Shown one piece after another: positions 1 through 64,000 of a stretch of DNA of 64,000 nt (position 1 is the stretch's first letter; the number at the start of each line of letters is the position of its first letter). Made by a program: the position numbers and the translations under genes. Below the pieces are notes generated by a model. The model worked only from the letters and a program-made list of their open reading frames with translations, ran no database searches and was not told the origin of the DNA. This DNA comes from Candidatus Bipolaricaulis anaerobius (GTDB taxonomy: Bacteria > Bipolaricaulota > Bipolaricaulia > Bipolaricaulales > Bipolaricaulaceae): assembly GCF_900465355.1 (NCBI RefSeq), contig NZ_LS483254.1, forward strand, positions 248,001-312,000, given 5' to 3'.

Positions 1-227
1 TCCAGGATGCGCTCGCTGACCTGCGTGGGGTGGGGGTGGACGTGGTTGTCCTCGGCCAATACCTGCGCCCGACGCCGCGCGAGCTCCCCGTGGCCCGGTA
101 CGTGCCCCCGGACGAGTTCCGGTGGTGGGAGGACCAGGCCCGATCGCTCGGGTTCGCGGCCGTCGTCGCGGCGCCGCTTGCCCGCACCTCGTTCCGGGCC
201 GCGGAGGCCTACGCCGCCCTGCGATGA
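1..227 (+). CDS. lipA: Lipoyl synthase, C-terminal end (partial)
   Basis: This is the last 74 codons of a gene that begins before the window; the first whole codon is at base 3. The visible residues include LGQYLRPTPRELPVARYV, the conserved tail of lipoyl synthase, the radical-SAM enzyme that inserts two sulfurs into protein-bound octanoyl groups. The iron-sulfur cysteines lie outside the window. The TGA stop overlaps the ATG of the following ligase gene as ATGA, so the two appear to form a lipoylation operon. Confidence 0.85.
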   Translation, partial: QDALADLRGVGVDVVVLGQYLRPTPRELPVARYVPPDEFRWWEDQARSLGFAAVVAAPLARTSFRAAEAYAALR

Positions 228-943
228 GGTTCCTCCTCGACCTCGAGTATCGCGACCCTCTTCTCAACCTCGCCCTCGACGAGGCGATCCTCGGCGCGGT
301 GGCGCGGGAGGAGGTCCCTCCCACCCTCCGCGTGTGGCGCAACCCGCGATGCGTGGTCGTGGGCCGCGGCCAGAGGATCGAGGACGAGGCTGACCTTGAG
401 GCGTGTGCTCGCCTGCGGATCCCGGTTCTCAAGCGGCCCTCCGGGGGAGGCGCGGTGTACCACCACGCGGGGAACCTCAACTTCTCCCTCACCCTCCCTC
501 TCACGGCGCCCTGGACCTCGGTGCGGGAGTCGCAGGGCTACCTCACCGGGCTCCTCTCCTCCGCCCTCGAGGAGAGGTTGGGGATCGAGGCCGAACCGCG
601 GGGGGGGGCGGTGTTCGTGGGGGAGGCCAAGGTCTCCGGGTCGGCCCAACTGCGGCGGAGGGCGCTCCTCCACCACGGGACGCTCCTCCTCTCCCCCGAC
701 ACGGTCCCGATGGAGGCGCTCCTCCTCGCCCTGCGGGCGGGGTACGCGCCGCACGGCGTGCCCTCCCAGCCCGCTACGGGCGGTGACCTCTCCTCCCTCA
801 CCGGGCATAGGGTGACGATCGAGGAGGGGATCCGCCTGATCCTCAGTGCGTTCCGTCCGCTCGGGCGGGCGGGGCTCGCTGCGATCTCGCTCCGGGAGTG
901 GGCCCTCGCCGATGCCCTCTCCTCGGCGCGGGGAGGCTCCTGA
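224..943 (+). CDS. Lipoate-protein ligase A / octanoyltransferase family protein
   Basis: The 239-residue product attaches or transfers lipoyl or octanoyl groups to carrier domains of 2-oxoacid dehydrogenases or the glycine cleavage H protein. Residues 70-88 carry the family signature KRPSGGGAVYHHAGNLNFS, and Lys136 within GEAKVSGSAQ is the expected acyl-contacting lysine. The ATG at 224 was chosen because the fold begins there (RFLLDLEY) and it overlaps the lipA stop; the frame is open further upstream but that part has no family resemblance. The sequence alone does not separate a true ligase (LplA) from a LipM-type octanoyltransferase. Next to lipA either fits. Confidence 0.85.
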   Translation: MRFLLDLEYRDPLLNLALDEAILGAVAREEVPPTLRVWRNPRCVVVGRGQRIEDEADLEACARLRIPVLKRPSGGGAVYHHAGNLNFSLTLPLTAPWTSVRESQGYLTGLLSSALEERLGIEAEPRGGAVFVGEAKVSGSAQLRRRALLHHGTLLLSPDTVPMEALLLALRAGYAPHGVPSQPATGGDLSSLTGHRVTIEEGIRLILSAFRPLGRAGLAAISLREWALADALSSARGGS

Positions 944-946
944 GCC

Positions 947-1516
947 GTGCTCGACCCCACCGATCTCGACACGATCCGGTGGCAGCTCGGCCGCCCGCCA
1001 GCCGGGGCCCTCGCCGTGGCCTGCCGCTGCCCGTACGGGCACCCCCAGGTGGTCCTCACCCACCCCCTCCACCGGCGGGGGGCGGAGTTCACCGTCTTTC
1101 CGACCCTGTTTTGGCTCTCGTGTCCGTTCCTCGTGACCGCGGTCGGGCGCCTGGAATCCGGGGGGGCCGTGAAGAGGTTCGAGGCCCGCCTCGCAACCGA
1201 TCCGGACCTCGCGGCGCGGTACGCCGCCGCCCACGATGCCTACCGACGGGAACGCCTCTCCCTCCTCTCCCGGGAGGAGAGGGAGTTCCTATCGAGGGTT
1301 GGGGCGGGGGGGCGTTTGGAGACAGGGATCGCCGGGCTCGGGAGCCCCCATCGGGTGAAGTGCCTCCACGCCCACCTCGCCCACTTCCTCGCCCGCGGCG
1401 GGAACCCGATCGGGGAGGCGGTGGCGGCGGAACTGCCCGCGCTCGCCTGTCCTCCCCAGCGGGTGGAGTGCGTGGCGGGGGCCCACGGGGCGGGACCCTC
1501 GGGTTGCCATCCCTGA
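947..1516 (+). CDS. DUF501 family protein
   Basis: The 189-residue protein starts with GTG three bases after the ligase stop. It matches the DUF501 family (PF04417) by an early CRCPYGHPQVV segment, the PTLFWLSCPFLV motif near residue 55 and RVKCLHAHLAHFLA near residue 145, with conserved Cys and His residues. No signal peptide or membrane helix is evident. The biochemical role of the family is unknown. In actinobacteria it often lies near eno and ppx, but here it follows the lipoylation genes and is probably cotranscribed with them. Confidence 0.8.
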   Translation: MLDPTDLDTIRWQLGRPPAGALAVACRCPYGHPQVVLTHPLHRRGAEFTVFPTLFWLSCPFLVTAVGRLESGGAVKRFEARLATDPDLAARYAAAHDAYRRERLSLLSREEREFLSRVGAGGRLETGIAGLGSPHRVKCLHAHLAHFLARGGNPIGEAVAAELPALACPPQRVECVAGAHGAGPSGCHP

Positions 1517-1533
1517 ACTTCGTTCCCTATACT
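1504..1533 (+). promoter_or_regulatory. Sigma-70-type promoter for the DUF4282 gene
   Basis: TTGCCA at 1504-1509 and TATACT at 1528-1533 are separated by 18 bases. The -35 box lies in the last codons of the DUF501 gene. A start of transcription near 1540 would give a short leader carrying GAAAGGAGGT just before the ATG at 1555. Confidence 0.6.
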
Positions 1534-1554
1534 CCTCGTTGAAAGGAGGTATTC

Positions 1555-1824
1555 ATGGAAGACTATCTTACGTTTCGGAAGATGCTCACCCCGGTGGCGA
1601 TCCAGGTCATCTTCTGGATCGGTGCTCTGGCGTGCGTCGTATTGGGATTGGTGATGATCGTGACCGGCGCCTCGACCCACTACGGCGGCGGGGGGCAGGT
1701 GCTGTCGGGGGTCCTCACCCTCCTCCTCGGCCCGATCATGGTCCGGATCTCGTGTGAAGTACTGATCGTGGTGTTCCGCATTCTGGACACCCTGGTCGAG
1801 ATCCGGGACAAGCTCCAGAGCTGA
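1555..1824 (+). CDS. Small DUF4282-family membrane protein
   Basis: The 89-residue protein begins with a short polar segment (MEDYLTFRKMLTP), then a hydrophobic helix at about 13-40, a glycine-rich turn, a second helix at about 48-75 and a charged tail. This layout and the IxxxLxExRDKL ending match DUF4282 (PF14110), whose function is unknown. The start is well supported by AGGAGGT seven bases upstream and by its own promoter. A strong hairpin terminator follows the stop, so it is probably a single-gene transcript. Confidence 0.75.
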   Translation: MEDYLTFRKMLTPVAIQVIFWIGALACVVLGLVMIVTGASTHYGGGGQVLSGVLTLLLGPIMVRISCEVLIVVFRILDTLVEIRDKLQS

Positions 1825-1851
1825 ACTCGGAGGGCTCTCCCCGGTAAAGGA

Positions 1852-1876
1852 ACGGGGCCGCCCGAGGCGGCCCCGT
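1852..1876. terminator. Bidirectional hairpin terminator
   Basis: A perfect 11-base-pair stem (ACGGGGCCGCC pairing with GGCGGCCCCGT) closes a CGA loop. It lies between the convergent DUF4282 gene and the VWA/RTX gene. A T-containing stretch follows on both strands (TTGCTGCGTTTC on plus, TTCCTTTACC on minus), so it could stop transcription from either side. Confidence 0.75.
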
Positions 1877-1900
1877 GATCTTGCTGCGTTTCTCTAGCTT

Positions 1901-4003
1901 CTACGGGTCTGCCGTGACCGAGGGCGGGTGGTTCACGTTCTGGACCAGGATCACGAGCGAGTCGCGGACCAGTTCCCCGCACGGGTCCACCACGCACAGG
2001 ACGACGGTGACCTCCATCAGGTCACATCCCTCGACCTCCGGGGCGATGAACAGCGGGCACAGGGTGTCGGCGTTGGCGAGCGTGCCCGCGCTGGCCCACC
2101 AAGAGACGGCGAGCCTCTCCCCATCCGGATCCCCCGCCTTGCCGAGGATCATGATCTGCGCCTTCTCCGGCACCTGGAGGTCCGGACCGGCGTCGGCCCA
2201 CGGTGCCTTGTTCAGGTTCCGCACGTGAACGCGCATCGTGTCCCTCGCCACTGCGCCGCAGGCATCGGTCACGGTGAGGGTGAGCTCGACGGTTTCCCCT
2301 TCGCAGTGGGAGACGAGCGGAGCGGTGTAGACCGGCTGCAGGGCGCGAGGGTTGTCGAGCGATCCGCGGCCGCAGGCGATCGTCCACAGGTAACTCAGGG
2401 CATCGTCGTCCGGATCGCACGCGGAGGCGAGGAGGTTCACCTTGCCGCCCTCGTCCACGGCGAGATCGGGGCCGGCGTCCACCGCCGGCGGGTGGTTCAC
2501 GTTGAGCACGTGGAGGATGAGTTCGTCCTGGGCCTTCGCCCCACAGGCGTCCACGGCGACGAGGGTGACGACGACCTTCTCCCCGTCACAGGACTTGACC
2601 CACGGCGCGTGGTACGTCGTCTCGAACGCATGCGGATCGGAGAACATCCCCTTTGGAGCAGACCAGGTGATGGCGACCGCGTCCCCATCCGGGTCATCGA
2701 CGTGCGCCTTGAGGACGATGCTCCCGCCCTCGACGACCGTTTTCACTTCCGCAGTTGTGGTGCACACCGGCGAAACGGGAGCCGCGGGGAGGCACTTGGC
2801 GGGCGTTGCTGGGGCGCACGGGGGCGGGGTGGGTGCGCACGGGGCGCAGGTTCCCTCGTCGTGGACGAAGTTCTTCCCCGGTCCGCCGTCGATCACGTTG
2901 CACCCTGGCCCGCCGAGGATGGTGTCGTTGCAGGGCCCGCCGAACAGCTTGTCGTTTCCGGCTTCGCCCTCGATCCGATCGTCCCCATCCTCCCCGTAGA
3001 CGACGTCGTCGCCCGAGCCGCCGAACAGGAGGTCATTCCCCGGCCCGCCGACGATGAGGTCGTCCCCATCCCCACCTTGGACGAGGTCGTCCCCCGGTCC
3101 AGCGAGGAGGAGGTCGTTCCCGGAGAACCCGAACAGCTGGTCGTTTCCGCCGAGCCCCACGATAAGATCGTTCTCAGGCGTGCCGAACAGGACGTCGTCT
3201 CCATCCGTGCCCACGATGATCTTCGCCGGCGGGTTCTTCTCCAGGAAGCACAGGATGACGTTCCACATCGGGTCCGTGCACACCGGATACGGGAGATGCT
3301 CCACGAGGAGGGCCACGATCTGCGGATCCACCGTGTACGCGGCGAAGCAGTCCGGGATCGCGGGCGGGGTCGGCTCAACCGGGGACACCACCTCGCGGAA
3401 CAGGGCCGGCAGGTCAGCTGGATCGTGGGCGACCACGAACTGGCCGCACCCCGCCGCGGCGAGGGCCCGCAGCGCGGCCTCGTCGGCCGAGGTCACGGCG
3501 AGGCCCACCACGTCCACCGTGTAGCCGAGCGCGCACATCCGCCGTGCCTCGGCGATCGGGTCCCCTCCACACGTTTCCCCCCCGTCCGTGAGGAGGACGA
3601 TCCGCGCCGGCGCGGGCACCCGCGCTGCGATGAAGCGGAGCGACTCGGCAAGGGGGGTCTTCCCCATCGCTGTCAGGTTGGCGACCGTGGCCGTCAGAAC
3701 CGACCGCTCTACCTCCCCATAGGCCCCGAATGCCGCGATGAGTTCGATATCGCGGCACGTAGCGGGTTCCTGCGCCTTTGGGATCCGATGCCCGAACACC
3801 GCGATCGCGAACTCTGCCTCCGCCGCGAGGTCGTTCACGGCCAGGGTCAAGGCCTCCTTGGCCCACGCGAACTTCGTCGTCCCGCCATCGAGGGCCAGGT
3901 TCATCGAGTCGGATGCATCGAGGATGAACGCTAGCCTCTGCGGGGCCGCCCCCGCCGTCAGGGCGAGGGCACACAACACCACGAACAACAGGGTCTTCCT
4001 CAT
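1901..4003 (-). CDS. Secreted VWA-domain protein with RTX repeats and PKD-like repeats
   Basis: The 700-residue protein has a signal peptide at 1-20 and a von Willebrand A domain at about 23-220 whose MIDAS motif DASDS (D29, S31, S33) is intact. From about 265 to 385 it carries some ten nonapeptides of the GGxGxDxxx type, the calcium-binding RTX repeat. A Cys/Pro-rich linker is followed by three Ig/PKD-like repeats, each with a DPDGD-type or DPDDD loop. The last residues NHPPSVTADP are the opening of a fourth repeat, after which the frame stops. There is no LPXTG or membrane anchor. The ATG at 4003 was chosen because GGGAGG lies upstream and the signal peptide starts there. A role in calcium-dependent surface adhesion is inferred. 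Confidence 0.8.
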   Translation of the reverse strand: MRKTLLFVVLCALALTAGAAPQRLAFILDASDSMNLALDGGTTKFAWAKEALTLAVNDLAAEAEFAIAVFGHRIPKAQEPATCRDIELIAAFGAYGEVERSVLTATVANLTAMGKTPLAESLRFIAARVPAPARIVLLTDGGETCGGDPIAEARRMCALGYTVDVVGLAVTSADEAALRALAAAGCGQFVVAHDPADLPALFREVVSPVEPTPPAIPDCFAAYTVDPQIVALLVEHLPYPVCTDPMWNVILCFLEKNPPAKIIVGTDGDDVLFGTPENDLIVGLGGNDQLFGFSGNDLLLAGPGDDLVQGGDGDDLIVGGPGNDLLFGGSGDDVVYGEDGDDRIEGEAGNDKLFGGPCNDTILGGPGCNVIDGGPGKNFVHDEGTCAPCAPTPPPCAPATPAKCLPAAPVSPVCTTTAEVKTVVEGGSIVLKAHVDDPDGDAVAITWSAPKGMFSDPHAFETTYHAPWVKSCDGEKVVVTLVAVDACGAKAQDELILHVLNVNHPPAVDAGPDLAVDEGGKVNLLASACDPDDDALSYLWTIACGRGSLDNPRALQPVYTAPLVSHCEGETVELTLTVTDACGAVARDTMRVHVRNLNKAPWADAGPDLQVPEKAQIMILGKAGDPDGERLAVSWWASAGTLANADTLCPLFIAPEVEGCDLMEVTVVLCVVDPCGELVRDSLVILVQNVNHPPSVTADP

Positions 4004-4126
4004 CGTCGCCTCCCTTGGCTCATCTTCATGTGTCCACTGCCGACGCCCCACGGGGCACTCCTCCGCGGGACAGCCGGGAGGAGTATAGCGGGGAATTCGT
4101 TCCTGATCTGTAATAGAAGCTACATT

Positions 4127-5191
4127 TCACGCACGGACGTACTTCCGGCCCGCCAGCTCCTGGATGTGGCCGGCGAGGACGAGGTCGAGGAGGATCCGGG
4201 AGACCTGGGCGTGAGGGAGGCCAGTGCGGGCTACGATCTCCGATGGGTCGAGGGGCTCCTGGGAAAGGAGGTCGTAGACGAGCTGGCTCTCCGGGGGGAG
4301 GAGGGGAGAGGGGGGGAGGGGCAATGCCGGCATCCCGAGCTCAGACAGGACATCCTCGACCGTGAGGACGGGCTTTGCCCCCTCCTGGATGAGGCGGTTT
4401 GTGCCCCGTGAGGCGTCCGACGTGATCGGGCCTGGGACGGCGAGGACCTCCTTCCCCTGGGCGAGCGCGTAGTCCGCGGTGATGAGCGCCCCCGATCGTT
4501 CGGGCGCTTCCACCACGACTACGGCCCGGGCCAGCCCGGCGATGATCCGGTTCCGGCGAGGGAAGGTCCATTGGGCACCGCGTGTCTCCCACGGGAACTC
4601 GGACAGGACTGCGCCGCGCTTGGAGATCTCCGCGATGCGGCGCTCGCTCCCCGCCGGGTACGGGTTACCGAGCCCGGAGCCCAGCACGGCGATCGTGCGC
4701 CCGGCGGACAGGGCGCCGTCGTGGGCGGCGGTGTCGATCCCCGGGGCGAGCCCCGACACCACGGTCACCCCCCGGCCGGCCAGTTCCGCCCCCAGCTTTC
4801 TCGCCACGAGCCGGCCGTAGCTCGTACAGCGACGGGTGCCCACGATCGCCACGGCACACCCGTCGCGGGAGCCCTCCCAACGGCCGAGCATGTACAGGAC
4901 CGGCGGGGAGGCGGGGATCCCCCGGAGGGGAGGCGGGTAGTCCGGGTCGTCGTGGGTGAGGATCCGCGCCCCAGCCCGCTCCGCCAGCGCGAGCTCCCGC
5001 TCCGGGTCCGCGGCCTGGCGTTCGGAGAGGACCTTGTCCCCCACCTCCTGCCGGAGGTCCGCGGGGAGCCCTTCCCCGAGGCAAAGCCACGCCTCGACCG
5101 GTCCCCCGCACCGCCGCAGGAGGAGGTCCCGCCGTCGCGGGGTCAGGGACGGGAGGAGGTTCAAACCCACCCACGCCAGCTTGCGGTCCAT
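4127..5191 (-). CDS. dprA: DNA processing protein DprA
   Basis: The 354-residue protein binds incoming single-stranded DNA and loads RecA during natural transformation. It shows an N-terminal helical region, the Rossmann-like core from about 105 with VAIVGTRRCTSYG and VVSGLAPGIDTAAHDGAL, the SGALITADYAL motif, and a C-terminal winged helix at about 300-354. The ATG at 5191 is the first start matching the family; the frame stays open far upstream without resemblance. No ribosome binding site is seen, but a TACCAT box seven bases before the ATG suggests a leaderless message. comEC and comM in the same window complete a partial competence set. Confidence 0.9.
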   Translation of the reverse strand: MDRKLAWVGLNLLPSLTPRRRDLLLRRCGGPVEAWLCLGEGLPADLRQEVGDKVLSERQAADPERELALAERAGARILTHDDPDYPPPLRGIPASPPVLYMLGRWEGSRDGCAVAIVGTRRCTSYGRLVARKLGAELAGRGVTVVSGLAPGIDTAAHDGALSAGRTIAVLGSGLGNPYPAGSERRIAEISKRGAVLSEFPWETRGAQWTFPRRNRIIAGLARAVVVVEAPERSGALITADYALAQGKEVLAVPGPITSDASRGTNRLIQEGAKPVLTVEDVLSELGMPALPLPPSPLLPPESQLVYDLLSQEPLDPSEIVARTGLPHAQVSRILLDLVLAGHIQELAGRKYVRA

Positions 5192-5198
5192 CACGGTG

Positions 5199-5204
5199 AT
5201 GGTA
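5199..5204 (-). promoter_or_regulatory. Putative -10 box (TACCAT) of leaderless dprA
   Basis: Read on the minus strand, TACCAT ends seven bases before the dprA ATG, so transcription would start at or next to the initiation codon. No clear -35 box was found at 16-18 bases. The same arrangement recurs at yraN, mtaD, nif3, the DUF763 gene and the HxlR gene. Confidence 0.4.
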
Positions 5205-5252
5205 GCCGCCCCCGCCCGGCGTGGGGTAGGATGGGCGTCAAGGAGGGCGGAC

Positions 5253-6239
5253 ATGGCACGGCATGTAGGGATCGTTGCTCTGGTGGTGGGGATCGTGGGC
5301 GCGGTGGGGGCTTCCCAGGGTGTGGTCGCGGGCAACTTCGACGAGCACGCCCTGGCGCGGGTGGGGGCGGAGACGTTCGCCGTGGCCCAGGGGCGGACGG
5401 TGGAGATCCGGTCGTGGGCGGACCCCAGCCGGGCCAGCCGGACTCTGCAAGGAGCGGAGGCGTTCGTCGTCTCCCTCGCTGCCTCCCCCGATGGCCGGCT
5501 GATCGCGGCGGGGGACAAGGACGGGCACATAATGGTGTGGGAGATCGCCTCGGGCAAGCTCCTCATGAAGGAGTACGCCCACCGGTTCTCGGTGTGGACG
5601 GTGGCGTTCTCGCCGGACGGGACGCTCCTCGCCTCGGGGGGGTTCGACAGCACGGTGCGCCTGTGGGACACGAGCTTGTGGATCGAGGTCGGGCTCCTCA
5701 TCGAGCCCCGGCTTGTGAATGCGGAGTACAAGAACCGGGCCCACATGGGGTGGGTGCGGTGCGTGACCTTCTCCCCCGATAGCAGGACCCTCGCCACGAG
5801 CGGCTGTGACGGGTACGTGCGGGTCTGGGATGTGGATACGCTCCGGCTCAAACGGGATGCGATCCAGGCCGGGATCAACGTGTACTTCGTGGCCTTCTCT
5901 CCCGATGGGCAATTCCTCGGGTGCGTCACTAACCCTGGCGAGATCCGAATCTACCGCACCGACACGTGGGAAGAGGCGCTGCGGCTCCGCGCGGAGAGGG
6001 TGAGCGGCGGGAGAGCGAGTTCTGTGTACGTGATGGCCTTCTCCCCGGACGGGAAGAGGATCATCTGCGGCGGGTTCTCGAACAAGGTCGAGGTGTGGGA
6101 CCTGGCGTCACGGGCGATGATCTCCGAGCACCCCGGCCACACGGACAGCATCTGGGGCCTCGTGGTGTTCCCCGATGGCGAGCGGGTGGTGACGACGTCG
6201 CGGGATAAAAGCATTTGGCTGTGGAGGATCGGGGGCTAG
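5253..6239 (+). CDS. Secreted WD40-repeat beta-propeller protein
   Basis: The 328-residue protein has a signal peptide (about 1-22) and six clear WD40 repeats plus a degenerate N-terminal blade, consistent with a seven-bladed propeller. The repeats show FSPDG strands and endings such as VRLWD, VRVWD, VEVWD and IWLWR. Such propellers are protein-interaction platforms; no catalytic domain is fused, so the partner is unknown. AGGAGG lies 6 bases before the ATG at 5253. The gene is divergent from dprA and runs into a decayed DNA-repair gene. Confidence 0.8.
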   Translation: MARHVGIVALVVGIVGAVGASQGVVAGNFDEHALARVGAETFAVAQGRTVEIRSWADPSRASRTLQGAEAFVVSLAASPDGRLIAAGDKDGHIMVWEIASGKLLMKEYAHRFSVWTVAFSPDGTLLASGGFDSTVRLWDTSLWIEVGLLIEPRLVNAEYKNRAHMGWVRCVTFSPDSRTLATSGCDGYVRVWDVDTLRLKRDAIQAGINVYFVAFSPDGQFLGCVTNPGEIRIYRTDTWEEALRLRAERVSGGRASSVYVMAFSPDGKRIICGGFSNKVEVWDLASRAMISEHPGHTDSIWGLVVFPDGERVVTTSRDKSIWLWRIGG

Positions 6240-6688
6240 CTGCGCGGGGGGAGCGGGTGGTGGCCTGCCAAGTCTGCCCGCGGCTCGTCTCCTACCGGGC
6301 GGCGGTGGCCCACGCGAAGCGCCGTTCGTTTCGGGAGGAGGTCTACTGGGGTCGTCGGGTTCGGGGATCCTCGCGCGCGGCTTCTCATTGTGGGATTGGC
6401 CCCGCTCCCCACGGCGCGGGGGACTTCCTCATGGGCTCCCTCCACCGGGCCAGCCTCGCCCTGGGACGGATCGCGTTCGACGGGTGCGGACGCGCTCTGC
6501 GCGAGCTCGGGGCCGACGGACGCCTGCTCCCCTTCGCTCCCGGAGCGAGCTACGCGCCGGGCGCAGGGCTCCCGACCCTCGTTGCCTCCTCCCATCCTTT
6601 GCGGCAGAACACCCAGGCCGGCCGGCTCACCGTGGCGATGTTCGATCGAGCGCTGGCCCGTGCCCTGTCTCCTCCCGCGCCGCCTTGA
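6215..6688 (+). pseudogene. Decayed family-5 (UDGb-type) uracil-DNA glycosylase
   Basis: The frame opens with CQVCPRLVSYRAAVAHAK and EEVYWGR, as in type-5 uracil-DNA glycosylases, but the next conserved block (VVGFGDPRARLLIVGLAP) is encoded two bases out of frame at about 6350-6404. The original frame resumes with APHGAGDFLMGSLHRA. The NRTGRMFTGDRSG-type loop is missing, as is a block of roughly 50 residues between SLHRASLA and LGRIAFDGCGRALRELG. The C-terminal block SSHPLRQNTQAGRLT survives. Two compensating indels plus two deletions mean an active glycosylase is unlikely. The 3' end overlaps the convergent comEC by 62 bases. The start shown (TTG) is arbitrary. Confidence 0.75.
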
Positions 6689-8081
6689 GGAAGAGGATCC
6701 CGCCTGCGGCGAAGAGGGACCACAGCCCGAACCCCGGGCCCACCGGAAGCGACGCACCGGGGAGGGACGAAAGCCACCGCACCACGGCGAGGTAGGGACC
6801 GACGAGGACCCGTTCCGCCACGAATCCGAGCGGCAGAGGAACGGGGAGCGCGGCGAGGGAGAGGAGGAGGATCCCACCCCATAGGATCGCCCCCGTCCAC
6901 GGGACGAGGACGAGGTTTGCGAGCACCCCGTACAGGGAGACGTAGCCGAACACGGTTCCAACGATCGGGACTGCCCCTGCTTGAGCACAAAGGGTCACCG
7001 CGGCGGTATCCGCGGCCCAGCGGACCAAGCGAGGGAGCTTTCCGCGCACCGCGGATTTTGTCCATCCGGGGAGGAACAAGAGGATCCCCGCCGTAGCGAG
7101 GAACGAGAGCTGGAAGCCCGCGTCGAACGCCGACCATGGCCACAGCGTGAGGACGACGATCGCCGCGAGCGCAAGCCCCTGCAGCGGGTCGAGCCACTTC
7201 CTCAGGACCCACCCCCGCTCCCAGAGGAGCCAAAACAGGCCGAGGACGGCGAACATGATCCCCGCCCGGATGAGGGAAACCCGCGCCCCGCCGACGAGGA
7301 CGTAGAATCCAATTGCCGGAACGAGGAGGAGGTACCGCCAGCCAGGGCGGATCCGCAGGAGCCCAAGCAGCCACCACCCCCCCGCGGCGAGGATCCCCAC
7401 GTGGAGCCCGGAGAGGGCGAGGACGTGGGCCACGCCTGCCATGCGAAACGCCTCCTCGTCCTCGTCGGGGAGCCGGCCCCGGGCACCGAGGAGGAGCGCG
7501 GCGAGGAGGTCCGCCGCCCGCGGGGAGAGGGCAGCGTCGAGTCGCGCGACGAGATCCTGCCGGACACGCGATGCCCACCGGGCGGGCCCTGGTCCGCCTG
7601 TGGTGAGGACCTCGAGTTCGGCTGCCCAGAACAGGCCATGAATCCCGCGCCGGGCGAGGCTCGTGCGCCACGCCTCCGGTTGCGGCGGCGCCCACTGCCC
7701 AACCAGCCTCACCCGATCCCCTGGGCCGACGCGAGGGGCCTGGGGTGCGTACGCGAGGAGCCGCACCGGGAGAGAATCCAGAGCGAGGGTGAACGACACG
7801 TTCTTCGCGCGGGGCTCGGGGATATCGAGGACGCGGCCCGTGATCTCTTTCAGATTCGGAAGCTGGAACTGAAGGTAGGGCGGGAGCGCCTCCGTGACCG
7901 GGAGGGCGAGGCCCACCGCGAACGCGGCGATCCACAGCGCCACCACCGACCGGCGCCACCCTGCGAGGAGGAGCACCGCTCCCGCCGCGGCCAAGGGAAG
8001 GGGCCCGGGGTGGAGGAGGTCACCGAAGGCAATCCCGAACCCGAGGGCTACCCCAAGCCCAGGAAGGAGAGCCCGTCCCAT
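6627..8081 (-). CDS. comEC: ComEC/Rec2 family DNA-uptake channel, short form
   Basis: The 484-residue integral membrane protein matches the ComEC channel that carries transforming DNA across the inner membrane. It has N-terminal helices and a DUF4131-like beta region to about residue 170, then the Competence domain with LSGLHVG and many transmembrane helices. It ends shortly after the last helix, so the metallo-beta-lactamase-like C-terminal domain found in many ComEC proteins is absent. The ATG at 8081 has GGAGG nine bases upstream, and a TATACT box on the minus strand overlaps the tmRNA promoter. Confidence 0.85.
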   Translation of the reverse strand: MGRALLPGLGVALGFGIAFGDLLHPGPLPLAAAGAVLLLAGWRRSVVALWIAAFAVGLALPVTEALPPYLQFQLPNLKEITGRVLDIPEPRAKNVSFTLALDSLPVRLLAYAPQAPRVGPGDRVRLVGQWAPPQPEAWRTSLARRGIHGLFWAAELEVLTTGGPGPARWASRVRQDLVARLDAALSPRAADLLAALLLGARGRLPDEDEEAFRMAGVAHVLALSGLHVGILAAGGWWLLGLLRIRPGWRYLLLVPAIGFYVLVGGARVSLIRAGIMFAVLGLFWLLWERGWVLRKWLDPLQGLALAAIVVLTLWPWSAFDAGFQLSFLATAGILLFLPGWTKSAVRGKLPRLVRWAADTAAVTLCAQAGAVPIVGTVFGYVSLYGVLANLVLVPWTGAILWGGILLLSLAALPVPLPLGFVAERVLVGPYLAVVRWLSSLPGASLPVGPGFGLWSLFAAGGILFLKAAREETGHGPALDRTSPR

Positions 8082-8109
8082 TGGCCATCGCCTCCGTGGG
8101 GAGTATAAT
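8081..8109 (+). promoter_or_regulatory. tmRNA promoter, with comEC -10 box overlapping on the other strand
   Basis: TTGGCC at 8081-8086 and TATAAT at 8104-8109 are 17 bases apart and point at the tmRNA, whose mature 5' end is 11 bases after the -10 box. On the minus strand TATACT occupies 8102-8107 and would serve comEC, so the two -10 boxes share four base pairs. The -35 box of the RNA gene begins at the comEC start codon. Confidence 0.7.
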
Positions 8110-8119
8110 CAAACTGCTT

Positions 8120-8477
8120 GGGGGTGACCGGTCTCGACGGGAACACCGAGGCCAGGCGGCAGGCGGAGGTCCGTCTCCTCCTAAATCCGACGGAACGGCA
8201 AACAAACGCCGACTATGCAACTGTTCCTGCTTACGCCCTGAACTAGGCGTAGGCCGTCCGCGGCGCCCCCGCCCGTGGGGTGCCGTTAGGGCGTCGACAA
8301 GACGGGCTGGTCCAGGTGGCTGGCCTTGGGCGACCTGGATGAAACCGAACGAGGCTGAGGGCCGAACGATCCCGCCCGTGGGAGCGTGACGCCCGAGATG
8401 AAAAACGCGGGCTAAGCTTGTAGAAGCCGAAGCCGAGGGGTTTTCGGACGGGGGTTCGACTCCCCCCACCTCCACCA
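8120..8477 (+). ncRNA. ssrA: Transfer-messenger RNA (tmRNA)
   Basis: The 5' end GGGGGTG pairs with CACCTCC at 8467-8473, followed by A and an encoded CCA, forming the tRNA-like acceptor stem. GACCGGTCTCGACGGG and GGTTCGACTCCCCCC are the conserved tRNA-like domain. The tag frame runs from about 8200 and reads NADYATVPAYALN followed by TAG GCG TAG, with the stop inside the P5-type hairpin TACGCC/GGCGTA. The tag therefore appears to end in YALN rather than the usual LAA. The exact resume codon is uncertain. tmRNA with SmpB rescues stalled ribosomes. Confidence 0.92.
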
Positions 8478-8553
8478 GGCGGCGTAGCCAAGCGGCAAAG
8501 GCGAGGGACTGCAAATCCCTTATTCCCCGGTTCAAATCCGGGCGCCGCCTCCA
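8478..8553 (+). tRNA. tRNA-Cys (GCA)
   Basis: The acceptor stem GGCGGCG pairs with CGCCGCC, the anticodon loop CTGCAAA holds GCA, and TTCAAAT is the T-loop. The discriminator is T, as expected for cysteine, and CCA is encoded. Its first base directly follows the tmRNA CCA with no spacer, so a single cut would separate the two RNAs. Confidence 0.95.
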
Positions 8554-8567
8554 GAAGGGCGGAGGAC

Positions 8568-8644
8568 GGGTGGTTAGCTCAGCTCGGTAGAGCACGCGCT
8601 TGACGTGCGCGGGGTCGCAGGTTCAACTCCTGCACCACCCACCA
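8568..8644 (+). tRNA. tRNA-Val (GAC)
   Basis: The acceptor stem GGGTGGT pairs with ACCACCC, the anticodon stem CGCGC/GCGCG encloses TTGACGT with anticodon GAC, and TTCAACT is the T-loop. CCA is encoded. It lies 14 bases after tRNA-Cys and is probably transcribed with it from the tmRNA promoter. Confidence 0.95.
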
Positions 8645-8678
8645 CCTGACGGCGCCTCGCCTCCGGCCGCGAACTGGG

Positions 8679-8684
8679 TATACT
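8679..8684 (+). promoter_or_regulatory. Possible -10 box (TATACT) upstream of nadE
   Basis: TATACT matches the -10 box used elsewhere in this window, but no convincing -35 box lies 16-18 bases upstream. A start near 8691 would give a leader of about 150 bases for nadE containing the short frame at 8803-8847. Confidence 0.35.
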
Positions 8685-8802
8685 TATGCCGTGAGTTCGC
8701 GCCCTTCTGCTCAAGGCCCAATCCCACCGCATGCCTCACCTCCCAGCCTAAGCAGGAGGGCGCTGCTCATTTCTTGACGGGGAACGGAAGGGGTGGAACG
8801 TC

Positions 8803-8847
8803 ATGACCATGGCTCAGCCGCGGTGCCTCGTGGCGGGGGTCGCGTGA
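8803..8847 (+). CDS. Possible 14-residue leader peptide coupled to nadE
   Basis: The frame ATG to TGA encodes MTMAQPRCLVAGVA. It is preceded by GGAAGGGGTGG with suitable spacing, and its TGA overlaps the GTG start of nadE as GTGA, the same coupling seen between full genes here. It may simply deliver ribosomes to nadE or be a chance frame. No attenuator hairpin was found around it. Confidence 0.3.
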   Translation: MTMAQPRCLVAGVA

Positions 8848-10481
8848 GGATCGCCGTGGGCCAGTTCAACCCCACCGTGGGCGACTTCCCTGGGAACCGG
8901 GAGCGGATCCTGCGGCAGGTCGCCCAAGCGCGGCAGCAGGGCGCAGACCTCGCCATCTTCCCGGAACACGCCCTCCTCGGCTACCCGCCACGGGATCTCC
9001 TCCATCGCCCGGGGTTCCTCGATGCGGCGGACCGGGAGTTCGCTGCGATCGTGGAGGCGAGCCGCGACATCGCCATCGTGATTGGCCACATCGCCCGCGC
9101 TGGGACGCGGCCCGCCACCAAGGCCGACCCATCGGCGGCCGCGTTCGGGGGCGATCTCCTCCTCCACAACGCCGCGTTCCTCCTCGCCGACGGCAACGTC
9201 GTCGGGCACCAGGCGAAGCATGAGCTTCCCTCGTTCGATGTGTTCGAGGAGGAGCGGTACTTCACCCGTGGCACGGAGATCGTCGTGCTCGAATGGCAGG
9301 GCCTGCGCCTCGGGCTGTCGGTGTGCGAGGACTTCTGGCACGAGGGAGGGGTGCTCGCCGCCCAAGCGGGAGCGGGGGTGGATCTCCTCATCAACGTGTC
9401 GGCCTCCCCCTACTTCCGCGGCAAGCCCCTCCTCCGCTACGCCCTCGCCCGGGGATGGGCGGAACGGGCCGCTGTCCCGTTCGCCTACGCGAACCTGGTG
9501 GGGGGACAGGACGAGCTCGTGTTCGATGGCGGATCGTTCGCACTTCGGCCCGACGGGGCGTTCCTCCTCTCCGCCCCGCGGTTCGCTGAGGGGTTGTACC
9601 TGTTTGACACCGCTGCTCCTCCGGTAGCGCCCCCCCGCCCGGACGGGATGGACTGTGTGCGCGAGGCGTTGGTGGTGGGCATCCGGGACTACATTGAGAA
9701 GAACGGGATCCGGGGCGTCGTGGTCGGGATCTCGGGCGGGGTGGACTCGGCGGTCGTGGCGGCGCTTGCCTGCCAGGCGCTGGGGCCAGAACGGGTCGTG
9801 GGGACGTTCTTCCCGAGCCCGTACACCGCAGCCGAATCCGCACAGGAAGCGCGCTACCTTGCGAGGACCCTCGGGATCCGCTGGGTGGAGATCCCCATCG
9901 AGCCGATCGTGGCCTCCTTCAGCGAAGCCCTCTCCTCGCACATCCCCGTGGTCGGCCTAACCGCCGAAAACCTGCAGGCGAGGGTGCGGGGGGTCCTGTG
10001 GATGGCGCTCGCCAACGCGATGGGCTACGTTGTCCTCTCCTGCGGGAACAAATCAGAGATCGCCACCGGGTACAACACGCTCTATGGGGACACGGTGGGG
10101 GCGCTGGCCCCGATCGGGGACCTCGTCAAGGCCGAGGTGTACGAACTCGCCCACCTCATCAACGCGCAGGCCCCGTGCCTCCTCATCCCGGAGGGGACCC
10201 TCTCCCGCCCCCCCTCCGCCGAGCTGCGCCCGAACCAGCGGGACGACGAGGACCTGCCTCCCTACGACGTGCTGGATCCGATCGTGCGCGCGCTCGTTGT
10301 GGAGAACCGGTCTTGGGATGAGCTCACCCGTTCGTTCGACGAAGGCATCGCTCGGGACGTCGCCCGCCGCCTCCGCGCCTCGGAACACAAGCGGCGACAG
10401 TTCCCCCTCGTCCTCAAGGTGTCACCGAAGGCGTTCGGGATGGGCCGCCGGTTCCCCATCACCCACCGCTTTGCGGGGTGA
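8844..10481 (+). CDS. nadE: Glutamine-dependent NAD+ synthetase
   Basis: The 545-residue enzyme makes NAD+ from deamido-NAD+ using ammonia released from glutamine. The N-terminal nitrilase-type glutaminase domain (about 1-260) shows the Glu41 (FPEHALLGYPPRDLL), Lys (KHELPSFDVFEE) and Cys (SVCEDFWHEGG) triad. The C-terminal synthetase domain carries the ATP-binding loop GISGGVDSAVVAAL. Length is normal for the two-domain form. GTG 8844 was chosen because the fold starts there (VRIAVGQFNP) and it overlaps the stop of a short upstream frame. It converges on ftsZ with nine bases between the stops and no visible terminator. Confidence 0.93.
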   Translation: MRIAVGQFNPTVGDFPGNRERILRQVAQARQQGADLAIFPEHALLGYPPRDLLHRPGFLDAADREFAAIVEASRDIAIVIGHIARAGTRPATKADPSAAAFGGDLLLHNAAFLLADGNVVGHQAKHELPSFDVFEEERYFTRGTEIVVLEWQGLRLGLSVCEDFWHEGGVLAAQAGAGVDLLINVSASPYFRGKPLLRYALARGWAERAAVPFAYANLVGGQDELVFDGGSFALRPDGAFLLSAPRFAEGLYLFDTAAPPVAPPRPDGMDCVREALVVGIRDYIEKNGIRGVVVGISGGVDSAVVAALACQALGPERVVGTFFPSPYTAAESAQEARYLARTLGIRWVEIPIEPIVASFSEALSSHIPVVGLTAENLQARVRGVLWMALANAMGYVVLSCGNKSEIATGYNTLYGDTVGALAPIGDLVKAEVYELAHLINAQAPCLLIPEGTLSRPPSAELRPNQRDDEDLPPYDVLDPIVRALVVENRSWDELTRSFDEGIARDVARRLRASEHKRRQFPLVLKVSPKAFGMGRRFPITHRFAG

Positions 10482-10490
10482 GCCGCTGCC

Positions 10491-11549
10491 CTACGGGATC
10501 TCGGGCCGGCGGGAGCGGCGCAGGAACGTGGGGATGTCGTAATCGTCGCGGATCCCCTCCCGCTCCAGCCGCTCGAGGACGATCTCCTCGTTGGCCTCCA
10601 TGATCTCCCCGCCCTGACCAGCGGGGAACCCGGTCGCGATCACGGTCACCTTCGCCTTCTGCATCCCCTCCCGGATCGCGGCCCCGAAGATGAGGTCAGC
10701 TTTGTCGGACAACGCCTCTTGGATCGCGCTCGCGGCCGCGGTGACCTCCTCCAGGGTGAGGTCCTCCCCGCCGGTGATGTTGAGGATCGCCTTCTTCGCG
10801 CCCTTGACGCTGAAGTCAAGGAGGGGAGAGGAGATGGACTTGCGGGCCGCCTCGCGCGTCTTGTTCTCGCCGTCGGCCTCGCCGATCCCCATCAGGGCCG
10901 TCCCTGCCCCCTTGAGCACGGCCTCCACATCCGCGAAGTCGAGGTTGATGAGCCCGGGGACGGTGATGAGCTCGGTGACGCCCTGGACACCCTGGCGGAG
11001 GATCTCGTCCACCAGCTCGAACGCCCGGGTGAGGGGCATCTCGTGGGGGGCGACCTTGAGGAGGCGGTCGTTGGAGATGGTGATGATCGCGTCCACGTTC
11101 TTCGCCAGCTGCTGCACGCCCCGCTCCGCGCGCTGGGAGCGGGCCAAGCCCTCGAACGAGAACGGCCGGGTGACGATCCCCACCGTGAGGATGCCCATCT
11201 CCTTGGCGATCTCGGCTACGACCGGCGCCCCTCCCGTCCCCGTCCCGCCGCCCATCCCTGCGGTGATGAACACCATGTCCAGCCCCTCAAGCAGGTCCGC
11301 GATCTCGTCCCGCGATTCCTCGGCCGCCTCGCGCCCGACCTCGGGATCGCCCCCTGCCCCGAGCCCACCCGTGCGCTTGGTCCCGAGCTGCAACCGGCGG
11401 TGGGCCTCCACGATCTCCAGTACCTGGGCGTCGGTGTTCATCACCACGAGCTCGACGCCCACCATCCCAGCCTGGGCCATGCGGCTCACGGCGTTCCCGC
11501 CGCCGCCGCCGACCCCCACGACCATGATCTTGGCTGGGCTCTCCCCCAT
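10491..11549 (-). CDS. ftsZ: Cell division GTPase FtsZ
   Basis: The 352-residue tubulin homologue polymerises into the cytokinetic Z ring. The N-terminal nucleotide fold shows VGVGGGGGNAVSRM, and the tubulin signature GMGGGTGTG is at 98-106. The C-terminal tail ends with DYDIPTFLRR, the peptide that binds FtsA. The ATG at 11549 has GGGGGTGA five bases upstream; an alternative GTG at 11558 overlaps the ftsA stop as GTGA. It is the last gene of the long division and envelope run. Confidence 0.96.
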   Translation of the reverse strand: MGESPAKIMVVGVGGGGGNAVSRMAQAGMVGVELVVMNTDAQVLEIVEAHRRLQLGTKRTGGLGAGGDPEVGREAAEESRDEIADLLEGLDMVFITAGMGGGTGTGGAPVVAEIAKEMGILTVGIVTRPFSFEGLARSQRAERGVQQLAKNVDAIITISNDRLLKVAPHEMPLTRAFELVDEILRQGVQGVTELITVPGLINLDFADVEAVLKGAGTALMGIGEADGENKTREAARKSISSPLLDFSVKGAKKAILNITGGEDLTLEEVTAAASAIQEALSDKADLIFGAAIREGMQKAKVTVIATGFPAGQGGEIMEANEEIVLERLEREGIRDDYDIPTFLRRSRRPEIP

Positions 11550-11554
11550 CACGC

Positions 11555-12787
11555 TCACCCCCGGAGGAAGCTGCGGAACCACCCGAACAGCTTGCCCAGC
11601 ATCCCTTTCGACCCCCGCGTGCGCTTCGTGGGCACGAAGTCCCGGGTCTCCACCGCGTACTTGAGGAGCCCGATCCCGGTGGCGTAGATGGGGGACTCGA
11701 CGATGTCCCGCAGCCCGTGGATTCCCTGGGGGAGGCTTCCCACACGGGCGGGGAGCCCATAGCGCTTCTCGATGTACTCCGCGATCCCGGAGAGGAGCGC
11801 TGTACCGCCGGTGATCACCACGCCCGCCGGGATGAGGTCCCGGTAGCCGGCGTCCTCCACCTCCTGCATCGCGAGGTCGAGGATCTCCTCCACTCGGGGC
11901 TCGATGACCTTGGCGAGCTTCTTTCGCGACACCTGTTTTGTGCTCTCCCCTCCGATCGTGGCCACTTCAATCTTTTCGTCATCGCCCACCGAGTCAACGA
12001 GGCAAGTTCCGTACTGTTTTTTGATTCGCTCCGCCTCTTCGATCGGGGTCTGGAGGCCCACGGTGATGTCGTTCGTGATATGTTCGCCGGCGATGGGGAT
12101 CGTCTTCGAAAACCAGATATCCCCGCCGCGAAACACGGAGATGTCGGTCGTTCCCCCGCCCGAATCGAGGAGGACAACGCCCAGCTCCTTCTCCGCTGAG
12201 GAGAGGACCGCCATCGCCGAGGCGAGGGGCTCGAGCACGATCTGGGAGATCCCGATCCCCACCGCTTCCACGCACCGCACGAGGTTGTGGACCGCGGTCA
12301 CCGATCCGAGCACGATGTGCACGTCCACCTCGAGGCGGGTCCCGGTCATCCCTACCGGGTCGGTGATCCCTTCCTGGCCGTCCACGATGTACTGCCGGGG
12401 GATGACGTGGATGAGTTCCACATCCGGGGAGAGGGGCATCGTCCGTGCGGCCTCCACCACCCGCCGTACGTCCTCGGCGGTGATGATCCGGTCCGGCCGC
12501 GTGATGGATACGGTCGCGGAGTTGTTGAGGGAGCGGATGTGCTTCCCCGCGATGCCGACGTAGGCATTCTGGACCCGCACATCGGCCATGTTCTCCGCTT
12601 CTTCCACCGCTTTGCGGATCGACTGCACGGTGCGGCCGATGTCGACCACGACCCCCTTTTCCAGGCCCCGCGACGGCGATGTCCCCAGACCGATGACCTC
12701 GATGTACTCGTCGACCACGTTGGCCACCAGACAGGCCACCTTGGTCGTCCCGACATCCAACCCCACCATCAGCCGCTCCCGACTCAT
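11555..12787 (-). CDS. ftsA: Cell division protein FtsA
   Basis: The 410-residue actin-like ATPase tethers FtsZ to the inner membrane. VGLDVGTTKVACLV is the phosphate-1 motif, VVLLDSGGGTTDISVF the phosphate-2 motif and VVITGGTALLSGI the adenosine motif. The tail LGKLFGWFRSFLRG is an amphipathic helix of the type that binds membrane. The ATG at 12787 lies 13 bases after the ftsQ stop with AGGTGG upstream. The stop overlaps the ftsZ start region, indicating translational coupling. Confidence 0.95.
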   Translation of the reverse strand: MSRERLMVGLDVGTTKVACLVANVVDEYIEVIGLGTSPSRGLEKGVVVDIGRTVQSIRKAVEEAENMADVRVQNAYVGIAGKHIRSLNNSATVSITRPDRIITAEDVRRVVEAARTMPLSPDVELIHVIPRQYIVDGQEGITDPVGMTGTRLEVDVHIVLGSVTAVHNLVRCVEAVGIGISQIVLEPLASAMAVLSSAEKELGVVLLDSGGGTTDISVFRGGDIWFSKTIPIAGEHITNDITVGLQTPIEEAERIKKQYGTCLVDSVGDDEKIEVATIGGESTKQVSRKKLAKVIEPRVEEILDLAMQEVEDAGYRDLIPAGVVITGGTALLSGIAEYIEKRYGLPARVGSLPQGIHGLRDIVESPIYATGIGLLKYAVETRDFVPTKRTRGSKGMLGKLFGWFRSFLRG

Positions 12788-12800
12788 CGAACCACCACCT

Positions 12801-13469
12801 TCATCTCGTTCGCTTCAGGATCACCTCGTCGCTCACGCGGAAATCCACCGTGGCGCACTCGGCAAGCAGCCCTCGCTTCCATAGTTCCTCCAGGATAGCA
12901 AGTCGGTCCCCCAGTTGGCCAATCTCGCCCAAGAAGAGGGTCGGGGACCGGTCCCCCTTGGCGATAACATTGGTGGGGTCAGAGATATCGAACATCGGGA
13001 ACCTCTCGCGCACCGTGGGATCCAGTCGCGCCACGGCCCAAGCGGCCTGCACCGCCTCCGGGGACACCCGCGCGCCATCCCGGCGGGCCCCGACCACCAC
13101 GGGTGTCGTGCCGGGCTCGAGGATCACCCCCTCGGCATCCACCCACACCGTCGCCCCCCCTTGCAGCTGTACCTGCACCGCCGGTTCCCTCTCTTTGATC
13201 TCCACTTCCACCCGCTTCCCAAGCGGGCGCACCCGGATCGTCACATCCAAAACCCGGGGGTCGCGCTGAATCCAGTCCGCGATTCCCCTCGTTTGTAATC
13301 GAAGTACATTAGCACCGAGCAGAATACCTGTCAACTGTTCGGCGGCGACGTAACGCGTGGAAGAGACCCACACTTCCCCCACCCGCCACCAGCCGCCCCA
13401 GCGCAGGGCCACGCAAATGGCGATGAGGAAAGAACAAACGATGCACCCGACCCGGGCGGCGCGGATCAC
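12801..13469 (-). CDS. ftsQ: FtsQ/DivIB-like division protein
   Basis: The 222-residue protein has one transmembrane helix at about 9-28 and then a POTRA-type segment beginning VGEVWVSSTRYVAAEQL, with VTIRVRPLGKRVEVEIKERE matching the conserved FtsQ strand. FtsQ scaffolds FtsB/FtsL in the divisome periplasmically. Overall similarity is modest, so the call leans on position between murB and ftsA, which is the normal place. The GTG start overlaps the murB stop as GTGA. Confidence 0.8.
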   Translation of the reverse strand: MIRAARVGCIVCSFLIAICVALRWGGWWRVGEVWVSSTRYVAAEQLTGILLGANVLRLQTRGIADWIQRDPRVLDVTIRVRPLGKRVEVEIKEREPAVQVQLQGGATVWVDAEGVILEPGTTPVVVGARRDGARVSPEAVQAAWAVARLDPTVRERFPMFDISDPTNVIAKGDRSPTLFLGEIGQLGDRLAILEELWKRGLLAECATVDFRVSDEVILKRTR

Positions 13470-14350
13470 TCCCCCACGACCTCAAGCTCCAGCTTGAGCC
13501 AGACCCCGAACTCGCTTACGACGGTGTCCTGCACACGATCCACGAGCTCCAGGACGTCGGAGGCGCGGGCGTGGCCAAGGTTACAGATGAAGTTGGCGTG
13601 ATGTTCCGAGACCACGGCATCCCCGATGCGCGCGCCCTTGAGGCCACACTGGTCGATCAGCCAGCCCGCGGACCTCCCGTCGGGCGGGTTTCGGAACACG
13701 CACCCCGCCGATGGGAGCCCCAGCGGTTGGCTCTTGGCCCGCTCCCGGAGGAACGGGGCCAGGTCCTGGCAAGGCTGGAGGCGCAGCCCGACCGCGAGCA
13801 CGGGGAGGCGCAGCCGGCGGAACAGGGAGTCCCGGTAGGTGAAGCCGCACTCCGCGGGGGAGAAGGTGTGGACGCGCCCGGTGGGGAGGAGGGCCTGGAC
13901 CCACACCACCTGTTCTGCGATGGAGCCGTGCCTCGTCCCAGCGTTCATCGCCACCGCCCCCCCTACCGTGCCCGGGATCCCGGCGAGGGCCCACGCCCCG
14001 CGGCGGGCGACCCGGGCGAGCGGCACCCCGGCTCCCACCCGGAGGAATTCCCCTTCCTCATGCCAGGAGCGCAACCCGGCGGTGGAGAGGACGAGGCCGG
14101 GGAACCCCCGATCGGGGATGAGGAGCTTGGACCCACCGCCCAGCATCCGCCACGGGAACCCATGGCTGCGGGCTCGCACCACGGCCTCCGCCAGCGCGTC
14201 CTCGGTGGGCGGCTCGTACAATGCGAACGCCCTCCCACCGATCCGGAACGTGGTGTGGGGGGCGAGAAGTTCCTCGGCCCTCAGCCCTCCGGGGAGGTCC
14301 CTTAGGATCCGTAGGAGAGCCCGTGCGCCATCTCCCGCGCCAGCTTCCAT
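13466..14350 (-). CDS. murB: UDP-N-acetylenolpyruvoylglucosamine reductase MurB
   Basis: The 294-residue FAD enzyme reduces UDP-GlcNAc-enolpyruvate to UDP-MurNAc with NADPH. TTFRIGGRA opens the FAD domain, GGGSKLLIPD is the FAD-binding loop, and GIPGTVGGAVAMNAG is highly conserved. The C-terminal region has SAGCVFRNP and ends with GVWLKLELEVVGE. The lack of a YxxN loop and the GCVFRNP form suggest the type II (Gram-positive-like) MurB. The ATG at 14350 has GGGAG upstream and overlaps murC by 49 bases; the frame is open further upstream without homology. Confidence 0.93.
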   Translation of the reverse strand: MEAGAGDGARALLRILRDLPGGLRAEELLAPHTTFRIGGRAFALYEPPTEDALAEAVVRARSHGFPWRMLGGGSKLLIPDRGFPGLVLSTAGLRSWHEEGEFLRVGAGVPLARVARRGAWALAGIPGTVGGAVAMNAGTRHGSIAEQVVWVQALLPTGRVHTFSPAECGFTYRDSLFRRLRLPVLAVGLRLQPCQDLAPFLRERAKSQPLGLPSAGCVFRNPPDGRSAGWLIDQCGLKGARIGDAVVSEHHANFICNLGHARASDVLELVDRVQDTVVSEFGVWLKLELEVVGE

Positions 14351-15654
14351 ATGTCTCCCGCGCCGAAACAGGCCACCACGTCCCCCGGCTGGATCGCCTC
14401 CGCTGCCGTATCCAACGCCGCGTCGAGGCTGTCCCGATAGACAGCGTTCCCCCCTGCGCCGCAGATCGCCTCTGCCACGTCGCGCCCGCTCACGCCGGGG
14501 ATCGGCCGCTCGAACGCTGGATAGATCCGGGACACCACCACCTGGTCCGCCCGCGCGAGCACCGTCCCGAACGCGCCGGCGAGGGCCTGGGTTCGGGAGT
14601 AGCGATGAGGCTGGAAAATGGCGACGATCCGCCGGTCCGGCCACCCCAAGCGGAGCGCGGCGAGCCCGGCCGCGACCTCGGTTGGGTGATGGGCATAGTC
14701 GTCCACGACCAGGTAGCCGTTCTCCTCGAGGACCTCCAGCCTGCGGCGCGGCCGGGCGGCCGTGGGGAGCGAGAGCACGAGGTCGCGGAGGGGGATGTCG
14801 AGGAGGACGCCGGCCGCGAGAGCGCCGAGCGCATTGAGCACGTTATGCGGGCCCGGGCCGGGGACCTCGACCTCCCCTGCCTTGTCCCCCCGCAGGAGGA
14901 GCTCGAAGTTCGATCGCTCCCGGTGGTACTCCACGCCCACCGCCCGCAGGTCTGCGTGAGGCGAGAGCCCGTACGTGAGCGGCCTGTGCTGCGACCGAGC
15001 GGCGTCGAGGGCGATTGGATCGTCGGCGCACACCGCGACACGATCGGCGCGGGCGACGAACCGCGCGAACGCCTGCCTCAGCCCCGCGAACCCGCCGTAG
15101 GTCCCGATGTGGTCCGTGTCCACTGAGGTGAGGACCGCCACCCGGGGGGTGAGGCCGACGAACCGCCCGTCGGACTCGTCCACCTCGGCCACGAACGGTT
15201 TCCCCCGGCCCAGGACCGCGGACGGAGCAGCGGGCACTTCGCCTCCGACGTAGTAGCCCCCCTCCCCGGTGACGTTCGTCACGAGGTGGGCGGTCCAGGC
15301 GGCGGTGGTGGTCTTCCCGTGGGTGCCGACCACCGCGACGAGATCCCTCCCCCGGATGATCGTCCCGAGCGCGGGCAATCGGGGCCAGCACGGGATCCCG
15401 CGCGCCGCGCGGATCTCCGGGTTGGCGGGCGAGATCGCGGACGAGTACACGATGGCGTCCACCCGGTCCGGCACCTGCTCCGCGCGGTGCCCGACGTGAA
15501 CCTCGGCCCACGCCCGGAGGGCCATCGCGCGGGCCGAATCCCGGATGTCGGACCCGGAGATCGTGGCCCCCCCTTCCCGGAGGAGGTGGGCCAGCGCTGC
15601 CATCCCCTCGCCCCCGATCCCGATCAGGTGAACCCGTCCTGCGAAGCCGTTCAT
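14302..15654 (-). CDS. murC: UDP-N-acetylmuramate-L-alanine ligase MurC
   Basis: The 450-residue Mur ligase adds L-Ala to UDP-MurNAc with ATP. The N-terminal Rossmann domain starts VHLIGIGGEGMAALA, the central ATPase has VVGTHGKTTTAAW, and EVDESDGRF supplies a metal-binding Glu. DDYAHHPTEVAAGL is the MurC-specific C-terminal motif. The ATG at 15654 overlaps the murG stop as ATGA. Confidence 0.95.
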   Translation of the reverse strand: MNGFAGRVHLIGIGGEGMAALAHLLREGGATISGSDIRDSARAMALRAWAEVHVGHRAEQVPDRVDAIVYSSAISPANPEIRAARGIPCWPRLPALGTIIRGRDLVAVVGTHGKTTTAAWTAHLVTNVTGEGGYYVGGEVPAAPSAVLGRGKPFVAEVDESDGRFVGLTPRVAVLTSVDTDHIGTYGGFAGLRQAFARFVARADRVAVCADDPIALDAARSQHRPLTYGLSPHADLRAVGVEYHRERSNFELLLRGDKAGEVEVPGPGPHNVLNALGALAAGVLLDIPLRDLVLSLPTAARPRRRLEVLEENGYLVVDDYAHHPTEVAAGLAALRLGWPDRRIVAIFQPHRYSRTQALAGAFGTVLARADQVVVSRIYPAFERPIPGVSGRDVAEAICGAGGNAVYRDSLDAALDTAAEAIQPGDVVACFGAGDIWKLAREMAHGLSYGS

Positions 15655-16724
15655 ATTCGTATGCCCTCCACGAGTGAGATGATCGCCTCCGCCGCCCGGC
15701 GGGCCGCCTCCGGCCGGGCGGTCGCCCGCGCTGCCGCGGCCATGTCGCGAAGCCTGCGCTCGTCCCTCCACAGCGTGCTCACGAGCTCCCCCAGCTCACA
15801 CCGGGCTCGTTCCTCGGGCACCACAACGCACCCCCCGGCCGCCGCCATCGCCTGCGCGTTGTCGTGCTGGTGGTGTCCGGCGGCCCCGTTCCACGGCACG
15901 AACACCGTTGGCCGACCCGCGGCCGCCACCTCCGCCACCGTCGTGGCCCCCGCCCGTGCCACGACGAGGCGTGCCTGGGCCAGGGCATCGGAGAACGGGT
16001 CCGCGTACGGCACCACCTCCGCCGCCACCCCTGCCCGGGCGAGCGCAGCGGTGGCGTCCTCAACCGGGACCGCCTGCCCGGTGACGAGGCGCAGCCGCAG
16101 GCCGGGGGTCCGCGCCAGCTCCGGGGCGGCCCGGAGCATCGCCTCGACCAAGTTCCGCGACCCAAGCGACCCTCCCACCACGAGGAGCTCGTCCCCGAGC
16201 TGGGAGGGGACCGCCGCCACCTCCCTCCGCACCGGGTTCCCGGTCACGAGCGCCCGCGCGGTCCGGGGGACCCCGTGGGTCGTCGGGAAGGAGAGGAGCA
16301 CCCGGTCCGCCAGCCGAGCCAGGGTCCGATTGGCAAGGCCCATCCGCGCGTTCTGTTCATGGATCACGGTTGGAACGCGGAGGAGCCACGCCGCCACCAC
16401 GGGGGAGAACGCGGCGTGGCCCCCGGTTCCAAACACGACGTCGGGCTGGAACTGGCGCACGAGGACGAGCGCGCGGAGGAGGTTCCCCGCTGCGCCCACG
16501 GCGGAGCGAGGCCACGTCCACGGCCGGCGGCGGTCCACCCCGCGTGAGGGGAGGGCGTAGAACTCGATCCAGGGGTGCCGCCGCACCACCCTCCCTTCGA
16601 GCCGAGCAGGGTCGCCGATCCACCCCACCCGGGAGAGCGCGCCCTGGGCGCGTAGCTCCTCGACCACGGCCAACGCTGGGTACACGTGGCCCCCCGTGCC
16701 CCCTGCAGCCACGAGGATCCTCAT
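15651..16724 (-). CDS. murG: UDP-GlcNAc transferase MurG (lipid II synthesis)
   Basis: The 357-residue peripheral membrane GT28 glycosyltransferase adds GlcNAc to lipid I. The acceptor-side motif is AAGGTGGHVYPALAV near the start; the donor-side domain has VVGGSLGSRNLVEAM and the late VPWNGAAGHHQHDNA segment with its HQ pair. The ATG at 16724 overlaps the ftsW stop as ATGA; the frame is open far upstream but that part reads as the shadow of ftsW. Confidence 0.95.
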   Translation of the reverse strand: MRILVAAGGTGGHVYPALAVVEELRAQGALSRVGWIGDPARLEGRVVRRHPWIEFYALPSRGVDRRRPWTWPRSAVGAAGNLLRALVLVRQFQPDVVFGTGGHAAFSPVVAAWLLRVPTVIHEQNARMGLANRTLARLADRVLLSFPTTHGVPRTARALVTGNPVRREVAAVPSQLGDELLVVGGSLGSRNLVEAMLRAAPELARTPGLRLRLVTGQAVPVEDATAALARAGVAAEVVPYADPFSDALAQARLVVARAGATTVAEVAAAGRPTVFVPWNGAAGHHQHDNAQAMAAAGGCVVVPEERARCELGELVSTLWRDERRLRDMAAAARATARPEAARRAAEAIISLVEGIRI

Positions 16725-17854
16725 CCCTTCCCCCCCGGCACAAGCACCCCTACGGTAGAGTGCCGGCCCGCGCGGGCCACGCCGAGGATCAGCCCGCCCA
16801 AGATCAGGCTCACCATGAGCGATGACCCGCCATAGCTGAGGAACGGCAGCGTCAGCCCCTTCACCGGCATCACCCCTACTGCCACCGCCAGGTTGAACAG
16901 GGCCTGGAACCCGAGGAGGAACGATGCCCCCCATGCGTAGAGGGCCCCCAGCCGGTCCGGGGCCTGGCGGGCCGCGCGAAACCCGAGGACGACGAGGGCT
17001 CCCAGGAGGCCAATCACGCACAGCGCGCCCACGAGCCCTGTCTCTTCAGCTACGATGGCGAACAGGAAGTCGTTGTGCGCTGCCGGAAGGTAGAACAGCT
17101 TCGCCCGGGACGCCCCGAGCCCCCGGCCGAACAGGCCGCCCGAGCCGACCGCGACGAGCGATTGGAACGTCTGGTAGCCGTACGTGTCCCGGTACGCCTC
17201 GGGGTGGAGGAACGCCACCAGGCGCTCCACCCGGTACCGAGCGAGGAACAAGACCACGCCCGCCACGGGCAGCCCGCCGAGGAGGGTGAGGAGCAGGTGG
17301 CGCAGGGGGACGCCCCCCACCCAGAGGAGGAACCCCACCGTGACCACGTACAGGAGGAGCATCCCCGAGTCGGGCTGGAGGAGGAGGACCAGTCCGAACA
17401 GTCCCAGGATAAAGAGGTACGGGAGGACCCCTTCCCGGTAGTTCTTCACGCGATCCCCACGCCGGACGAGGGATCCCGCCACATACAGGATGAGCGCGAC
17501 CTTGCCCACCTCGGAGGGCTGGAACTGGAATGGGCCGAGCCGTAGCCAGCGCGCTCCGTCGGCGAGGGGTGGGATGAGGGTGAGGACGAGGAGGACGAAC
17601 ACCCCCCCGATCAGGAGATCATCCACCTTCTCCCACACGTGGTAATCGAGCCGCCACAGCACGACCAGGCCCACCAGCCCGAGCACCCCCCCCACGATCT
17701 GGCGCTTGAGGAGCGCCCAGGGGTCCCCGGTCAGGCGGACGGAGAGGGGGAGGCTCGCCGAGGACACGAACAGGAACCCGGCCAGGAGCAAGAAAGAAAG
17801 GACGACGGCGATCCTGCCCTCGAGGCTCCCCATGGCGAACGTAGTATGGCGCAC
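16721..17854 (-). CDS. ftsW: FtsW-type SEDS peptidoglycan polymerase
   Basis: The 377-residue protein has about ten transmembrane helices and the SEDS signatures FQFQPSEVGKVALI, LLQPDSGMLLL and PVKGLTLPFLSYGGSSL. SEDS proteins polymerise lipid II in the septum (FtsW) or side wall (RodA); the position between murD and murG supports FtsW. The GTG at 17854 was chosen because GGGGGAGG precedes it at normal spacing; an ATG at 17833 (MGSLEGRI) is possible. Its usual partner, a class B penicillin-binding protein, is not in this cluster. Confidence 0.92.
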   Translation of the reverse strand: MRHTTFAMGSLEGRIAVVLSFLLLAGFLFVSSASLPLSVRLTGDPWALLKRQIVGGVLGLVGLVVLWRLDYHVWEKVDDLLIGGVFVLLVLTLIPPLADGARWLRLGPFQFQPSEVGKVALILYVAGSLVRRGDRVKNYREGVLPYLFILGLFGLVLLLQPDSGMLLLYVVTVGFLLWVGGVPLRHLLLTLLGGLPVAGVVLFLARYRVERLVAFLHPEAYRDTYGYQTFQSLVAVGSGGLFGRGLGASRAKLFYLPAAHNDFLFAIVAEETGLVGALCVIGLLGALVVLGFRAARQAPDRLGALYAWGASFLLGFQALFNLAVAVGVMPVKGLTLPFLSYGGSSLMVSLILGGLILGVARAGRHSTVGVLVPGGKG

Positions 17855-17895
17855 ATGTCCCCTCCCCCGAAGGACCGCGGGGGCCGCTCCCCCGG

Positions 17896-19230
17896 CTATC
17901 GTTCCGGGGACGAGGTGTTGGCTGTCCCTCCCTCAGGGGACAGACCGGCCGCGGGCCGAGCGAGGGCAGAGAAGGCGCGCTGGAAAGCGTCCCCCCGTTG
18001 AGCGTAATTCGTGAACTGATCGAAGCTTGAGCAGGCCGGGGACAGGAGCACGGTGTCCCCGGGCCGGGCGGCGCGGTACGCCCGGCGCAGCGCGTCGGTC
18101 GGGTCGTCGGCCATCTCGTAGGGGATCGCCGCCGGTGCGAGGAGGGCGGCGAAATAGGCCTGCGACTCCCCGATGAGGACACAGGACCGCACCTTGTCCC
18201 GCAGGATAGGGACGAGGGCATCGTAGCCCCCCCCCTTGTGGCGGCCCCCAAGGATGAGCACCACCCGGCCCGGGATCGCGGCGAGGGCGGCGGCGGTGGC
18301 GTGGGCATTTGTGCCCTTGGAGTCATCCACGAACGCGATGCCCTGGACCTCCCCCACCCGCTGCAGGCGGTGGGGCTGGTGGAGGGCGGGGGCGATCGCG
18401 CGGGAGGGGGGAGGGGAGGAGGCAAGGCCTGGGTACGCGGCGCACGCCGCGGCCCACGCCGCGGCGAGATCGCGACGGAGGTGGTCGGGCATCCCATCCC
18501 CCCACCCCGCGGGGAGGGCCACCCGATCGTAGTCCACGCACCGCGCCCGCGGGGAAACCTGCGCCAGGACCTCCTGCGCCAGGACCGCGGCGTCCTCGTC
18601 CGCCTGGCGCGCGAGGAGCTTGGCCTTGGCCGCGAAATAGGCAGCGAGCGTCCCGTGGTGGTCAAGGTGGTCGGGCGCGAAGTTGAGCCACACCGCAACC
18701 GTGGGACGGAAGGCCTCGACCCACTCGAGCTGGTACGAGCTGACCTCGAGCACCCACGGCCGGCCCTCCACCTCGCCCACGGTGGAGATCGCCGGGCACC
18801 CGATGTTCCCTGCGACCACGGGATCCCAGCCCGCGGCACGGAGGATCGCCCCCACGAGCGCGACGGTCGTTGTCTTCCCGTTCGTGCCGGTGACGGCGAT
18901 GAGGGCCTCCGGCCGGCCGAGGCGGAAGGCGAGTTCGATCTCCGACCAGATCGGGATGCCCCGCCGTCGCGCCTCCCCGAGCACGGCCGCCTGCGACGGC
19001 ACGCCCGGGCTCGGCACGACGAGGTCCGCCTCCACCCCGCGCCCCGTGTGCCCACCCTCTTCCCATTCCACGCCGTAGCGGGAGAGGAACGCCCGCTCGT
19101 CGGGGGCAAGCGATCGTGCCTCGGAGACGAAGAGGGACACCCCGCGGGGGGCGAGGGCCTCCACCACGGCCTTCCCCGTCCGGGCGAGGCCGATCACGCT
19201 CACCCTGCGGAACGGGAAGGGTGGCTCCAT
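17896..19230 (-). CDS. murD: UDP-N-acetylmuramoylalanine-D-glutamate ligase MurD
   Basis: The 444-residue Mur ligase adds D-Glu to UDP-MurNAc-L-Ala. VSVIGLARTGKAVVEAL begins the N-terminal domain, VTGTNGKTTTVALVG is the ATP loop, FAPDHLDHHGT and VDDSKGTNAHAT are family motifs, and LSPACSSFDQFTNYAQRG is diagnostic of MurD. The ATG at 19230 overlaps the ftcD stop as ATGA. A 41-base gap separates it from ftsW. Confidence 0.95.
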   Translation of the reverse strand: MEPPFPFRRVSVIGLARTGKAVVEALAPRGVSLFVSEARSLAPDERAFLSRYGVEWEEGGHTGRGVEADLVVPSPGVPSQAAVLGEARRRGIPIWSEIELAFRLGRPEALIAVTGTNGKTTTVALVGAILRAAGWDPVVAGNIGCPAISTVGEVEGRPWVLEVSSYQLEWVEAFRPTVAVWLNFAPDHLDHHGTLAAYFAAKAKLLARQADEDAAVLAQEVLAQVSPRARCVDYDRVALPAGWGDGMPDHLRRDLAAAWAAACAAYPGLASSPPPSRAIAPALHQPHRLQRVGEVQGIAFVDDSKGTNAHATAAALAAIPGRVVLILGGRHKGGGYDALVPILRDKVRSCVLIGESQAYFAALLAPAAIPYEMADDPTDALRRAYRAARPGDTVLLSPACSSFDQFTNYAQRGDAFQRAFSALARPAAGLSPEGGTANTSSPER

Positions 19231-20141
19231 CAGCCGTCCGGGGCGGAAGAAATCCGCCGCTCGAGGACCTGGTCGGGGGAGAACCGCTCCAGCCTCAGGT
19301 AGTGGTCCGCCGCCGAAAACAGCGCCTCCTCCGGGACCAGGCCCACGATCTCCGTCCCCACCACCGCTACCCCATGCCGGGCCGCCTCGCTGCGCACGAG
19401 GTCGAGGGCCCGGGCGAGGGGGGTCTTCTTATAGTTGGTGAGGTTCATCGAGACCTGGACGATCCCCCGATCCGCGAGGGCCACGCCGAGGGCCTTCACG
19501 TAGCGGAGGCCACCGGAGGAGCCGCGCACGGCCCGGGCGATCGCCTTGGCGACCTTGAGGTCGGCGGTACCGAGGTTCACGTTGAACGCGATCAGGAACT
19601 CCCGGGCCCCGATCGCGGTTGCGCCGGCGGTGGGGTGGAGGACCCTCTCCCCGAAGTCGGGGGCCCACTCCTCCCGGAGGATCTTGTCCGCGAACCCCTC
19701 GAACTCGCCGCGGCGGATCTCGGCCAGGTCACGGCGCTCGGGGCGGCTCGCCGCTTCCTCGTACAGGTACACCGGGACCCGAAACCGCTCCCACACTTCG
19801 CGGCCGACGCGCCGGGCGAGGGCCACGCAGTCGGCCATCGTCACCCCCCGCACCGGCACGAACGGGACCACGTCCACCGCCCCCATCCGCGGGTGTTCGC
19901 CCCGGTGGAGGCGGAGGTCGATCCGGGGGAGGGCGGCCGCGAACAGGCGGAGGATCGCATCTGCCACCCCGTCGGGGTCCCCGACGAGGGTGAACACGGT
20001 GCGGTGGTGGTCGGGGTCAGACTGGACGTCGAGGAGCCGCACCGTGGGCCCGCTCTGAAGTGCCGCGGCCATCGCCTCGATCGCGGCCCGATCCCGGCCC
20101 TCGGACACGTTCGGCACCGATTCGACGAGGCGCTCCCCCAT
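19230..20141 (-). CDS. ftcD: Glutamate formimidoyltransferase
   Basis: The 303-residue protein matches the formiminotransferase half of FTCD: VESVPNVSEGRD at the start, DHHRTVFTLVGDPDGV, and RGEHPRMGAVDVVPFVPV with the catalytic His in the N-terminal half, then AFNVNLGTADLKVAKAIA and VSMNLTNYKKTPL. It transfers a formimino or formyl group between glutamate and tetrahydrofolate. There is no cyclodeaminase domain. It sits between skp and murD in the division run and overlaps murD as ATGA, an unusual place for a one-carbon or histidine-degradation enzyme. Confidence 0.9.
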   Translation of the reverse strand: MGERLVESVPNVSEGRDRAAIEAMAAALQSGPTVRLLDVQSDPDHHRTVFTLVGDPDGVADAILRLFAAALPRIDLRLHRGEHPRMGAVDVVPFVPVRGVTMADCVALARRVGREVWERFRVPVYLYEEAASRPERRDLAEIRRGEFEGFADKILREEWAPDFGERVLHPTAGATAIGAREFLIAFNVNLGTADLKVAKAIARAVRGSSGGLRYVKALGVALADRGIVQVSMNLTNYKKTPLARALDLVRSEAARHGVAVVGTEIVGLVPEEALFSAADHYLRLERFSPDQVLERRISSAPDG

Positions 20142-20163
20142 CGTCAGGCCCTCCGTTAGGCGA

Positions 20164-20934
20164 TCAGCGGGTTGGGAACAGGGCCCACAGCCGTCCTTCT
20201 ACGTCCGAGGAGAGGTCGATCACGGTCGACTCGCGGCGGAACATGACCACATCCTTCGTCCTCAGGACGAGGTCGTAGCCCTTCTCGTTCGCGACCTGTT
20301 GCGTGATCTCGAGGATCTTCGCTGCCGCGACCTGGGTGAGGAGTTGATCGAGCTGTTGGAACGCCGTCTGGAGCTGCTGGAGGCGCTCGTTGAACCCGGT
20401 CATGTCGAGGATCGTGACCTGGGCTTCCTTCACCGCCTTCTCGACCTCGTCCACGATCGGCTGGGCCTGGGTCCGCAGACTCTGGAGGTCCGTCCGCAGG
20501 GTGAGGAACCCTGGCGAGGCGATCATCTTCTCGAGCATCGCCAGGTTCACCTGGAGCGAGGCCTGGATCAGTTCCGCCTGCAGGCGGAGGTACCGCTGCT
20601 GGTAGGCGTCCAGCTTGATCTTCCCCGCCGCGTAGTCGGCCTGAAGGGTTTGGATGTCCCGTGCCTTGGCCTCCATCGCCGCCCGCTCCGTCTGGACCTG
20701 GGGAAGGAACACCCGCGTGAACAGGGTCTCTGCGTCCACGACCCCGACCCGAAGCCCGCCCCCGCTCGTTGTGATCCCCGCGACCCTCGTTTCCAAGCTC
20801 GCTACCCGCTCGGTGAGCTTCGCCACGTCCCCCTCGGGGGACTTCGCCGGGAACGCAAAGCTGCCCACGAGGCCGCCCACGAACCCCAGGATCAGAGCCC
20901 CTGCGATCAAACCCACGATCCACTGTGTCTTCAT
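20164..20934 (-). CDS. OmpH/Skp-like periplasmic chaperone
   Basis: The 256-residue protein has an N-terminal membrane segment (about 5-27), a short coiled coil, then LRVGVVDAETLFTRVFLPQ, the usual opening strand of OmpH proteins, a long helical hairpin at about 80-215, and a C-terminal GYDLVLRTKDVVMFRR strand. Skp holds unfolded outer-membrane proteins in the periplasm. Longer than typical Skp (about 160 residues) because of the N-terminal extension. AGGAG precedes the ATG, and it lies directly after bamA. Confidence 0.78.
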   Translation of the reverse strand: MKTQWIVGLIAGALILGFVGGLVGSFAFPAKSPEGDVAKLTERVASLETRVAGITTSGGGLRVGVVDAETLFTRVFLPQVQTERAAMEAKARDIQTLQADYAAGKIKLDAYQQRYLRLQAELIQASLQVNLAMLEKMIASPGFLTLRTDLQSLRTQAQPIVDEVEKAVKEAQVTILDMTGFNERLQQLQTAFQQLDQLLTQVAAAKILEITQQVANEKGYDLVLRTKDVVMFRRESTVIDLSSDVEGRLWALFPTR

Positions 20935-20964
20935 TGGTCTCCTCCGTACTGGGTGAACTGTACC

Positions 20965-23103
20965 CTAGAACATCGGGCTCATCCCGAACTCGAACGCGGG
21001 GACCCACGTCGGATCGCGGTCGTTGGGCCACGCGAGCGAGATCCGGACAAACATCCCCGCCACATTCGCCGCGAGCTCCAGCCCGCAGGACGCCTTCACC
21101 GTCCCATCCCACGTTGCGCCGAGGTCTGTGAACAGGGAGATCCACGACCCCGCGGCGATCTCCACCCGGAACTCGCCGTTGAGGAGGCCGTGACGATCGG
21201 TGCGCACGCTCTTCGCTCCCCGCACCGAGTCCACGCCCCCCAGGCTGAACTGGTACCTCTCGGGAAGGTCCCAGCCCCAGCGGACCATCGCCCGCCAGGC
21301 GAGGACCGCCCGCGCCTCCCCGCGGAGCCCGGAGAGATCGAGGGGCGAGAACCCCGCGAGCTCCGCGTTCAGGGCCAGGTACTCCACCCCCGGGGCGAAC
21401 GTCCCCGCCTTCTCGAGCGACATCCGCCCCCGGCTCCCGGTGCGGGGGAAGAACGGGCTGTCGCGGTCATCGTAGGAGAGCCCGACCTCGGCGGACGTTC
21501 GCGGTTCGAGGGCCTCCCGGTCGGGGAGGGTCCACGCCTGCTCGCTCGTCAGGCCCAGCGACAGGTCAAGGTAGGGGGCTAGCGGGTAGGCCACGGCCGC
21601 CCGGCCGCCCACGGTCACCGTGATCGGGTCCTCGTCCGACTCCTTACGGTAGAGGTCCAGGCTCACGAGGTCGAACACGGGGAACGAGTGGCTGTCAAAC
21701 GAGAGCCCCCACGTGGTCGACCCCCCTCCGGTGAGGCCCCGGTCGAGCGATAGTGACAGGTCGATCGCCTTCCCGAGCACGTTCTTCTGGTTGTAGGTGA
21801 GGTTCCCCACGATCCCGTGGTCCTGAGGGGAGAACGCCAGGTTTCCCCCGATGCTCCCCAGCTTCTCGATGTCGGTGACGGTGACCTTGAGGACGAGCTC
21901 GTCGGCGGCCCACCGCGGTTCGAGGACGACGTCCTGGAAGTACCCGAGCGCCATCAGCGCCTGACGTCCGGCGGCGAACCGTCCCTCGGTCAGGAACTGG
22001 CCAGGCTGGAGGCCCATCACCCGCTCGATCACCCACCCCGCGGTGCGGGTGCCCTCGTCGACCTCGATCCGGCTGATGCGGCCCTCCTTCACCGTCACCG
22101 CGAGCCGGGTTCCCTCCACTCCCTCCCCTACGAACTCCACCATGAAGAACCCCTCCCGCCGGTAGTAGTCGTAGACGGGGCCGAGGGCCTGGAGGACATC
22201 GTAGTTCGTGGCCGGCTCCGCGGGCAGGGGTCCGATCCGGCTGCCGACCTTCTCCACGGGGAACGCCGTCACGCCGCGGAGGTCGATCCCGGTGAGGGGG
22301 GTCGGGACCGGAAGGAGGACCCGCTCTACGAGGTCCCAGATCAGCCACAGGCCGCCCTCGCCCGCTTCCGCCGCCACCGCTCCGGATTCGAAGAACACGG
22401 ACCGGCCGAGTCGGCCGAGCGAGGCCTGGATCTCGGAGATCCTTCCCACCTCACCCACGGGAACGGAGACGAGCTTCCGGGCCTCCTCCTCCGGGATGGT
22501 GGACAGGCCGCGGAAGCGGTGCCCGACGATCACCAGTTCCTCGACCCGGAACACGAGCTCCCCTCCCCTGAGATCGGGCACGATCTGGACCGTAGCCCAG
22601 TCCATCTTCTGGTACTCCTCGACGAGTGCCCCGAGCGCTGCCTCGAGCTTCGTCTGGTTCAGGACCTCCCCCTCGTTCACCCCGTGTGCGGTGAGGACCT
22701 CCCGTAGCTTGGCCTCGGAGGGGCGGTTCCCGCCGCGGATGGCCTCGTTGAGCCATGACCAGAGGGTGCCTTGCCCCTTGGGCGCGGGTGGCAACCCCTC
22801 GAACACGATCCGTTCAATCTGCGGGTATTCCACAACCCTGAACCGCACGATAACCAGGTCCCCCTCGAACGCGAGCTCCGGGGTCACCTGCATGAAGTAG
22901 CCGAGCCTCTGGATATCCTGGACGGCGGCGAGCACCTCGTCCCGCGTGACCTGCTCGTCCACCGCAAACGGCACTGCGGCCAGGATGTCGTTCGTGGGGA
23001 CATGATCGTTCCCCACGACCTCGATCCGCCCCACGGTGAACTCCTGGGCCAGCGCGAGCCCCGCCCAGCTTGCGACTAGAAGGATGATCCCTAGCTTCTT
23101 CAC
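20965..23103 (-). CDS. bamA: Outer-membrane assembly factor BamA (Omp85 family)
   Basis: The 712-residue protein has a signal peptide (about 1-22), a series of POTRA domains to about 400 (first one FTVGRIEVVGNDHVPTNDIL), and a 16-strand-type barrel with GLSYDDRDSPFFPRTGSRGR and QFSLGGVDSVRGAKS, the strand-loop containing the VRG motif. It ends in Phe, the outer-membrane insertion signal. BamA folds beta-barrel proteins into the outer membrane, so this organism is a diderm. The GTG at 23103 overlaps the comM stop as GTGA and has GGAGG upstream. Confidence 0.92.
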   Translation of the reverse strand: MKKLGIILLVASWAGLALAQEFTVGRIEVVGNDHVPTNDILAAVPFAVDEQVTRDEVLAAVQDIQRLGYFMQVTPELAFEGDLVIVRFRVVEYPQIERIVFEGLPPAPKGQGTLWSWLNEAIRGGNRPSEAKLREVLTAHGVNEGEVLNQTKLEAALGALVEEYQKMDWATVQIVPDLRGGELVFRVEELVIVGHRFRGLSTIPEEEARKLVSVPVGEVGRISEIQASLGRLGRSVFFESGAVAAEAGEGGLWLIWDLVERVLLPVPTPLTGIDLRGVTAFPVEKVGSRIGPLPAEPATNYDVLQALGPVYDYYRREGFFMVEFVGEGVEGTRLAVTVKEGRISRIEVDEGTRTAGWVIERVMGLQPGQFLTEGRFAAGRQALMALGYFQDVVLEPRWAADELVLKVTVTDIEKLGSIGGNLAFSPQDHGIVGNLTYNQKNVLGKAIDLSLSLDRGLTGGGSTTWGLSFDSHSFPVFDLVSLDLYRKESDEDPITVTVGGRAAVAYPLAPYLDLSLGLTSEQAWTLPDREALEPRTSAEVGLSYDDRDSPFFPRTGSRGRMSLEKAGTFAPGVEYLALNAELAGFSPLDLSGLRGEARAVLAWRAMVRWGWDLPERYQFSLGGVDSVRGAKSVRTDRHGLLNGEFRVEIAAGSWISLFTDLGATWDGTVKASCGLELAANVAGMFVRISLAWPNDRDPTWVPAFEFGMSPMF

Positions 23104-24623
23104 GCTGTTGCCTCCTCTGGAAACGCTCGGTACTGCAAGGCTTCCGCCACGTGTTCGGGCTCGATGGTAGCGGAGCCGGCGAGATCCGCAATTGTGAGGG
23201 CGACCTTGAGGGTGCGGACGTAGCCTCGTCCGGTGAGGGCAAAGTGGTCCACCGCCCGGCTGAGGAGGGCCTTCGCCTCCGGCCCGATCCGGCACAGCCG
23301 CCGCACCTCCCGCGGCCCGATCTCGGCGTTCGTGCGGGTCGAACCAGCGAACCGTCGTTGCTGGACCTCGCGCGCCGCGGCCACCCGCTTCCGCACCGCC
23401 TCCGATGGCTCCCCTCCCCCGTCGGCGAGGAGTTCATCCCGGGTGAGGCGGGGCACCTGGACGAACAGGTCCACCCGATCGAGGAACGGCCCGGACAGGC
23501 GCTTGCGGTAGGCCACCACCTCGTGGGGCCGGCACCGGCAGGGGCGGAGCGGGTCGCCGAGGTGCCCGCATGGGCAGGGGTTCATCGCCCCGACGAGCAT
23601 GAACGACGCCGGGAACGTGATCGACGTCCCGGCGCGGACGACCGTGATCCGGCGCTCCTCCAACGGCTGCCGCAGCGCCTCCAGCACCTTGCGATCGAAC
23701 TCCGGCAGCTCATCCAGGAACAGGACCCCGTGGTGGGCGAGCGTGATCTCGCCGGGACTGGGGATCCCGTGGCCACCTCCCACCATCCCCGCGTAGGACA
23801 CGGTGTGATGGGGGGACCGGAACGGGCGCCAGCAGAGGAGCGGCCGCCCGGGGGGCAGAAGGCCGGCCACGGAGTAGATGCGCGACACCTCCAGCGCTTC
23901 GTCGAAGGTGAGCGGGGGGAGGATCCCCGGTAGGCACTGGGCGAGGAGGGACTTCCCCGCCCCCGGCGGGCCGACCATCAGGATGTGGTGTGCCCCGGCC
24001 GCGGCGATCTCGAGCGCCCGGCGGGCATGTTCCTGGCCCCTCACGAAGGAGAGGTCAATCCAGTCCGGCGGTTCCTCCGCGGGGACCGTCCGCGGGGCGG
24101 GAGGGATCGTGTGCTCCCCGCGCAGGAACCCGACCGTCTCGCCGAGGGACGCCACCGGATGTACGGCGAGTCCGTCCACGAGCGCTGCCTCCGCCGCCGA
24201 GGGGGCCGCCACGACCGCCCGCCCGATCCCCGCCTCGTGCGCGGCGAGGGCCATCGCCAGCGTCCCCCGCACCGGCCGCAGGCTCCCATCGAGCGCGAGC
24301 TCGCCCAAGAAGACCGTGTCCGCGGTCGCCTCCGGGCGCACCTGGCCGGTGGCGACGAGGAGGGCCACCGCCAAGGCGAGGTCGAACCCCGCCCCCTCCT
24401 TGCGGAGGTCGGCCGGGGCGAGGTTGGCCGTGATCCGGAGCTGGGGGAAGGAGAGGCCCGCGTTGCGGATTGCGGACCGGACCCGTTCCCGCGCCTCCGA
24501 GACCTCCTTCTCGGGGAGCCCGACGATCGCGAACCCGGGGAGGCCGGGGCTGACATCGCACTGGACCTCGATCAGCCGCGCCTCGATCCCGTACGGGGCA
24601 GCGCTAAGGACCTGGGCGAACAT
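23100..24623 (-). CDS. comM: ComM/YifB-type Mg-chelatase-like AAA+ ATPase
   Basis: The 507-residue protein has the N-terminal ChlI-like domain (LSAAPYGIEARLIEV, GLPGFAIVGLPEKEV), the Walker A loop GPPGAGKSLLAQ, the Walker B segment GVLFLDELPEF and the C-terminal domain with ALTGRGYVRTLKVALTIADL. In transformable bacteria ComM is a hexameric branch-migration helicase. The ATG at 24623 was chosen by family start (MFAQVLSAA); an ATG six codons upstream is possible. It overlaps yraN by 20 bases. It may act with DprA and ComEC. Confidence 0.9.
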   Translation of the reverse strand: MFAQVLSAAPYGIEARLIEVQCDVSPGLPGFAIVGLPEKEVSEARERVRSAIRNAGLSFPQLRITANLAPADLRKEGAGFDLALAVALLVATGQVRPEATADTVFLGELALDGSLRPVRGTLAMALAAHEAGIGRAVVAAPSAAEAALVDGLAVHPVASLGETVGFLRGEHTIPPAPRTVPAEEPPDWIDLSFVRGQEHARRALEIAAAGAHHILMVGPPGAGKSLLAQCLPGILPPLTFDEALEVSRIYSVAGLLPPGRPLLCWRPFRSPHHTVSYAGMVGGGHGIPSPGEITLAHHGVLFLDELPEFDRKVLEALRQPLEERRITVVRAGTSITFPASFMLVGAMNPCPCGHLGDPLRPCRCRPHEVVAYRKRLSGPFLDRVDLFVQVPRLTRDELLADGGGEPSEAVRKRVAAAREVQQRRFAGSTRTNAEIGPREVRRLCRIGPEAKALLSRAVDHFALTGRGYVRTLKVALTIADLAGSATIEPEHVAEALQYRAFPEEATA

Positions 24624-24951
24624 CCTCCTCCCGGAACGCATCGCGGATGTGGTGCAGGCCGTGGGGCCCTATCGCCACCACGTCGAACCGCACCGGGACC
24701 TCGGGCTCCCCCCCGAGGAAGGCGAGGGCCGTCCGCCACAGCCGATCGCGCTTGCCGCGGGTGACCGCCTCTTCCGGAGTCCCGTGCGCGTCATCGGCAC
24801 GGGCTTTCACCTCCACGAACACGACCGTGGGGCCGTCCCGGGCGATGATGTCCACTTCCCCGCCCCGCCAGCGCCAGTTGCGGGCGACGACCCGCATCCC
24901 TTGGGACCGCAGGTGCTGGCAGGCGATCTCCTCCGCTCGTTTGCCGTCCAT
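24604..24951 (-). CDS. yraN: YraN/UPF0102 family nuclease-like protein
   Basis: The 115-residue protein has the PD-(D/E)XK-like core of UPF0102: GEVDIIARDGPTVVFVEVKAR with the Asp and the Glu-x-Lys pair, preceded by AEEIACQHLRSQGMRVVARNWR. The biological role is unsettled; it is often found beside comM, rnhB or rplS. It is the first gene of the minus-strand run. A TATGAT box eight bases before the ATG suggests a leaderless transcript. Confidence 0.88.
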   Translation of the reverse strand: MDGKRAEEIACQHLRSQGMRVVARNWRWRGGEVDIIARDGPTVVFVEVKARADDAHGTPEEAVTRGKRDRLWRTALAFLGGEPEVPVRFDVVAIGPHGLHHIRDAFREEDVRPGP

Positions 24952-24959
24952 CGCTCCCG

Positions 24960-25002
24960 ATCATAGCCCAAGTAGCCGAAAACGGTCGTGGATCCGTATA
25001 CT
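24960..25002. promoter_or_regulatory. Divergent -10 boxes of leaderless yraN and mtaD
   Basis: TATGAT (minus strand, 24960-24965) lies eight bases before the yraN ATG, and TATACT (plus strand, 24997-25002) lies seven bases before the mtaD GTG. Both genes would start at or near the transcription start. Neither box has an obvious -35 partner in the 58-base intergenic space, and no ribosome binding site is present for either gene. Confidence 0.5.
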
Positions 25003-25009
25003 GCATCTC

Positions 25010-26296
25010 GTGAGCATCCTCGTCCGCGGCACGGCGGTCGTGCAGCGTGCGGAAGACGGCGTCGTCCCGCACGCCGACGTGGTGATCGAGGGCCGCCGGT
25101 ACGAGGCGATCCTCCCCTCCGGGGGGGCCACGGAGGAGTTCGACCGCGTGGTGGACGGCGAGGGATGCCTCCTCGTCCCCGGTCTCGTCAACGCCCACAC
25201 CCACCTCGCGATGGCCCTGTTCCGCGGGTTGGCGCGCGACCTCCCCCTCGACCGGTGGCTGGCAAACGAGATCTGGCCTCGGGAACGAAAGCTCACCGCC
25301 AAGGACGTGTACTGGGGTTCGCTCCTCGGGCTGGCGGAGATGATCCGGGGTGGGACCACGGCGTTCGCGGACATGTACTTCTTCATGGACGAGGTGGGCC
25401 GGGCGGTGGAGGAGGCTGGGCTGCGCGCCCTCCTCTCCTACGGGATCATCGCCCCGACCCCGGAGCGGATCGAGCCCGAGCTGAAGAGAGCGGAGGAGCT
25501 CGTCCGGACATGGGAAGGAGCGGCGGATGGTCGGATCCGCACAGCGTTTTCCCCCCACGCCCCTCTGACCTGTTCCGCCGATGGATGGCGCCGCGCCGCG
25601 GCACTGGCCCGCGAGAATCGGGTCCCGATCCACACCCATCTTGCGGAGACGGAACAGGAGGTCGAGCGGATCCGCGCTGAGACGAAGCACTCGCCCGCTG
25701 AATGGCTGGAGGAGCTGGGCGTGTTCTCCATCCCCGTCATCGCGGCTCATTGCGTCCACCTCTCGGAGAAGGACATCGAGATCCTCGCCGCCCACGGGGC
25801 GACCGCGGTCCATTGTCCGACCTCGAACCTAAAGCTCGCCGCGGGGATCGCCCCCGTCCAGGAGATGCTCCGGGGAGGGGTCAACGTCGCCCTGGGTACA
25901 GACGGGGCGGCGTCGGCCGGAGATCTGAACATGATCGAGGAGATGCGGCTCGCCGCCCTGCTCGCCAAGCACCGGGCCCGCGATCCCGGGGCCCTACCCC
26001 CCGGGGAGGCCCTGCGCTGCGCCACCACCCGCGGGGCGATCGCCCTTGGCCTGGGGAAGGAACTGGGTACAATCGAGCCTGGACGACGGGCCGATGGTGT
26101 GCTCGTCCGCATGAACGGACTCCATGTCTGCCCCGGCTACGACCCGCTCGCGGACCTCGTCTACGCGGCGCAAGGGCTCGATGTCGAGGCGGTGTTCGTG
26201 GACGGACGGCCGCTCCTCTTGAAAGGGGAGATCCAGACGCTTGACGTGGACGAGATCAAGGGGCGGTGCCGACAGCTTGCCCGTCGGTTCCGCTAA
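25010..26296 (+). CDS. mtaD: 5-methylthioadenosine/S-adenosylhomocysteine deaminase
   Basis: The 428-residue amidohydrolase has the metal-binding motif PGLVNAHTHLAMALFRG, then THLAETEQEV, AAHCVHLSEKD and LGTDGAASAGDLNMIEE, the full set of His/Asp ligands. RDLPLDRWLANEIWPRE is typical of MTA/SAH deaminases, which convert these nucleosides to inosyl forms. The GTG at 25010 is the only start matching the family and sits seven bases after a TATACT box, so the message is probably leaderless. Substrate choice within the Atz/Trz group is inferred. Confidence 0.85.
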   Translation: MSILVRGTAVVQRAEDGVVPHADVVIEGRRYEAILPSGGATEEFDRVVDGEGCLLVPGLVNAHTHLAMALFRGLARDLPLDRWLANEIWPRERKLTAKDVYWGSLLGLAEMIRGGTTAFADMYFFMDEVGRAVEEAGLRALLSYGIIAPTPERIEPELKRAEELVRTWEGAADGRIRTAFSPHAPLTCSADGWRRAAALARENRVPIHTHLAETEQEVERIRAETKHSPAEWLEELGVFSIPVIAAHCVHLSEKDIEILAAHGATAVHCPTSNLKLAAGIAPVQEMLRGGVNVALGTDGAASAGDLNMIEEMRLAALLAKHRARDPGALPPGEALRCATTRGAIALGLGKELGTIEPGRRADGVLVRMNGLHVCPGYDPLADLVYAAQGLDVEAVFVDGRPLLLKGEIQTLDVDEIKGRCRQLARRFR

Positions 26297-26348
26297 CTGA
26301 ACCCTTCTCAGGCGCGCCAGCTTGAGATCGGGCGATTGGAGGTGGAGT

Positions 26349-26621
26349 GTGGCGCTTTCGAAGGAAACGAAACAAGAGACGATCAGGAAGTTCGCGAAGA
26401 ATCCGACGGATACAGGTTCGGCCGAGGTTCAGGTTGCGCTCCTCACGGCGCGCATCAACCAGCTCACCGAGCACCTGCAGGTCCACCGCAAGGATTTCCA
26501 TTCCCGCCGCGGGTTGCACAAGATCGTGGGACAGCGCCGGCGGCTGCTTCAGTACCTGCGTCGCACCGACCCCCGTCGGTACGCGCAGCTCATCCAGGAA
26601 CTCAACATTCGAGGTGTGTGA
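26349..26621 (+). CDS. rpsO: 30S ribosomal protein S15
   Basis: The 90-residue protein is colinear with S15: [15 protein letters not shown], the helix [39 protein letters not shown] and the end [14 protein letters not shown]. It binds 16S rRNA early in small-subunit assembly. The GTG at 26349 matches the family length and has GGAGG at 26338-26342. pnp follows at once, the classical rpsO-pnp order. Confidence 0.96.
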
Positions 26622-26626
26622 CGGGC

Positions 26627-28966
26627 ATGCCACAGGTAGAGATGATGCTTGGGGGAAAGGCTCTCCGGTTGGAGAGCGGGACCATTGCCCGGCAGGCCGA
26701 TGCCGCGGTCCTCGCGACGTGGGGCGACACGAAGGTCCTCGTGACGGTGGTCTGCCAGCCGACGACCCAGGAGCTCGATTACTTCCCGCTCCGGGTGGAT
26801 TTCGAGGAGAGGTTCTACGCGGGGGGGAAGATCCCCGGCGGGTTCTTCAAGCGGGAGGGGAGGCCCTCCGACGACGCCGTGCTCGCGGCGCGCCTCATCG
26901 ACCGCCCGATTCGCCCCTTGTTCCCCGATGGATACCGGGAGGAGGTTCACATTGTGGCCACCGTCCTCTCGGCGGAGAGGGATGCGCCACCGGACGTGGT
27001 AGGGCTCCTCGGCGCCTCGGCGGCGCTCATGATCTCCCCCGCCCCGTTTGCCGGGCCGGTGGCCGCGGTGCGGTTGGGGATGGACGAGGAGAGGATCGTC
27101 GTCCACCCGACCGATGATGTTCGCGAGGGAGGGCGGATGGACATCGTCGTTGCTGGGACCCGGTCCACAGTGACGATGGTGGAAGGCCACCTGCGGGAGG
27201 TTGCGGACGAGCAGGTGGTGGAGGCGATCGAGGCCGCCCACGCGGTCATCCGGGAATTGATCGCGTTCCAGGAGAAGTTCGTTGCCCAGCACACGATCGC
27301 CAAGAGGACGGCGGCGGTGCCCACCGCCGAGATCCTGGACGTGCGCGGCAAGGTGAGGGAGCTCGTGTGGCCCCGCCTGCCCGAGCTGCGGGCTGCTCCC
27401 ACCAAGCTTGCGCGGGAGAGGATGGCGCAGACGCTCGCCACCGAGGCCGCGGCAGCGGTGACCGCCGGGTACCCGGAGGAGAAGCAGGCCATGATCGCTG
27501 CCCTCGTCACCCAGCTCTTCGACGACGTGTACCGGGAGTTCGTCCGTCAGGCGATCCTCGACCGGGGGGAGCGGATGGATGGGCGGCGACTCAATGAGAT
27601 CCGGCCCATCTCGATTCAGGTTGGGCTTCTCCCCCGCGTCCACGGATCGGCCCTGTTCACGCGTGGGGAGACCCAGTCCCTCGGCACGTGCACCCTCGGG
27701 GCGACGCGCCGCGATGCCCAGATCGTGGACCTGATGATGGAGGAGGGATTGAAACGGTTCATGGTCCACTACAACTTCCCTCCCTATGCCACGGGCGAAG
27801 CAGGGCGGATCGGCTCCCCCTCCCGCCGCGCGATCGGCCACGGCCGGCTCGCGGAGGGAGCGCTATTGGCGGTGCTCCCCTCGGAAGATGATTTCCCCTA
27901 CATCATCCGCGTCGTGTCGGAGATCACGGAATCGAACGGGTCCTCGTCCATGGCCTCCGTGTGTTCGGGGAGCCTCGCGATGATGGACGCCGGGGTCCCC
28001 CTCAAGCGGCCGGTGGCGGGGGTGGCGATGGGGCTCGTCGGCGATGAGGCGACGGGCAAGTATGTCATCCTCACCGATATCCTCGGCCTGGAGGACCACT
28101 ACGGGGACATGGACTTCAAGGTCGCGGGGACCAGGGAGGGCGTGACCGCGTTCCAGCTCGACGTGAAGACGGGCGGCATCACGCCCGATCTCATGCGGCA
28201 GGCGATGGCCCAGGCCCGCCAGGCGCGGTTGGCGATCCTCGACCAGATGGACGCCGTCCTCCCCAAGCCGCGGCCGTCCCTCTCCCCCTATGCCCCGTGT
28301 CTCGACGTGGTGAAGGTCAATCCCGAGAAGATCGGGGCGATCATCGGCCCCGGGGGGCGGGTCATCCGCAAGCTCCAGGAGGACACGGGCACGGAGATCG
28401 ACATCGAGGACGACGGCACGGTGAAGATCGTGGGCGATTCCGCCGATGCGGTGGGCCTCGCCCGGCAGGCGATCGAGGAGCTCACGGCGGAGGTTGAGGT
28501 GGGGATGACCTTCCACGCCAAGGTCGTGCGCACTGCCCCGTTCGGGGCGTTCGTCGAGCTGCGGCCGGGGGTGGACGCCCTCGTCCACATCTCGAACCTG
28601 TCCGATGGCTACGTGAAGAAGGTTGAGGACGTGGTCCGGGTTGGCGACGAGATCCTGGTCGAGGTGATCGAAACCGACGAGAATGGGCGGATCCGCTGCA
28701 AGGTTGTCCAGGAGAAGCCGCAGCTCAAGGTGGGGGACATCATCTCTGGCCAGGTCACGAACGTCGTGGACTACGGGGTGTTCGTGGAGATCGCCCCCGG
28801 CGTGCGTGGGCTCGTCCACAAGTCGCGCCTCGGGACGCAGGCCGAGCCGGCTGAAGTGGCGAAGAAGGGCGACCGGATGCTCGTGGAGATCATGGAGATC
28901 GAGGAACAGGGCCGGTACAAGCTGCGGCGGGTAGTGCCCACCGAGCCCTCCGCACCCAGCGCATGA
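26627..28966 (+). CDS. pnp: Polynucleotide phosphorylase with two S1 domains
   Basis: The 779-residue enzyme degrades RNA phosphorolytically from the 3' end. The two RNase PH cores are at about 1-230 and 310-545, the second with GSSSMASVCSGSLAMMDAG and the DHYGDMDFKVAGT catalytic region. The KH domain (KIGAIIGPGGRVIRKLQ) spans about 555-615. A canonical S1 domain follows at 624-695 (GAFVELRPGVDALVHIS), then a second S1 domain at about 701-769 (GQVTNVVDYGVFVEI). Most PNPases have a single S1 and about 700 residues. The ATG at 26627 is five bases after rpsO. Confidence 0.96.
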   Translation: MPQVEMMLGGKALRLESGTIARQADAAVLATWGDTKVLVTVVCQPTTQELDYFPLRVDFEERFYAGGKIPGGFFKREGRPSDDAVLAARLIDRPIRPLFPDGYREEVHIVATVLSAERDAPPDVVGLLGASAALMISPAPFAGPVAAVRLGMDEERIVVHPTDDVREGGRMDIVVAGTRSTVTMVEGHLREVADEQVVEAIEAAHAVIRELIAFQEKFVAQHTIAKRTAAVPTAEILDVRGKVRELVWPRLPELRAAPTKLARERMAQTLATEAAAAVTAGYPEEKQAMIAALVTQLFDDVYREFVRQAILDRGERMDGRRLNEIRPISIQVGLLPRVHGSALFTRGETQSLGTCTLGATRRDAQIVDLMMEEGLKRFMVHYNFPPYATGEAGRIGSPSRRAIGHGRLAEGALLAVLPSEDDFPYIIRVVSEITESNGSSSMASVCSGSLAMMDAGVPLKRPVAGVAMGLVGDEATGKYVILTDILGLEDHYGDMDFKVAGTREGVTAFQLDVKTGGITPDLMRQAMAQARQARLAILDQMDAVLPKPRPSLSPYAPCLDVVKVNPEKIGAIIGPGGRVIRKLQEDTGTEIDIEDDGTVKIVGDSADAVGLARQAIEELTAEVEVGMTFHAKVVRTAPFGAFVELRPGVDALVHISNLSDGYVKKVEDVVRVGDEILVEVIETDENGRIRCKVVQEKPQLKVGDIISGQVTNVVDYGVFVEIAPGVRGLVHKSRLGTQAEPAEVAKKGDRMLVEIMEIEEQGRYKLRRVVPTEPSAPSA

Positions 28967-30246
28967 CCGAGATCTACCCTGGCTGCTACCGGGGGGAGAC
29001 CGCCTCGGGCCTGACCGTGTTCGCGGAGCCGATGCCGTACCTCAACTCGGTCTCGGTTGGGCTGTGGGTGAAGGCGGGGGGGCGGGATGATCCTCCCGGC
29101 AAGGAGGGGCTTGCCCACTTCCTCGAGCACATGACGTTCAAGGGCACGGAGCGCCACAGTGCCGCCGAGATCGCTGAGGAGATCGACGTCCTGGGAGGGC
29201 ACCTCAACGCGGCGACCACGAACGAGTACACGTTCTACTACACCGAGGTCTTGGCAGGGGGGCTCCCCGCTGCCCTCTCCATCCTCGAGGAGCTCGCTAC
29301 GATCCCCCGCCTTGCCGAAGACGATCTCGCGCGGGAGCGGGTGGTGATCGAGGAGGAGATCCGCACCATCGAGGACAGCCCGGAGGACGTGGCGTTCCAG
29401 CTCCTCCACGAGGCCCTGTGGACGGGGGGGCACCCGCTTGGCCAGCCCGTGGTGGGGAGGGTAGCGTCCGTGGCCGGTCTTGGCCTGGGCGATCTGCGGG
29501 GCTTCTTCCGCAGCCGGTATGCCCCTTCCCAGATGGCCCTCGTTGCCGGTGGGAGGGTGGTCCCCGACGAGCTTTTCTCCCTCGCGTCGCGGTTCGGGTC
29601 AGCCCATGATCCGACCGGGACGCCGGGGCGCCATCCCCCGCAGCCGGGGGCGGGGGTTGCCCTCGCCGAGCGGGGCATCCAGCAGGTGCACGTCGTGGTG
29701 GGGTTTCCCACCGTGCCCATCGGCTCCCCTGACCGGTACGGGATCGAGGTGTTGAACTCCCTCCTCGGGGGAGGGGTCAGCTCCCGGCTCTTCCAGCGCG
29801 TGCGGGAGGAACTGGGGCTTGTCTACGCAGTGTTCTCCGCGACGTCGTACCACTCCGATGCGGGCCTGCTCGCCATCTATGCCGCTACGGAAGAGCGGAA
29901 GCTCCCTCAGGTCGTGGACCTCGTGGGGGGAGAAGTGGACGCCCTCGCCCACTGTCCGCCTGCGCCTTCGGATCTCTCTCGCGCCATCCAGCGCCTCCAG
30001 AACGCATTTCTCCTCAGCCTCGACGATCCCAGTGGGCGCATGGTGAGGTTGGGTACAGCGGCTGTGCTCGGACGAACCCCGGCTGCCCCGGAGGACGTCC
30101 TCCGCCGTCTGGGGGCCGTGGCCGCCGACGAAATTCAGGACCTCGCCCAGCGGTACCTCGTCCCGGACAGGGCGGCGTGGGCGGCGGTCGGGCCGTCTGC
30201 CGACCGGCTGCGTCAGCTCCTTGGGCGGCACGTGGGGGTGGCCTGA
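28963..30246 (+). CDS. M16-family zinc protease (processing-peptidase type)
   Basis: The 427-residue protein has the inverted zinc motif HFLEH (residues about 50-54) with a downstream Glu in RERVVIEEEIRTIEDSPED, typical of single-copy M16B peptidases such as YmxG. NAATTNEYTFYYTEVL is another family block, and LLGGGVSSRLFQRVREELGL marks the C-terminal half. The substrate is unknown. It is often next to pnp in bacteria, as here, where the starts overlap as ATGA. Confidence 0.88.
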   Translation: MTEIYPGCYRGETASGLTVFAEPMPYLNSVSVGLWVKAGGRDDPPGKEGLAHFLEHMTFKGTERHSAAEIAEEIDVLGGHLNAATTNEYTFYYTEVLAGGLPAALSILEELATIPRLAEDDLARERVVIEEEIRTIEDSPEDVAFQLLHEALWTGGHPLGQPVVGRVASVAGLGLGDLRGFFRSRYAPSQMALVAGGRVVPDELFSLASRFGSAHDPTGTPGRHPPQPGAGVALAERGIQQVHVVVGFPTVPIGSPDRYGIEVLNSLLGGGVSSRLFQRVREELGLVYAVFSATSYHSDAGLLAIYAATEERKLPQVVDLVGGEVDALAHCPPAPSDLSRAIQRLQNAFLLSLDDPSGRMVRLGTAAVLGRTPAAPEDVLRRLGAVAADEIQDLAQRYLVPDRAAWAAVGPSADRLRQLLGRHVGVA

Positions 30247-30755
30247 TGCGCACCGCGCTCTACCCGGGGAGCTTCGATCCGATCACCTACGGTCACCTCG
30301 ATGTCCTGAAGCGGGCGAAGCGCCTGTTTGACGAGCTCATCGTGGCGGTGGTGGAGAACCCGCGAAAGACCTCGCTCTTCACGGCCGAGGAGCGGCGGGA
30401 GCTCGTCGCCGCTTCCCTCGTCGAAGAGGGGGTCTGTGGCGTGCGCGTCGTGACCTACTCCGGGCTCCTCATCGAGTGCGCGAGGGAGCTGGGGGCGGTG
30501 GCGGTGGTGCGGGGGCTGCGGGCGACCTCCGACTTCGACTATGAATTCCAGTTCGCCCTCACGAACCGCGACCTCGCGAGCGACATCGAAACCGTGTTCC
30601 TGATGACCGCGGGACAGTACTCGTTCCTCTCCTCGTCGCTCGTGAAGGAGATCGGCCAGTACGGGGGCGATGTGGCGAAGTTCGTCCCCGCGTGCGTGGC
30701 CAAGGCATTGGCCGCGAAGTTTGGGACGAAGCGGAGATCCAAGGGGGCGAGGTGA
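30246..30755 (+). CDS. coaD: Phosphopantetheine adenylyltransferase
   Basis: The 169-residue protein catalyses the penultimate step of coenzyme A synthesis. ALYPGSFDPITYGHLDVL has the nucleotidyltransferase (T/H)xGH motif, VRGLRATSDFDYEFQFAL is the substrate loop, and YSFLSSSLVKEIGQYGGDV is the ISSS-type motif. Length is normal. The ATG overlaps the M16 stop by one base (TGATG). Confidence 0.95.
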   Translation: MRTALYPGSFDPITYGHLDVLKRAKRLFDELIVAVVENPRKTSLFTAEERRELVAASLVEEGVCGVRVVTYSGLLIECARELGAVAVVRGLRATSDFDYEFQFALTNRDLASDIETVFLMTAGQYSFLSSSLVKEIGQYGGDVAKFVPACVAKALAAKFGTKRRSKGAR

Positions 30756-31855
30756 CCGATCCCCGCGTGGAGGCGATGGCGAAGGTCCTCATCGGGTACT
30801 CGCTAGAGGTGACGGGGGGCGACCTCGTCCAGATCCAGGGGAGCCCGGAGGGGACCCCGCTCCTCCTCTCCCTCTACGAGGAGGTGCTCGCTCGCGGCGG
30901 GCACCCTTGGGTTCAGCTCGGGCTCGACGAGGTGGATGAGGTGCTCTACACGAGGGCGAGCGAGGCCCAGCTCGACTTCGTTCCGAAGTTCGTGGCGGAG
31001 ATGGTCGAGGAGATCCAGGCCTCGGTCTCGGTGTGGACGGAGACGAACACGAAGCGCCTCACCGGCGCTGATCCGGCCCGCCAGGCCCGGCGGGGGAAGG
31101 CGCTGCGCCCCTTGTCCGAGCGGTTCCTCGAGCGGGCTGCCGCTAAGGAACTGCGGTGGACGACGACCCTCTACCCCACCCATGCCTTCGCCCAGGATGC
31201 GGAGATGTCGTTGCGGGAGTTTACGGAGTTTGCCTTCAAGGCCTGCCTCGTCGGGGAGGAAGACCCGATCGGTGCGTGGAGGGAGATCTCCCGCCGGCAG
31301 CAGGCCATCATCGCCTGGCTTGAGCCGCGGAAGGAGATCCACGTTCTGGGCCCAGATACGGACCTTCACCTGACGGTTGGGGGGCGGACGTGGATCAACT
31401 GCGATGGCCATGAAAACTTCCCCGACGGGGAGATCTTCACTGGCCCGATCGAGGACAGCGTGAATGGCTCCATCCGGTTCACGTACCCGGCGTGCAGCTA
31501 TGGCCGCGAGGTGGAGGATGTCTCCCTCGAGTTCAAGGGAGGCCGGGTGGTGAAGGCGACGGCGGGGAAGAATGAAGAGTTCCTCCTCGCGGTGCTCGAC
31601 ACAGATCGCGGGGCCCGTTACGTGGGAGAGTTCGCGTTTGGCACGAACCCGGGGATCCAGCGGTTCACGAAGAACACGCTGTTCGATGAGAAGATCGGGG
31701 GCACGGTCCACCTCGCGCTCGGGAAGGGGTACCCCGAATCGGGGAGCAGGAACAGCTCCGCGATCCACTGGGATATGGTGTGCGACCTGCGGCAGGGCGG
31801 GGAGGTCCACGTGGATGGGGCCCCGTTTGTGAGGGACGGGGCCTTCCTCGTCTAG
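30752..31855 (+). CDS. M29-family (thermophilic) aminopeptidase
   Basis: The 367-residue protein matches M29 metallo-aminopeptidases. The metal ligands fall in GPIEDSVNG, GEFAFGTNPGIQ, GTVHLALGKGYPESG and the terminal IHWDMVCDL with its His and Asp. GGRTWINCDGHENFPDGE is another family block. These cobalt/zinc exopeptidases are common in thermophiles. The GTG at 30752 overlaps the coaD stop as GTGA. Confidence 0.88.
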   Translation: MTDPRVEAMAKVLIGYSLEVTGGDLVQIQGSPEGTPLLLSLYEEVLARGGHPWVQLGLDEVDEVLYTRASEAQLDFVPKFVAEMVEEIQASVSVWTETNTKRLTGADPARQARRGKALRPLSERFLERAAAKELRWTTTLYPTHAFAQDAEMSLREFTEFAFKACLVGEEDPIGAWREISRRQQAIIAWLEPRKEIHVLGPDTDLHLTVGGRTWINCDGHENFPDGEIFTGPIEDSVNGSIRFTYPACSYGREVEDVSLEFKGGRVVKATAGKNEEFLLAVLDTDRGARYVGEFAFGTNPGIQRFTKNTLFDEKIGGTVHLALGKGYPESGSRNSSAIHWDMVCDLRQGGEVHVDGAPFVRDGAFLV

Positions 31856-31857
31856 CG

Positions 31858-32670
31858 ATGGACGCCGGCCTTCAGGACCAGGTCGTCCTCGTCACCGGCG
31901 CCTCAGGGGGGATCGGGGGCGCAGCGGCCCGCCTGTTCGACCGTGAAGGGGCCCACCTCGTCCTCCACGGCCACCAGAACCTCGCGGCCCTGACCGCGCT
32001 CCAGGGGGAGCTCGTCGGGGAGAGCCTCGTCGTGTCCGCCGATCTGACCGAAGAAGAGGGGGTCGAGCACCTGTTCCGCAAGGCCCTCGATCGGTTCCGG
32101 AAGGTGGATATCCTCATCGCCAACGCTGGGATCTGGCCCCCGGCCGAGGAGCCGATCCACAGGATGAGCCTTGACCGGTGGCAGCAGACGATCGCCACCG
32201 ACCTCACCTCCGTCTTCCTCTGTGCGCGCGCGTTTTTCCGCGTCCTGGAGCGGACGAAGCCGGAGGCAGCGGCCCTCGTGATCGTGGGGTCCACGGCCGC
32301 CGTGTTCGGGGAGGAGGGGCACGCCGACTACGCGGCCGCCAAGGCCGGGATCACCTACGGGCTCACGCGGTCGCTCAAGAACGAGATCGTGAGGATCGTC
32401 CCCCGCGGGCGGGTGAACGCGGTGTGCCCGGGGTGGGCGAGGACCTCCATGTCCGCGGCCGGGCTCTCCGACCCCGCCCACGTGGCGCGGGTCCTCCAGA
32501 CGCGGGCCCTCCTGCGGATTGCCCAGCCGGAGGACATCGCCCACGCGATCCTGTTCCTCTCCTCGGATCGGCTGGCGGGGCACATCACGGGCGAGGTCCT
32601 CACCGTGGCCGGGGGGATGGAGGGGCGCCTCCTCCATCTCCCGGAGGAGATCGATCCGCGTCGGGCGTGA
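31858..32670 (+). CDS. Short-chain dehydrogenase/reductase
   Basis: The 270-residue SDR has the cofactor loop VTGASGGIGGAAA, the NAG motif (IANAGIWPP), a catalytic Ser in VGSTAAVFG and Tyr-Lys in YAAAK. The C-terminal AGHITGEVLTVAGG is typical of the FabG-like classical subfamily. The substrate cannot be deduced. The ATG comes two bases after the aminopeptidase stop, so it ends this plus-strand operon. Confidence 0.85.
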   Translation: MDAGLQDQVVLVTGASGGIGGAAARLFDREGAHLVLHGHQNLAALTALQGELVGESLVVSADLTEEEGVEHLFRKALDRFRKVDILIANAGIWPPAEEPIHRMSLDRWQQTIATDLTSVFLCARAFFRVLERTKPEAAALVIVGSTAAVFGEEGHADYAAAKAGITYGLTRSLKNEIVRIVPRGRVNAVCPGWARTSMSAAGLSDPAHVARVLQTRALLRIAQPEDIAHAILFLSSDRLAGHITGEVLTVAGGMEGRLLHLPEEIDPRRA

Positions 32671-32705
32671 CGCGATCCGGCCCCTCGCCTCTCCGCTGAC
32701 CGGGT

Positions 32706-34112
32706 TCAGCCGTCCGTAGTCGCTGCCTCGACGACCGACTTCTGCCAGCCCTTCGAGAGGAGGAACCCCAACGCCACTAGACCCGACAGGACATTGGAGA
32801 GCGACATCCCCCACCATACCCCATCCGCTCCCAACCCGAGGGTGAACCCGAAGAGGTAAGAAAGGGGGATCCGCAGCACCCACAGCCGCACGACCCCCAG
32901 GATCATCGTCGGCACGTTATGGCCGGATCCGCGGTAGATGGCCATCGCTGCGAAGAACGTGCCCAAAAATGGCATGCTCACCGCAAACGCGCCGATGAAC
33001 TGTGCCCCCACCGCGATCACATCCTGCCGTTCGGGGATGAAGAGGGCCACCACCGGGTAGCGAACGAGCCATAGGAGGACTGCCTCGACGGAGAGGATGA
33101 CGACGAGAGCCGTGATCCCCTTTCGCACGAGGTCCCGCGTGCGGGCCATCACCCCTGCGCCGAGGGCCTGGCCGACCATCGTCGTCAGCCCCGTGCTCAG
33201 GCCGTCGGTGACGATGAACAGGATCCCCAATACGCGATCCCCGATCCCGTACCCGGCGAGGGCCACTTCCGCGTTGGGGAGCCGACTGATGAGCGCTGTC
33301 ATGATCACGAACCCGAACGACATGCTCGACTGGCCGATCGCCGCCGGGACTCCAATCTGGAGGCTCTTGGCCATCCACCCCCACTCCGGGACCATCGCCG
33401 ACGGCTCCAACCGCAGGTGGTCGCTCCCCCGCCCAAGGAGGATGAGGAAGGCGAGCATCGCCAGGCCCTGCGAGGCGATCGTGGCGTAGGCTGCACCGAG
33501 GATCCCCATCTGGGGGAGCCCTCCCCATCCCAGGACGAGGAACGGGTCGAGGGCCATGTTGACGAGGGTCCCCGCCCCGTTCACGAGGAGGGGGGTCACC
33601 GTGTCCCCGGTGGCAGCAAACGCAGCGTGGAACAGGCCTGGGAGGACCATCGTCGGGAGGCCGATGAAGATGACCTTGATGTACTGCGAAGCCGCGCTCG
33701 ACACTGCTCCCTCCCCGACGAGGAGGTCGAGGAGGAACGGGGACGCGAAGTAGCCCCCCACCCCGAGGACGATCCCCGATACTGCGGACAGGATGAAGAG
33801 CTGATTCAGGGCGTGGTTCGCCTCCGTGGGCCGTCCTGCCCCCATGTACTGGGCCACGAGCGCGCTCACTGCCGCCCCGCCGAACCCGGAGATGAACGAG
33901 ATGAGGAACCACACGATCGGCCACGAGACCTGGATCCCGGCCACCGCCGCCGCCGAGGTCTCGGGGGGGAGCCGCCCGATCCAGAACGCGTCGGTGAGGT
34001 TGTACAGGGTGAAGATGAGCGAGCCCAGAACGGCTGGGCCGCCGATCCGGGCCATCGTCTTCAAGGCCGGGCCGGTCAGGATCTCGTCGCGGGAGGGGGT
34101 TCGGAACCTCAT
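32706..34112 (-). CDS. MATE-family multidrug/cation efflux transporter (copy 1)
   Basis: The 468-residue membrane protein has twelve predicted helices and two similar halves. GPALKTMARIGGPAVLGSLIFTLYN-type start residues, TDAFWIGRLP, VAQYMGAGR and GQALGAG are MATE/NorM-like. It exports organic cations or drugs by ion antiport; ion and drug specificity are not visible. The ATG at 34112 follows a TATACT box at 34125-34130 by 13 bases with no ribosome binding site. A paralogue lies at 41824-43215. Confidence 0.88.
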   Translation of the reverse strand: MRFRTPSRDEILTGPALKTMARIGGPAVLGSLIFTLYNLTDAFWIGRLPPETSAAAVAGIQVSWPIVWFLISFISGFGGAAVSALVAQYMGAGRPTEANHALNQLFILSAVSGIVLGVGGYFASPFLLDLLVGEGAVSSAASQYIKVIFIGLPTMVLPGLFHAAFAATGDTVTPLLVNGAGTLVNMALDPFLVLGWGGLPQMGILGAAYATIASQGLAMLAFLILLGRGSDHLRLEPSAMVPEWGWMAKSLQIGVPAAIGQSSMSFGFVIMTALISRLPNAEVALAGYGIGDRVLGILFIVTDGLSTGLTTMVGQALGAGVMARTRDLVRKGITALVVILSVEAVLLWLVRYPVVALFIPERQDVIAVGAQFIGAFAVSMPFLGTFFAAMAIYRGSGHNVPTMILGVVRLWVLRIPLSYLFGFTLGLGADGVWWGMSLSNVLSGLVALGFLLSKGWQKSVVEAATTDG

Positions 34113-34124
34113 GGTGAAGGCCGA

Positions 34125-34130
34125 AGTATA
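34125..34130 (-). promoter_or_regulatory. -10 box (TATACT) of the first MATE gene
   Basis: On the minus strand TATACT precedes the ATG by 12 bases, predicting a leader of only about six bases without a ribosome binding site. No clear -35 box was found. Confidence 0.45.
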
Positions 34131-34238
34131 CCCGAGACCGCTTGTGGTTGGGTTGACGCTGGCCTGGCACTTGGTAAAGGTCCGTTTCTCCACCCCGGAA
34201 CAACGCCGATCCCCGCGCCCTTAGTAGGAAGCCCGTCC

Positions 34239-34475
34239 ATGTTCCCGGTGGCGCTCATCTTTCTCGGCTCCTGTGGAGTGACGATCGCCCTCACCCGGCG
34301 CCGGCCGCACCCCTACCTGCGGCTGCGGGAGCGAGGGATCCGCGTGGAGAGCTACTTCCTGGGCGCCCTCCTCGGCCCGCTCCTCATCCTCGCCGCCTCC
34401 CTCGGCGTCCTCGCCCGGCAACTCGGGACTCCTATAATCCGAACACGGGTGGCCGATGCGCGAACCAGGGCTTGA
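34239..34475 (+). CDS. Small hypothetical membrane protein
   Basis: The 78-residue frame encodes a hydrophobic segment at about 2-18, a basic loop (RRRPHPYLRLRERG) and a second helix at about 42-60. AGGAAG lies nine bases upstream of the ATG. It does not resemble a family I know. A TATAAT box for the following EamA gene lies inside its 3' part. It could be a real small membrane protein or a chance frame in GC-rich DNA. Confidence 0.4.
   Translation: MFPVALIFLGSCGVTIALTRRRPHPYLRLRERGIRVESYFLGALLGPLLILAASLGVLARQLGTPIIRTRVADARTRA
34433..34438 (+). promoter_or_regulatory. -10 box (TATAAT) upstream of the EamA gene
   Basis: A perfect TATAAT lies 64 bases before the GTG of the transporter, within the 3' end of the small upstream frame. 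The -35 position (around 34410) has no recognisable TTG core. Confidence 0.45.
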
Positions 34476-34502
34476 TCACTCCCACGTAGCATCGAGGATA
34501 TT

Positions 34503-35369
34503 GTGAGCAGTCCAGCTCTCCTCCTCGCTGTGGGGGCCGCTGCCTTCTGGGCGCTGTCCCAGGTTCTCACGAAGGAGGGGCTGCGGCGGATGGACTTCGT
34601 TGCGTACGGCGTGGTCCGTCCCCTGTTCGCCTTGCCCTTCATCGTGGCCTATGGGTTCATCACCTCAAGCCTCCGTTTCCCGGAGCTGGGGCTGGTGGGG
34701 ATCGCCGCCTGCGGGGGGGTCATCGATTCGTTCCTGGGCACCCTCCTCTACATGTTTTCTCTGCGGAGGATCCCGGCCCACCAGGCCGCTCCCCTGTCGA
34801 GTACGGCCCCGTTCTGGGGGGTGGTGACCGCAGTCCTGTTCCTCGGGGAGAGGCCGCACCCCATCGTGTTCGTCGCGGCCGTCTTGGTCGTCTTGGGAGC
34901 GTACTTCCTCGGGAGCCGACGATCGGGCGAGACCACGGGTCGTCCTGTCGTGGGGACCCTGGCCGCCCTGGGAGCCGGCGTGCTGTGGGGGGTGGCGGAG
35001 ACGCTCCCCGCCAAGCACTGCCTCGCCCAGGGGATGACGCCCATCACCTACCAGCTGATCATGGTGGGCGCAGCCGCCGGAAGCTGGGGACTCCTGGCCA
35101 TTTGGCGGAGGCGTCACCTCCACTGGTCCCCCAAGGGCCTCGGGATAGCCTTTCAGAGCGCGTTCGCCGGCTTCTTCCTCGGCTGGCTCCTCTGGCTTTC
35201 CGGTCTCTCCCTCGCTCCAGCCAGCGTGCTCGCCCCGGTCCGCGGCTCGACGATCCTGTTCTCCTTCCTCCTGAGCATCCTGCTCCTCCACGAACGGCCC
35301 TCCCTCCGCGCGGTTGTCGGGCTCCTGTTCGTGTCCGCTGGCGTTTTCCTCGTCTCCATCATGGCCTAG
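34503..35369 (+). CDS. EamA/DMT-superfamily transporter
   Basis: The 288-residue protein has ten predicted transmembrane helices in two EamA repeats (about 5-135 and 150-285), with PLSSTAPFWGVVTAVLFLGERP ending the first repeat in the usual Pro/Glu pattern (shown here only in part as LFLGERP) and ILLLHERPSLRAVVG ending the second. These transporters move metabolites or amino acids; substrate unknown. It starts with GTG at 34503 and is convergent with ribD. Confidence 0.8.
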   Translation: MSSPALLLAVGAAAFWALSQVLTKEGLRRMDFVAYGVVRPLFALPFIVAYGFITSSLRFPELGLVGIAACGGVIDSFLGTLLYMFSLRRIPAHQAAPLSSTAPFWGVVTAVLFLGERPHPIVFVAAVLVVLGAYFLGSRRSGETTGRPVVGTLAALGAGVLWGVAETLPAKHCLAQGMTPITYQLIMVGAAAGSWGLLAIWRRRHLHWSPKGLGIAFQSAFAGFFLGWLLWLSGLSLAPASVLAPVRGSTILFSFLLSILLLHERPSLRAVVGLLFVSAGVFLVSIMA

Positions 35370-35440
35370 CGCTTGTCTCAGTGAACTGTGTGCTCGAACG
35401 GAGTTTTCCAGAGCTTGCCTTAGCGCACATAGGTTGGGCA

Positions 35441-35471
35441 CGAAACAAGACCTTGTTCAAGTCCTGTTTCG
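35441..35471. terminator. Imperfect hairpin between EamA gene and ribD
   Basis: CGAAACAAGACCTTG and CAAGTCCTGTTTCG form a long stem with one mismatch and one bulge around a TT loop. It lies between two convergent genes and could end transcription from either, although no T-run follows. The rest of the 127-base gap shows no gene. Confidence 0.45.
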
Positions 35472-35496
35472 TCCATCCACATCCAGGCCCTCTCGC

Positions 35497-36603
35497 TCAC
35501 GCCTCTCGCGTCGGGTAACCGGTGATGAGGAAGTCCTCGCCTACGCGCTCGATCGAAAGGTCACGGACCCGGATCGCCTCGGCCGGGTCAGCGACGCCGT
35601 CCCCGCCCACCGCGGGCACGGCGTCCCGCCCGCCGAGGATCACGGGGGCATAGAAGAACGCGATCTTGTGGACGAGCCCCGCGGAGAGGAACGACCCCGC
35701 CACCTCCGACCCGCCCTCGACGAGGAGCGAGTCCGTCTCCCCCCCCAACCGACGGAGGAGCGCGCCGAGGTCCACCCTGTCCCCCTCCCCCGGTAGCCGC
35801 CACACCTCGGCCCCCCTCGCCCTGAGCTCGGCCTCGGTCTCAGCTGGCATCCGATCGCCGGTTGCGATGACGGTCCTCGCCTCGCCTGACAGGACCTTCG
35901 CTGCCAGAGGAGTCCGCCCCTCGCGGTCGAGGATGACCCGCAACGGCTGGGGCCCCTCCACCTCGCGGACGGTGAGCGAGGGATCATCGACGAGCACGGT
36001 GCCCACCCCAACGAGGATCGCCCCGTACCGCGCCCGCAGCAGATGGACCCGCCGCCGCGACTCGGGCCCGGTGATCCAGCGCGACCTCCCAGTCCGGGTG
36101 GCGATCTTCCCGTCGAGGCTCAGGGCGAGCTTCAGGACGACGAACGGGGTCCGCGTGCGGATCCAGTGAAAGAAGACCTCGTTCAGGCGCTGCGCCTCGT
36201 CGGCCAGGACCCCCTCCACGACCGCGACCCCCGCCTCCCGCAGGCGGACGAGGCCGCGGCCGCTCACGTGCGGGTTGGGATCAGCTGTGGCCACGATCAC
36301 CCGCTTGATCCCAGCCTGGAGGATCGCATCCACGCACGGCGGGGTCTTCTTCCCCGGGAACGCAACGCACGGTTCGAGGTTGAGGTAGAGATCCCCTCCC
36401 CGCGCCCTCGCCCCGGCCTCGAGGAGCGCCACCGCCTCGGCGTGCGGGCCGCCGCACACGGCGTGGTGGCCCTCGGCGATGACCTGGCCATCCTTTACCA
36501 CCACCGCCCCGACGAGCGGGTTGGGGCGGGTCCACCCCGCCCCGAGTTGAGCGAGGTCGAGGGCCCGCCTCATGAACGCTTCGTGCGTCCTGCTCTCGTC
36601 CAT
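35497..36603 (-). CDS. ribD: Riboflavin biosynthesis deaminase/reductase RibD
   Basis: The 368-residue bifunctional enzyme deaminates and reduces the pyrimidine intermediate in riboflavin synthesis. The N-terminal deaminase has the zinc motifs HAEAVALLEAG and the paired Cys of EPCVAFPGKKTPPCVDA, where P-C-x8-C spacing is retained. The reductase begins about residue 145 (PFVVLKLALSLDGKIAT, WITGPESRRRVHLLRARYG) and ends with the VEGG and AFFYAPVILGG blocks. The ATG at 36603 fits the family start; an ATG at 36573 overlapping the rpe stop is an alternative. No other rib gene is nearby. Confidence 0.93.
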   Translation of the reverse strand: MDESRTHEAFMRRALDLAQLGAGWTRPNPLVGAVVVKDGQVIAEGHHAVCGGPHAEAVALLEAGARARGGDLYLNLEPCVAFPGKKTPPCVDAILQAGIKRVIVATADPNPHVSGRGLVRLREAGVAVVEGVLADEAQRLNEVFFHWIRTRTPFVVLKLALSLDGKIATRTGRSRWITGPESRRRVHLLRARYGAILVGVGTVLVDDPSLTVREVEGPQPLRVILDREGRTPLAAKVLSGEARTVIATGDRMPAETEAELRARGAEVWRLPGEGDRVDLGALLRRLGGETDSLLVEGGSEVAGSFLSAGLVHKIAFFYAPVILGGRDAVPAVGGDGVADPAEAIRVRDLSIERVGEDFLITGYPTREA

Positions 36604-37226
36604 AACTCGAGCGCTGCCGCGTGGGGATCGGGCGTCCCGAAGATCGCCGATCCGGCGACGACCACGTCCGCCCCAGCCTCGACCACGTTCCGCACGTTCC
36701 CGGGGCCGATCCCCCCGTCCACGGCGATCTCCACCGCTCGCTCCCCGATCTCCCGGCGCAGAGCCTGAATCCGTCCCACGGCGTCCGGGAGGAACGCCTG
36801 GCCCCCGAACCCGGGCTCGACGCTCATCACGAGGACGAGGTCCACCATTCCGAGGTATGGGAACACCTCCGCGAGCGGCGTTCGCGGGCGGGATGAGATC
36901 CCTACCCTGCACCCGAGGTCTCGGATCGCGCGCAGCGCCTCCTCCGGCGGATCGGCTGCCTCGATGTGGAACGTGATCGAGTCCACCGGGCTGACCTGGA
37001 ACTCCCGCGCGTAGCGGACCGGGTGCTCGATCATGAGGTGGATCGCGAATGGAAGCGAAGTGTGCTTTCGCAGCGCATTCGCGACCGGCGGGCCGAACGT
37101 GAGGTTGGGGACGAAGTGCCCGTCCATCACGTCGAGGTGGAGGAGGTCCACCGCCGGCTCGACCCGCTCCACCTCGCGGGCGAGGCAGGCGCAGTCCGCG
37201 GCGAGGAGCGAGGCGGCGAGCTTCAC
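36570..37226 (-). CDS. rpe: Ribulose-phosphate 3-epimerase
   Basis: The 218-residue TIM barrel interconverts ribulose 5-phosphate and xylulose 5-phosphate. LAASLLAADCACL, LHLDVMDGHFVPNLTFGP with metal-binding residues, FAIHLMIEHP, MSVEPGFGGQAF and EIAVDGGIGPGN are all canonical. The GTG at 37226 overlaps the stop of the upstream peptidase gene as GTGA. Confidence 0.95.
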   Translation of the reverse strand: MKLAASLLAADCACLAREVERVEPAVDLLHLDVMDGHFVPNLTFGPPVANALRKHTSLPFAIHLMIEHPVRYAREFQVSPVDSITFHIEAADPPEEALRAIRDLGCRVGISSRPRTPLAEVFPYLGMVDLVLVMSVEPGFGGQAFLPDAVGRIQALRREIGERAVEIAVDGGIGPGNVRNVVEAGADVVVAGSAIFGTPDPHAAALELWTRAGRTKRS

Positions 37227-37906
37227 CCTTGGCGGCGCCTGGAGATGAGGAGCATGGACAGGAGCTGCAACGCCGCCATCGCCGCCGCGGCGACGTAGGT
37301 CAGGGCAGCCGCAGTGAGGACCTGCTTCACCCCGCCCAGCTCCTCCCGGGTCACGATCCCGCTTGAGCTCAACGCCGCAATTGCCCGCCGCGAGGCGTTG
37401 AACTCGACGGGCAACGTGACGAGGGTGAAAAGTACAGCTGCGGAGAACAAGATGATCCCGATGTTGACAAAGAGCTCCGACTGGAAGAGAAGCCCGATGA
37501 CGAAAAGTGGTAACGCGAGCTGGCTTCCGAAGTTCGCCACGGGGACGATCGTCGAGCGGAGGGCGAGCGGGGCGTAGTCCTGGGCATGTTGGATGGCGTG
37601 GCCTGCCTCGTGAGCGGCCACCCCCACCGCAGCGACGGAGGGCGAGTTGGGGGCGGAGAGCCGCAGGGCCTTGGCACGGGGATCGTAGTGGTCGCCGAGG
37701 GTCCGATTGGTGGTCTCGATCTTGACCCCGCTCACCCCCGCCTCGCGCAGGATCACCTCGGCAACCTGGCCCGCACTGATCCGCCGCTGGAGGGGCACGT
37801 TGATGTATTTCGCGTAGGTGCTCCGCACCCTGTACTGGGCGTAGATCGCGAGGATGAGGGCGGGGAGGAGCACGAACAGCGTCTCCGGGTAAAACAGCCA
37901 CAACAT
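37223..37906 (-). CDS. YugP-type membrane zinc metallopeptidase
   Basis: The 227-residue protein has an N-terminal helix (about 5-23), then the zinc motif HEAGHAIQH at about residue 98, and two to three C-terminal helices. DHYDPRAKALRLS precedes the motif as in the zinc-peptidase-2 family (PF04298). AGGAGG lies seven bases before the ATG. Substrate unknown; membrane-protein quality control is a plausible role. It follows rnpB by 37 bases. Confidence 0.85.
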   Translation of the reverse strand: MLWLFYPETLFVLLPALILAIYAQYRVRSTYAKYINVPLQRRISAGQVAEVILREAGVSGVKIETTNRTLGDHYDPRAKALRLSAPNSPSVAAVGVAAHEAGHAIQHAQDYAPLALRSTIVPVANFGSQLALPLFVIGLLFQSELFVNIGIILFSAAVLFTLVTLPVEFNASRRAIAALSSSGIVTREELGGVKQVLTAAALTYVAAAAMAALQLLSMLLISRRRQG

Positions 37907-37943
37907 GAACTACCTCCTTCGCGTCGAAAGGTGGCCGGGGTAA

Positions 37944-38302
37944 GGGAGAGGGCCGTAGGCCGGATTCTGTCGTGGGGGGCCATTCATCTAGGCGGCCTAC
38001 CCGGAGGCATCGGACGGGCCATCCTCAACCGCCTCCCTATTTGGCCTTGCTCCGGCTGGGGTTTACCGTGCCCGGGCGCCTCACGGTCCCGGCGGTGGGC
38101 TCTTACCCCACCGTTTCACCCTTGCCCGCACCTCCCCCCCACCCTCTCCCCGCAGGGAGAGGGGGATCAGGGGAGACCGTTGGCGGTCTGTTCTCTGTGG
38201 CACTTTCCAGGGGTCGCCCCCTCTCGGGTTGCCCCGAGCAGCCTGCCCGGCGGAGTCCGGACCTTCCTCAGGGTTTCCCCCGCGGCCCCCTGGCCGTCTC
38301 CC
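37944..38302 (-). ncRNA. rnpB: RNase P RNA, type A
   Basis: On the minus strand the ends GGGAGACGGCC and GGCCCTCTCCC form P1 with one mismatch. GAGGAAGGTCCGGACTCC, GTGCCACAGAGAACAGACCGCC-type core sequence (visible at about 38190-38215), GGGTGAAACGGTG and the terminal ACAGAATCCGGCCTA are the conserved blocks of bacterial type A RNA. It is the catalytic subunit that matures tRNA 5' ends. The 5' end coincides with the stop of the upstream TPM gene. Ends are placed from pairing and may be off by a few bases. Confidence 0.93.
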
Positions 38303-39030
38303 TACCGCCGGCTTGCCCTCGTGTACCGACAGCGAGGGCACACCCACAGTATACCCCCGAGCGAGGGCCGCCGCCTGAGGGGGCGCAGGCAGTGGGGACA
38401 GAGGAACGCGCGCGCGGCGAGGATGAGAGCCCCAATCCCGATCAACCCCGCCACCGCGTAGGCCCAAGCCCACGACCGCCGTCCCTCTTGAGGTTCCTGC
38501 CGCCCCGTCGTGAGGAGGGAGAGCAAGCCCGCGGCGAGGTTCTCTACAGCCACCGCTGGCTGGGCGCGGTTCGCTGTGACCCGCGCCTCCGCGAGGAGGT
38601 CCTCCCACTCCGGCTGGGGGAGGAGGGGACCTACCCTCTCCCCGGCACGGGCTGCGACCTGCCACCTCCGATCCTCTCCCCGCAGGAACACGACGAGGAG
38701 GGCATCCTTTGGGAGCCCCCACGCGGAGAAGATCGCCCGCGCGTAGAGATCGATGTCCCCGAACGGATCGTGCCAACTCGCGAGGTAGACGAGCGACACC
38801 CCGCGTTCCTTGAGGGAACCGATGAGGTGCTCCAGCTGCTCGCGATCCGCCCGCTCGAGGGTCTGGCCGTAGTCGTTGATCGCGCCGACCGGTTCGGGCA
38901 GAGGCTCGGCCGCTGCTAGGACGGAGGCAAGTAAAGGAACCGCGAACAGTGCTCGCAGGTCACGACCTCCCGCTCGGACTTCACCTTCTCCACCGTGGTC
39001 TCGACGAGGCGGAGGTGGCACCCGCCGCAC
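38302..39030 (-). CDS. TPM-domain protein with C-terminal zinc ribbon
   Basis: The frame encodes an N-terminal secretion/anchor segment (ALFAVPLLASVLAAAEP), a TPM domain (DYGQTLERADREQLEHLIGS, LVVFLRGEDRRWQVAARAG), a helix near 195-215 and a C-terminal CPHCLRPLRRRP...CPRC zinc ribbon. TPM proteins are membrane-linked, often with unknown or photosystem-repair roles. The start is unresolved: the GTG at 39030 lies inside the upstream gene and gives a 242-residue product, but the signal-like segment begins some 30 codons later with no ATG/GTG. The 3' end contains the rnpB promoter. Confidence 0.7.
   Translation of the reverse strand: MRRVPPPPRRDHGGEGEVRAGGRDLRALFAVPLLASVLAAAEPLPEPVGAINDYGQTLERADREQLEHLIGSLKERGVSLVYLASWHDPFGDIDLYARAIFSAWGLPKDALLVVFLRGEDRRWQVAARAGERVGPLLPQPEWEDLLAEARVTANRAQPAVAVENLAAGLLSLLTTGRQEPQEGRRSWAWAYAVAGLIGIGALILAARAFLCPHCLRPLRRRPSLGGILWVCPRCRYTRASRR
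38348..38353 (-). promoter_or_regulatory. Putative rnpB -10 box (TATACT) inside the TPM gene
   Basis: TATACT on the minus strand lies about 45 bases before the mature RNase P RNA end, within codons of the TPM zinc ribbon. The predicted precursor segment contains an 8-base-pair hairpin (TGCCCTCG with CGAGGGCA). No strong -35 box was identified. Confidence 0.45.
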
Positions 39031-39623
39031 ATCCCTCCCACCACCGGCACCACCGGGCTCCCCCCGCTTCCCAGAAGCCGTTCGTAGTGCCCGCGGAGAC
39101 GTAGGGGGACGCGCTGGAAGATCTCGTCGCGCCTGACGCGGAGGGCATCCTGCTCCGCCAGGATCGTGGCCCGCCGCCGGGCGAGCGCACCGAGTTCCTC
39201 CTCGAGCTCCCGCCGCCGCCCCTCGTGCGCGATCGCCTCCTCCCGTAGCTTTCCCTCGTCGGCGTCCGCTTCCGCCATCAGCTGGAGCGCCTCATCGGCC
39301 AGGGTGTCGAGCTGCCCGCGGAGGAAGGTCACCTGCTCCCGCAGGTGCTCCATCTCCTTGTAGGGGATGATGTCGTGGTCGAGCTTGTGCTGGTAGGTGC
39401 GGATCTTCTCGTCGGTGGAATCCACCTCGCCTGACTTGGCGAGGGCGGAGAGCCGGAGGGCGCGATGGCCCTCCTGGCGGCGACGGAACGCTTCCTCCTC
39501 GCTAGCGAGGAGGGTCCGGAGCCGTGCCTCCTCCCTCTCGAGGTCGGCCAGGCGCCCCGCGAGCGTGCGCAGGCTCGCATCGGCCTCGGCGAGGGAGAGG
39601 AGCTGGGCGAGGGACTCGTTCAT
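38916..39623 (-). CDS. Coiled-coil zinc-ribbon protein (DUF164/zf-RING_7 family)
   Basis: The 235-residue protein is a long helical coiled coil to about residue 180, followed by a four-cysteine ribbon (GGMCGGCHLRLV and VTCEHCSRFLYL). This matches the bacterial family including chlamydial CdsZ. The function in free-living bacteria is not settled; nucleic-acid binding is suggested. It overlaps nif3 as ATGA, and this gene pair is conserved in many phyla. Confidence 0.85.
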   Translation of the reverse strand: MNESLAQLLSLAEADASLRTLAGRLADLEREEARLRTLLASEEEAFRRRQEGHRALRLSALAKSGEVDSTDEKIRTYQHKLDHDIIPYKEMEHLREQVTFLRGQLDTLADEALQLMAEADADEGKLREEAIAHEGRRRELEEELGALARRRATILAEQDALRVRRDEIFQRVPLRLRGHYERLLGSGGSPVVPVVGGMCGGCHLRLVETTVEKVKSEREVVTCEHCSRFLYLPPS

Positions 39624-40681
39624 CGCTCCATCACCACCAGGTCCGGAAAACGCTCGCGGAGGAGTCGCCCCACGTGGCCCACGAACGGTTGCTCCGTCTC
39701 CTGGTGGCCGAACGCGACTGCGGTGAGGCCGGATTCGGAGGCATCGCTTCCGTCGTGATAGCCGATCTCGCCCGTGAGGAAGAGGTCAGCGCCCGCGGCC
39801 AACGCGTCCTCCCACAGGCTCCCTCCGCTTCCCCCGCACAGGGCGACCCGCCGTACCTCCCGCTCCAGGTCCCCGTACACGGCGTGCGGCTCGACCCCCC
39901 CCAGCGCGCGGCCGAACCGGGAGACGACGTCGGAACCCGAGGCCGGTTGCGGTAGATTCCCCACCCTGCCCAGTCCATGCCGGGGAGACGGGTTCTCCAG
40001 GGGGTACACGTCGTAGGCTACCTCCTCGTAGGGATGGGCCCCCTTCATTGCGGCGAGGGCGGCGGGGAGCCGGTCGGAGGGGACCACCGTCTCCAGCCGC
40101 ACCTCGTCGGCCCGCTCCTCCCGCCCCGCTTCCCCGAGGTAGGGATGCGATCCCGCCCGCGGGAGGAACGTGCCGATCCCAGGGGCACGGAACGAGCAGT
40201 GGCCATAGAGCCCGATCTCCCCCGCTCCTGCCCCGAACAGGGCCTCCGCCACCCGGTCCTCGTGCCCGCGGGGCACGAACACGGCGAGCTTGACGAGCCT
40301 CCCCCGGGAGACGAGGGGCCGCAGGGAGACAAGGCCGAGGGCCCCGGCCAGGGCCTCGCCGAGCCCTCCCCAGGCGATGTCGTAGGGGGTGTGCACGGAA
40401 TAGCAGGCCGTCCCCGAGCGGACGAGGAGCAGGAGCTTTTCCCCGCGGGGCGTCCCGGGGAGGAGGCGGTCGAGGGGGCGGAAGAGGAGCGGATGGTGCG
40501 TCACGACGAGGTCCACGCAGGACAGGTCGCGCGCGACGTCGAGGCTGAGGTCGAGGGCGACCACGGCCCGTCGGCACGGCCCCGCGAGCGGCCCCACCTG
40601 GAGCCCGGACCGATCCCAGTCCTCCGCGAGCGCTGGTGGGAAGAGCTCGTCGAGGAAGGCCACCACGTCCTGGCGATCCAT
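39620..40681 (-). CDS. Nif3-like dinuclear-metal-centre protein (YqfO type)
   Basis: The 353-residue protein has VTHHPLLFRPLDRLLPG and SVHTPYDIAWGGLGEALA with metal ligands in the N-terminal half, a central PII/CutA-like insertion (about 135-235), and LTGEIGYHDGSDASE plus FGHQETEQPF near the end. It is annotated in databases as Nif3-like or GTP cyclohydrolase type 2; its function is uncertain. The ATG at 40681 follows a TACACT box by nine bases, so it may be leaderless. Confidence 0.88.
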   Translation of the reverse strand: MDRQDVVAFLDELFPPALAEDWDRSGLQVGPLAGPCRRAVVALDLSLDVARDLSCVDLVVTHHPLLFRPLDRLLPGTPRGEKLLLLVRSGTACYSVHTPYDIAWGGLGEALAGALGLVSLRPLVSRGRLVKLAVFVPRGHEDRVAEALFGAGAGEIGLYGHCSFRAPGIGTFLPRAGSHPYLGEAGREERADEVRLETVVPSDRLPAALAAMKGAHPYEEVAYDVYPLENPSPRHGLGRVGNLPQPASGSDVVSRFGRALGGVEPHAVYGDLEREVRRVALCGGSGGSLWEDALAAGADLFLTGEIGYHDGSDASESGLTAVAFGHQETEQPFVGHVGRLLRERFPDLVVMER

Positions 40682-40690
40682 GTCGGGGCG

Positions 40691-40737
40691 AGTGTAGCGG
40701 CCCGGTCGCTTGCCAGGCAAGGAACAGCGGCTACCAT
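40691..40737. promoter_or_regulatory. Back-to-back divergent promoters sharing a palindromic -35 element
   Basis: TTGCCAGGCAA at 40710-40720 is an 11-base palindrome. Its left part TTGCCA is 16 bases from TACCAT (40732-40737) for the plus-strand DUF763 gene, and its complement reads TTGCCT, 18 bases from TACACT (40691-40696) for minus-strand nif3. The -10 boxes end eight and nine bases before the respective start codons, so both messages would be leaderless or nearly so, and only one polymerase could bind at a time. Confidence 0.55.
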
Positions 40738-40745
40738 GGCCGCCG

Positions 40746-41864
40746 ATGGCGGGACACACAGGGACCGCGGACCTTCCCCTCCACGAGGGCCATGCCCCGC
40801 GGTGGTTGTTTGCGCGGATGGTCCTCCTGGCGCGGGAGATCGTCCTCGCCCTCGCCGATGAGTTCGGGACAGAAGGGGTGCTGGCCCGGCTCTCTGACCC
40901 CCGCTGGTTTCAAGCGTTGGGGTCCCTCCTCGGGTTCGACTGGCACTCGAGCGGCCTCACCACGACCACCTGCGGGGCGGTGAAGGAGGCGCTGCGCGCG
41001 GTGGGGGACGAGATCGGCCTGTACGGAGCAGGGGGCAAGGGGGCTGCCTCGCGGCGAACGCCGCTGGAGATTGCGGAGGCCGCGCCACGGCTCGCCGTCG
41101 AGCCAGGGCCGCTCGCCGACGCGTCGCGGATGGCGGCCAAGGTGGACTCCGCTGCCCTCCAGGATGGGTTTCAGATCTACCACCATGCGTTCTTCTTCGA
41201 TCGGGCAGGGCGGTGGTGTGTCGTCCAGCAGGGGATGAGCGAGAAGACGGGCCTGGCCCGCCGCTACCACTGGTTCTCCGAGGCCGTTGCGGACTTCGTG
41301 TGCGAGCCCCACGCCGGGATCGTGGGACCGCGGTCCGATCTCGTCCTGAACCTCGTGGCGCGGGAAGCCGATGGGTTGCGGAGGGCAATCCCCGAGGTCG
41401 CCCGCGAGCCGCCGGAGCGGTTGGTGAGCGAACTCTCGCGCTTGCAGGCCCTGACCCTCCCCCGTCGGCACGCCCTCCTCGTCTCCGATCTCGACCCCCA
41501 GCGGCTGCGCACGGTGTTCCTCTCCTCCTATGCGAGCGAGGCGACGGACTTTGCGGGGCTCCTCCGCACCCGGGGGGTGGGGGCGAAGGGCCTGCGGGCC
41601 CTCGCCCTGCTGGCCGAGCTTCTCTACGGCACCCCCGTCTCGTTCCGCGATCCGGCCCGGTTCGCCTATGCCCACGGCGGGAAGGATGGGATCCTCTACC
41701 CGGTGGACCGGGAGACCTACGATCGAACGATCGGGATCCTCCGCCGGGCAGTGGAACGGGCGCGGTTGGGGGAACGGGAAGAGCTCGCCACGCTACGGCG
41801 GTTGGCGTCGGTTGAACCGGCCTTCATTCGGTGGCCCCCTGGGCGGCCACCGGGACGCGGATGA
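40746..41864 (+). CDS. DUF763 family protein
   Basis: The 372-residue protein matches DUF763 (PF05559): TADLPLHEGHAPRWLFARMV at the start, TTTTCGAVKEALR, DSAALQDGFQIYHHAFFF, VVQQGMSEKTGLARRYHW and a late helical part with GAKGLRALALLAEL. The family is found in archaea and thermophilic bacteria and may belong to the HhH/DNA-repair sphere, but function is not established. The ATG at 40746 sits eight bases after a TACCAT box. The last 41 bases overlap the convergent MATE gene. Confidence 0.85.
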   Translation: MAGHTGTADLPLHEGHAPRWLFARMVLLAREIVLALADEFGTEGVLARLSDPRWFQALGSLLGFDWHSSGLTTTTCGAVKEALRAVGDEIGLYGAGGKGAASRRTPLEIAEAAPRLAVEPGPLADASRMAAKVDSAALQDGFQIYHHAFFFDRAGRWCVVQQGMSEKTGLARRYHWFSEAVADFVCEPHAGIVGPRSDLVLNLVAREADGLRRAIPEVAREPPERLVSELSRLQALTLPRRHALLVSDLDPQRLRTVFLSSYASEATDFAGLLRTRGVGAKGLRALALLAELLYGTPVSFRDPARFAYAHGGKDGILYPVDRETYDRTIGILRRAVERARLGEREELATLRRLASVEPAFIRWPPGRPPGRG

Positions 41865-43215
41865 CCTTCTTCTTCCACGTCCCGCGCCCGAGCCACAGGA
41901 CGAGGGCGATCCCCGCCAGGAAGTTGCTGAGGGCCATCCCCGCCCACATCCCCGTCGTCCCGAACCCCAGTGGATAGGCAAGGGCCCAGGACAAAAAGAC
42001 CCGCAACACCCACAGCCGGACGATGGACATCACCATCGGCGGCACGGTGTGGCCCGAGCCGCGGAACGTGGCCGCCGCTCCATCGAACAGGCCGAAGAAC
42101 GGGATCGAGGTCCCGAACACGGCGATGAACCAACTGCCCTCCCGGATCACGTCGGGGTCGGCCACGAACACGCTGAATAGCGGGCGGCGCAGGAAGAAGG
42201 CCAGGCAGTACACCCCGATCAGGGAGAGGAACGTGGCGGTGATCCCCCGGCGGGCGATCGTCTCCGCCCGCTCGGTCTGATCGGCCCCCAGGTTCTGGCC
42301 GATCATCGCCACGAGGGCGTTCGCCGCTCCCAAGCTGATCACATTGACGAGGTTGATGAACCGGTTCCCCACAGTGTAGGAGGCCACGACCGCCGTCCCG
42401 AACCCGGACACGAGCCCCATCATCACCACGAACCCGAGCGAGCTGCTCGTCTGATCGAGGACGTTGGGGAGGCCCACCCGGAGGATGGGGAGGAGCCGCG
42501 CGCGGCGGGGCCGGAGATTCCTAAAGTGGACCCGTAGCCCTGCTCGGCCGGAGAAGAGGATCGTCAGTCCGACCACGGCGATGAGAACGCGCGAGAGGAC
42601 GGTCGCAAGCGCCGCGCCGGCTACCCCCCACTCCGGGAAGGGCCCCCAGCCGAAGATGAGGAGCGGGTCGAGCACTGCATTCAGAAGGAGTGAGGAGACG
42701 TGTAGGTACATCATGAGGCGGGTGTTCCCCAACCCCACCATGAGGCCGCCGAACGCCTGGGCAAGGAACATGAACGGGAGCCCTGCGCACTCGATCCGGA
42801 GGTAGAGGAGCGCCAGAGGAAAGAGATCCTCCGGCGCACGGATGAGACGCAGCACCGCGGGGGCAGCCGCGAACCCGGTTGCTCCGAGGACGACCGATGC
42901 CAGGGCAAGGAAGCCTAGGATTTGTCCGGCTGACTCCTCTGCTCCCTTCTGATCGTGGGCCCCGTAATGCTGGGCTACGAACGCCGTCCCGGCAGCCTGG
43001 AATCCGCCGGCGAACGACATGAAGAAGAACAGGATCGGCCAGGCCATCCCCGGTGCGGCCATCGCTGCCGTGCTCAACTTCCCGAGCCAGAACGCATCCA
43101 CGAGGTTGTACAGCGCCTGTACGGCCCCGGTGAGCATCGCCGGCCAGGCCAGGAGGAGCATCGTCGGGAGGATGGGCCCCTTCAGGATTTTCTCGCGCAC
43201 GTACCTTGGGTTCAT
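41824..43215 (-). CDS. MATE-family efflux transporter (copy 2)
   Basis: The 463-residue membrane protein has twelve predicted helices in two repeats. ALYNLVDAFWLGKLS, VAQHYGAHDQKG and GQNLGADQTERA are MATE signatures, and the C-terminal VRLWVLRVFLSWALAYP closely parallels VRLWVLRIPLSYLFGFT of the copy at 32706-34112, so the two are paralogues. The ATG at 43215 is the family start; the frame is open upstream into intergenic DNA. A TATACT box lies 14 bases before it. Confidence 0.88.
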   Translation of the reverse strand: MNPRYVREKILKGPILPTMLLLAWPAMLTGAVQALYNLVDAFWLGKLSTAAMAAPGMAWPILFFFMSFAGGFQAAGTAFVAQHYGAHDQKGAEESAGQILGFLALASVVLGATGFAAAPAVLRLIRAPEDLFPLALLYLRIECAGLPFMFLAQAFGGLMVGLGNTRLMMYLHVSSLLLNAVLDPLLIFGWGPFPEWGVAGAALATVLSRVLIAVVGLTILFSGRAGLRVHFRNLRPRRARLLPILRVGLPNVLDQTSSSLGFVVMMGLVSGFGTAVVASYTVGNRFINLVNVISLGAANALVAMIGQNLGADQTERAETIARRGITATFLSLIGVYCLAFFLRRPLFSVFVADPDVIREGSWFIAVFGTSIPFFGLFDGAAATFRGSGHTVPPMVMSIVRLWVLRVFLSWALAYPLGFGTTGMWAGMALSNFLAGIALVLWLGRGTWKKKVIRVPVAAQGATE

Positions 43216-43229
43216 CGGCTGAAGGAGGA

Positions 43230-43235
43230 AGTATA
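43230..43235 (-). promoter_or_regulatory. -10 box (TATACT) of the second MATE gene
   Basis: TATACT on the minus strand ends 14 bases before the ATG, predicting a leader of about seven bases. There is no ribosome binding site between them, and no clear -35 box. Confidence 0.45.
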
Positions 43236-43718
43236 CACGACGGAACAGGGGAAGGAAACCGACTATTCTTGGTGCGCCCGGAGATCGTCGCCAGGCAGAG
43301 GCCATGGGGAGAAGGCAGTTGGAGGCAGGTGGTGCTCCTCTTAGGCGAGCTCGGCGGCATGGGAAGGAGAAAGGCGGCTGAGTGGAGCTCTCGCACCTGG
43401 GGAGAGATCCGCAGCGAGAATGGCCTTCTAGTAGGGAGCTGGTTGGGTGCACTACTAGAACCTGGTCTGGCCTCACTATGGGGCGGGGATGGACGGGAAT
43501 CCCTCGCTCTGGAAACTGCGGAAGCTTGGATGCGATCTAGGTGAGGACTCCATGCTATTTCCACCCCTGATAGTGGGCAAGGTCAGTGCCGACAGAACAG
43601 GTTGGGGTGGTAACGACCTCCTGGCCCACTACACGAAACGCCTCAACCGCGTGCCAAGGCGAGGATGCTCTCGGGTGGCCACGGTCCACCGGGATGGAGC
43701 GGAGGTCGGAGCGGTGGC
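43236..43718. other. Non-coding gap between divergent genes, with an inverted repeat
   Basis: About 480 bases carry no frame with family resemblance on either strand. The only clear structure is a perfect 9-base inverted repeat, TTCTAGTAG at 43426-43434 and CTACTAGAA at 43452-43460, with a 17-base spacer. It is AT-richer than its surroundings and could be a hairpin or a regulator site. Such a long gap is exceptional in this tightly packed window. Confidence 0.6.
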
Positions 43719-43755
43719 TTGACGCTTGGCATTCTATAGCGTATACTGTTGGCAT
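43719..43755 (+). promoter_or_regulatory. Strong promoter of the redox operon with a direct repeat
   Basis: TTGACG at 43719-43724 and TATACT at 43742-43747 are exactly 17 bases apart, the best promoter in the window. TTGGCAT occurs twice, at 43726-43732 in the spacer and 43749-43755 at the start site, 23 bases apart and flanking the -10 box. Two same-face copies placed this way could bind a repressor. A leader of about 48 bases with AGGAGGTGG precedes the first gene. Confidence 0.75.
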
Positions 43756-43802
43756 AGCGTCTGGCGGGCGTTGCTCTCGACGGACGCGTCAGGAGGTGGA
43801 AC

Positions 43803-44189
43803 ATGTTGATCGAGGTGGCAAAGGTGCGGGATGTGCCGCCAGGAGGGCTAAAGGCCGTGGAGGCAGGGGGCAAGGAAATCGTCCTGGCCAACGGCGATGG
43901 GAAGATCTATGCCATCGCCCGCCGCTGCGGGCACATGAACGCCCCCTTGGAGAAGGGAACCCTGGCCGGAAACATCCTGACCTGTCCTATGCATGGGGCC
44001 CGGTTCGATGTCACCACCGGCAAGGTGAAGAGCGAACCGCCGGAGGGAGGACCGATGCCATCTGGGCTTCCCGAGTCATTCGTCCACCATATGGAGCGCC
44101 TGGGGTCCCTCATGGCCGAGATCAAGACTTACGATCTCCCCACCTATCGGGTCCAGGTGGAGGGGAACACCATTAAGGTCGAGATCTGA
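43803..44189 (+). CDS. Rieske-type [2Fe-2S] ferredoxin (first of two)
   Basis: The 128-residue soluble protein has a Rieske cluster site with C42-x-H44 (RRCGHMNAPLEKG) and C61-x2-H64 (TCPMHGARFD). It lacks the disulfide cysteines of bc1-type Rieske proteins, so it resembles the ferredoxins that serve oxygenases or nitrite reductases. A 38-residue insertion with a Pro/Gly-rich part and a helix (about 78-112) precedes the last strands. AGGAGG lies seven bases before the ATG. First gene of a seven-gene redox operon. Confidence 0.87.
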   Translation: MLIEVAKVRDVPPGGLKAVEAGGKEIVLANGDGKIYAIARRCGHMNAPLEKGTLAGNILTCPMHGARFDVTTGKVKSEPPEGGPMPSGLPESFVHHMERLGSLMAEIKTYDLPTYRVQVEGNTIKVEI

Positions 44190-44213
44190 AATCAGCGTCG
44201 TAAGGGGGAGAAC

Positions 44214-44660
44214 ATGCCGCAAGAGATACCGTCTTTGGTCGCTGTGGGCCTCAATCTTGGGGGGTTGGCCGCTCTCCTTTTCCTAGTGGCTAACCTGGCA
44301 GTGATCTTCCATCTCGTGCAAAGGTTGATCGCCCCCAAGAGCCGCTGGGCCTGGCTCGACGGACTGCGGCGCCGCTGGCATTACGTACATTACATCGGCA
44401 ACCTGGCCATGGTCGGGGCCATGATCGCCCACGCGGCGCTGTTAGGCCCGTATGCCTCGCCGTTGCATTGGCTCTTGGTGGCGCTGCTCGTCTGGATGGC
44501 CGGCGTTGGCATCACCCTACGCTTTACCAACGCCTCGCCGAAGGTCAAGCGGGGGCTTTCCCGCCTCCACTCCCGGTGGTACATGTTCGTGGCTGTGTTG
44601 GTGGTCTTGATCGCGGCGCACATCTGGTCACTCCCAAATTTCCCCTACCCCCTGGAGTAG
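44214..44660 (+). CDS. Four-helix His-rich membrane protein, possible b-type cytochrome
   Basis: The 148-residue protein has helices at about 11-35, 57-77, 83-103 and 122-140. His56, His59 and His73 lie in or near helix 2, and His119 and His136 border helix 4, spacings compatible with haem b ligation between helices. I do not recognise the family. If haem-bound, it could pass electrons between the quinone pool and the soluble Rieske or rubredoxin partners encoded beside it. AAGGGGGAG precedes the ATG. Confidence 0.65.
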   Translation: MPQEIPSLVAVGLNLGGLAALLFLVANLAVIFHLVQRLIAPKSRWAWLDGLRRRWHYVHYIGNLAMVGAMIAHAALLGPYASPLHWLLVALLVWMAGVGITLRFTNASPKVKRGLSRLHSRWYMFVAVLVVLIAAHIWSLPNFPYPLE

Positions 44661-44685
44661 GCGGGGTCACAAAAGGAGTCAAAAA

Positions 44686-46662
44686 ATGGGAAAAGAGTTG
44701 AAGTATCCCCGGCTTTTTGAGCCGATCACGCTGCGTGGGGTGGAGATCAAGAACCGCATCCTCTGGCTTCCGCATGAGCCCCATTTCGGCAGCAACGACC
44801 ACCTGCCCACGCGTCAACAGCTCTACTACTACCGGGAGCGGGCCCGGGGCGGCGTCGGGGCCATCGGCGTCCCCAGTTTGGGCGTCCACCGTAGCGGCAC
44901 CTATGCTGGCCTGGTCGACGCCTACCGCCCGGAGAGCATCCCCGGGCTCCGGGCCATTGTGGATGCCGTCCACGCCTACGGGGCCAGGATCTATGCCCAG
45001 CTCACCCACTTCGGGAATCAAACCAAGAGCGCGGAGACGCACGGCCCGGCCTGGGCGCCCTCGGCCGTCCCAGACCTCACGGTGCGCGAGCTCCCCAAGG
45101 CGATGACGGTGGACGAAATCCAGGAACTGGTGGCATCCTTCGCCCGGGCGGCGGAAAATGTGCTCGCCGCCGGCTTCGACTGGGTGGAGATCAAGGTGGC
45201 CCACGACGGCATCCTGCGCCAATTCCTCTCCCCCGCGAAGAACAAGCGCACCGATGCCTACGGCGGCTCGCTCGAGAACCGCGCCCGGATCGTGATGGAG
45301 GTGCTGCGAGCCGTCCGGGACGCCCAGGGCGACGTCCCCTTGGGCGTCCGCCTGTGCCTAAACGAGTATATCCCCCACGGCTACGGCGTAGATGAGGCCG
45401 TGGAGTACGCCAGGATGTTCGCCACTGTGGCTGACTACATCAACACCGACGCGGGCACCTGGGAGTCCATGCACTACATGGTGCCACCGATGACCATCCC
45501 CATGGGCTACTTGCTTGGAGACGTGGCGCGCATCAAGCAGGCGGTGAACGTGCCGGTGATCGGCACCGGACGCATCGTGTGGCCGCAGACCGCCGAGCAA
45601 GCGCTCGCCGATGGGGCATGTGACATGATCGGCATGGCCCGGGCGCTCATCGCTGACCCCTACTGGGCGGAGAAGGCCCAGCGTGGGGCGCCGGAGGAAA
45701 TCCGCGGCTGCATCGGCTGCAACCAGAAGTGCATCGGCCGGCTGCTTCAGAACCTGCCCATCTCCTGCGTGGTCAACCCCACCTCGGGCTACGAGCGTGA
45801 GTTCGGCGCCGAGTTTTTTTACAGGCCCACGCGACGGCCCCGGAAGGCAGTGGTGGTGGGCGGAGGGCCAGCGGGGATGAAAGCCGCCGAAACCATGGCC
45901 CGACGCGGGCATCAGGTGGTGCTCTTCGAGAAGGAGAGGCGGCTCGGCGGACGGGTGAACTGGGAAAGCGCCCTGCCCAATCGCCGCGGCGTCTCCGGTG
46001 CCGGCCGTTACCTGGAACAAACGGTGACCGGGCTTGCCCGGGTCGAGGTCCGGCTCGGCGTGGAAGCGGATGTGGATGCCGTCCTTTTGGAGCAGCCCGA
46101 CATCGTAATCGTCGCCACCGGGGCGATGCCGGTGGCCGAGCTCCCGGGCGTGGAAGCCGCGGGCAACCTGTATCACACCCTGGATGCGCTCGCGGGACGG
46201 GTGGAGGGGGAAACGCTTTTGGTGATGGACAACGACGCCACCGAGGAGGGGGCCGGCGTGGTGGAACTCCTGCTCGGGCAAGGCAAGACAGTCCATTGGG
46301 TGACCCCGGTCTTTTTCAACGGACAGGACATAAACGTCGTTGTTTCCATTCCTTATTATCAGCGCCTAGGCGGCCGGGATGTCGGGCTTTATCCCATGAG
46401 CGTGGTGACCGGCTTCGCTCTGGGCACCGCAACGCTCCTCAACGTTCAGTACGGCACAAGACAGGAGATCACTTGGGTAGACGCCATCGTGGTGACGGGG
46501 GTTTGGGCCCCGAAAAACGAGCTCTATGAAAAGCTCCAGGGGCGACTGCCCCGGCTCCTCATCCTCGGGGATGCGGCGGCGCCGCGCACCTTGGCGGCCG
46601 CCCTGGGCGACGCCATGAGCCTGACCGAAGACCAAATAGAACATGGCAAAAAGAGGAGGTGA
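44686..46662 (+). CDS. NADH:flavin oxidoreductase of the 2,4-dienoyl-CoA reductase/OYE type
   Basis: The 658-residue protein has an FMN TIM barrel (about 1-340) with LFEPITLRGVEIKNRI, HDGILRQFLSPAKNKRTD and YGGSLENRAR, then the [4Fe-4S] motif C342-x2-C345-x3-C349-x11-C361, then FAD and NAD(P)H domains starting VVVGGGPAGMKAAETMARRG near 387. This is the FadH/trimethylamine-dehydrogenase/enoate-reductase layout that moves electrons from NAD(P)H through FAD and the cluster to FMN. Its substrate is unknown. AAGGAG precedes the ATG. It is probably the electron entry point of the operon. Confidence 0.9.
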   Translation: MGKELKYPRLFEPITLRGVEIKNRILWLPHEPHFGSNDHLPTRQQLYYYRERARGGVGAIGVPSLGVHRSGTYAGLVDAYRPESIPGLRAIVDAVHAYGARIYAQLTHFGNQTKSAETHGPAWAPSAVPDLTVRELPKAMTVDEIQELVASFARAAENVLAAGFDWVEIKVAHDGILRQFLSPAKNKRTDAYGGSLENRARIVMEVLRAVRDAQGDVPLGVRLCLNEYIPHGYGVDEAVEYARMFATVADYINTDAGTWESMHYMVPPMTIPMGYLLGDVARIKQAVNVPVIGTGRIVWPQTAEQALADGACDMIGMARALIADPYWAEKAQRGAPEEIRGCIGCNQKCIGRLLQNLPISCVVNPTSGYEREFGAEFFYRPTRRPRKAVVVGGGPAGMKAAETMARRGHQVVLFEKERRLGGRVNWESALPNRRGVSGAGRYLEQTVTGLARVEVRLGVEADVDAVLLEQPDIVIVATGAMPVAELPGVEAAGNLYHTLDALAGRVEGETLLVMDNDATEEGAGVVELLLGQGKTVHWVTPVFFNGQDINVVVSIPYYQRLGGRDVGLYPMSVVTGFALGTATLLNVQYGTRQEITWVDAIVVTGVWAPKNELYEKLQGRLPRLLILGDAAAPRTLAAALGDAMSLTEDQIEHGKKRR

Positions 46663-46668
46663 GAGACG

Positions 46669-46830
46669 ATGAAGAAGTACCAGTGTCCGACCTGTGGTTA
46701 CATCTACAACCCGGATGTGGGCGACCCCAGTGCAGACATCCCGCCGGGCACGCCCTTCGATGACCTGCCCGACGACTGGGTCTGCCCGGTATGCGGGACC
46801 CCTAAGGCGGAGTTCGCGCCTGTTGACTGA
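46669..46830 (+). CDS. Rubredoxin
   Basis: The 53-residue protein is a complete rubredoxin: [19 protein letters not shown] with the first Cys pair, [19 protein letters not shown] with the second. It binds one iron and is a small soluble electron carrier, often a donor to superoxide reductase, rubrerythrin or flavodiiron protein, none of which is encoded here. AGGAGGTGAGAG precedes the ATG, six bases after the flavin oxidoreductase stop. Confidence 0.96.
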
Positions 46831-46840
46831 GGAGGTTAGC

Positions 46841-47152
46841 GTGCCCGCGTGGACAGTTGTGGCCGAAGCGGATGCCATTGGCGAGGGAGAGCTCCGGGCC
46901 GTCTCCGTGGCCGGGCTTCCCATCCTCCTCGTCCGGCGCCAGGGGCAGGTGTACGCTCTGGATGAGCGCTGCCCTCACCTTGGCTGCTCATTGGCCCGGG
47001 GGACTTTGGAGGGCTACATCCTGAAATGCCCGTGCCACGACTGGCGGTTCGATATCCGCACCGGCGAGTTCCTCGCCGCCCCGGAGATCAGGCTCCCCAC
47101 TTACCCGGTCCGGGAGGCCGCGGGGAAGCTTTTCATCGTACGAGGAGACTAG
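46841..47152 (+). CDS. Rieske [2Fe-2S] protein with bc1-type cysteines (second of two)
   Basis: The 103-residue protein has C44-x-H46 and C63-x2-H66 for the cluster plus Cys49 and Cys65 (CPHLGC and CPCH), the pair that forms a disulfide in cytochrome bc1/b6f Rieske proteins and raises potential. There is no signal or membrane anchor, so it appears soluble. GGAGG lies five bases before the GTG start, ten bases after rubredoxin. Differences from the first Rieske protein suggest separate potentials or partners. Confidence 0.87.
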   Translation: MPAWTVVAEADAIGEGELRAVSVAGLPILLVRRQGQVYALDERCPHLGCSLARGTLEGYILKCPCHDWRFDIRTGEFLAAPEIRLPTYPVREAAGKLFIVRGD

Positions 47153-47153
47153 C

Positions 47154-47411
47154 ATGGAGGAGAAAAAGGTATTCTTGTACGCGATAAGCACCTGCCCGTG
47201 GTGTCGGAAGACCAAGCAGTTCTTCACCGATAACCACGTGGAGTTCGATTTTGTGGATGTGGACCTTCTGGAGGGCGAGGAGCAGGAGAAGGTGATGGAC
47301 GAAGTGTATCGCCTGAGCGGGGCCCGTGCTTTTCCCGTGGTCATAATCGGCGAGACGACGGTGGTCGGTTACCGTCCTGACCGCTACAAGGAACTCCTGA
47401 AGATCCCTTGA
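47154..47411 (+). CDS. Glutaredoxin-like thiol-disulfide protein
   Basis: The 85-residue protein has a thioredoxin fold with the redox motif C14-P-W-C17, the cis-Pro segment ARAFPVVIIGETTVVGY and a short final helix. It follows the Rieske stop by one base. CPWC rather than CPYC is seen in several anaerobe glutaredoxins and NrdH-like proteins. A likely electron donor is the reductase chain encoded next. Confidence 0.9.
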   Translation: MEEKKVFLYAISTCPWCRKTKQFFTDNHVEFDFVDVDLLEGEEQEKVMDEVYRLSGARAFPVVIIGETTVVGYRPDRYKELLKIP

Positions 47412-47434
47412 CCATCGTTCAGTCGGGAGGGGAG

Positions 47435-47764
47435 ATGGAGATCGAGGCGCGGAAGCGTGAGCTGCGGGAGTGGTTTGGGAGGGTGGTCGATGTGCTTGGC
47501 TACAAATTCAGCCCCGACGAGGAGCTCGTGGACTTCTTGCTCGAGCAGGAGGTTTTGCTTGAGCGCAAGACCGGGGCTCCCTACTGTCCCTGTCAGGGCC
47601 GCACCGGGAACCGGGAGGAGGATATGCTGATCGTTTGTCCCTGCATCCCCTTCCACCGCAAGCACTTCGACGTGATGAAGCGGTGCTGGTGCGGACTTTT
47701 CGTGCATAAGGACGTCGCCGACCCAAGTGCTCTCCCCCAGATCCCCCTGACCGAAATCACCTAA
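47435..47764 (+). CDS. Ferredoxin-thioredoxin reductase catalytic-chain homologue
   Basis: The 109-residue protein has six Cys in the family order: C51-P-C53, C68-P-C70 and C84-W-C86, followed by GLFVHKDV. These would hold a [4Fe-4S] cluster next to a redox disulfide that reduces thioredoxins. The last pair is CWC instead of the plant CHC, so the active-site His is replaced by Trp, and spacing to it is longer (13 residues). No variable subunit gene is nearby. The ATG at 47435 has GGGAGG upstream; a TTG at 47408 overlapping the glutaredoxin stop is an alternative. Confidence 0.85.
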   Translation: MEIEARKRELREWFGRVVDVLGYKFSPDEELVDFLLEQEVLLERKTGAPYCPCQGRTGNREEDMLIVCPCIPFHRKHFDVMKRCWCGLFVHKDVADPSALPQIPLTEIT

Positions 47765-47812
47765 ATACCGGCCAGTTGAGCCGAAGGCTAGGGGCTTGTC
47801 CCCCATCCCGGC

Positions 47813-47833
47813 GGGTACACAAGTCTTGTGCCC
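47813..47833. terminator. Hairpin between redox operon and HxlR gene
   Basis: GGGTACACAA and TTGTGCCC pair around a GTC loop, with two unpaired bases. CCTTCTTTT follows on the plus strand a few bases later. It separates the end of the redox operon from the convergent HxlR-family gene and could serve both. Confidence 0.5.
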
Positions 47834-47835
47834 AG

Positions 47836-48168
47836 TCAGCCTTCTTTTGAGAGCGGTGGGGAAAGGTACTGGCGGGCCCAGCGGTCGATGGCCCCGATGA
47901 CCTCCCGGAGCGCTAGCCCAGCTTGGGTGAGCTCATAGGTGGTGTGCGGGGGCATCACCGAGTGCACTGTCCTCTTCACGATCCCCAGCTCCTCCAGCCG
48001 ATCGAGCCGTTGGGCCAGGGTGGCTGGGTTGCAGCCGCCCACGGTGCGAGAAAGCTCGTTGAACCGCCGCGGCCCGTCGAGCAGGGCCCGAATGATGTGC
48101 AAGACCCACTTCTCCTGGAGGAGATCGATGGCCACCTCGGCCGGACATCGTTCCCTTTCTTCACCCAT
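47836..48168 (-). CDS. HxlR-family winged-helix regulator
   Basis: The 110-residue protein has the HxlR pattern ERCPAEVAIDLLQEKWVLHIIRALLDG, here with conserved Cys8, then PRRFNELSRTV, LAQRLDRLEELGIVKR and TTYELTQAGLALREV (each segment within the standard wing-helix order). A second Cys is at 46. In YodB, CatR and HypR the N-terminal Cys senses disulfide, quinone or hypochlorite stress. Its position at the end of a thiol/redox operon suggests it regulates that operon. The ATG is nine bases after a TACCAT box, so possibly leaderless. Confidence 0.88.
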   Translation of the reverse strand: MGEERERCPAEVAIDLLQEKWVLHIIRALLDGPRRFNELSRTVGGCNPATLAQRLDRLEELGIVKRTVHSVMPPHTTYELTQAGLALREVIGAIDRWARQYLSPPLSKEG

Positions 48169-48177
48169 TCCAACTCA

Positions 48178-48183
48178 ATGGTA
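48178..48183 (-). promoter_or_regulatory. Putative -10 box (TACCAT) of the HxlR gene
   Basis: On the minus strand TACCAT ends nine bases before the ATG and would give a nearly leaderless message. No -35 partner is clear, and no copy of the TTGGCAT repeat from the redox promoter was found here. Confidence 0.4.
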
Positions 48184-48713
48184 ACCCTTCGGCGTGTGAT
48201 CGCGAGCTAACTCTCGCCCCCGATCGTGCATTTCCCTAGAAAGCGTGCCCAGGCCTGATTACGGGACGGTTTGGTTTGGGGCACGGCGTGGCATCTTTTG
48301 ATTCTCCCAATCGTTTCCGGATCCGCGGTGTGAGATCGCGCGCCCCAGCCGAATTCTAGTGGGTGTCAAGGCGATCAGCGTCAATTTGGGCGCTACGGCC
48401 CTTCAGGTCAAGCACTGGTGCCCGTCCGTACGGCAAGGATGCCCTCCTCCCCGTCCACGGGCAGGACCTGAGCCGAGGTTGCCCCGATGGGGTTGGGGCG
48501 GTGCGGCAATTGGGTGGCAACTTCGCTTCTGAGGCCGATCGCGAGCCGGAACGGGAGCGCTAGGGTCCGCCGTGCTCCCCCCGCACCTATCCCGAACGAG
48601 AACGACCGGAAGCAGCGTAGCCTGTATCACGGAACTAACTCCTTACCGCACCTCACCATCTTCCATCGGGACCTGCCCCGCCGCCGGGTTCAAGGCAGCG
48701 AGGACCGGCAACC
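48184..48713. other. Non-coding gap without a recognisable gene
   Basis: About 530 bases separate the HxlR gene from a secreted-protein gene. A 66-codon open frame at 48363-48563 resembles nothing I know and has no ribosome binding site. The segment around 48366 reads VKAISVNLG in another frame, faintly like a MOSC-type start, but no further match follows. It may hold promoters for the flanking genes or a decayed gene. Confidence 0.5.
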
Positions 48714-49475
48714 ATGTCTTCCATGCTGGAACGAGCCATCGCCTTGATTGCCCTCGTGGTGCCACTGACATGCGCCGGCCTGGGGGCGGAAGTCAACCTC
48801 CCTCCGCGGGCCGAGCTCATGGTGGTGAACGTGATCCCCGGCGTGCCAGCGTCGTTCGAGCTGGCAGCTTCTGACCCCGACGGCGATCCGCTGACCTTCA
48901 CCGTCCTTGGTGGCCCCCACCATGGGCAGTTGGTGGGGGATCCTCCCCACCTGACCTACATCCCCGAGCTGGGCTCTTGGGGAACGGACGAGATCACCTT
49001 CTCCGTGGCTGACCCCTATGGGGCGATCGACCTTGGGCTGGTCAAGCTCTGTGTCACGCCTCAGATCCCCACCCACTACATTGGCGATGCAGACGCGCTT
49101 TCCAAGGTAGGCCTGGCCGAACTGGCGGTGCATCTTGCCGGCCAGCAGGTCCAGGTGTGGTACATCTTCACCGAACGCGCGGGGGTCTTCGCTATCGGGG
49201 AGGTGATCCCAGTGCTCCTCCCTCCGGGCGGAGAGGTGAGCTGGGTGGGCATGTGCTGGGTGGGAGCTGAGGGTGTCCACCTTGAGTCGCCAGCCACGGA
49301 CTGGGACGCCGCGGGGTTGCTTCATGTCGCCACGCGGTCCCTGCCAGCAGGGGCCTACATTCTGACCGTGGTCAAGCACCGTGAGGCGTTCTCGTTTCTC
49401 ATCGCGCTGAAGGGAACGCCCGACGAGGGCACCCATCTCGCCGCTGGTGACCCGCGTGAGGAGCAAGGAGGATGA
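48714..49475 (+). CDS. Secreted protein with one Ig/cadherin-like module
   Basis: The 253-residue protein has a signal peptide (about 1-24) and an N-terminal cadherin/Ig-like module with PASFELAASDPDGDPLTFTV, GQLVGDPPHLTYIPELGSWG and TDEITFSVADPYGA. The C-terminal half is beta-rich and of unknown family. ATG 48714 is used; an ATG three codons later is possible. It overlaps the next gene, which carries a related module, and the two probably act together at the cell surface. Function unknown. Confidence 0.7.
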   Translation: MSSMLERAIALIALVVPLTCAGLGAEVNLPPRAELMVVNVIPGVPASFELAASDPDGDPLTFTVLGGPHHGQLVGDPPHLTYIPELGSWGTDEITFSVADPYGAIDLGLVKLCVTPQIPTHYIGDADALSKVGLAELAVHLAGQQVQVWYIFTERAGVFAIGEVIPVLLPPGGEVSWVGMCWVGAEGVHLESPATDWDAAGLLHVATRSLPAGAYILTVVKHREAFSFLIALKGTPDEGTHLAAGDPREEQGG

Positions 49476-49477
49476 AC

Positions 49478-51097
49478 ATGCGTGCGTTCAGGATCATAGG
49501 TGTAGCGACTACAGTCGTGATGGCCTTGTCCGGGTGGGCGGCCGACGCTCCGATGCAGGTGGTGTTTGTCCCCTTCGACACCCCCACCTTGTTTGTCCTC
49601 GCTACGGGGGATCAGGGCCTGGCGTACACGATCCTTGAACTCCCCACCCAGGGTGTGCTCGTTGGGATCCCTCCCTACCTCACCTACATCCCCCGCGCCG
49701 GGTTCTCCGGGACGGATTGGGTGCACTACCTCGTCCAGACCGATCAAGGGCAGTGGGATCTCGGGACGGTGCAGCTCGTCGTCTTTTCACCCGGGGCCAC
49801 GATGAGCCCATTCGTGTTCACCAGCGAGGCGGAGCTTGGCTGGTCCGGGCCGACGTTCGCCCTGGATAGCTACCGGTTCGTCTTCGGCGTCCAGGCACGG
49901 TTCACCTACTTCGAGCAGGCGTTGCGGGCGACCTGGACCGACGCGGGGTTCACGTCGTTCGTGGGCACGACGCGGGTCGCTCTCGATGGATCCTGGCCCA
50001 GCCCTTGGCGCCTTCCCATCACCCTCACCCTCGACTTCGATCCCACCGGTCCGACGTTCAGATCGTGGAACGTGGACGCCCGCACGACGATCGCAGGGGT
50101 GACCTGGGCCTACACCTTCTACTCTCCATCGGGGTTCCTGTTCGTCGTGACCGAGAACGTGGATGAGATCGTGACCGCACTGGCGTTGGGACAGATCGCC
50201 GATCCGCTACGCGAGGAGTTCGCGGACCATGGGTACACCCTTTCCCCTGGGGCGTCGGTGTCGCCGTCCGGGGGGGGATGGGAACTGACCAGCGGTGCGT
50301 GGATCTTCCGCATTGTGGAGGGCGATGGAACGCTGACTGTCTACCTCGAAGGGACCTACGCTACGTTCCAGGTACAGGGGGCGCTCGGCCCGATCGCGTT
50401 CGACAGTCGGACTACGTTCGTCCATCTCACCCCCACCTTCGGCGAGCAAAAGCTCACCCTCCGGGGCCCATGGATCTGTGAGGGGTGCCCCACGAATTGG
50501 GAACTGAACTTCGCGCAGACCAAAGCCGGGTTTGACCACCTGAGCCTCCTCATCAAGGACGTCGAGATCCCATGTCCAGGGTGCGGGGCCATTCAGACTT
50601 TCTTCGACATCGAGGTCACGTTCACCGTAGACGAGAAGAAGCTCGAGCCTTCGCTGCGGGTGAGTTCAGGCTTCGTGGCCTGTGTCAGGCCGCTGGTGGC
50701 CCTGGCCACGCCGGAGACAGGGTTCGGGCTGTCGGGCTTCGACCTCTACGGGATCGAGATCAAATGCGAACTCGCTAGCGGCTACATCCTGCGCCTCGCG
50801 ACCTCGTTCAACCCCCTCCAGGATTCCTCCGTTACGGGGTACGCCCAGTTCTTCGAGCTGTGGCAGCTTGAGGGGCCGGTGGTCCCGTGCTGTGGGAACC
50901 CAGGCCGGTTCCAGCTATCGGCGTATTTCGGTCGCGAGAGCGGGTCCCTCTTTGGGCTGGGGATGGGGAACATCATCCTCTACTTCCCCGTGTCGCGCGA
51001 GGTCCTCGTCAACGTCGGCCTCAAGTTGGGGGAGGTGGACCCCGGCGATCCAGCCAAGACCTGGATCCTTGCCGTAGGGTCGAAGGGGCTGTTCTAG
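49478..51097 (+). CDS. Large secreted or outer-membrane beta-rich protein
   Basis: The 539-residue protein has a signal peptide (about 1-23) and an N-terminal module with LPTQGVLVGIPPYLTYIP and FSGTDWVHYLVQTDQG that parallels the Ig-like module of the upstream gene. The rest alternates aromatic and polar residues in beta-strand style, has several CxxC pairs (CEGC, CPGC, CC) and ends in GSKGLF, a terminal Phe as in outer-membrane proteins. No known family recognised. ATG 49478 was chosen over 49472 because AAGGAGG ends six bases before it. Confidence 0.7.
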   Translation: MRAFRIIGVATTVVMALSGWAADAPMQVVFVPFDTPTLFVLATGDQGLAYTILELPTQGVLVGIPPYLTYIPRAGFSGTDWVHYLVQTDQGQWDLGTVQLVVFSPGATMSPFVFTSEAELGWSGPTFALDSYRFVFGVQARFTYFEQALRATWTDAGFTSFVGTTRVALDGSWPSPWRLPITLTLDFDPTGPTFRSWNVDARTTIAGVTWAYTFYSPSGFLFVVTENVDEIVTALALGQIADPLREEFADHGYTLSPGASVSPSGGGWELTSGAWIFRIVEGDGTLTVYLEGTYATFQVQGALGPIAFDSRTTFVHLTPTFGEQKLTLRGPWICEGCPTNWELNFAQTKAGFDHLSLLIKDVEIPCPGCGAIQTFFDIEVTFTVDEKKLEPSLRVSSGFVACVRPLVALATPETGFGLSGFDLYGIEIKCELASGYILRLATSFNPLQDSSVTGYAQFFELWQLEGPVVPCCGNPGRFQLSAYFGRESGSLFGLGMGNIILYFPVSREVLVNVGLKLGEVDPGDPAKTWILAVGSKGLF

Positions 51098-52287
51098 CTC
51101 GATAGGAAGAGGTCCCGGAACGCAGCGAGGACGGCCCGGTGGCGGCCGGGGATGAGGACGTGGTGGTTCCCGAGGGGCTCGCGGAGGAGGCGTGCGAGGG
51201 CCCCTTTGGGCATCTTGAAGGCGACTTGGGTCCGGCAGAGGTCCTCCCGATCTGGGTGCTCGGGGAGGACGGACCCCTCGACGAAGAACCCCTCCTCCAA
51301 CCCCTTCCCCCCGAACCGGACGAGGGTGTAGGGGCCAGGGCGAACCCGCCCCGCCACGGCGAGGCCGAGCCCCGACTCGAAGTGGGTCCGCAGGCGGTAG
51401 GAGGCGACGAGGGAGAGGGGCACCGTGCAGTGGGCGAGGATGAGCCGTTCCCTCTTGAGGTCGAGGTCGGCGGGGTTGGCGAGGAACCCCGGGCTGCCGG
51501 TCAGCTCCTGCGCGACGATCAGCGCCAGCAGTGCCGGCAGGTCCCCTTCGCACCCTCCCGGGATCCCGGCATCGGACAGGCACGCCAGGGCCCAGCACGC
51601 GGTCATCCGGTGGGGGAGGAGCCCGAAGCAGGCGATGGTCAGGGCGTCCAACCCTTCCTCCTCGACCAGCTGTGCCAGGGCAGCGTGGACACGGCTCGCC
51701 ATCGTTCGCTCCCCCTCCCCGATCCCCTCTCCGTTTCCTCCGATCGGGGTTGCCCCCTCCCGCGGGAGGCGGGCGAGGACGGCATCGAGCGGGAATGGAC
51801 GCACGGTCCACCCGAGCTTCCCCGCGAGCGCGTCCGGGCTCGGTGAGCTGGCCACGAGCCATGGAGAGGGGTCCCCGATCAGCCCCACCACCTTCCCCCT
51901 CAGGTTCCGGGCGAGGGCCACCGCTTGCCCCAGGACGGGGAGGGCTACCTCCTCTGCCCCGAGGTGAGAAAGCCACACTGGGCGGTGGTCCTGACGTAGG
52001 CGGGCCGCGATCTCGAGCGCTGCGGGGAGGGAGTTGTGGCCGGGGTGCGTGAGGAGGACGATCGGTCCCCGCGCCCGGTCAGCGAACGCGAGGGCCTTCC
52101 TCTCCGTTCCCCCGGTGAGGATGAGGAGGAAGTGGGCCGGCTCGGCCGCGATCGCCTCCTCCTCCACCGCGACCAGCTCCACGTTCGCCCGCTCCCGAAA
52201 CGCCTCGACAACGGGACGCACCAGGTCCTCCCCCGCGCCGTGAAGGCCCGAGGCGAGCGGAAGCACCGGCACTCGAATCTCAGCCAT
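51094..52287 (-). CDS. L-fucose/L-arabinose isomerase-like protein
   Basis: The 397-residue protein resembles the FucI/AraA fold: an N-terminal Rossmann-like part (FLLILTGGTERKALAFAD, LLTHPGHNSLPAALEI), a middle part with LTIACFGLLPHRMTACWALACLSDAG (partly shown) and GCEGDLPALLALIV, and a C-terminal GNHHVLIPGRHRAVL. Conserved CEGD and terminal His match metal and substrate residues of the isomerase family. The natural substrate is unknown. It overlaps rbfA by eight bases and converges on the secreted-protein gene with a four-base overlap. Confidence 0.75.
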   Translation of the reverse strand: MAEIRVPVLPLASGLHGAGEDLVRPVVEAFRERANVELVAVEEEAIAAEPAHFLLILTGGTERKALAFADRARGPIVLLTHPGHNSLPAALEIAARLRQDHRPVWLSHLGAEEVALPVLGQAVALARNLRGKVVGLIGDPSPWLVASSPSPDALAGKLGWTVRPFPLDAVLARLPREGATPIGGNGEGIGEGERTMASRVHAALAQLVEEEGLDALTIACFGLLPHRMTACWALACLSDAGIPGGCEGDLPALLALIVAQELTGSPGFLANPADLDLKRERLILAHCTVPLSLVASYRLRTHFESGLGLAVAGRVRPGPYTLVRFGGKGLEEGFFVEGSVLPEHPDREDLCRTQVAFKMPKGALARLLREPLGNHHVLIPGRHRAVLAAFRDLFLSS

Positions 52288-52618
52288 CGTTCTCTCCTCT
52301 CATCGGCACGGTGTAGCCGAGCGGGTTTGCGAGCACGAACGTGAGCTTGGGGATCCGGCGCACGGAGAGGCGGCGGGCGAGCCGGGCCCGGATGAACGCG
52401 CGGTCGTGGGCCAGGGCAGCACGGGCTTTCTCCTGATCCGCGGCCCCCCCCTGGAGGGCCACCGCCACCACCGCCTCCTCCCCATCCGGGGAGAGCCGCA
52501 CCCCCATCACGGTGGGCAACGCGACGCGGAGGGCGGGGTCCTTGACCTCGAACTCGAGGATCGCGGCGACCTCGTGGGCGATCGTGGCCACGAGCCGGGA
52601 GCGGTTGTGAGTGGACAT
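52280..52618 (-). CDS. rbfA: Ribosome-binding factor A
   Basis: The 112-residue KH-type protein matures the 30S subunit by binding near helix 1 of 16S rRNA. NRSRLVATIAHEVAAIL, LPTVMGVRLSPDGEEAVVAV and RLSVRRIPKLTFVLANP follow the family pattern. The ATG at 52618 shares a base with the DUF503 stop (TGATG). infB-DUF503-rbfA is a common order. Confidence 0.9.
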   Translation of the reverse strand: MSTHNRSRLVATIAHEVAAILEFEVKDPALRVALPTVMGVRLSPDGEEAVVAVALQGGAADQEKARAALAHDRAFIRARLARRLSVRRIPKLTFVLANPLGYTVPMRGENDG

Positions 52619-52899
52619 CACAGGATGGAGAGGTTGTGCCCCTCGATGTAGTAGTCCCGGCTTCCCTGGAGCGTGTCGAGGAGCTTCATCAGCACCTCAT
52701 CGGTGTGCCGGCGAGCGTTGGAGAGGCAAGCGAACCCGAGGACCGCGCTTTTGGGATCGTCCAAGCTATCCAGTTCCGCTGCTGACACGTTGAATTCCCG
52801 CCTCGCTCGGGCGAGGACCGGTGCCACCACCGACCGCTTCTCCTTTAGGGTCCGCGGACCGGGGAGCCTCAGCCGCACCTGAAGCACGCCCACGGGCAT
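52618..52899 (-). CDS. DUF503 family protein (YlxP-like)
   Basis: The 93-residue protein matches DUF503: VGVLQVRLRLPGPRTLKEKR at the start, then VLARARREFNVSAAELDSLD and FACLSNARRHTDEVLMKLL. Function unknown; it is commonly between infB and rbfA and is thought to relate to ribosome assembly. The ATG lies four bases after the infB stop. Confidence 0.9.
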   Translation of the reverse strand: MPVGVLQVRLRLPGPRTLKEKRSVVAPVLARARREFNVSAAELDSLDDPKSAVLGFACLSNARRHTDEVLMKLLDTLQGSRDYYIEGHNLSIL

Positions 52900-52903
52900 C
52901 GCT

Positions 52904-54625
52904 CTAGACCAGGACCTCCTCGACGGTGTAGATCTCGAGGGTGTCCCCGGGACGAACATCGTTCCAGTCGCGAATGCGGATCCCGCACTCCCGGCCCGCC
53001 TGCACCTCGCGCACATCGTCGGTGAACCGCTTGAGGGATGCGATCTCTCCCACGAACACCTCTTCCCCGTTGCGGAACGCCTTGACCCTCCCCCCCCGCA
53101 CGACGCGCCCCGCGCGGACGGAGCATCCCGCGACCCGGCCCACGCCTTCGATGTCGAACGTCTGGAGGACCTCGGCCTCGCCCACCTTGACCTCGCGGTA
53201 CTCGGGCCCCAGCAGCCGGCGCAGGGCCCGTCCCACGTCCTGGGTGAGGTCGTAGATGATGTCGTAGGTCCGCACGGGGATGTTCCGCTGCTCGGCCAGC
53301 CGCGCCGCCTTGCCATCCACCCGCACCGCAAACCCGACGACTAGGGGCTGGCCTTCCTCCTCCGCCGCGGCGAGAAGGACGTCGGACTCCGTGATCGGCC
53401 CCACGCCGGCGTGGAGGAGCTCGAGCTCCACCCCATCGGCCTTGAGCGTTCCCAGCTCGTGCTTGGCCGCATCGAGGGCGCCTGTGCTCGCCGCCTTGAG
53501 CACCACGACGAGCTTCTTCGTCTGGGCGATCTGGATGAGCTCCTCGAACGTCTTGGGGGCCCGCACTGCCCGCCGCTCTTCCATACTGGCCCGCGCCCTC
53601 TCTGCTGCGATGCGGCGGGCCTCGTTGGGGTTCTCGATCCGCTCGACCGCCTCCCCTGCTGGGGGGACCCCATCCAAGCCGAGGATCTGGACCGGCGTTC
53701 CTGGGCCAGCGGCGGCAACGCGCGCGCCCCGGTGGTCGAGGAGGGCCCGCACCCGGCCCCACGTGCTCCCCGCCACGAGCACGTCCCGCTCCCGGAGGGT
53801 CCCGTTCTTCACCACAACCGTCGCGAGCGGTCCCCGGGTTGGGTCGAGGTTCGACTCGATGATCGTCGCCTCAAGCTTCCCCTCCGGATCCCCGTAGATC
53901 CCCTCCATGTCCGCTACGAGGAGGATCATCTCCAGAAGCTCATCCACCCCCTGCCCGGTGAGGGCGGAGACGGGGACCGTGACCGTCGTCCCCCCCCACT
54001 CCTCCGGGGTGTATCCGAGCTTGGCGAGGTCCTGGAGGACGCGGTCCTTGTTCGCACCGGGCTTATCCATCTTATTGATGGCGACGATCATCGGCACGCC
54101 GGCTGCCTTGATGTGGTCCACCGCCTCCAGGGTCTGGGCCATCACCCCGTCATCGGCCGCCACAACGAGGATGGCGATGTCCGTGACCTGCGCCCCGCGG
54201 GCCCGCATCGCCGTGAACGCGCGGTGGCCGGGGGTGTCGATGAACGTGATGAGGCGTTCGTGGACGGACACCTGGTAGGCCCCGATGGACTGCGTGATCC
54301 CACCCGCTTCCCCTTCCGCGACGTGGGCCTTGCGGATCGCGTCGAGAAGGGTCGTCTTCCCGTGATCGATGTGGCCCAGCACGGCCACGACGGGTGGGCG
54401 GGGCGTCCCGCGCGGCTTCGGAGGGGCCTTCGCTTCTGCGGGAGCTTCGCTGGGGGTGGGAGGGACCCGCTCCCGGAAGAACTCGCGGATGAGGTCCGCC
54501 TCCTCGTCGGTCACCGTGCTCACCGCTCTCAGTCCGGGCATCCCCAATGCGACGAGGGCCTCCAAGAGGTCCTTGGAAGGGATCCCGAGGTCACGGGCGA
54601 TCTCGTACACGCGCTTCTTGGTCAA
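52904..54625 (-). CDS. infB: Translation initiation factor IF-2 (short form)
   Basis: The 573-residue GTPase delivers initiator tRNA to the 30S subunit. An N-terminal IF2N domain ([20 protein letters not shown]) and a short Pro/Ala linker lead to the G domain from about 75 with [24 protein letters not shown] and NKMDKP. Domains II to IV follow and end [13 protein letters not shown]. The long N-terminal extension of enterobacterial IF-2 is missing. The start is TTG at 54625, with AGGAGGAGC just upstream and overlapping the rnhB-frame stop as TTGA. Confidence 0.95.
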
Positions 54626-55488
54626 GCTCCTCCTCTGCCGGGCGTCACGCCGGCGTCAGCCGGTGCCGTCCCTTGCTCCTTCGCCGGGCGAGCACGGCCC
54701 GTCCGGCCGGTGTCCGCCTGCGGGCCAGGAACCCGTGGACGCGGTACCGGCGCCGACGATGGGGTTGGTAGGTGCGCTTGGGCATGAGTCCCTCCTTCTC
54801 GTCCTCTCACCGCAATTTCGCCCATTCTCCCTTGGATTCGGCTGGGGTGCAACGTGGGTTGTGGCGAAAGGAGGACCTGGACACCTCGCCACCGGGTGCG
54901 GCAGATCGGAGGGAGGGTCCCCGCATCGGCCAGCCACGAGGCGAGGTACCGCTGGACCTTGGCCTCCCCGGGGTAGCCCCACCCGAAGTCCCCGAACTGG
55001 CGGCGCAGGGCGACCACGTACCCATCCCGCACCACCTTCGCCAGGAGCGAGGCCGCCGCGACGGCCGGATGGTCGCGGTCCGCCTTGGGGACCACCGAGA
55101 TTCCCTCCGGGGGGAGCCCCGACCGGGCGGAGAGGGAATCCCTGAACTTGGGGATGGCCCGCGGCCCGACCGGGGTATCCATCACGATCCGGTCCGGGGA
55201 GAGGGCGGACGCGATCCGCAGGGCTGCGTCTCGTTCGAGGGAGGTGAGGTTCTCCTGGTTCACCGCTGCGGCCGGGACGACGACCGCCCTTGCCCGGACC
55301 CCCGACCGCGCGATCGCCCGCACCAAAGCGCACCTCTCCCCGCGCGGGACGCGCTTGGAGTCGCGCGCTCCCAGCTCCCATAGTCCTAGGAGGTCCTCCT
55401 CCGCGACGCACACTCCCGCTACGACGAGGGGCCCGAGCACCGCCCCCCGCCCCGCTTCATCGATCCCGAGGACCTTCCCCACCCTCAC
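54622..55488 (-). CDS. rnhB: Ribonuclease HII with read-through C-terminal extension
   Basis: The enzyme removes RNA from RNA-DNA hybrids. Active-site residues are seen in [30 protein letters not shown] and [20 protein letters not shown]. Family similarity ends near VQVLLSPQ, at about base 54858. The frame then stays open for some 79 codons, across all of rpmH, and stops at the infB start as TTGA. The nominal 288 residues compare with about 200 in the family, so the extension may be real or a chance lack of stops. The GTG at 55488 overlaps the rhomboid stop as GTGA. Confidence 0.85.
54645..54785 (-). CDS. rpmH: 50S ribosomal protein L34
   Basis: The 46-residue basic protein [18 protein letters not shown]... 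with GFLARRRTP and [17 protein letters not shown] is a complete L34. AAGGAGGG precedes the ATG at 54785. Normally rpmH is followed by rnpA and lies near the origin; here infB follows, 19 bases after the stop. The whole gene lies inside the extended open frame of rnhB, in another frame on the same strand. Confidence 0.95.
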
Positions 55489-56342
55489 CGCCAGGACTGG
55501 CGGTGGCGCTGCCACCGCCACCAGGTCACGAGGCCCGGGACCACCTCCCGCCGCTTGAAGGGAAAGACGAGGAGGGCTCCCGCGATGAACCCACCGATGT
55601 GGGCGAACCACGCTACCCCCTCCGCTCCCCCGAGGTCGGCCAGGCCCGAGAAGAGCTGGAGCAGGAACCAGAACCCGAGGAGCAGGAGCGCCGGGATCTC
55701 CATGAAATGGAGGAAGATGAACAGGGGGACCACGGTGAGCACGCGGGCCCAGGGAAACAGGACGAGGTAGGCTCCCAGCACCCCCGCGATCGCCCCTGAC
55801 GCCCCGATCATGGGGATCGTGGAGCGGGCGCTCACCGCCGCCTGCAGCACCGCCCCCCATGCCCCGGTGAGAAGATAGAAGAGGAGGAACCTCCCGCGCC
55901 CGAGAGCGGCCTCGACGTTGTCCCCGAATATCCAAAGGTAGAGCATGTTCCCCAGGAGATGGAGCCACCCTCCGTGGAGGAACATCGAGGTGAGGATCGT
56001 GACCCAAATCGGGAACGGCACCGTAGGCGCGAGGTCCGTCCCCGACCAGAGCTCCGCGGGGATGAGCCCGAACCGAATCACAAACTGATCCCGTTCCGTG
56101 ACGGGGTAGAGGCAGCCCCGCCCGTACCGGCGGTACATGACGGGATCGAGCCCCGGGGCGGACTGCCCGAACGTGGTCTCCCATTCGCAGCGATCGAGGA
56201 ACACGAGCCAGCTATCCGAGTAGCTCAGGGTGTAGAGGAACGCGGCCACGTTGAGGACGATGAGGGCGATCGTGACGTAGGGCACGACCCCACTCGGCTG
56301 ACCATCGCGCACCGGGATCATCTTGGGCTCCTTGAGTTCCAT
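55485..56342 (-). CDS. Rhomboid-family intramembrane serine protease
   Basis: The 285-residue protein has about six to seven helices, the catalytic Ser in IGASGAIAGVLGAYL and His in FAHIGGFIAGALL, and the HGGWLHLLGNMLYLWIFGD loop between helices. An insertion of about 60 residues (35-95) with two Cys lies between helices 1 and 2. It cleaves transmembrane substrates, which are unknown here. ATG 56342 is used; an ATG seven codons later is possible. Confidence 0.9.
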   Translation of the reverse strand: MELKEPKMIPVRDGQPSGVVPYVTIALIVLNVAAFLYTLSYSDSWLVFLDRCEWETTFGQSAPGLDPVMYRRYGRGCLYPVTERDQFVIRFGLIPAELWSGTDLAPTVPFPIWVTILTSMFLHGGWLHLLGNMLYLWIFGDNVEAALGRGRFLLFYLLTGAWGAVLQAAVSARSTIPMIGASGAIAGVLGAYLVLFPWARVLTVVPLFIFLHFMEIPALLLLGFWFLLQLFSGLADLGGAEGVAWFAHIGGFIAGALLVFPFKRREVVPGLVTWWRWQRHRQSWR

Positions 56343-56422
56343 TCTAGCGCCCGTGAAGGGGGAGAGGTAGTTGTGTCCTCGCCACCTTCCCTATACCATG
56401 GCCGGGAGAAAAGGAGGGGTCA

Positions 56423-57454
56423 GTGGAGCTTCTGCGCAAGCTGTCCGAGGCGGCCGGGGTTCCGGGCCGGGAGGAGGAAGTGCGGACGATCGTCCGCGGC
56501 GCCCTGAAGGGGCATGTGGATACGGTGGAAGTGGATCGGCTCGGGAACCTCATCGCCCACAAGAAGGGCCAGGGCCCGAAGGTGGTCGTGGCTGGCCACA
56601 TGGACGAGATCGGGTTCCTCGTGTCCCACGTGGATGAGGAGACGGGGTTCTTGCGGATTGAGCCCGTGGGAGGGTTCGATCCGCGGACCCTCATCGCGTC
56701 GCGGGTCACCGTCCACGCCAAAGGGGGGCCCCTTCTCGGCCTCATCGGCACCAAGCCGGTCCACATCCTCACCGACGAGGAGAGGAAGAAGGAGATCCGG
56801 ATCCAGGACCTGTTCGTGGACATCGGGCTCCCCGGGAAAAAGGCGGCAAAGGCAGTGCGGGTGGGGGATCCGGTGACCCTCGTTCAGTCGTTCGCCCGCG
56901 TCGGGGATCTCGTGTCGGGGAAGGCCCTCGACGACCGGGTCGGGGTGTACGTGGGGATCGAGGCCGTGCGGCTGCTGAAGAAGCACCAGGCCGATGTGTA
57001 CTTCGTGGGGACGGTCCAGGAGGAGGTCGGGCTGCGGGGAGCGCGGGCGAGCGCGTTCGCGATCAACCCCGACATCGGCGTCGCCCTCGACGTGACCCTG
57101 GCCTGCGACATGCCCGGCGTGTCCGCCCACGAGCAGGTCACGAAGCTCGGGAAGGGCGTGGCGATCAAGGTCAAGGACTCCGCCTCCATCTCCCATCCCG
57201 GTCTCGTGCGGTTCCTCGTTGAGCTCGCTGAGGAGAAGAAGATCCCGTATCAGATGGAGATCTTGCCCCGCGGAGGGACCGACGCGGGCGCGATCCAGCT
57301 GGCACGGGAAGGGGCGGCGGTGGTGACCCTGTCCGTCCCCACGCGGTACGTGCACTCCGTGGTGGAGGCCGCCCATGTGGACGATATCGAGGCTGCGATC
57401 GCCCTCCTCGCGGCATTCCTCGATGCCTGCCCTCGGGCCGACCTCGCGCTGTGA
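56423..57454 (+). CDS. M42-family metallo-aminopeptidase
   Basis: The 343-residue protein has the M42/TET peptidase features: AGHMDEIGFLV with a metal His and Asp, GKALDDRVGVYVGIEAV with the bridging Asp, TVQEEVGLRGA with Glu-Glu, ALDVTLACDMPG and PTRYVHSVVE with the last His. TET complexes degrade peptides in the cytoplasm, common in thermophiles and anaerobes. GTG 56423 has AAGGAGG upstream. A TATACC box at 56392-56397 may be its -10. Confidence 0.9.
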   Translation: MELLRKLSEAAGVPGREEEVRTIVRGALKGHVDTVEVDRLGNLIAHKKGQGPKVVVAGHMDEIGFLVSHVDEETGFLRIEPVGGFDPRTLIASRVTVHAKGGPLLGLIGTKPVHILTDEERKKEIRIQDLFVDIGLPGKKAAKAVRVGDPVTLVQSFARVGDLVSGKALDDRVGVYVGIEAVRLLKKHQADVYFVGTVQEEVGLRGARASAFAINPDIGVALDVTLACDMPGVSAHEQVTKLGKGVAIKVKDSASISHPGLVRFLVELAEEKKIPYQMEILPRGGTDAGAIQLAREGAAVVTLSVPTRYVHSVVEAAHVDDIEAAIALLAAFLDACPRADLAL

Positions 57455-57487
57455 GGGCGGGCTCGCCCGGGAACTGAGGAGGATTCG

Positions 57488-58849
57488 CTGAAGAGGATCC
57501 TGTTCCACGACGTGGACGCGATCGCGACCTTCGACCGGGACCGGCGTGAACTCCAGGGGGGGTGGCTCCTCGTCGCGGGGAACCGGATCGCCGCACTGGG
57601 GACCGGACCTGCTCCGCGGGGGCCGTTCGACGAGGTCGTCTCCGGCCGCGACCGGGTGATGATCCCAGGGCTGGTGAACACCCACCATCACCTCTACCAG
57701 ACCCTGTTTCGCGCCGTGCCGGGGGCGCAAGGTAAGAAGCTCTTCGACTGGCTTCTGTTCCTGTACGAGGTGTGGCGGGGGATCGACGAGGATGCGGTGC
57801 GTACCTCGGCGATCGTGGGGTGTATCGAGCTCCTCCTCTCCGGCTGCACCACCACCACTGACCACCTCTACCTTTTCCCCCGCGGGCGGGAGCGGCTCAC
57901 TGACCTCGAGATCGAGGCGGCGGGGGAGGTGGGGATCCGGTTCCATCCCACCCGGGGTTCGATGTCGCTCTCCCGCGACGAGGGAGGCCTTCCTCCGCCG
58001 GATGTGGTCCAGAGCGAAGAGGAGATCCTCGCTGACAGCGAACGGCTCATCGCGCAGTGGCACGACCCCTCGTTCGGGGCGATGGTGCGGATCGCCCTCG
58101 CCCCCTGCTCCCCGTTCTCCGTGACCCCGGAGCTGATGCGGGAGACGGCTGAACTGGCCCGGGAGCACGGGGTCCTCCTCCACACCCACCTCGCCGAGAC
58201 GACCGATGAGGAGGCGTTCTGCCTCTCGAAGTTCGGGATGCGGCCCGTGGACTACCTGGAGGACGTGGGCTGGCTCGCTGGCGACGCGTGGCTCGCCCAC
58301 CTCGTCCACCTCACGTCGCACGACATCCGGCGGCTGGCGCGGGCCGGGGTGGGGATGGCCCACTGTCCGAGCTCGAACATGATCCTCGGGTCGGGGATCG
58401 CCCCTGTGCCGGAGGCCCTGCGGGAGGGGATGGCGGTGGGCCTCGGCGTGGACGGGTCCGCCTCCAACGACACCTCGAACATGGTCCGCGAGGCGCGGCA
58501 GGCGATGCTCTTGGCCCGCGTGAAGCAGGGGGCGGAGGCGATGAGCGCCCGCACCGCGCTCGAACTCGCGACTCGCGGCGGGGCGCGCGTCCTCCACCGC
58601 GAGGAGGAGATCGGTTCCCTGGAAGAGGGGAAGTGCGCTGACCTCGTCCTGTTTGATCTTTCCGCGCTCGAGTTCGCCGGCGCGGCCGACCCCGTGGCGG
58701 CCCTCATCCACTGCGGGGCCCAGTACGCCGATCTTGTGATGGTGGACGGCGAGGTCCGCGTGCGGGGGGGCAGGCTTGTGGATGAACGCCTCCTCGAGTT
58801 CATCCCCCGCCAGCGCGCGCTGTCGCGGCTGCTCGTCGAAGGCCGGTGA
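57488..58849 (+). CDS. 8-oxoguanine deaminase-like amidohydrolase
   Basis: The protein (453 residues from CTG, 445 from GTG 57512) has PGLVNTHHHLYQTLFRA, HTHLAETTDEEAF, AHLVHLTSHD and GVDGSASNDTSNM with the metal ligands of the Atz/Trz amidohydrolases. PTRGSMSLSRDEGGLPP matches 8-oxoguanine deaminases. The conserved first strand ILFHDVDAIATFD begins before the first standard start; a CTG at 57488 has GAGGAGG five bases upstream and would include it. Scavenging of oxidised or unusual purines is inferred. Confidence 0.82.
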   Translation: MKRILFHDVDAIATFDRDRRELQGGWLLVAGNRIAALGTGPAPRGPFDEVVSGRDRVMIPGLVNTHHHLYQTLFRAVPGAQGKKLFDWLLFLYEVWRGIDEDAVRTSAIVGCIELLLSGCTTTTDHLYLFPRGRERLTDLEIEAAGEVGIRFHPTRGSMSLSRDEGGLPPPDVVQSEEEILADSERLIAQWHDPSFGAMVRIALAPCSPFSVTPELMRETAELAREHGVLLHTHLAETTDEEAFCLSKFGMRPVDYLEDVGWLAGDAWLAHLVHLTSHDIRRLARAGVGMAHCPSSNMILGSGIAPVPEALREGMAVGLGVDGSASNDTSNMVREARQAMLLARVKQGAEAMSARTALELATRGGARVLHREEEIGSLEEGKCADLVLFDLSALEFAGAADPVAALIHCGAQYADLVMVDGEVRVRGGRLVDERLLEFIPRQRALSRLLVEGR

Positions 58850-59127
58850 GGGTCGAGGTCCACATCTTCTTCCCGTTCCGCACGGAGATCGGTGAGGATC
58901 CGATCTCCCTCGACCTCCCTTCCGGGGCGGACGTCGCAGCGGCGGTGGCGGCGCTCGGGGAACGGTATCCCGTCTTGCGGGAGAGGATCTACGGACCCGA
59001 TGGTCGGATCGGTCGCCACGTCTTGGCCCTCGTCAACGGGACGGCGGTCCAGTTCAAACAAGGGTTCGCGACCCCACTTTCTGACGGCGCCGTTCTCACC
59101 CTCCTCCCGCCCGTGGGCGGTGGGTAA
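58846..59127 (+). CDS. MoaD/ThiS-like sulfur-carrier protein
   Basis: The 93-residue protein is a ubiquitin-fold sulfur carrier: VEVHIFFPFRTEIGED, a mid helix, HVLALVNGTAVQF and the C-terminal PPVGGG, where the Gly-Gly end is activated. It could serve molybdenum or tungsten cofactor synthesis or be a standalone carrier. No MoaE, MoeB or ThiF gene is nearby. The GTG overlaps the deaminase stop as GTGA, an unexplained pairing. Confidence 0.8.
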   Translation: MRVEVHIFFPFRTEIGEDPISLDLPSGADVAAAVAALGERYPVLRERIYGPDGRIGRHVLALVNGTAVQFKQGFATPLSDGAVLTLLPPVGGG

Positions 59128-59234
59128 CCGGGGCCGCCCTCGTCCACGTCCCTGCCATGGGTTTGAAGGAGGTGCTCCATCGCCCTCGAGGATCCTCGTT
59201 GTGCCTCCGCACTTGGGGGCAAGGAGGAACCACG

Positions 59235-59681
59235 ATGACAAGGCAGAAGAAGATCGTGCTGACGGGAGTCCTGGCACTCGTGGCCGGGCTCGCCACGGCG
59301 TTCGTGGTGCTCGGTCAGACCACGGATGTCCAGACAGCAGACGCAACGGCAACCCGACCCGACCTCTGGGCGAAGGTGGCCGCGAACCTCGGGATCACGA
59401 AGGATGCGCTCAGGGCCGCGTTCGACCAGGCGGAGATCGAGATGATCGATGCAGCGTTGGCGGCCGGGACCATCACCGAGGACCAGGCGAGAGAGATGAA
59501 GGCGAGGATCGAGACCCGGAGGGCGCTGGACGCGGTGCTCGATCAGGCAGTCGCCGATGGGAAGATCACCGAGGAGCAGCTGGACCTCCTGGGGGGGTGC
59601 GCCGGCCTTGGCCGCGCGAGAGAGGGAGGGTTCACGTCCCATGGCCGGGGAGGTGGGGGGCCGGGGCTCATGGGCCGCTAA
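59235..59681 (+). CDS. Small secreted helical protein (DUF2680-like)
   Basis: The 148-residue protein has a signal peptide (about 1-28), a helical region with AANLGITKDALRAAFDQAE and AALAAGTITEDQAREMKARI, then a repeat-like AVADGKITEEQLDLLGG, and a Gly-rich tail GRGGGGPGLMGR. The TxEQA/E helix-turn pattern is like the DUF2680/YckD group of secreted proteins of unknown role. AAGGAGG lies nine bases before the ATG at 59235. Confidence 0.65.
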   Translation: MTRQKKIVLTGVLALVAGLATAFVVLGQTTDVQTADATATRPDLWAKVAANLGITKDALRAAFDQAEIEMIDAALAAGTITEDQAREMKARIETRRALDAVLDQAVADGKITEEQLDLLGGCAGLGRAREGGFTSHGRGGGGPGLMGR

Positions 59682-59696
59682 GGAGGTCCCGTTTCC

Positions 59697-59733
59697 CCGA
59701 GCGACGGGGTGCGCCGAGCGCCCCGTCGCTCGG
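59697..59733. terminator. Hairpin terminator between convergent genes
   Basis: CCGAGCGACGGGG pairs perfectly with CCCCGTCGCTCGG (13 base pairs) around an 11-base loop. TTCTGCCTGT follows on the plus side. It separates the secreted DUF2680-like gene from the minus-strand gene at 59774 and can act both ways. Confidence 0.75.
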
Positions 59734-59773
59734 TTCTGCCTGTCCCCTCGCTGGCTGAGGTGAGAGGCCGTCG

Positions 59774-60742
59774 TTAGCGGTTGAGGTAGCGGTTGCGGGG
59801 CCCGTACAGGGCCGCGAGCTCGTCCACGGAGAACTCCCGTGCGCTGAAGTACACCGTGAGCTCGAACTCCGACTCCGCGCCGAAGAGTTCTGGACCCACC
59901 TTGATCGTGTACGTCCCTGGGGAGACAGCATGGGCTCCCGTGTACACATCGGTAAAGCTACCGGGACGGAACGTGACTCTTTTCCCCGCCGGGTCGTACA
60001 AGGTGGCACGAATCTGTTGCCCCCGCTCAAACACCAGCGACAGGGCGACGTAGCCCGGCGCGGTGATGTTCAGGTTGTAGGTGATGGTGTGGCAGCGGCC
60101 CAGGCTGAGATCGGAATCGCTGTTGCACGTGGCGAGGCGGCGGATCCGACCCCGCGCCTCGAAGATGACCGTGATGCTCGCCCCGGTCACGGCGGTTCCG
60201 GGGCCGATGGCCCCCGAGGTGCCATCGAGGGTCCACGATGCGTACATCGCCTCGGCGAGGGGGAGGTAGGTCGGGAAGAGGTCGGTGGGAGCGGTGAACG
60301 CCCATGAGTGGAACACCCTGTTGTCGGCCCCTGCCGCCACAACGCGCCATTGGCGGAACGTCTCCCCCTCATGGCTGAACTCGGCGACGTAGCCGGTCCC
60401 GGTGGGGTAACCGGTGGTGTCGATGCATACCAAGGAGCTTCCCGAGACGAGATCGCACTTGTAGGCGTTGAGGAGGTCCTGTGGGGTCTCGTAGCGGCCG
60501 CCCAGGAGGGTCGAGGCAAAACTCGCGATCGTGACCGTGGTGTAATAGGCATCCGTCCCTGCCTTGCCGGAGAGAAGGAGCGTGTAGTCGTTTTCTTTAG
60601 TCGCGACCCACTCCGCAGGATAGCGGATACAGTACCCATTCTCTTCCCAGCAGTACACCTGGTTGAGGTTGACCGTAGCTCCCGCGGTGAGGGCACAGCA
60701 CATGACCATGCCCAGTATCGCCATCCACACCGACCTACCCAT
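59774..60742 (-). CDS. Secreted protein with C-terminal PPC-like beta-sandwich
   Basis: The 322-residue protein has a signal peptide (about 1-21), an N-terminal alpha/beta part with CIRYPAEWVATKENDYTLLL as in periplasmic PsbP/DUF1795-like domains, and a C-terminal beta-sandwich from about 205 with GYVALSLVFERGQQIRATLYD and VSPGTYTIKVGPE, like pre-peptidase C-terminal domains. Function unknown. AAGGAGG lies five bases before the ATG at 60742. Confidence 0.68.
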   Translation of the reverse strand: MGRSVWMAILGMVMCCALTAGATVNLNQVYCWEENGYCIRYPAEWVATKENDYTLLLSGKAGTDAYYTTVTIASFASTLLGGRYETPQDLLNAYKCDLVSGSSLVCIDTTGYPTGTGYVAEFSHEGETFRQWRVVAAGADNRVFHSWAFTAPTDLFPTYLPLAEAMYASWTLDGTSGAIGPGTAVTGASITVIFEARGRIRRLATCNSDSDLSLGRCHTITYNLNITAPGYVALSLVFERGQQIRATLYDPAGKRVTFRPGSFTDVYTGAHAVSPGTYTIKVGPELFGAESEFELTVYFSAREFSVDELAALYGPRNRYLNR

Positions 60743-60764
60743 GGCACCTCCTTTGAGACAGTGC

Positions 60765-60770
60765 AGTATA
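60765..60770 (-). promoter_or_regulatory. -10 box (TATACT) of the secreted-protein gene
   Basis: TATACT on the minus strand lies 22 bases before the ATG, leaving room for the AAGGAGG site. TTCACC about 15 bases upstream is a weak -35 candidate. Confidence 0.45.
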
Positions 60771-60910
60771 CACCTCGGCTGTGTGGTGAAGGTAGCCACC
60801 TTCGGACCACCGATCAGAGCCCAACCTCATCTTCACGGCTGCGCGCCGCGATCGGGGTTCACCTCGTCCGCGGTGCGGGGAGAGCGATGGGGAGATGCCT
60901 CGCCAAGAAG

Positions 60911-60935
60911 GAGGGCCGACCTCGGGCCGGCCCTC
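60911..60935 (-). terminator. Hairpin terminator after malic enzyme
   Basis: GAGGGCCG and CGGCCCTC form an eight-base-pair stem. On the minus strand CCTTCTTGG follows. It lies about 20 bases after the malic enzyme stop and would end the minus-strand operon that enters from the right edge. The rest of the 60743-60956 gap shows no gene. Confidence 0.65.
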
Positions 60936-60956
60936 TATCCGTCCGTTCCGGGAGCC

Positions 60957-62321
60957 CTACACCTTCGGCGGGGGCGGGATGTGCCCCTGCTTCTGGAGGA
61001 TCTCCACCTCGGCCCGCGCGTGACGGATCATCGTCTCGGCCTGCTTCCGGAGCTCGGCCTTCGGAAGGACCCGCCGCGCCACCCCCTGCTCGATCGCCTT
61101 CAGGCCCACCGCTACCGCCTCGTTCACGAACACGTCGAGGTCCATCATCGAGGGGACGATGTAGTCCTCGCGGAGGCCCTTCTCCTCAGCGTTCTTGGCG
61201 ATCGCTTCCGCAGCGGCGATCGCCATTTCGTCGGTGATCGTCTTGGCGAATACGTCCAATGTGCCGCGGAAGATGGCGGGGAATCCCAATGAATTGTTGA
61301 TCTGGTTCGGGAAATCCGAGCGGCCGGTGCCCACGATCCGCGCCCCCGCTTCCACCGCCTCCCAGGGCCAGATCTCGGGGATCGGGTTGGCGCACGCGAA
61401 GACGATGGGGTCCTTGGCCATCCGCTTCACCCACTCCGGCTTGATCGTCCCTGGGCCGGGCTTGGAGTAGCCGATGACCATGTCCATCCCTTCCATGGCC
61501 GTGGGGATGGCATCCTCGACCTTCGCGCACCGGCGGTTCTCGGCGTTCGTGCGGCCGACGATGTCCTTCGTGTACCTGAACAGGGTGTCGAAATCGGGGC
61601 GCTCACGGTGAACGATCCCGTTGATATCGGTCATCACCACGTTGCCGGGATTCACCCCCCACGCGATCAGCACGCGGAGGGTGGCGATCCCCGCCGCCCC
61701 CGCGCCGATCATGGCGATGCGGGCCTTGTGCTTGGGGATGCCCTTCAGCTTGAGGGCATTGATGACCCCAGCGACCGTCACCGCGGCCGTGCCCTGCTGA
61801 TCGTCGTGCCACACTGGGATCTCCGTCTCCTCCCGCAGCCGATCGAGGATGTAGAAACACTTTGGACTTGCGAAGTCCTCGAGGTTGATCCCCCCGAACG
61901 CGGGGGCGATCCACTTCACGGCCTGGATGATTTCGTCGGCGTCCTTCGTGGCGAGCGTGATCGGGAACGCATCCACCCCGCCGAGGTACTTGAAGAGGAG
62001 CCCTTTCCCTTCCATCACCGGGAGCGCGGCGTGGGGGCCGATGTCGCCCAAGCCCAGCACCCGCGTGCCATCGGACACAACGGCGACCATGTTCCCCTTG
62101 TTCGTGTACTCGAATACCTTCTCCGGGGCTTCGGCGATTTCGCGGCAGGGCTGGGCGACGCCGGGCGTGTACCAGATCGCGAAGTCGTCGTAGCCGGTGA
62201 TGGCGCACTTCACGCCCAGTCCGACCTTGCCCCGGTAGAAGGCATGCCAGGCCGGGGCCTTCCTCCCCGGCTCCTTCGCCTTGGCGAGCAGTTCCTCGAC
62301 GTTCGGCTTGTTTTCCTTCAT
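60957..62321 (-). CDS. Malic enzyme (NAD(P)-dependent, oxaloacetate-decarboxylating)
   Basis: The 454-residue enzyme converts malate to pyruvate and CO2. The N-terminal domain has IWYTPGVAQPCREIA and VSDGTRVLGLGDIG; the metal site is in WHDDQQGTAA; the cofactor loop is MIGAGAAGIATLRVL; SDFPNQINNSLGFPAIFRG is conserved. Cofactor choice is not decided by sequence. GGGAGGGGG precedes the ATG. It follows the fumarase genes, so fumarate can flow to malate and pyruvate. Confidence 0.93.
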   Translation of the reverse strand: MKENKPNVEELLAKAKEPGRKAPAWHAFYRGKVGLGVKCAITGYDDFAIWYTPGVAQPCREIAEAPEKVFEYTNKGNMVAVVSDGTRVLGLGDIGPHAALPVMEGKGLLFKYLGGVDAFPITLATKDADEIIQAVKWIAPAFGGINLEDFASPKCFYILDRLREETEIPVWHDDQQGTAAVTVAGVINALKLKGIPKHKARIAMIGAGAAGIATLRVLIAWGVNPGNVVMTDINGIVHRERPDFDTLFRYTKDIVGRTNAENRRCAKVEDAIPTAMEGMDMVIGYSKPGPGTIKPEWVKRMAKDPIVFACANPIPEIWPWEAVEAGARIVGTGRSDFPNQINNSLGFPAIFRGTLDVFAKTITDEMAIAAAEAIAKNAEEKGLREDYIVPSMMDLDVFVNEAVAVGLKAIEQGVARRVLPKAELRKQAETMIRHARAEVEILQKQGHIPPPPKV

Positions 62322-62335
62322 TCCCCCTCCCTAAA

Positions 62336-62920
62336 CTATGAGCGGATCCGGGCGCGAATCCCCTTCATGTTCGCCTCGACCTGGACCGCGAGGTCCTTGT
62401 AGAGCGATTTGCCGTGGCTATCCATCGCCACGACGAGGGGCCCAAACCGCTCCACCTCCATGACCCAGATCGCCTCCGGCATCCCCAGTTCCTCGAGCCA
62501 GTGGACAGCCGCCACCCGCTTCACAGCCTTCGCCGCCAACGCCCCCGCCCCGCCGGTGAAGTGGGTGTACACCGCCCCGACCTCGCCGAGGGCGGCGAGG
62601 GTCTTGTCGCCCATCCCGCCCTTGCCGACGATGATCCGCGTCTTGAACTTGCGCAGGAAGTCGGCCTCGAAGAGCTCCATTCGGGCCGAGGTTGTGGGGC
62701 CGGCGGCGAGGATCTGCCACCTTCCCTCCACCTTCTGGGCCACTGGGCCGCAGTGGAACAGGGCCAATCCCTCCACCGGAAGCGGGCTCCCCCGCTCGAG
62801 CATCATCTTGTGGGCCTCGTCGCGGGCGGTGAACATCGTCCCCGAGACGTAGATCACGTCCCCGGCCCGGAGGGCACGGGCGTCCTTCTCCGAGATCGGC
62901 GTTGTGAGCACGCGATCCAT
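62336..62920 (-). CDS. Fumarate hydratase class I, beta (C-terminal) subunit
   Basis: The 194-residue protein supplies the C-terminal domain of the two-subunit iron-sulfur fumarase or L-tartrate dehydratase. LRAGDVIYVSGTMFTARDEA, FHCGPVAQKVEGRWQILAAG, GPTTSARMELFEADFL and GKGGMGDKTLAAL match. The ATG shares a base with the stop of the alpha subunit (TGATG). Context with malic enzyme favours fumarase. Confidence 0.9.
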   Translation of the reverse strand: MDRVLTTPISEKDARALRAGDVIYVSGTMFTARDEAHKMMLERGSPLPVEGLALFHCGPVAQKVEGRWQILAAGPTTSARMELFEADFLRKFKTRIIVGKGGMGDKTLAALGEVGAVYTHFTGGAGALAAKAVKRVAAVHWLEELGMPEAIWVMEVERFGPLVVAMDSHGKSLYKDLAVQVEANMKGIRARIRS

Positions 62921-63771
62921 CACGCCACCTCCATCCGTCCATCCGCGCGCACGCGCACGGTCGCGCGGCGGTGGGCCCAGCACTGGGTAACGATCCCCAC
63001 CGGCAACGACGCGGGATGCCGGTGGGCGTATTCGGCGTGCACCGCCAACACGGTCGTCTTCCCCCCGAGCCCCATCGGCCCCACGCCGGACGCGTTGATG
63101 AGGTCCTCCAGCTCAGCCTCGAGCGCGGCCACTTCCGGCTCGGGGTGCCGCTGCCCGAGGGGGCGCAGGAGGGCCGTCTTCCCCAGCTTCAGGGCAAGAT
63201 CAGCCCCGCCCCCGATCCCGACCCCGACCACGGTCGGCGGGCAGGGGAGGCCGCCGCAGCCCACCACATGCTCGACCACTGCCTCCTTGACCCCCTTCAG
63301 CCCGACGCCGGGGGCAAGCATCTTCAGGGCGCAGCAGTTCTCCGACCCCCCGCCCTTGGGGAGGATGTGGATCTCCGCTCCATCCCCGTCCGTCATCTCC
63401 CACGTCACGGCCGGGATGTAGCGGCCGGTGTTGTCACCGGGGTTCTTCCCGGTGAAGGGGTGGACCGTGTTGGGCCTGAGGGGAACCGCCTTCGTCGCCA
63501 GCCGCGCCGCCTCGGGGAGGGCGCCCACGAGGGCGGGGAGGTGGGGGAATCCCATCCCCAGTCTGACGAAGAACGTAATCGTCCCCGTATCTTGGCAGAT
63601 CGGGACCATGCCCTCCCGAGCGATCCGCACGTTCTCCAGGATCGCCTCCAGCTGCACCCGGGCCGGTCCTGCCTCCCGGTCGCGGGCCGCCTCAAGCGCC
63701 CGCACGACATCGGGCGGAAGGATCGTCGCCGCCTTGCCGATCGCCAGAGCTAGCTCGTTGCCGAAGTTCAC
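62920..63771 (-). CDS. Fumarate hydratase class I, alpha (N-terminal) subunit
   Basis: The 283-residue protein binds the [4Fe-4S] cluster that hydrates fumarate. Cluster cysteines lie in PICQDTGTITFFV, GGGSENCCALKML and VGCGGLPCPP. GIGGGADLALKLGK and GKTTVLAVHAEYAHRHPASLP are family blocks. GTG 63771 has GGGAGGG upstream and overlaps the upstream stop as GTGA. Oxygen-labile fumarase agrees with an anaerobic metabolism. Confidence 0.92.
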   Translation of the reverse strand: MNFGNELALAIGKAATILPPDVVRALEAARDREAGPARVQLEAILENVRIAREGMVPICQDTGTITFFVRLGMGFPHLPALVGALPEAARLATKAVPLRPNTVHPFTGKNPGDNTGRYIPAVTWEMTDGDGAEIHILPKGGGSENCCALKMLAPGVGLKGVKEAVVEHVVGCGGLPCPPTVVGVGIGGGADLALKLGKTALLRPLGQRHPEPEVAALEAELEDLINASGVGPMGLGGKTTVLAVHAEYAHRHPASLPVGIVTQCWAHRRATVRVRADGRMEVA

Positions 63772-64000
63772 TTGTTCCCTCCCATCTCCGCCACCTTCGC
63801 CGCGTACATCTCGTGGTAGGTCGGTTTGTCTACGTCGACGAATTTGCCGACGAGGAACGGCTTCCCAGATACGATCTCCGCCTCCTTGGGGTCCGCCCCG
63901 TGGCGGATCACAGCGTGGTCTGCGTAGTAGCGCAGCTCGTCCAGGCCCTCCCCGATCCGGTTGCGGCGGCCGTAGTTCGTCGGGCACGGGGAGATGACCT
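63768..64000 (-). CDS. 2-oxoacid:ferredoxin oxidoreductase beta subunit, C-terminal end (partial)
   Basis: The last 76 codons read inward from the window edge; the last whole codon ends at base 63998. The visible SPCPTNYGRRNRIGEGLDEL, AVIRHGADPKEAEI and FVDVDKPTYHEMYAAKVAEM segments match the end of 2-oxoglutarate:ferredoxin oxidoreductase beta chains (KorB). Such enzymes interconvert 2-oxoglutarate and succinyl-CoA with ferredoxin. The stop overlaps the fumarase alpha start as GTGA, linking it to the fumarase and malic enzyme genes. Assignment to 2-oxoglutarate rather than another 2-oxoacid is likely but unproven. Confidence 0.8.
   Translation of the reverse strand, partial: VISPCPTNYGRRNRIGEGLDELRYYADHAVIRHGADPKEAEIVSGKPFLVGKFVDVDKPTYHEMYAAKVAEMGGNK

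Follow-up and report, generated by a model that had tools for sequence, protein, structure and literature searches.

Does the run of redox genes between positions 43,719 and 48,183 of a 64,000-nt stretch of the Candidatus Bipolaricaulis anaerobius genome (contig NZ_LS483254.1; hereafter, the window) constitute a single system, and what would such a system connect? We found that seven genes in the same direction, together with a convergent HxlR gene, are all intact and tightly spaced and lie where an earlier note on this DNA had placed them. The gaps within the operon measure 24, 25, 6, 10, 1, and 23 bp (5′ to 3′), and a purine-rich ribosome-binding site precedes all seven genes. With intact frames, gaps of 1–25 bp, and complete metal-ligand motifs, the gene content, gene order, and lack of large gaps claimed in that note were borne out, as was its description of a coherent redox operon. 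Its claim of one strong promoter held in part: a σ70-type promoter-like site (TTGACG-17-TATACT; 43719..43747, [+] strand; 10 of 12 matches) is the sole such site noted, lies ~55 bp ahead of the first start codon, and suits operon transcription by its position, but its strength was not established, with shuffled sequence yielding 1.0 such site per region of equal size. All of the eight genes have a low GC3 (0.81), compared with 0.87 in 26 window neighbors (p = 8e-7), and for this reason we treat them as one unit. Given the low GC3 and the absence of the flavoenzyme from 11 congeners, the block was probably acquired horizontally.

The flavoenzyme (658 aa; 44686..46662, [+] strand; PF00724) is of the OYE/TMADH type, with an FMN-[4Fe-4S]-FAD layout and a complete CxxCxxxC...C motif for the [4Fe-4S] cluster. 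Its nearest family is mycofactocin FadH/OYE oxidoreductase 2 (OYE2; TIGR03997), against which it scored 617.8 bits, under the curated cutoff of 793, with 40% identity to the Streptomyces copy. Identity as a FadH-type NADPH enzyme (2,4-dienoyl-CoA reductase) was rejected because the Gly-rich nucleotide motif is missing: the second Rossmann fold reads GCGGIGFD in E. coli FadH and DNDATEEGAG here, and the mycofactocin family likewise has no FadH-type NADPH motif. The idea that NAD(P)H enters through the flavin enzyme is therefore unsupported, although the enzyme may still use NAD(P)H. Amine dehydrogenase identity was also rejected, because the enzyme contains no Cys in residues 20–40, the region where amine dehydrogenases such as TMADH carry Cys-bound FMN. 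No relatives of the enzyme were found in viral contigs, and the operon contains no mycofactocin or ETF genes. Relatives in mycofactocin loci adjoin ETF alpha/beta and an ETF:quinone-oxidoreductase-like pair, and the genes neighboring the mycofactocin and haloarchaeal relatives encode ETF, an FAD oxidoreductase, and a 4Fe-4S ferredoxin. Electron-carrier genes are thus adjacent in both settings, but the window operon has rubredoxin and a membrane protein (MP) in place of ETF.

MP (44214..44660, [+] strand) is predicted to be a four-helix dihaem cytochrome b. It matched no Pfam or NCBIfam family at cutoff and gave chance matches only among sequences of solved structures, and no relatives were found in plasmids or viral contigs. 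An alignment of seven homologues revealed six invariant His residues (33, 56, 59, 73, 119, and 136), and Lys and Arg are almost confined, in seven sequences, to two loops on what would be the cytoplasmic side. The predicted structure (pLDDT 88.7, pTM 0.78) is a four-helix fold whose closest solved counterpart is the dihaem FdnI subunit of formate dehydrogenase N, ranked first but weak (TM 0.59, E = 0.41, prob 0.97). PF01292 (prokaryotic cytochrome b561) weakly matched all five MP members scanned (best E = 8.8e-5), with the window MP reaching 11.8 bits, under the Pfam gathering cutoff of 30.1. MP has the appearance of a membrane protein that binds haem b, which supports, as a prediction, the membrane haem protein proposed previously. 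Like FdnI and cytochrome b561, MP is predicted to be a four-helix bundle with conserved His on both membrane sides; in contrast to them, MP falls under the Pfam cutoff, has a different His layout, has both termini inferred to lie outside, and is partnered by rubredoxin rather than an Fe-S subunit.

The rubredoxin (53 aa; 46669..46830, [+] strand; NF045768, 92.4 bits, cutoff 90) carries two CxxC motifs. Rubredoxin is promiscuous as an electron carrier and is best known for its role in the oxygen and peroxide defence of anaerobes, and to our knowledge few rubredoxin-to-membrane routes have been described. We found that MP, rubredoxin, and a flavoprotein form a conserved core that recurs in another phylum. 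In one Anaerolineaceae genome (locus L004), the core comprises MP (50% identity), an OYE (57%), and a pair of rubredoxins (68% and 55%); this OYE form was seen in two genomes only. In two other Anaerolineaceae genomes (loci L046 and L047), rubredoxin, a cyclohexanone-dehydrogenase-type FAD enzyme, and MP all face the same direction. The L046 flavoenzyme matches cyclohexanone dehydrogenase (8AM3/8AM8, E ~1e-146) and keeps all four catalytic residues (Tyr195, Tyr376, Tyr570, and Gly574) of the Alicycliphilus denitrificans enzyme, which is the closest solved relative of the L046/L047 flavoenzyme, belongs to a class studied as α,β-desaturases (PMC10966990), and has no counterpart in the window. 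In L005, the C-terminal stump of a rubredoxin lies directly ahead of MP. LigB-type ring-cleavage genes adjoin the clusters. Two MP matches were discarded, one (G761, L048) resembling a DedA-type membrane protein and the other (G052) being a 53-codon frame with an internal stop. The co-occurrence check suggested in the earlier note, which called for MP together with Rieske, OYE-type, and FTR-type genes, succeeded for OYE and MP in another phylum, but no Rieske or FTR gene was present there.

The full seven-gene order was seen in this genome only, with parts recurring elsewhere, and MP stands alone in two genomes (a congener and an Anaerolineae), with no rubredoxin or large flavoprotein nearby. 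Both observations could suggest that independent redox genes were gathered by transfer and share no common path, with the OYE using its own reductant, the glutaredoxin and FTR proteins (a known module in their own right, see below) serving ribonucleotide reductase or thiols, and MP unrelated to either. This seems very unlikely to us in view of the tight spacing and uniform composition of the genes and the fact that four of six lineages carry MP next to rubredoxin, for which a rough estimate of the chance expectation is near 1e-6 (assuming ≤5 rubredoxin genes per 2 Mb and 3 kb on either side).

The reading that we tentatively prefer, at slightly under an even chance, is that the operon forms an electron link between the membrane and a soluble C=C-active flavoenzyme through MP and a rubredoxin adaptor. 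The flavoenzyme would act on a C=C bond adjacent to a carbonyl, adding hydrogen or removing it. MP, as a four-helix dihaem cytochrome b, would trade electrons with a carrier in the membrane, for which quinone is the likeliest candidate; single electrons would pass, in either direction, between the cytoplasmic face of MP, rubredoxin, and the [4Fe-4S] cluster of the OYE. MP and rubredoxin may serve as an exchangeable adaptor whose flavoenzyme slot is filled by an OYE (here and in L004) or a cyclohexanone-dehydrogenase-type enzyme (L046 and L047). Since the OYE relatives adjoin the ETF set where rubredoxin and MP occur here, we propose by analogy that the latter two may replace the ETF and ETF:quinone oxidoreductase of the mycofactocin loci. 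The occurrence of MP alone in two genomes, the weak FdnI match, the sub-cutoff PF01292 scores, the restriction of the OYE-form core to two genomes, the possible use of NAD(P)H by the OYE, and the promiscuity of rubredoxin all weaken the adaptor reading. Alternatively, the flavoenzyme could be a catabolic dehydrogenase that oxidises a saturated ketone or similar compound, with the electrons reaching the membrane by way of rubredoxin and MP, just as trimethylamine dehydrogenase relies on ETF. The desaturase class of the L046/L047 enzymes, the ETF and the ETF:QO-like pair beside the mycofactocin relatives, and the neighboring ring-cleavage genes are consistent with this alternative, but OYE-type enzymes are usually reductive, the operon has no catabolic genes, and Cys is absent from the region where TMADH carries its Cys-bound FMN; we regard it as unlikely. 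The quinone link would be weakened if the organism is a Bipolaricaulota-type fermenter, because a described member of that phylum has no complete respiratory chain (PMC6092417).

Two Rieske proteins and a thiol arm lie outside the conserved core. Rieske [2Fe-2S] ferredoxin 1 (128 aa; 43803..44189, [+] strand; PF00355, 73.2 bits, above cutoff) is of the dioxygenase-ferredoxin type and exceeds plasmid homologues in length by ~28 residues, located near the C-terminal part; Rieske ferredoxin 2 (103 aa, GTG start; 46841..47152, [+] strand; PF00355, 76.9 bits, above cutoff) is of the naphthalene-dioxygenase ferredoxin type, and the CxH...CxxH ligand motif is complete in both. The thiol arm consists of a glutaredoxin/NrdH-like protein (Grx; 85 aa; 47154..47411, [+] strand), which carries a CPWC motif, and the catalytic chain of a ferredoxin:thioredoxin/disulfide reductase (FTR; 109 aa; 47435..47764, [+] strand; PF02943, 89.2 bits, cutoff 22). 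Grx precedes FTR in six of six comparison loci, in support of the proposed thiol branch from FTR to glutaredoxin, and the pair is a known module. As in 4tpu-type ferredoxin:disulfide reductases with NrdH/glutaredoxin, the three CxC motifs (CPC/CPC/CWC) are complete and all six Cys align to 4tpu. Unlike those enzymes, the window FTR has no C-terminal rubredoxin domain (109 aa; the L007 and L038 proteins, which have it, measure 179 and 181 aa), and the operon has a separate rubredoxin gene instead. In the preferred reading, the adaptor would be extended here by the two soluble Rieske carriers and the thiol arm, and FTR may draw on the free rubredoxin as well. A literature search for a described operon of such make-up returned no match, which agrees with the earlier claim of novelty as regards the seven-gene order, but not as regards the Grx-FTR pair or the OYE relatives known with ETF.

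The convergent gene encodes a YodB-like HxlR/DUF24 regulator (47836..48168, [−] strand; HxlR profile, 83.6 bits) that resembles the quinone/diamide sensor YodB (E = 3e-15) and the redox regulators RrpA/RrpB. An HxlR protein with a sensing-type Cys at the operon end, as previously described, was confirmed by its N-terminal Cys8, its orientation, and a GC3 (0.784) as low as that of the operon, and it probably regulates the unit through a thiol or electrophile signal. These features, together with an OYE family member and the Grx-FTR pair, also fit a thiol/electrophile stress operon in which HxlR is the sensor of quinones or disulfide stress, the OYE clears reactive enones or quinones, FTR reduces Grx for thiol repair, rubredoxin and Rieske proteins distribute electrons to these enzymes, and MP draws electrons from the membrane. 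However, HxlR, Grx, and FTR are all missing from the Anaerolineaceae copies of the core, where the flavoenzyme can be of the desaturase type, and no palindrome or motif common to the operon and HxlR promoter regions was found; we regard this explanation as somewhat unlikely.

A more far-reaching version of the preferred reading, possible but doubtful, is that MP represents a family of rubredoxin:quinone oxidoreductases that is new to the literature. As dihaem cytochromes b of minimal size, its members would connect varied enone-active flavoenzymes of anaerobes to the quinone pool via rubredoxin in place of ETF and ETF:quinone oxidoreductase, the same carrier here also feeding the thiol arm. 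In the butyryl-CoA reductase of Fusobacterium, a Bcd-EtfA-rubredoxin fusion, rubredoxin likewise trades electrons with a C=C-acting flavoprotein, but those electrons go to a flavodiiron oxygen reductase and no membrane cytochrome is involved (PMC12288474). MP offers a named, searchable marker (WHYVHYxGN plus six His), and the core may wire C=C-active flavoenzymes to the membrane by a previously undescribed route. If so, one regulated operon in this genome would combine redox chemistry at C=C bonds with electron transport at the membrane and the reduction of disulfides. Many OYE- and KstD-type enzymes that are now orphans in anaerobes would gain a physiological electron partner, and a testable prediction would follow for the O2-free respiration or desaturation of enones, steroids, and cyclic ketones.

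Sequence reading and profile searches revealed that all eight genes described in the earlier note are intact and located where it had placed them, in a genome assembled as one contig (1.32 Mb, ~97% complete). The seven operon genes (43803–47764, + strand), encoding a first Rieske protein, a predicted four-helix membrane protein (MP; 44214–44660), an OYE-type flavoenzyme (OYE; 44686–46662), rubredoxin, a second Rieske protein, a CPWC glutaredoxin (Grx) and a ferredoxin:thioredoxin/disulfide reductase catalytic chain (FTR), are co-directional, with gaps of 1–25 bp and a good ribosome-binding site before each; the convergent HxlR regulator gene (47836–48168, − strand) lies 71 bp beyond. The proposed promoter was upheld only in part: a promoter-like site is well placed but is not rarer than expected by chance. 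Two MATE-type-exporter-like proteins are encoded on the minus strand (32706–34193 and 41824–43476), the second divergent from the operon, with which it may have its intergenic region in common. Just downstream of the HxlR gene, two adjacent proteins (48714–51097) carry similar repeated motifs (TYIPELGSWGTDEI / TYIPRAGFSGTDWV) resembling surface or cadherin-like repeats. Elsewhere in the window, a tmRNA (tag ADYATVPAYALN), tRNA-Cys and tRNA-Val stand in a row (8120–8644).

GC3 ranged from 0.76 to 0.83 in all eight block genes, versus 0.872 (SD 0.029) in 26 other genes of the window (Mann-Whitney, p = 8e-7), so all eight genes, HxlR among them, were probably acquired together. OYE was absent from all 11 congeners searched, and FTR had no match in the rest of the organism's family. 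The seven-gene order, put forward earlier as a candidate system, was found only in this genome and therefore is not itself a conserved system.

Next to the gene order, we consider MP, for which no Pfam or NCBIfam profile scored above its cutoff. With weak matches set aside, true homologues (48–54% identical to the window copy) occurred in 2 of the 100 genomes searched from the window organism's phylum, in 2 of 346 from Anaerolineae, in 3 of 147 from Anaerolineaceae and in 1 of 188 from the phylum to which the Synergistaceae match belongs; scanning 84,980 species genomes for a peptide pattern yielded two matches. Rubredoxin adjoins MP in four of six lineages, which by a rough estimate that allows up to five rubredoxin genes per 2 Mb would arise by chance about once in a million. 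In Anaerolineaceae UBA6073 (L004), two rubredoxin genes and the gene for an OYE with 57% identity to that of the window precede MP, in a cluster interrupted by a broken LigB fragment (7462–7759) and a DDE transposase remnant (6561–7109, between the OYE and rubredoxin genes). Two other Anaerolineaceae (L046 and L047) share the order rubredoxin, 544-aa FAD enzyme, MP; genes for a LigB/DODA-type extradiol dioxygenase and a DsbA/FrnE-like protein lie divergently beside the cluster (L046, 5581–7034; L047, 3360–4834). In Synergistaceae UBA4088 (L005, 800–1980), transposase genes and, downstream of a transposase, a C-terminal rubredoxin stump of a few last codons that directly precedes MP suggest that an insertion removed the remainder of the cluster. 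MP is solitary in one congener and one Anaerolineae genome, and no such OYE was found in either.

The window OYE has a TMADH-like FMN, [4Fe-4S], FAD layout, clusters with its L004 counterpart at full support, and has mycofactocin OYE2 as its best curated family (618 bits, below the cutoff of 793). In Streptomyces, Haloterrigena and Halolamina, the genes next to the OYE2 relatives encode ETF alpha and beta, an FAD oxidoreductase and a 4Fe-4S ferredoxin, a set resembling ETF:quinone oxidoreductase. Entry of NAD(P)H through this enzyme, as first envisaged, is not supported by its sequence, which lacks the Gly-rich motif that E. coli FadH has for NADPH; such entry could still occur, because another relative, BaiCD, is NAD(H)-dependent. 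The L046 FAD enzyme most resembles cyclohexanone dehydrogenase (E about 1e-146) and keeps all four catalytic residues named for it (PMC10966990). Two unrelated flavoprotein families acting on the same kind of substrate bond thus have rubredoxin and MP in common.

Six histidines (33, 56, 59, 73, 119 and 136) are invariant in all seven MP copies, in which Lys and Arg fall nearly all within loops 35–54 and 102–121. By the positive-inside rule these loops would be cytoplasmic, so that four of the histidines (33, 56, 59 and 119) would sit close to the cytoplasmic face and the other two (73 and 136) close to the outer face. This arrangement would suit a pair of haems stacked across the membrane. AlphaFold gave a good model (pLDDT 88.7, pTM 0.78), whose first match among solved structures, albeit weak (E 0.41, probability 0.97, TM 0.59), is the dihaem subunit FdnI of formate dehydrogenase N. 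The cytochrome b561 family matched all five members scanned weakly, under the cutoff (best E 8.8e-5). We therefore claim membership in neither family and predict that MP functions as dihaem cytochromes b do.

Six FTR loci were inspected, one from Synergistaceae and five from distant members of the window organism's phylum; in every one, the gene immediately preceding FTR is Grx. The FTRs of L007 and L038, read through, end in a rubredoxin domain; the 109-aa window FTR has none, and the operon contains a free rubredoxin gene. The closest FTR of known structure, 4tpu, was itself deposited as 'rubredoxin'. Given this pairing and a Methanosarcina ferredoxin:disulfide reductase feeding ribonucleotide reductase (Wei 2015, as cited in PMC11846895), Grx-FTR is a known module, joined here to the MP-rubredoxin-flavoenzyme core. 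The strongest rival explanation of the operon, because HxlR resembles YodB, is a thiol/electrophile stress response in which HxlR senses, OYE removes enones or quinones and FTR-Grx repairs thiols.

In the electron-transfer mechanism that we propose, a membrane carrier, probably quinone, would exchange electrons, in one direction or the other, with the predicted MP haems, these with rubredoxin and the Rieske carriers, and these in turn with the [4Fe-4S]-FMN of OYE and a C=C substrate. A Fusobacterium butyryl-CoA dehydrogenase-EtfA-rubredoxin fusion offers a precedent for rubredoxin exchanging electrons with a C=C flavoprotein (PMC12288474). The putative quinone step is the main weakness: if the host is a Bipolaricaulota-type fermenter, one described member of that group has no complete electron transport chain (PMC6092417).

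As judged from gene neighborhoods, the conserved unit is smaller than the operon and combines MP and rubredoxin with a flavoprotein active on C=C bonds; it is rare and patchy, occurring in at least two phyla, and a third phylum has a rubredoxin remnant next to MP. We consider this module more interesting than the seven-gene order: electron transfer from flavoproteins to the membrane is known, and what is new is a previously unclassified membrane component.

Follow-up and report, generated by a model that had tools for sequence, protein, structure and literature searches.

A CWC-type ferredoxin-thioredoxin reductase chain linked to glutaredoxin and Rieske genes in bacteria and archaea

Introduction

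What does a ferredoxin-thioredoxin reductase (FTR) chain reduce, and which donor feeds it, when the His of its last CHC motif is replaced by Trp? This question is raised by a gene of Candidatus Bipolaricaulis anaerobius, located in a 64,000-nucleotide stretch of DNA that was analysed as a whole and is referred to here as the window. FTR is driven by ferredoxin and FDR through a rubredoxin centre, and both are textbook cluster-based disulfide cleavers: in FTR, four cysteines bind a [4Fe-4S] cluster, the other pair forms a redox disulfide, and the donor docks on one face, the acceptor on the opposite one. An FDR with Tyr and a rubredoxin is already known, as are glutaredoxin-type substrates, as the titles of PDB entries 4TPU and 7PWE and the biochemistry of FDR indicate, and Prakash et al. 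reportedly found in 2018 that FDR reduces methanoredoxin. A preliminary description of the window chain drew attention to the Trp and to a neighbouring glutaredoxin gene, and proposed a non-canonical target; it made no mention of a Rieske gene, which adjoins the glutaredoxin gene.

Results

The window chain and its closest known systems

The stretch GGGAGGGGAG lies ahead of the ATG start of the chain gene (47435-47764, forward strand). The product matches the Pfam family FeThRed_B (PF02943; E 2.2e-25; 89.2 bits, cut-off 22) and has exactly six cysteines, in the order C51-P-C53, x14, C68-P-C70, x13, C84-W85-C86. By analogy with plant FTR, we take C51, C68, C70 and C84 to be the predicted [4Fe-4S] ligands and C53-C86 the redox disulfide. 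In a profile alignment, W85 falls opposite the His of FTR 1dj7 ("CHC") and the Tyr of Methanosarcina acetivorans FDR 4tpu ("CYC"), and appears to occupy their place beside the active-site cysteine. The preliminary description was thus right that the plant-type CHC has become CWC with all six cysteines kept.

Two of its other statements need rewording, since a long spacing and the lack of a variable subunit are both usual outside plants and cyanobacteria. The 13 residues ahead of the last motif do differ from the plant spacing of x8, but this is no peculiarity of the window chain, as five samples together gave 117 distinct CPC-type chains, every one with x12 or x13 at this place under a pattern that tolerated 4-18 residues. 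Likewise, no FTR variable chain (PF02941) was detected in any of ten genomes (its own and nine others), with a positive Synechococcus control, but too much had been read into this absence, which is uninformative because the variable subunit is described, in the relevant part of PMC9025218, as exclusive to oxygenic phototrophs.

An AlphaFold2 model of the chain, built with 30 sequences, reached a pLDDT of 91 and was closest in the PDB to 7PWE (Z 10.8, 3.1 Å over 103 residues), followed by 4TPU (Z 9.4) and FTR entries (Z 6.8-7.8). The modelled fold is that of FTR and FDR, closest to FDR, a likeness that is silent on function. The FDR of M. acetivorans (4TPU) shares with the window chain the catalytic fold, the six cysteines, the long spacing before the last CxC, an aromatic residue for the FTR His, and, judging from gene linkage, a glutaredoxin-type partner. 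It differs in having Tyr and x12 rather than Trp and x13, in falling in a separate clade, and in its C-terminal rubredoxin, which CWC chains lack (0/79) and in place of which they have a Rieske protein, separate or fused. The top fold match, 7PWE, is a Grx/FDR fusion from Desulfotalea psychrophila whose N-terminal part (residues 1-82) is homologous to the window glutaredoxin; unlike the window chain it has a CYC motif, and its glutaredoxin is fused rather than separate. It was absent from the PDB matches of the window Rieske proteins. Plant and cyanobacterial FTR (1DJ7 and complexes) have in common with the window chain a PF02943-type catalytic chain with CPC...CPC...CxC, but possess a His, a shorter spacing, a variable subunit and a thioredoxin partner, the last as named in the entry titles. 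Finally, the NCBIfam model FtrB_double_U matched residues 16-92 weakly (37 bits, cut-off 160); it describes a selenoprotein family, whereas the window chain has no Sec.

The gene run around the chain gene

The chain gene is the last of seven genes on the same strand, spanning 43803 to 47764 with intergenic gaps of 1-25 bases (Table 1). The glutaredoxin gene ahead of it, already reported in the preliminary description, is borne out by its Pfam match, and the nearest solved relatives of its product are 3nzn, 3ic4, 5cax and the N-terminal part of 7PWE.

Table 1. Features of the gene run and the adjoining regulator (window coordinates)
Feature	Position	Strand	Remarks
Rieske protein 1	43803-44189	+	CGHMNA...CPMHGA, without extra Cys pair
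Hydrophobic putative membrane protein	44214-44660	+	148 aa, several His; between Rieske 1 and flavoprotein genes
Old yellow enzyme/FadH-type flavin and NAD(P) oxidoreductase	44686-46662	+	mycofactocin_OYE_2-like, under its cut-off
Rubredoxin	46669-46830	+	belongs to gene run, outside conserved core
Rieske protein 2	46841-47152	+	GTG start; CPHLGC...CPCHDW, with extra Cys pair
Glutaredoxin, CPWC dithiol type	47154-47411	+	PF00462 E 1e-13; directly upstream of FTR gene
FTR/FDR catalytic chain	47435-47764	+	109 aa, ATG start; CPC-x14-CPC-x13-CWC
HxlR-family regulator	47836-48168	-	just downstream of FTR gene; Cys near N-terminus

The window holds one Rieske gene of each of two types, both upstream of the chain gene; Rieske protein 1 is the counterpart of the type that related loci carry downstream of theirs. 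The putative membrane protein had no Pfam match at E 0.1 and could be a b-type cytochrome-like membrane electron carrier; it and the old yellow enzyme-like flavoprotein are candidates only for the reductant of the Rieske protein or the target of the glutaredoxin in the window. The HxlR regulator is weakly similar to RrpB of the redox MarR/HxlR group (67 bits against a cut-off of 175), and may possibly control the gene run by redox state.

The PF02943 gene is confined to one of 40 genomes in its own family (that of Ca. B. anaerobius itself) and occurs in 6 of 100 genomes of the phylum; in the remaining five it is only a distant relative, of CYC or CFC type, with a glutaredoxin. The G+C content of the gene run is 63%, compared to 68% for the whole window. 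Given this patchy occurrence and the lower G+C, the chain gene was likely gained horizontally here.

A clade of CWC chains in archaea and bacteria

A scan of genome contigs yielded 42 loci with relatives of the window chain, at 62-75% identity, from both archaea and bacteria: Methanosarcinales, Methanoperedens, a Bathyarchaeota record, Actinomycetota/Thermoleophilia, Chloroflexi, Omnitrophota, Elusimicrobia and one Deltaproteobacteria record. All were caught through the patterns YKFSPDEE or GAPYCPCQ, neither of which includes the CWC, and none through FDVMKRCW. The CWC was kept in all 41 intact copies, the 42nd (L056) being split over two frames, and W85 and the six cysteines were invariant across 30 aligned sequences. 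Other types of DNA gave no relatives: tblastn of the window protein against plasmids produced no match, six pattern matches on viral contigs included no relative, and two patterns that targeted the CWC region at the DNA level hit 0 and 6 stretches of viral contigs, the six having no FTR similarity by tblastn.

A tree built from 94 FTR chains (98 columns, quick method) placed 31 of its 32 CWC rows, the window chain included, on the same side of a branch whose SH-aLRT is 99. The Trp of these chains is not noise: they form one supported clade. The only other CWC row, L223, is long-branched and does not belong to this clade, and has x13 but neither glutaredoxin nor Rieske partner; Trp alone was for this reason rejected as a diagnostic marker.

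Partners of the different residue types

The sampling of PF02943 genes covered the order to which a Methanolobus genome belongs, as well as three phyla, each represented by one genome (of Chloroflexi, Deltaproteobacteria and Actinomycetota, respectively). Partners (within 400 bp) and C-terminal tails were counted for distinct motifs only, with spacings of x13-x15 and x11-x13; degenerate copies and chains whose first spacing is nine residues were excluded. In the Methanosarcinales sample, 27 of 71 loci had no CPC-type motif, some of them being CSC/CFC...CKC or CRC types that were counted for partners; the other samples included four loci without a CPC-type motif, and identical copies were counted once.

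Glutaredoxin genes were found within 400 bp of 76 of the 79 CWC chains and thioredoxin genes near none, in a set that is not an unbiased sample because it consists mostly of chains fetched by similarity to the window protein or to a fusion. When restricted to the PF02943-only samples and the window's own locus, 16 of 17 CWC chains had both a glutaredoxin and a Rieske partner, although some of these genomes were chosen as cassette holders. The reverse was seen for CHC chains, with glutaredoxin near 0 of 20 and thioredoxin near 6 of 20, two of these six hits being circular because the thioredoxin profile was built from two CHC-linked thioredoxins. Glutaredoxin was also the neighbour of most CYC (48/50), CLC (13/15), CFC (8/8) and CYU (Sec; 11/11) chains, i.e. 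80 of the 84 chains of the pooled Tyr, Leu, Phe and Sec types, but of only one chain each among 23 CKC and 5 CRC chains. The subgroup suspected in the preliminary description, CWC chains linked to glutaredoxin, is therefore real as a branch and as a linkage, but the linkage is not specific to CWC. Its proposal of a non-canonical target gains support from the same counts, and the CWC motif, which it allowed might prove common in ordinary thioredoxin-linked chains, was accompanied by a thioredoxin in none of the samples.

For Rieske domains the picture is different: 75 of 79 CWC chains, but 0 of the 132 chains of other types, have one fused to them or encoded at a distance of 400 bp or less. Among the chains sampled, the Rieske partner is thus specific to CWC, while the glutaredoxin linkage holds for the Tyr, Leu, Phe and Sec types as well, among which is the FDR kind. 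Six CWC chains were exceptions in one or the other count: L026, L044 and L045, which have no Rieske gene within 400 bp yet one farther off in the locus, L051, L250 (at a contig edge) and the unrelated L223.

Other neighbours and motifs were noted among the sampled chains. Two CHC chains of Methanosarcinales (L092:1835-2257 and L180:2033-2437) adjoin a classical thioredoxin (PF00085, E 4e-31 and 8e-25), i.e. the partner opposite to that of the aromatic types. The CKC chains L104, L112 and L222, also from Methanosarcinales, adjoin a lactamase-like/flavodoxin protein of flavodiiron type, recognised by Pfam ODP and Flavodoxin_1 at L104 and by sequence likeness at L112 and L222. In 11 chains the last motif is CY-TGA, readable as Sec for the last Cys, and all of these (L125, and L154, L160, L168-L170, L175, L176, L178, L179 and L224 of the Actinomycetota sample) have a glutaredoxin nearby and a rubredoxin-like tail. 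An FTR-like chain at L127, with CP-TGA as its first motif, CRC as its last and a glutaredoxin nearby, may carry Sec at another position.

Rieske genes of the cassette and natural fusions

Each of the 42 related loci has a glutaredoxin gene, located upstream and adjoining the FTR gene in 41 (the exception being L051, where it lies 2.9 kb upstream), as well as a Rieske gene of the window's kinds. Among the 81 Rieske genes of these loci, the 55 whose products have an additional pair of cysteines (CxHxxC...CxCH) are without exception upstream of the FTR gene, and the 24 that lack it are all downstream, the remaining two being unreadable, so that every readable upstream Rieske carries the pair; one Rieske gene each in L042 and L056 was assigned to its side by coordinates. 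In Rieske proteins of the bc1/b6f type, the extra Cys pair forms a disulfide. Several Methanosarcinales loci have two or three upstream Rieske genes (L016, L021, L023, L026, L028, L032, L035, L037-L039 and L057), and a nitroreductase-like protein, named by eye, occurs in 12 of the 42 loci.

Three of the sampled Actinomycetota chains run in frame into a Rieske domain. When the same actinomycetotal class was searched for this fusion, 57 of 246 genomes matched it over nearly its full length, and all 30 loci fetched from these 57 contained uninterrupted FTR(CWC)-Rieske frames with the Rieske at the C-terminus, preceded by a glutaredoxin gene in 29, the remaining locus beginning at a contig edge. 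In L227, for instance, Pfam placed FeThRed_B at residues 37-126 and Rieske at 142-219 of the fusion protein, with a PF00462 gene upstream. The fused Rieske is without the extra Cys pair, and is the sole Rieske detected in the 30 fusion loci (flanks of at most about 1.5 kb). Its equation with the downstream type was rejected: 29 of the 30 fused domains favour the upstream-type profile (mean 73 versus 63 bits) despite the absent cysteines, and the fused Rieske is hence not simply the downstream type.

A rubredoxin-like CxxC...CPxC tail was present at the C-terminus of 66 of 84 CYC, CLC, CFC and CYU chains and of 0 of 79 CWC chains, while a C-terminal Rieske was found in 29 of the 79 CWC chains and in none of the other types. 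Rubredoxin tails in FDR-like chains and the fused Rieske in part of the CWC clade are thus two carriers in the same C-terminal place. A further natural Grx-FTR fusion besides 7PWE, with a CYC motif, was encountered at L132:1465-2487 as a single open frame of 341 aa.

Discussion

We propose that the CWC-type chain, as a [4Fe-4S] disulfide reductase, receives its electrons from a Rieske [2Fe-2S] protein and passes them on to glutaredoxin, which would make it a Rieske counterpart of FDR. On balance, this reading seems somewhat more probable than otherwise. Electrons would pass from the Rieske protein to the CWC-type FTR chain, on to the CPWC glutaredoxin, and finally to protein or small-molecule disulfides. 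They would enter the [4Fe-4S] cluster singly, as in FTR and FDR, and the cluster and the predicted C53-C86 pair would open the glutaredoxin disulfide via a mixed-disulfide, cluster-bound intermediate, with the Rieske protein as the point of electron entry in place of FDR's fused rubredoxin. Both this cluster chemistry and the direction of electron flow are inferred. The parts of the proposal differ in strength. That glutaredoxin is the electron acceptor is likely, given the conserved linkage, the correlation between residue and partner, and the solved Grx/FDR fusion. That Rieske is the donor is reasonably probable, in view of the exclusive linkage, the natural fusion and the parallel with the FDR rubredoxin. 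The two Rieske types of the cassettes and the rubredoxin gene of the window nevertheless represent alternative possible donors, and soluble Rieske potentials are generally higher than those of the ferredoxins that drive FTR, so that dithiol reduction by Rieske could be uphill unless a low-potential Rieske is involved.

The roles could also be reversed, with ferredoxin or rubredoxin feeding the chain and the Rieske protein being a client whose extra Cys pair is kept in a particular redox state by glutaredoxin and the FTR chain, as a form of tuning or repair. The strict placement of the Cys-pair Rieske genes upstream and of those without the pair downstream would suit this alternative, as would the rubredoxin gene in the window. 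In the 30 fusion loci, however, the only Rieske detected within flanks of at most about 1.5 kb is the fused one without the pair, and a Rieske disulfide target is therefore not a general reason for the linkage, leaving this account unlikely, though deserving of serious consideration.

The Trp chain might instead be an electron carrier, or a sensor of thiols or oxygen, rather than a reductase, within a cassette that serves as a stress-response module. Trp is chemically unlike His or Tyr, the weakly RrpB-like HxlR regulator follows in the window, and a superoxide dismutase-like neighbour, named by eye, was seen in 6 of the 42 loci. Against this, the six cysteines are invariant, including the predicted redox disulfide pair, and a dithiol glutaredoxin partner has been retained in archaea and bacteria, which makes a non-catalytic chain improbable.

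Slightly more doubtful still is the possibility that the module here mainly serves a substrate-reduction chain of the old yellow enzyme, the rubredoxin and the putative membrane protein, with the disulfide step being secondary. This is what the tight run of seven same-strand genes might suggest, but in the available DNA of the 42 related loci, several of which end at contig ends, the old yellow enzyme had no match and rubredoxin a match in one, so the core Rieske-glutaredoxin-FTR unit exists without them. An ordinary thioredoxin-reducing FTR chain with incidental glutaredoxin and Rieske neighbours, suggested by the Pfam family and overall fold shared with FTR, is already disfavoured and most improbable, since within 400 bp none of the 79 CWC chains had a thioredoxin gene while 76 had a glutaredoxin gene, the linkage holds across two domains of life, and the own genome gave no full-length thioredoxin hit, its five thioredoxin-domain hits covering at most 64 of 103 positions in open frames of at least 183 aa.

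If the Rieske-fed reading is correct, the CWC chains might tentatively be treated as a separate class, a "Rieske:glutaredoxin reductase" with entry through a Rieske domain instead of ferredoxin or rubredoxin and glutaredoxin outlet, which would have spread as a small cassette between archaea and bacteria and been reduced in some Actinomycetota to a glutaredoxin plus an FTR-Rieske fusion, such that His, Tyr/Leu/Phe and Trp next to the active-site cysteine mark different partner sets; the evidence makes this conceivable, if not quite probable. No account of a Rieske-glutaredoxin-FTR cassette, or of a Rieske-linked Trp branch, was found in the open-licence PMC literature. With the natural FTR-Rieske fusion, a single purified protein suffices for a direct test of the central claim. 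Under the Rieske-fed reading, a one-residue marker would predict whether FTR-like chains serve thioredoxin or glutaredoxin, and cluster disulfide reductases would work over a wider range of potentials. The CWC system points to an uncharacterised electron route into protein disulfides, through which the soluble Rieske proteins of anaerobes would gain a role beyond ring-hydroxylating oxygenases.
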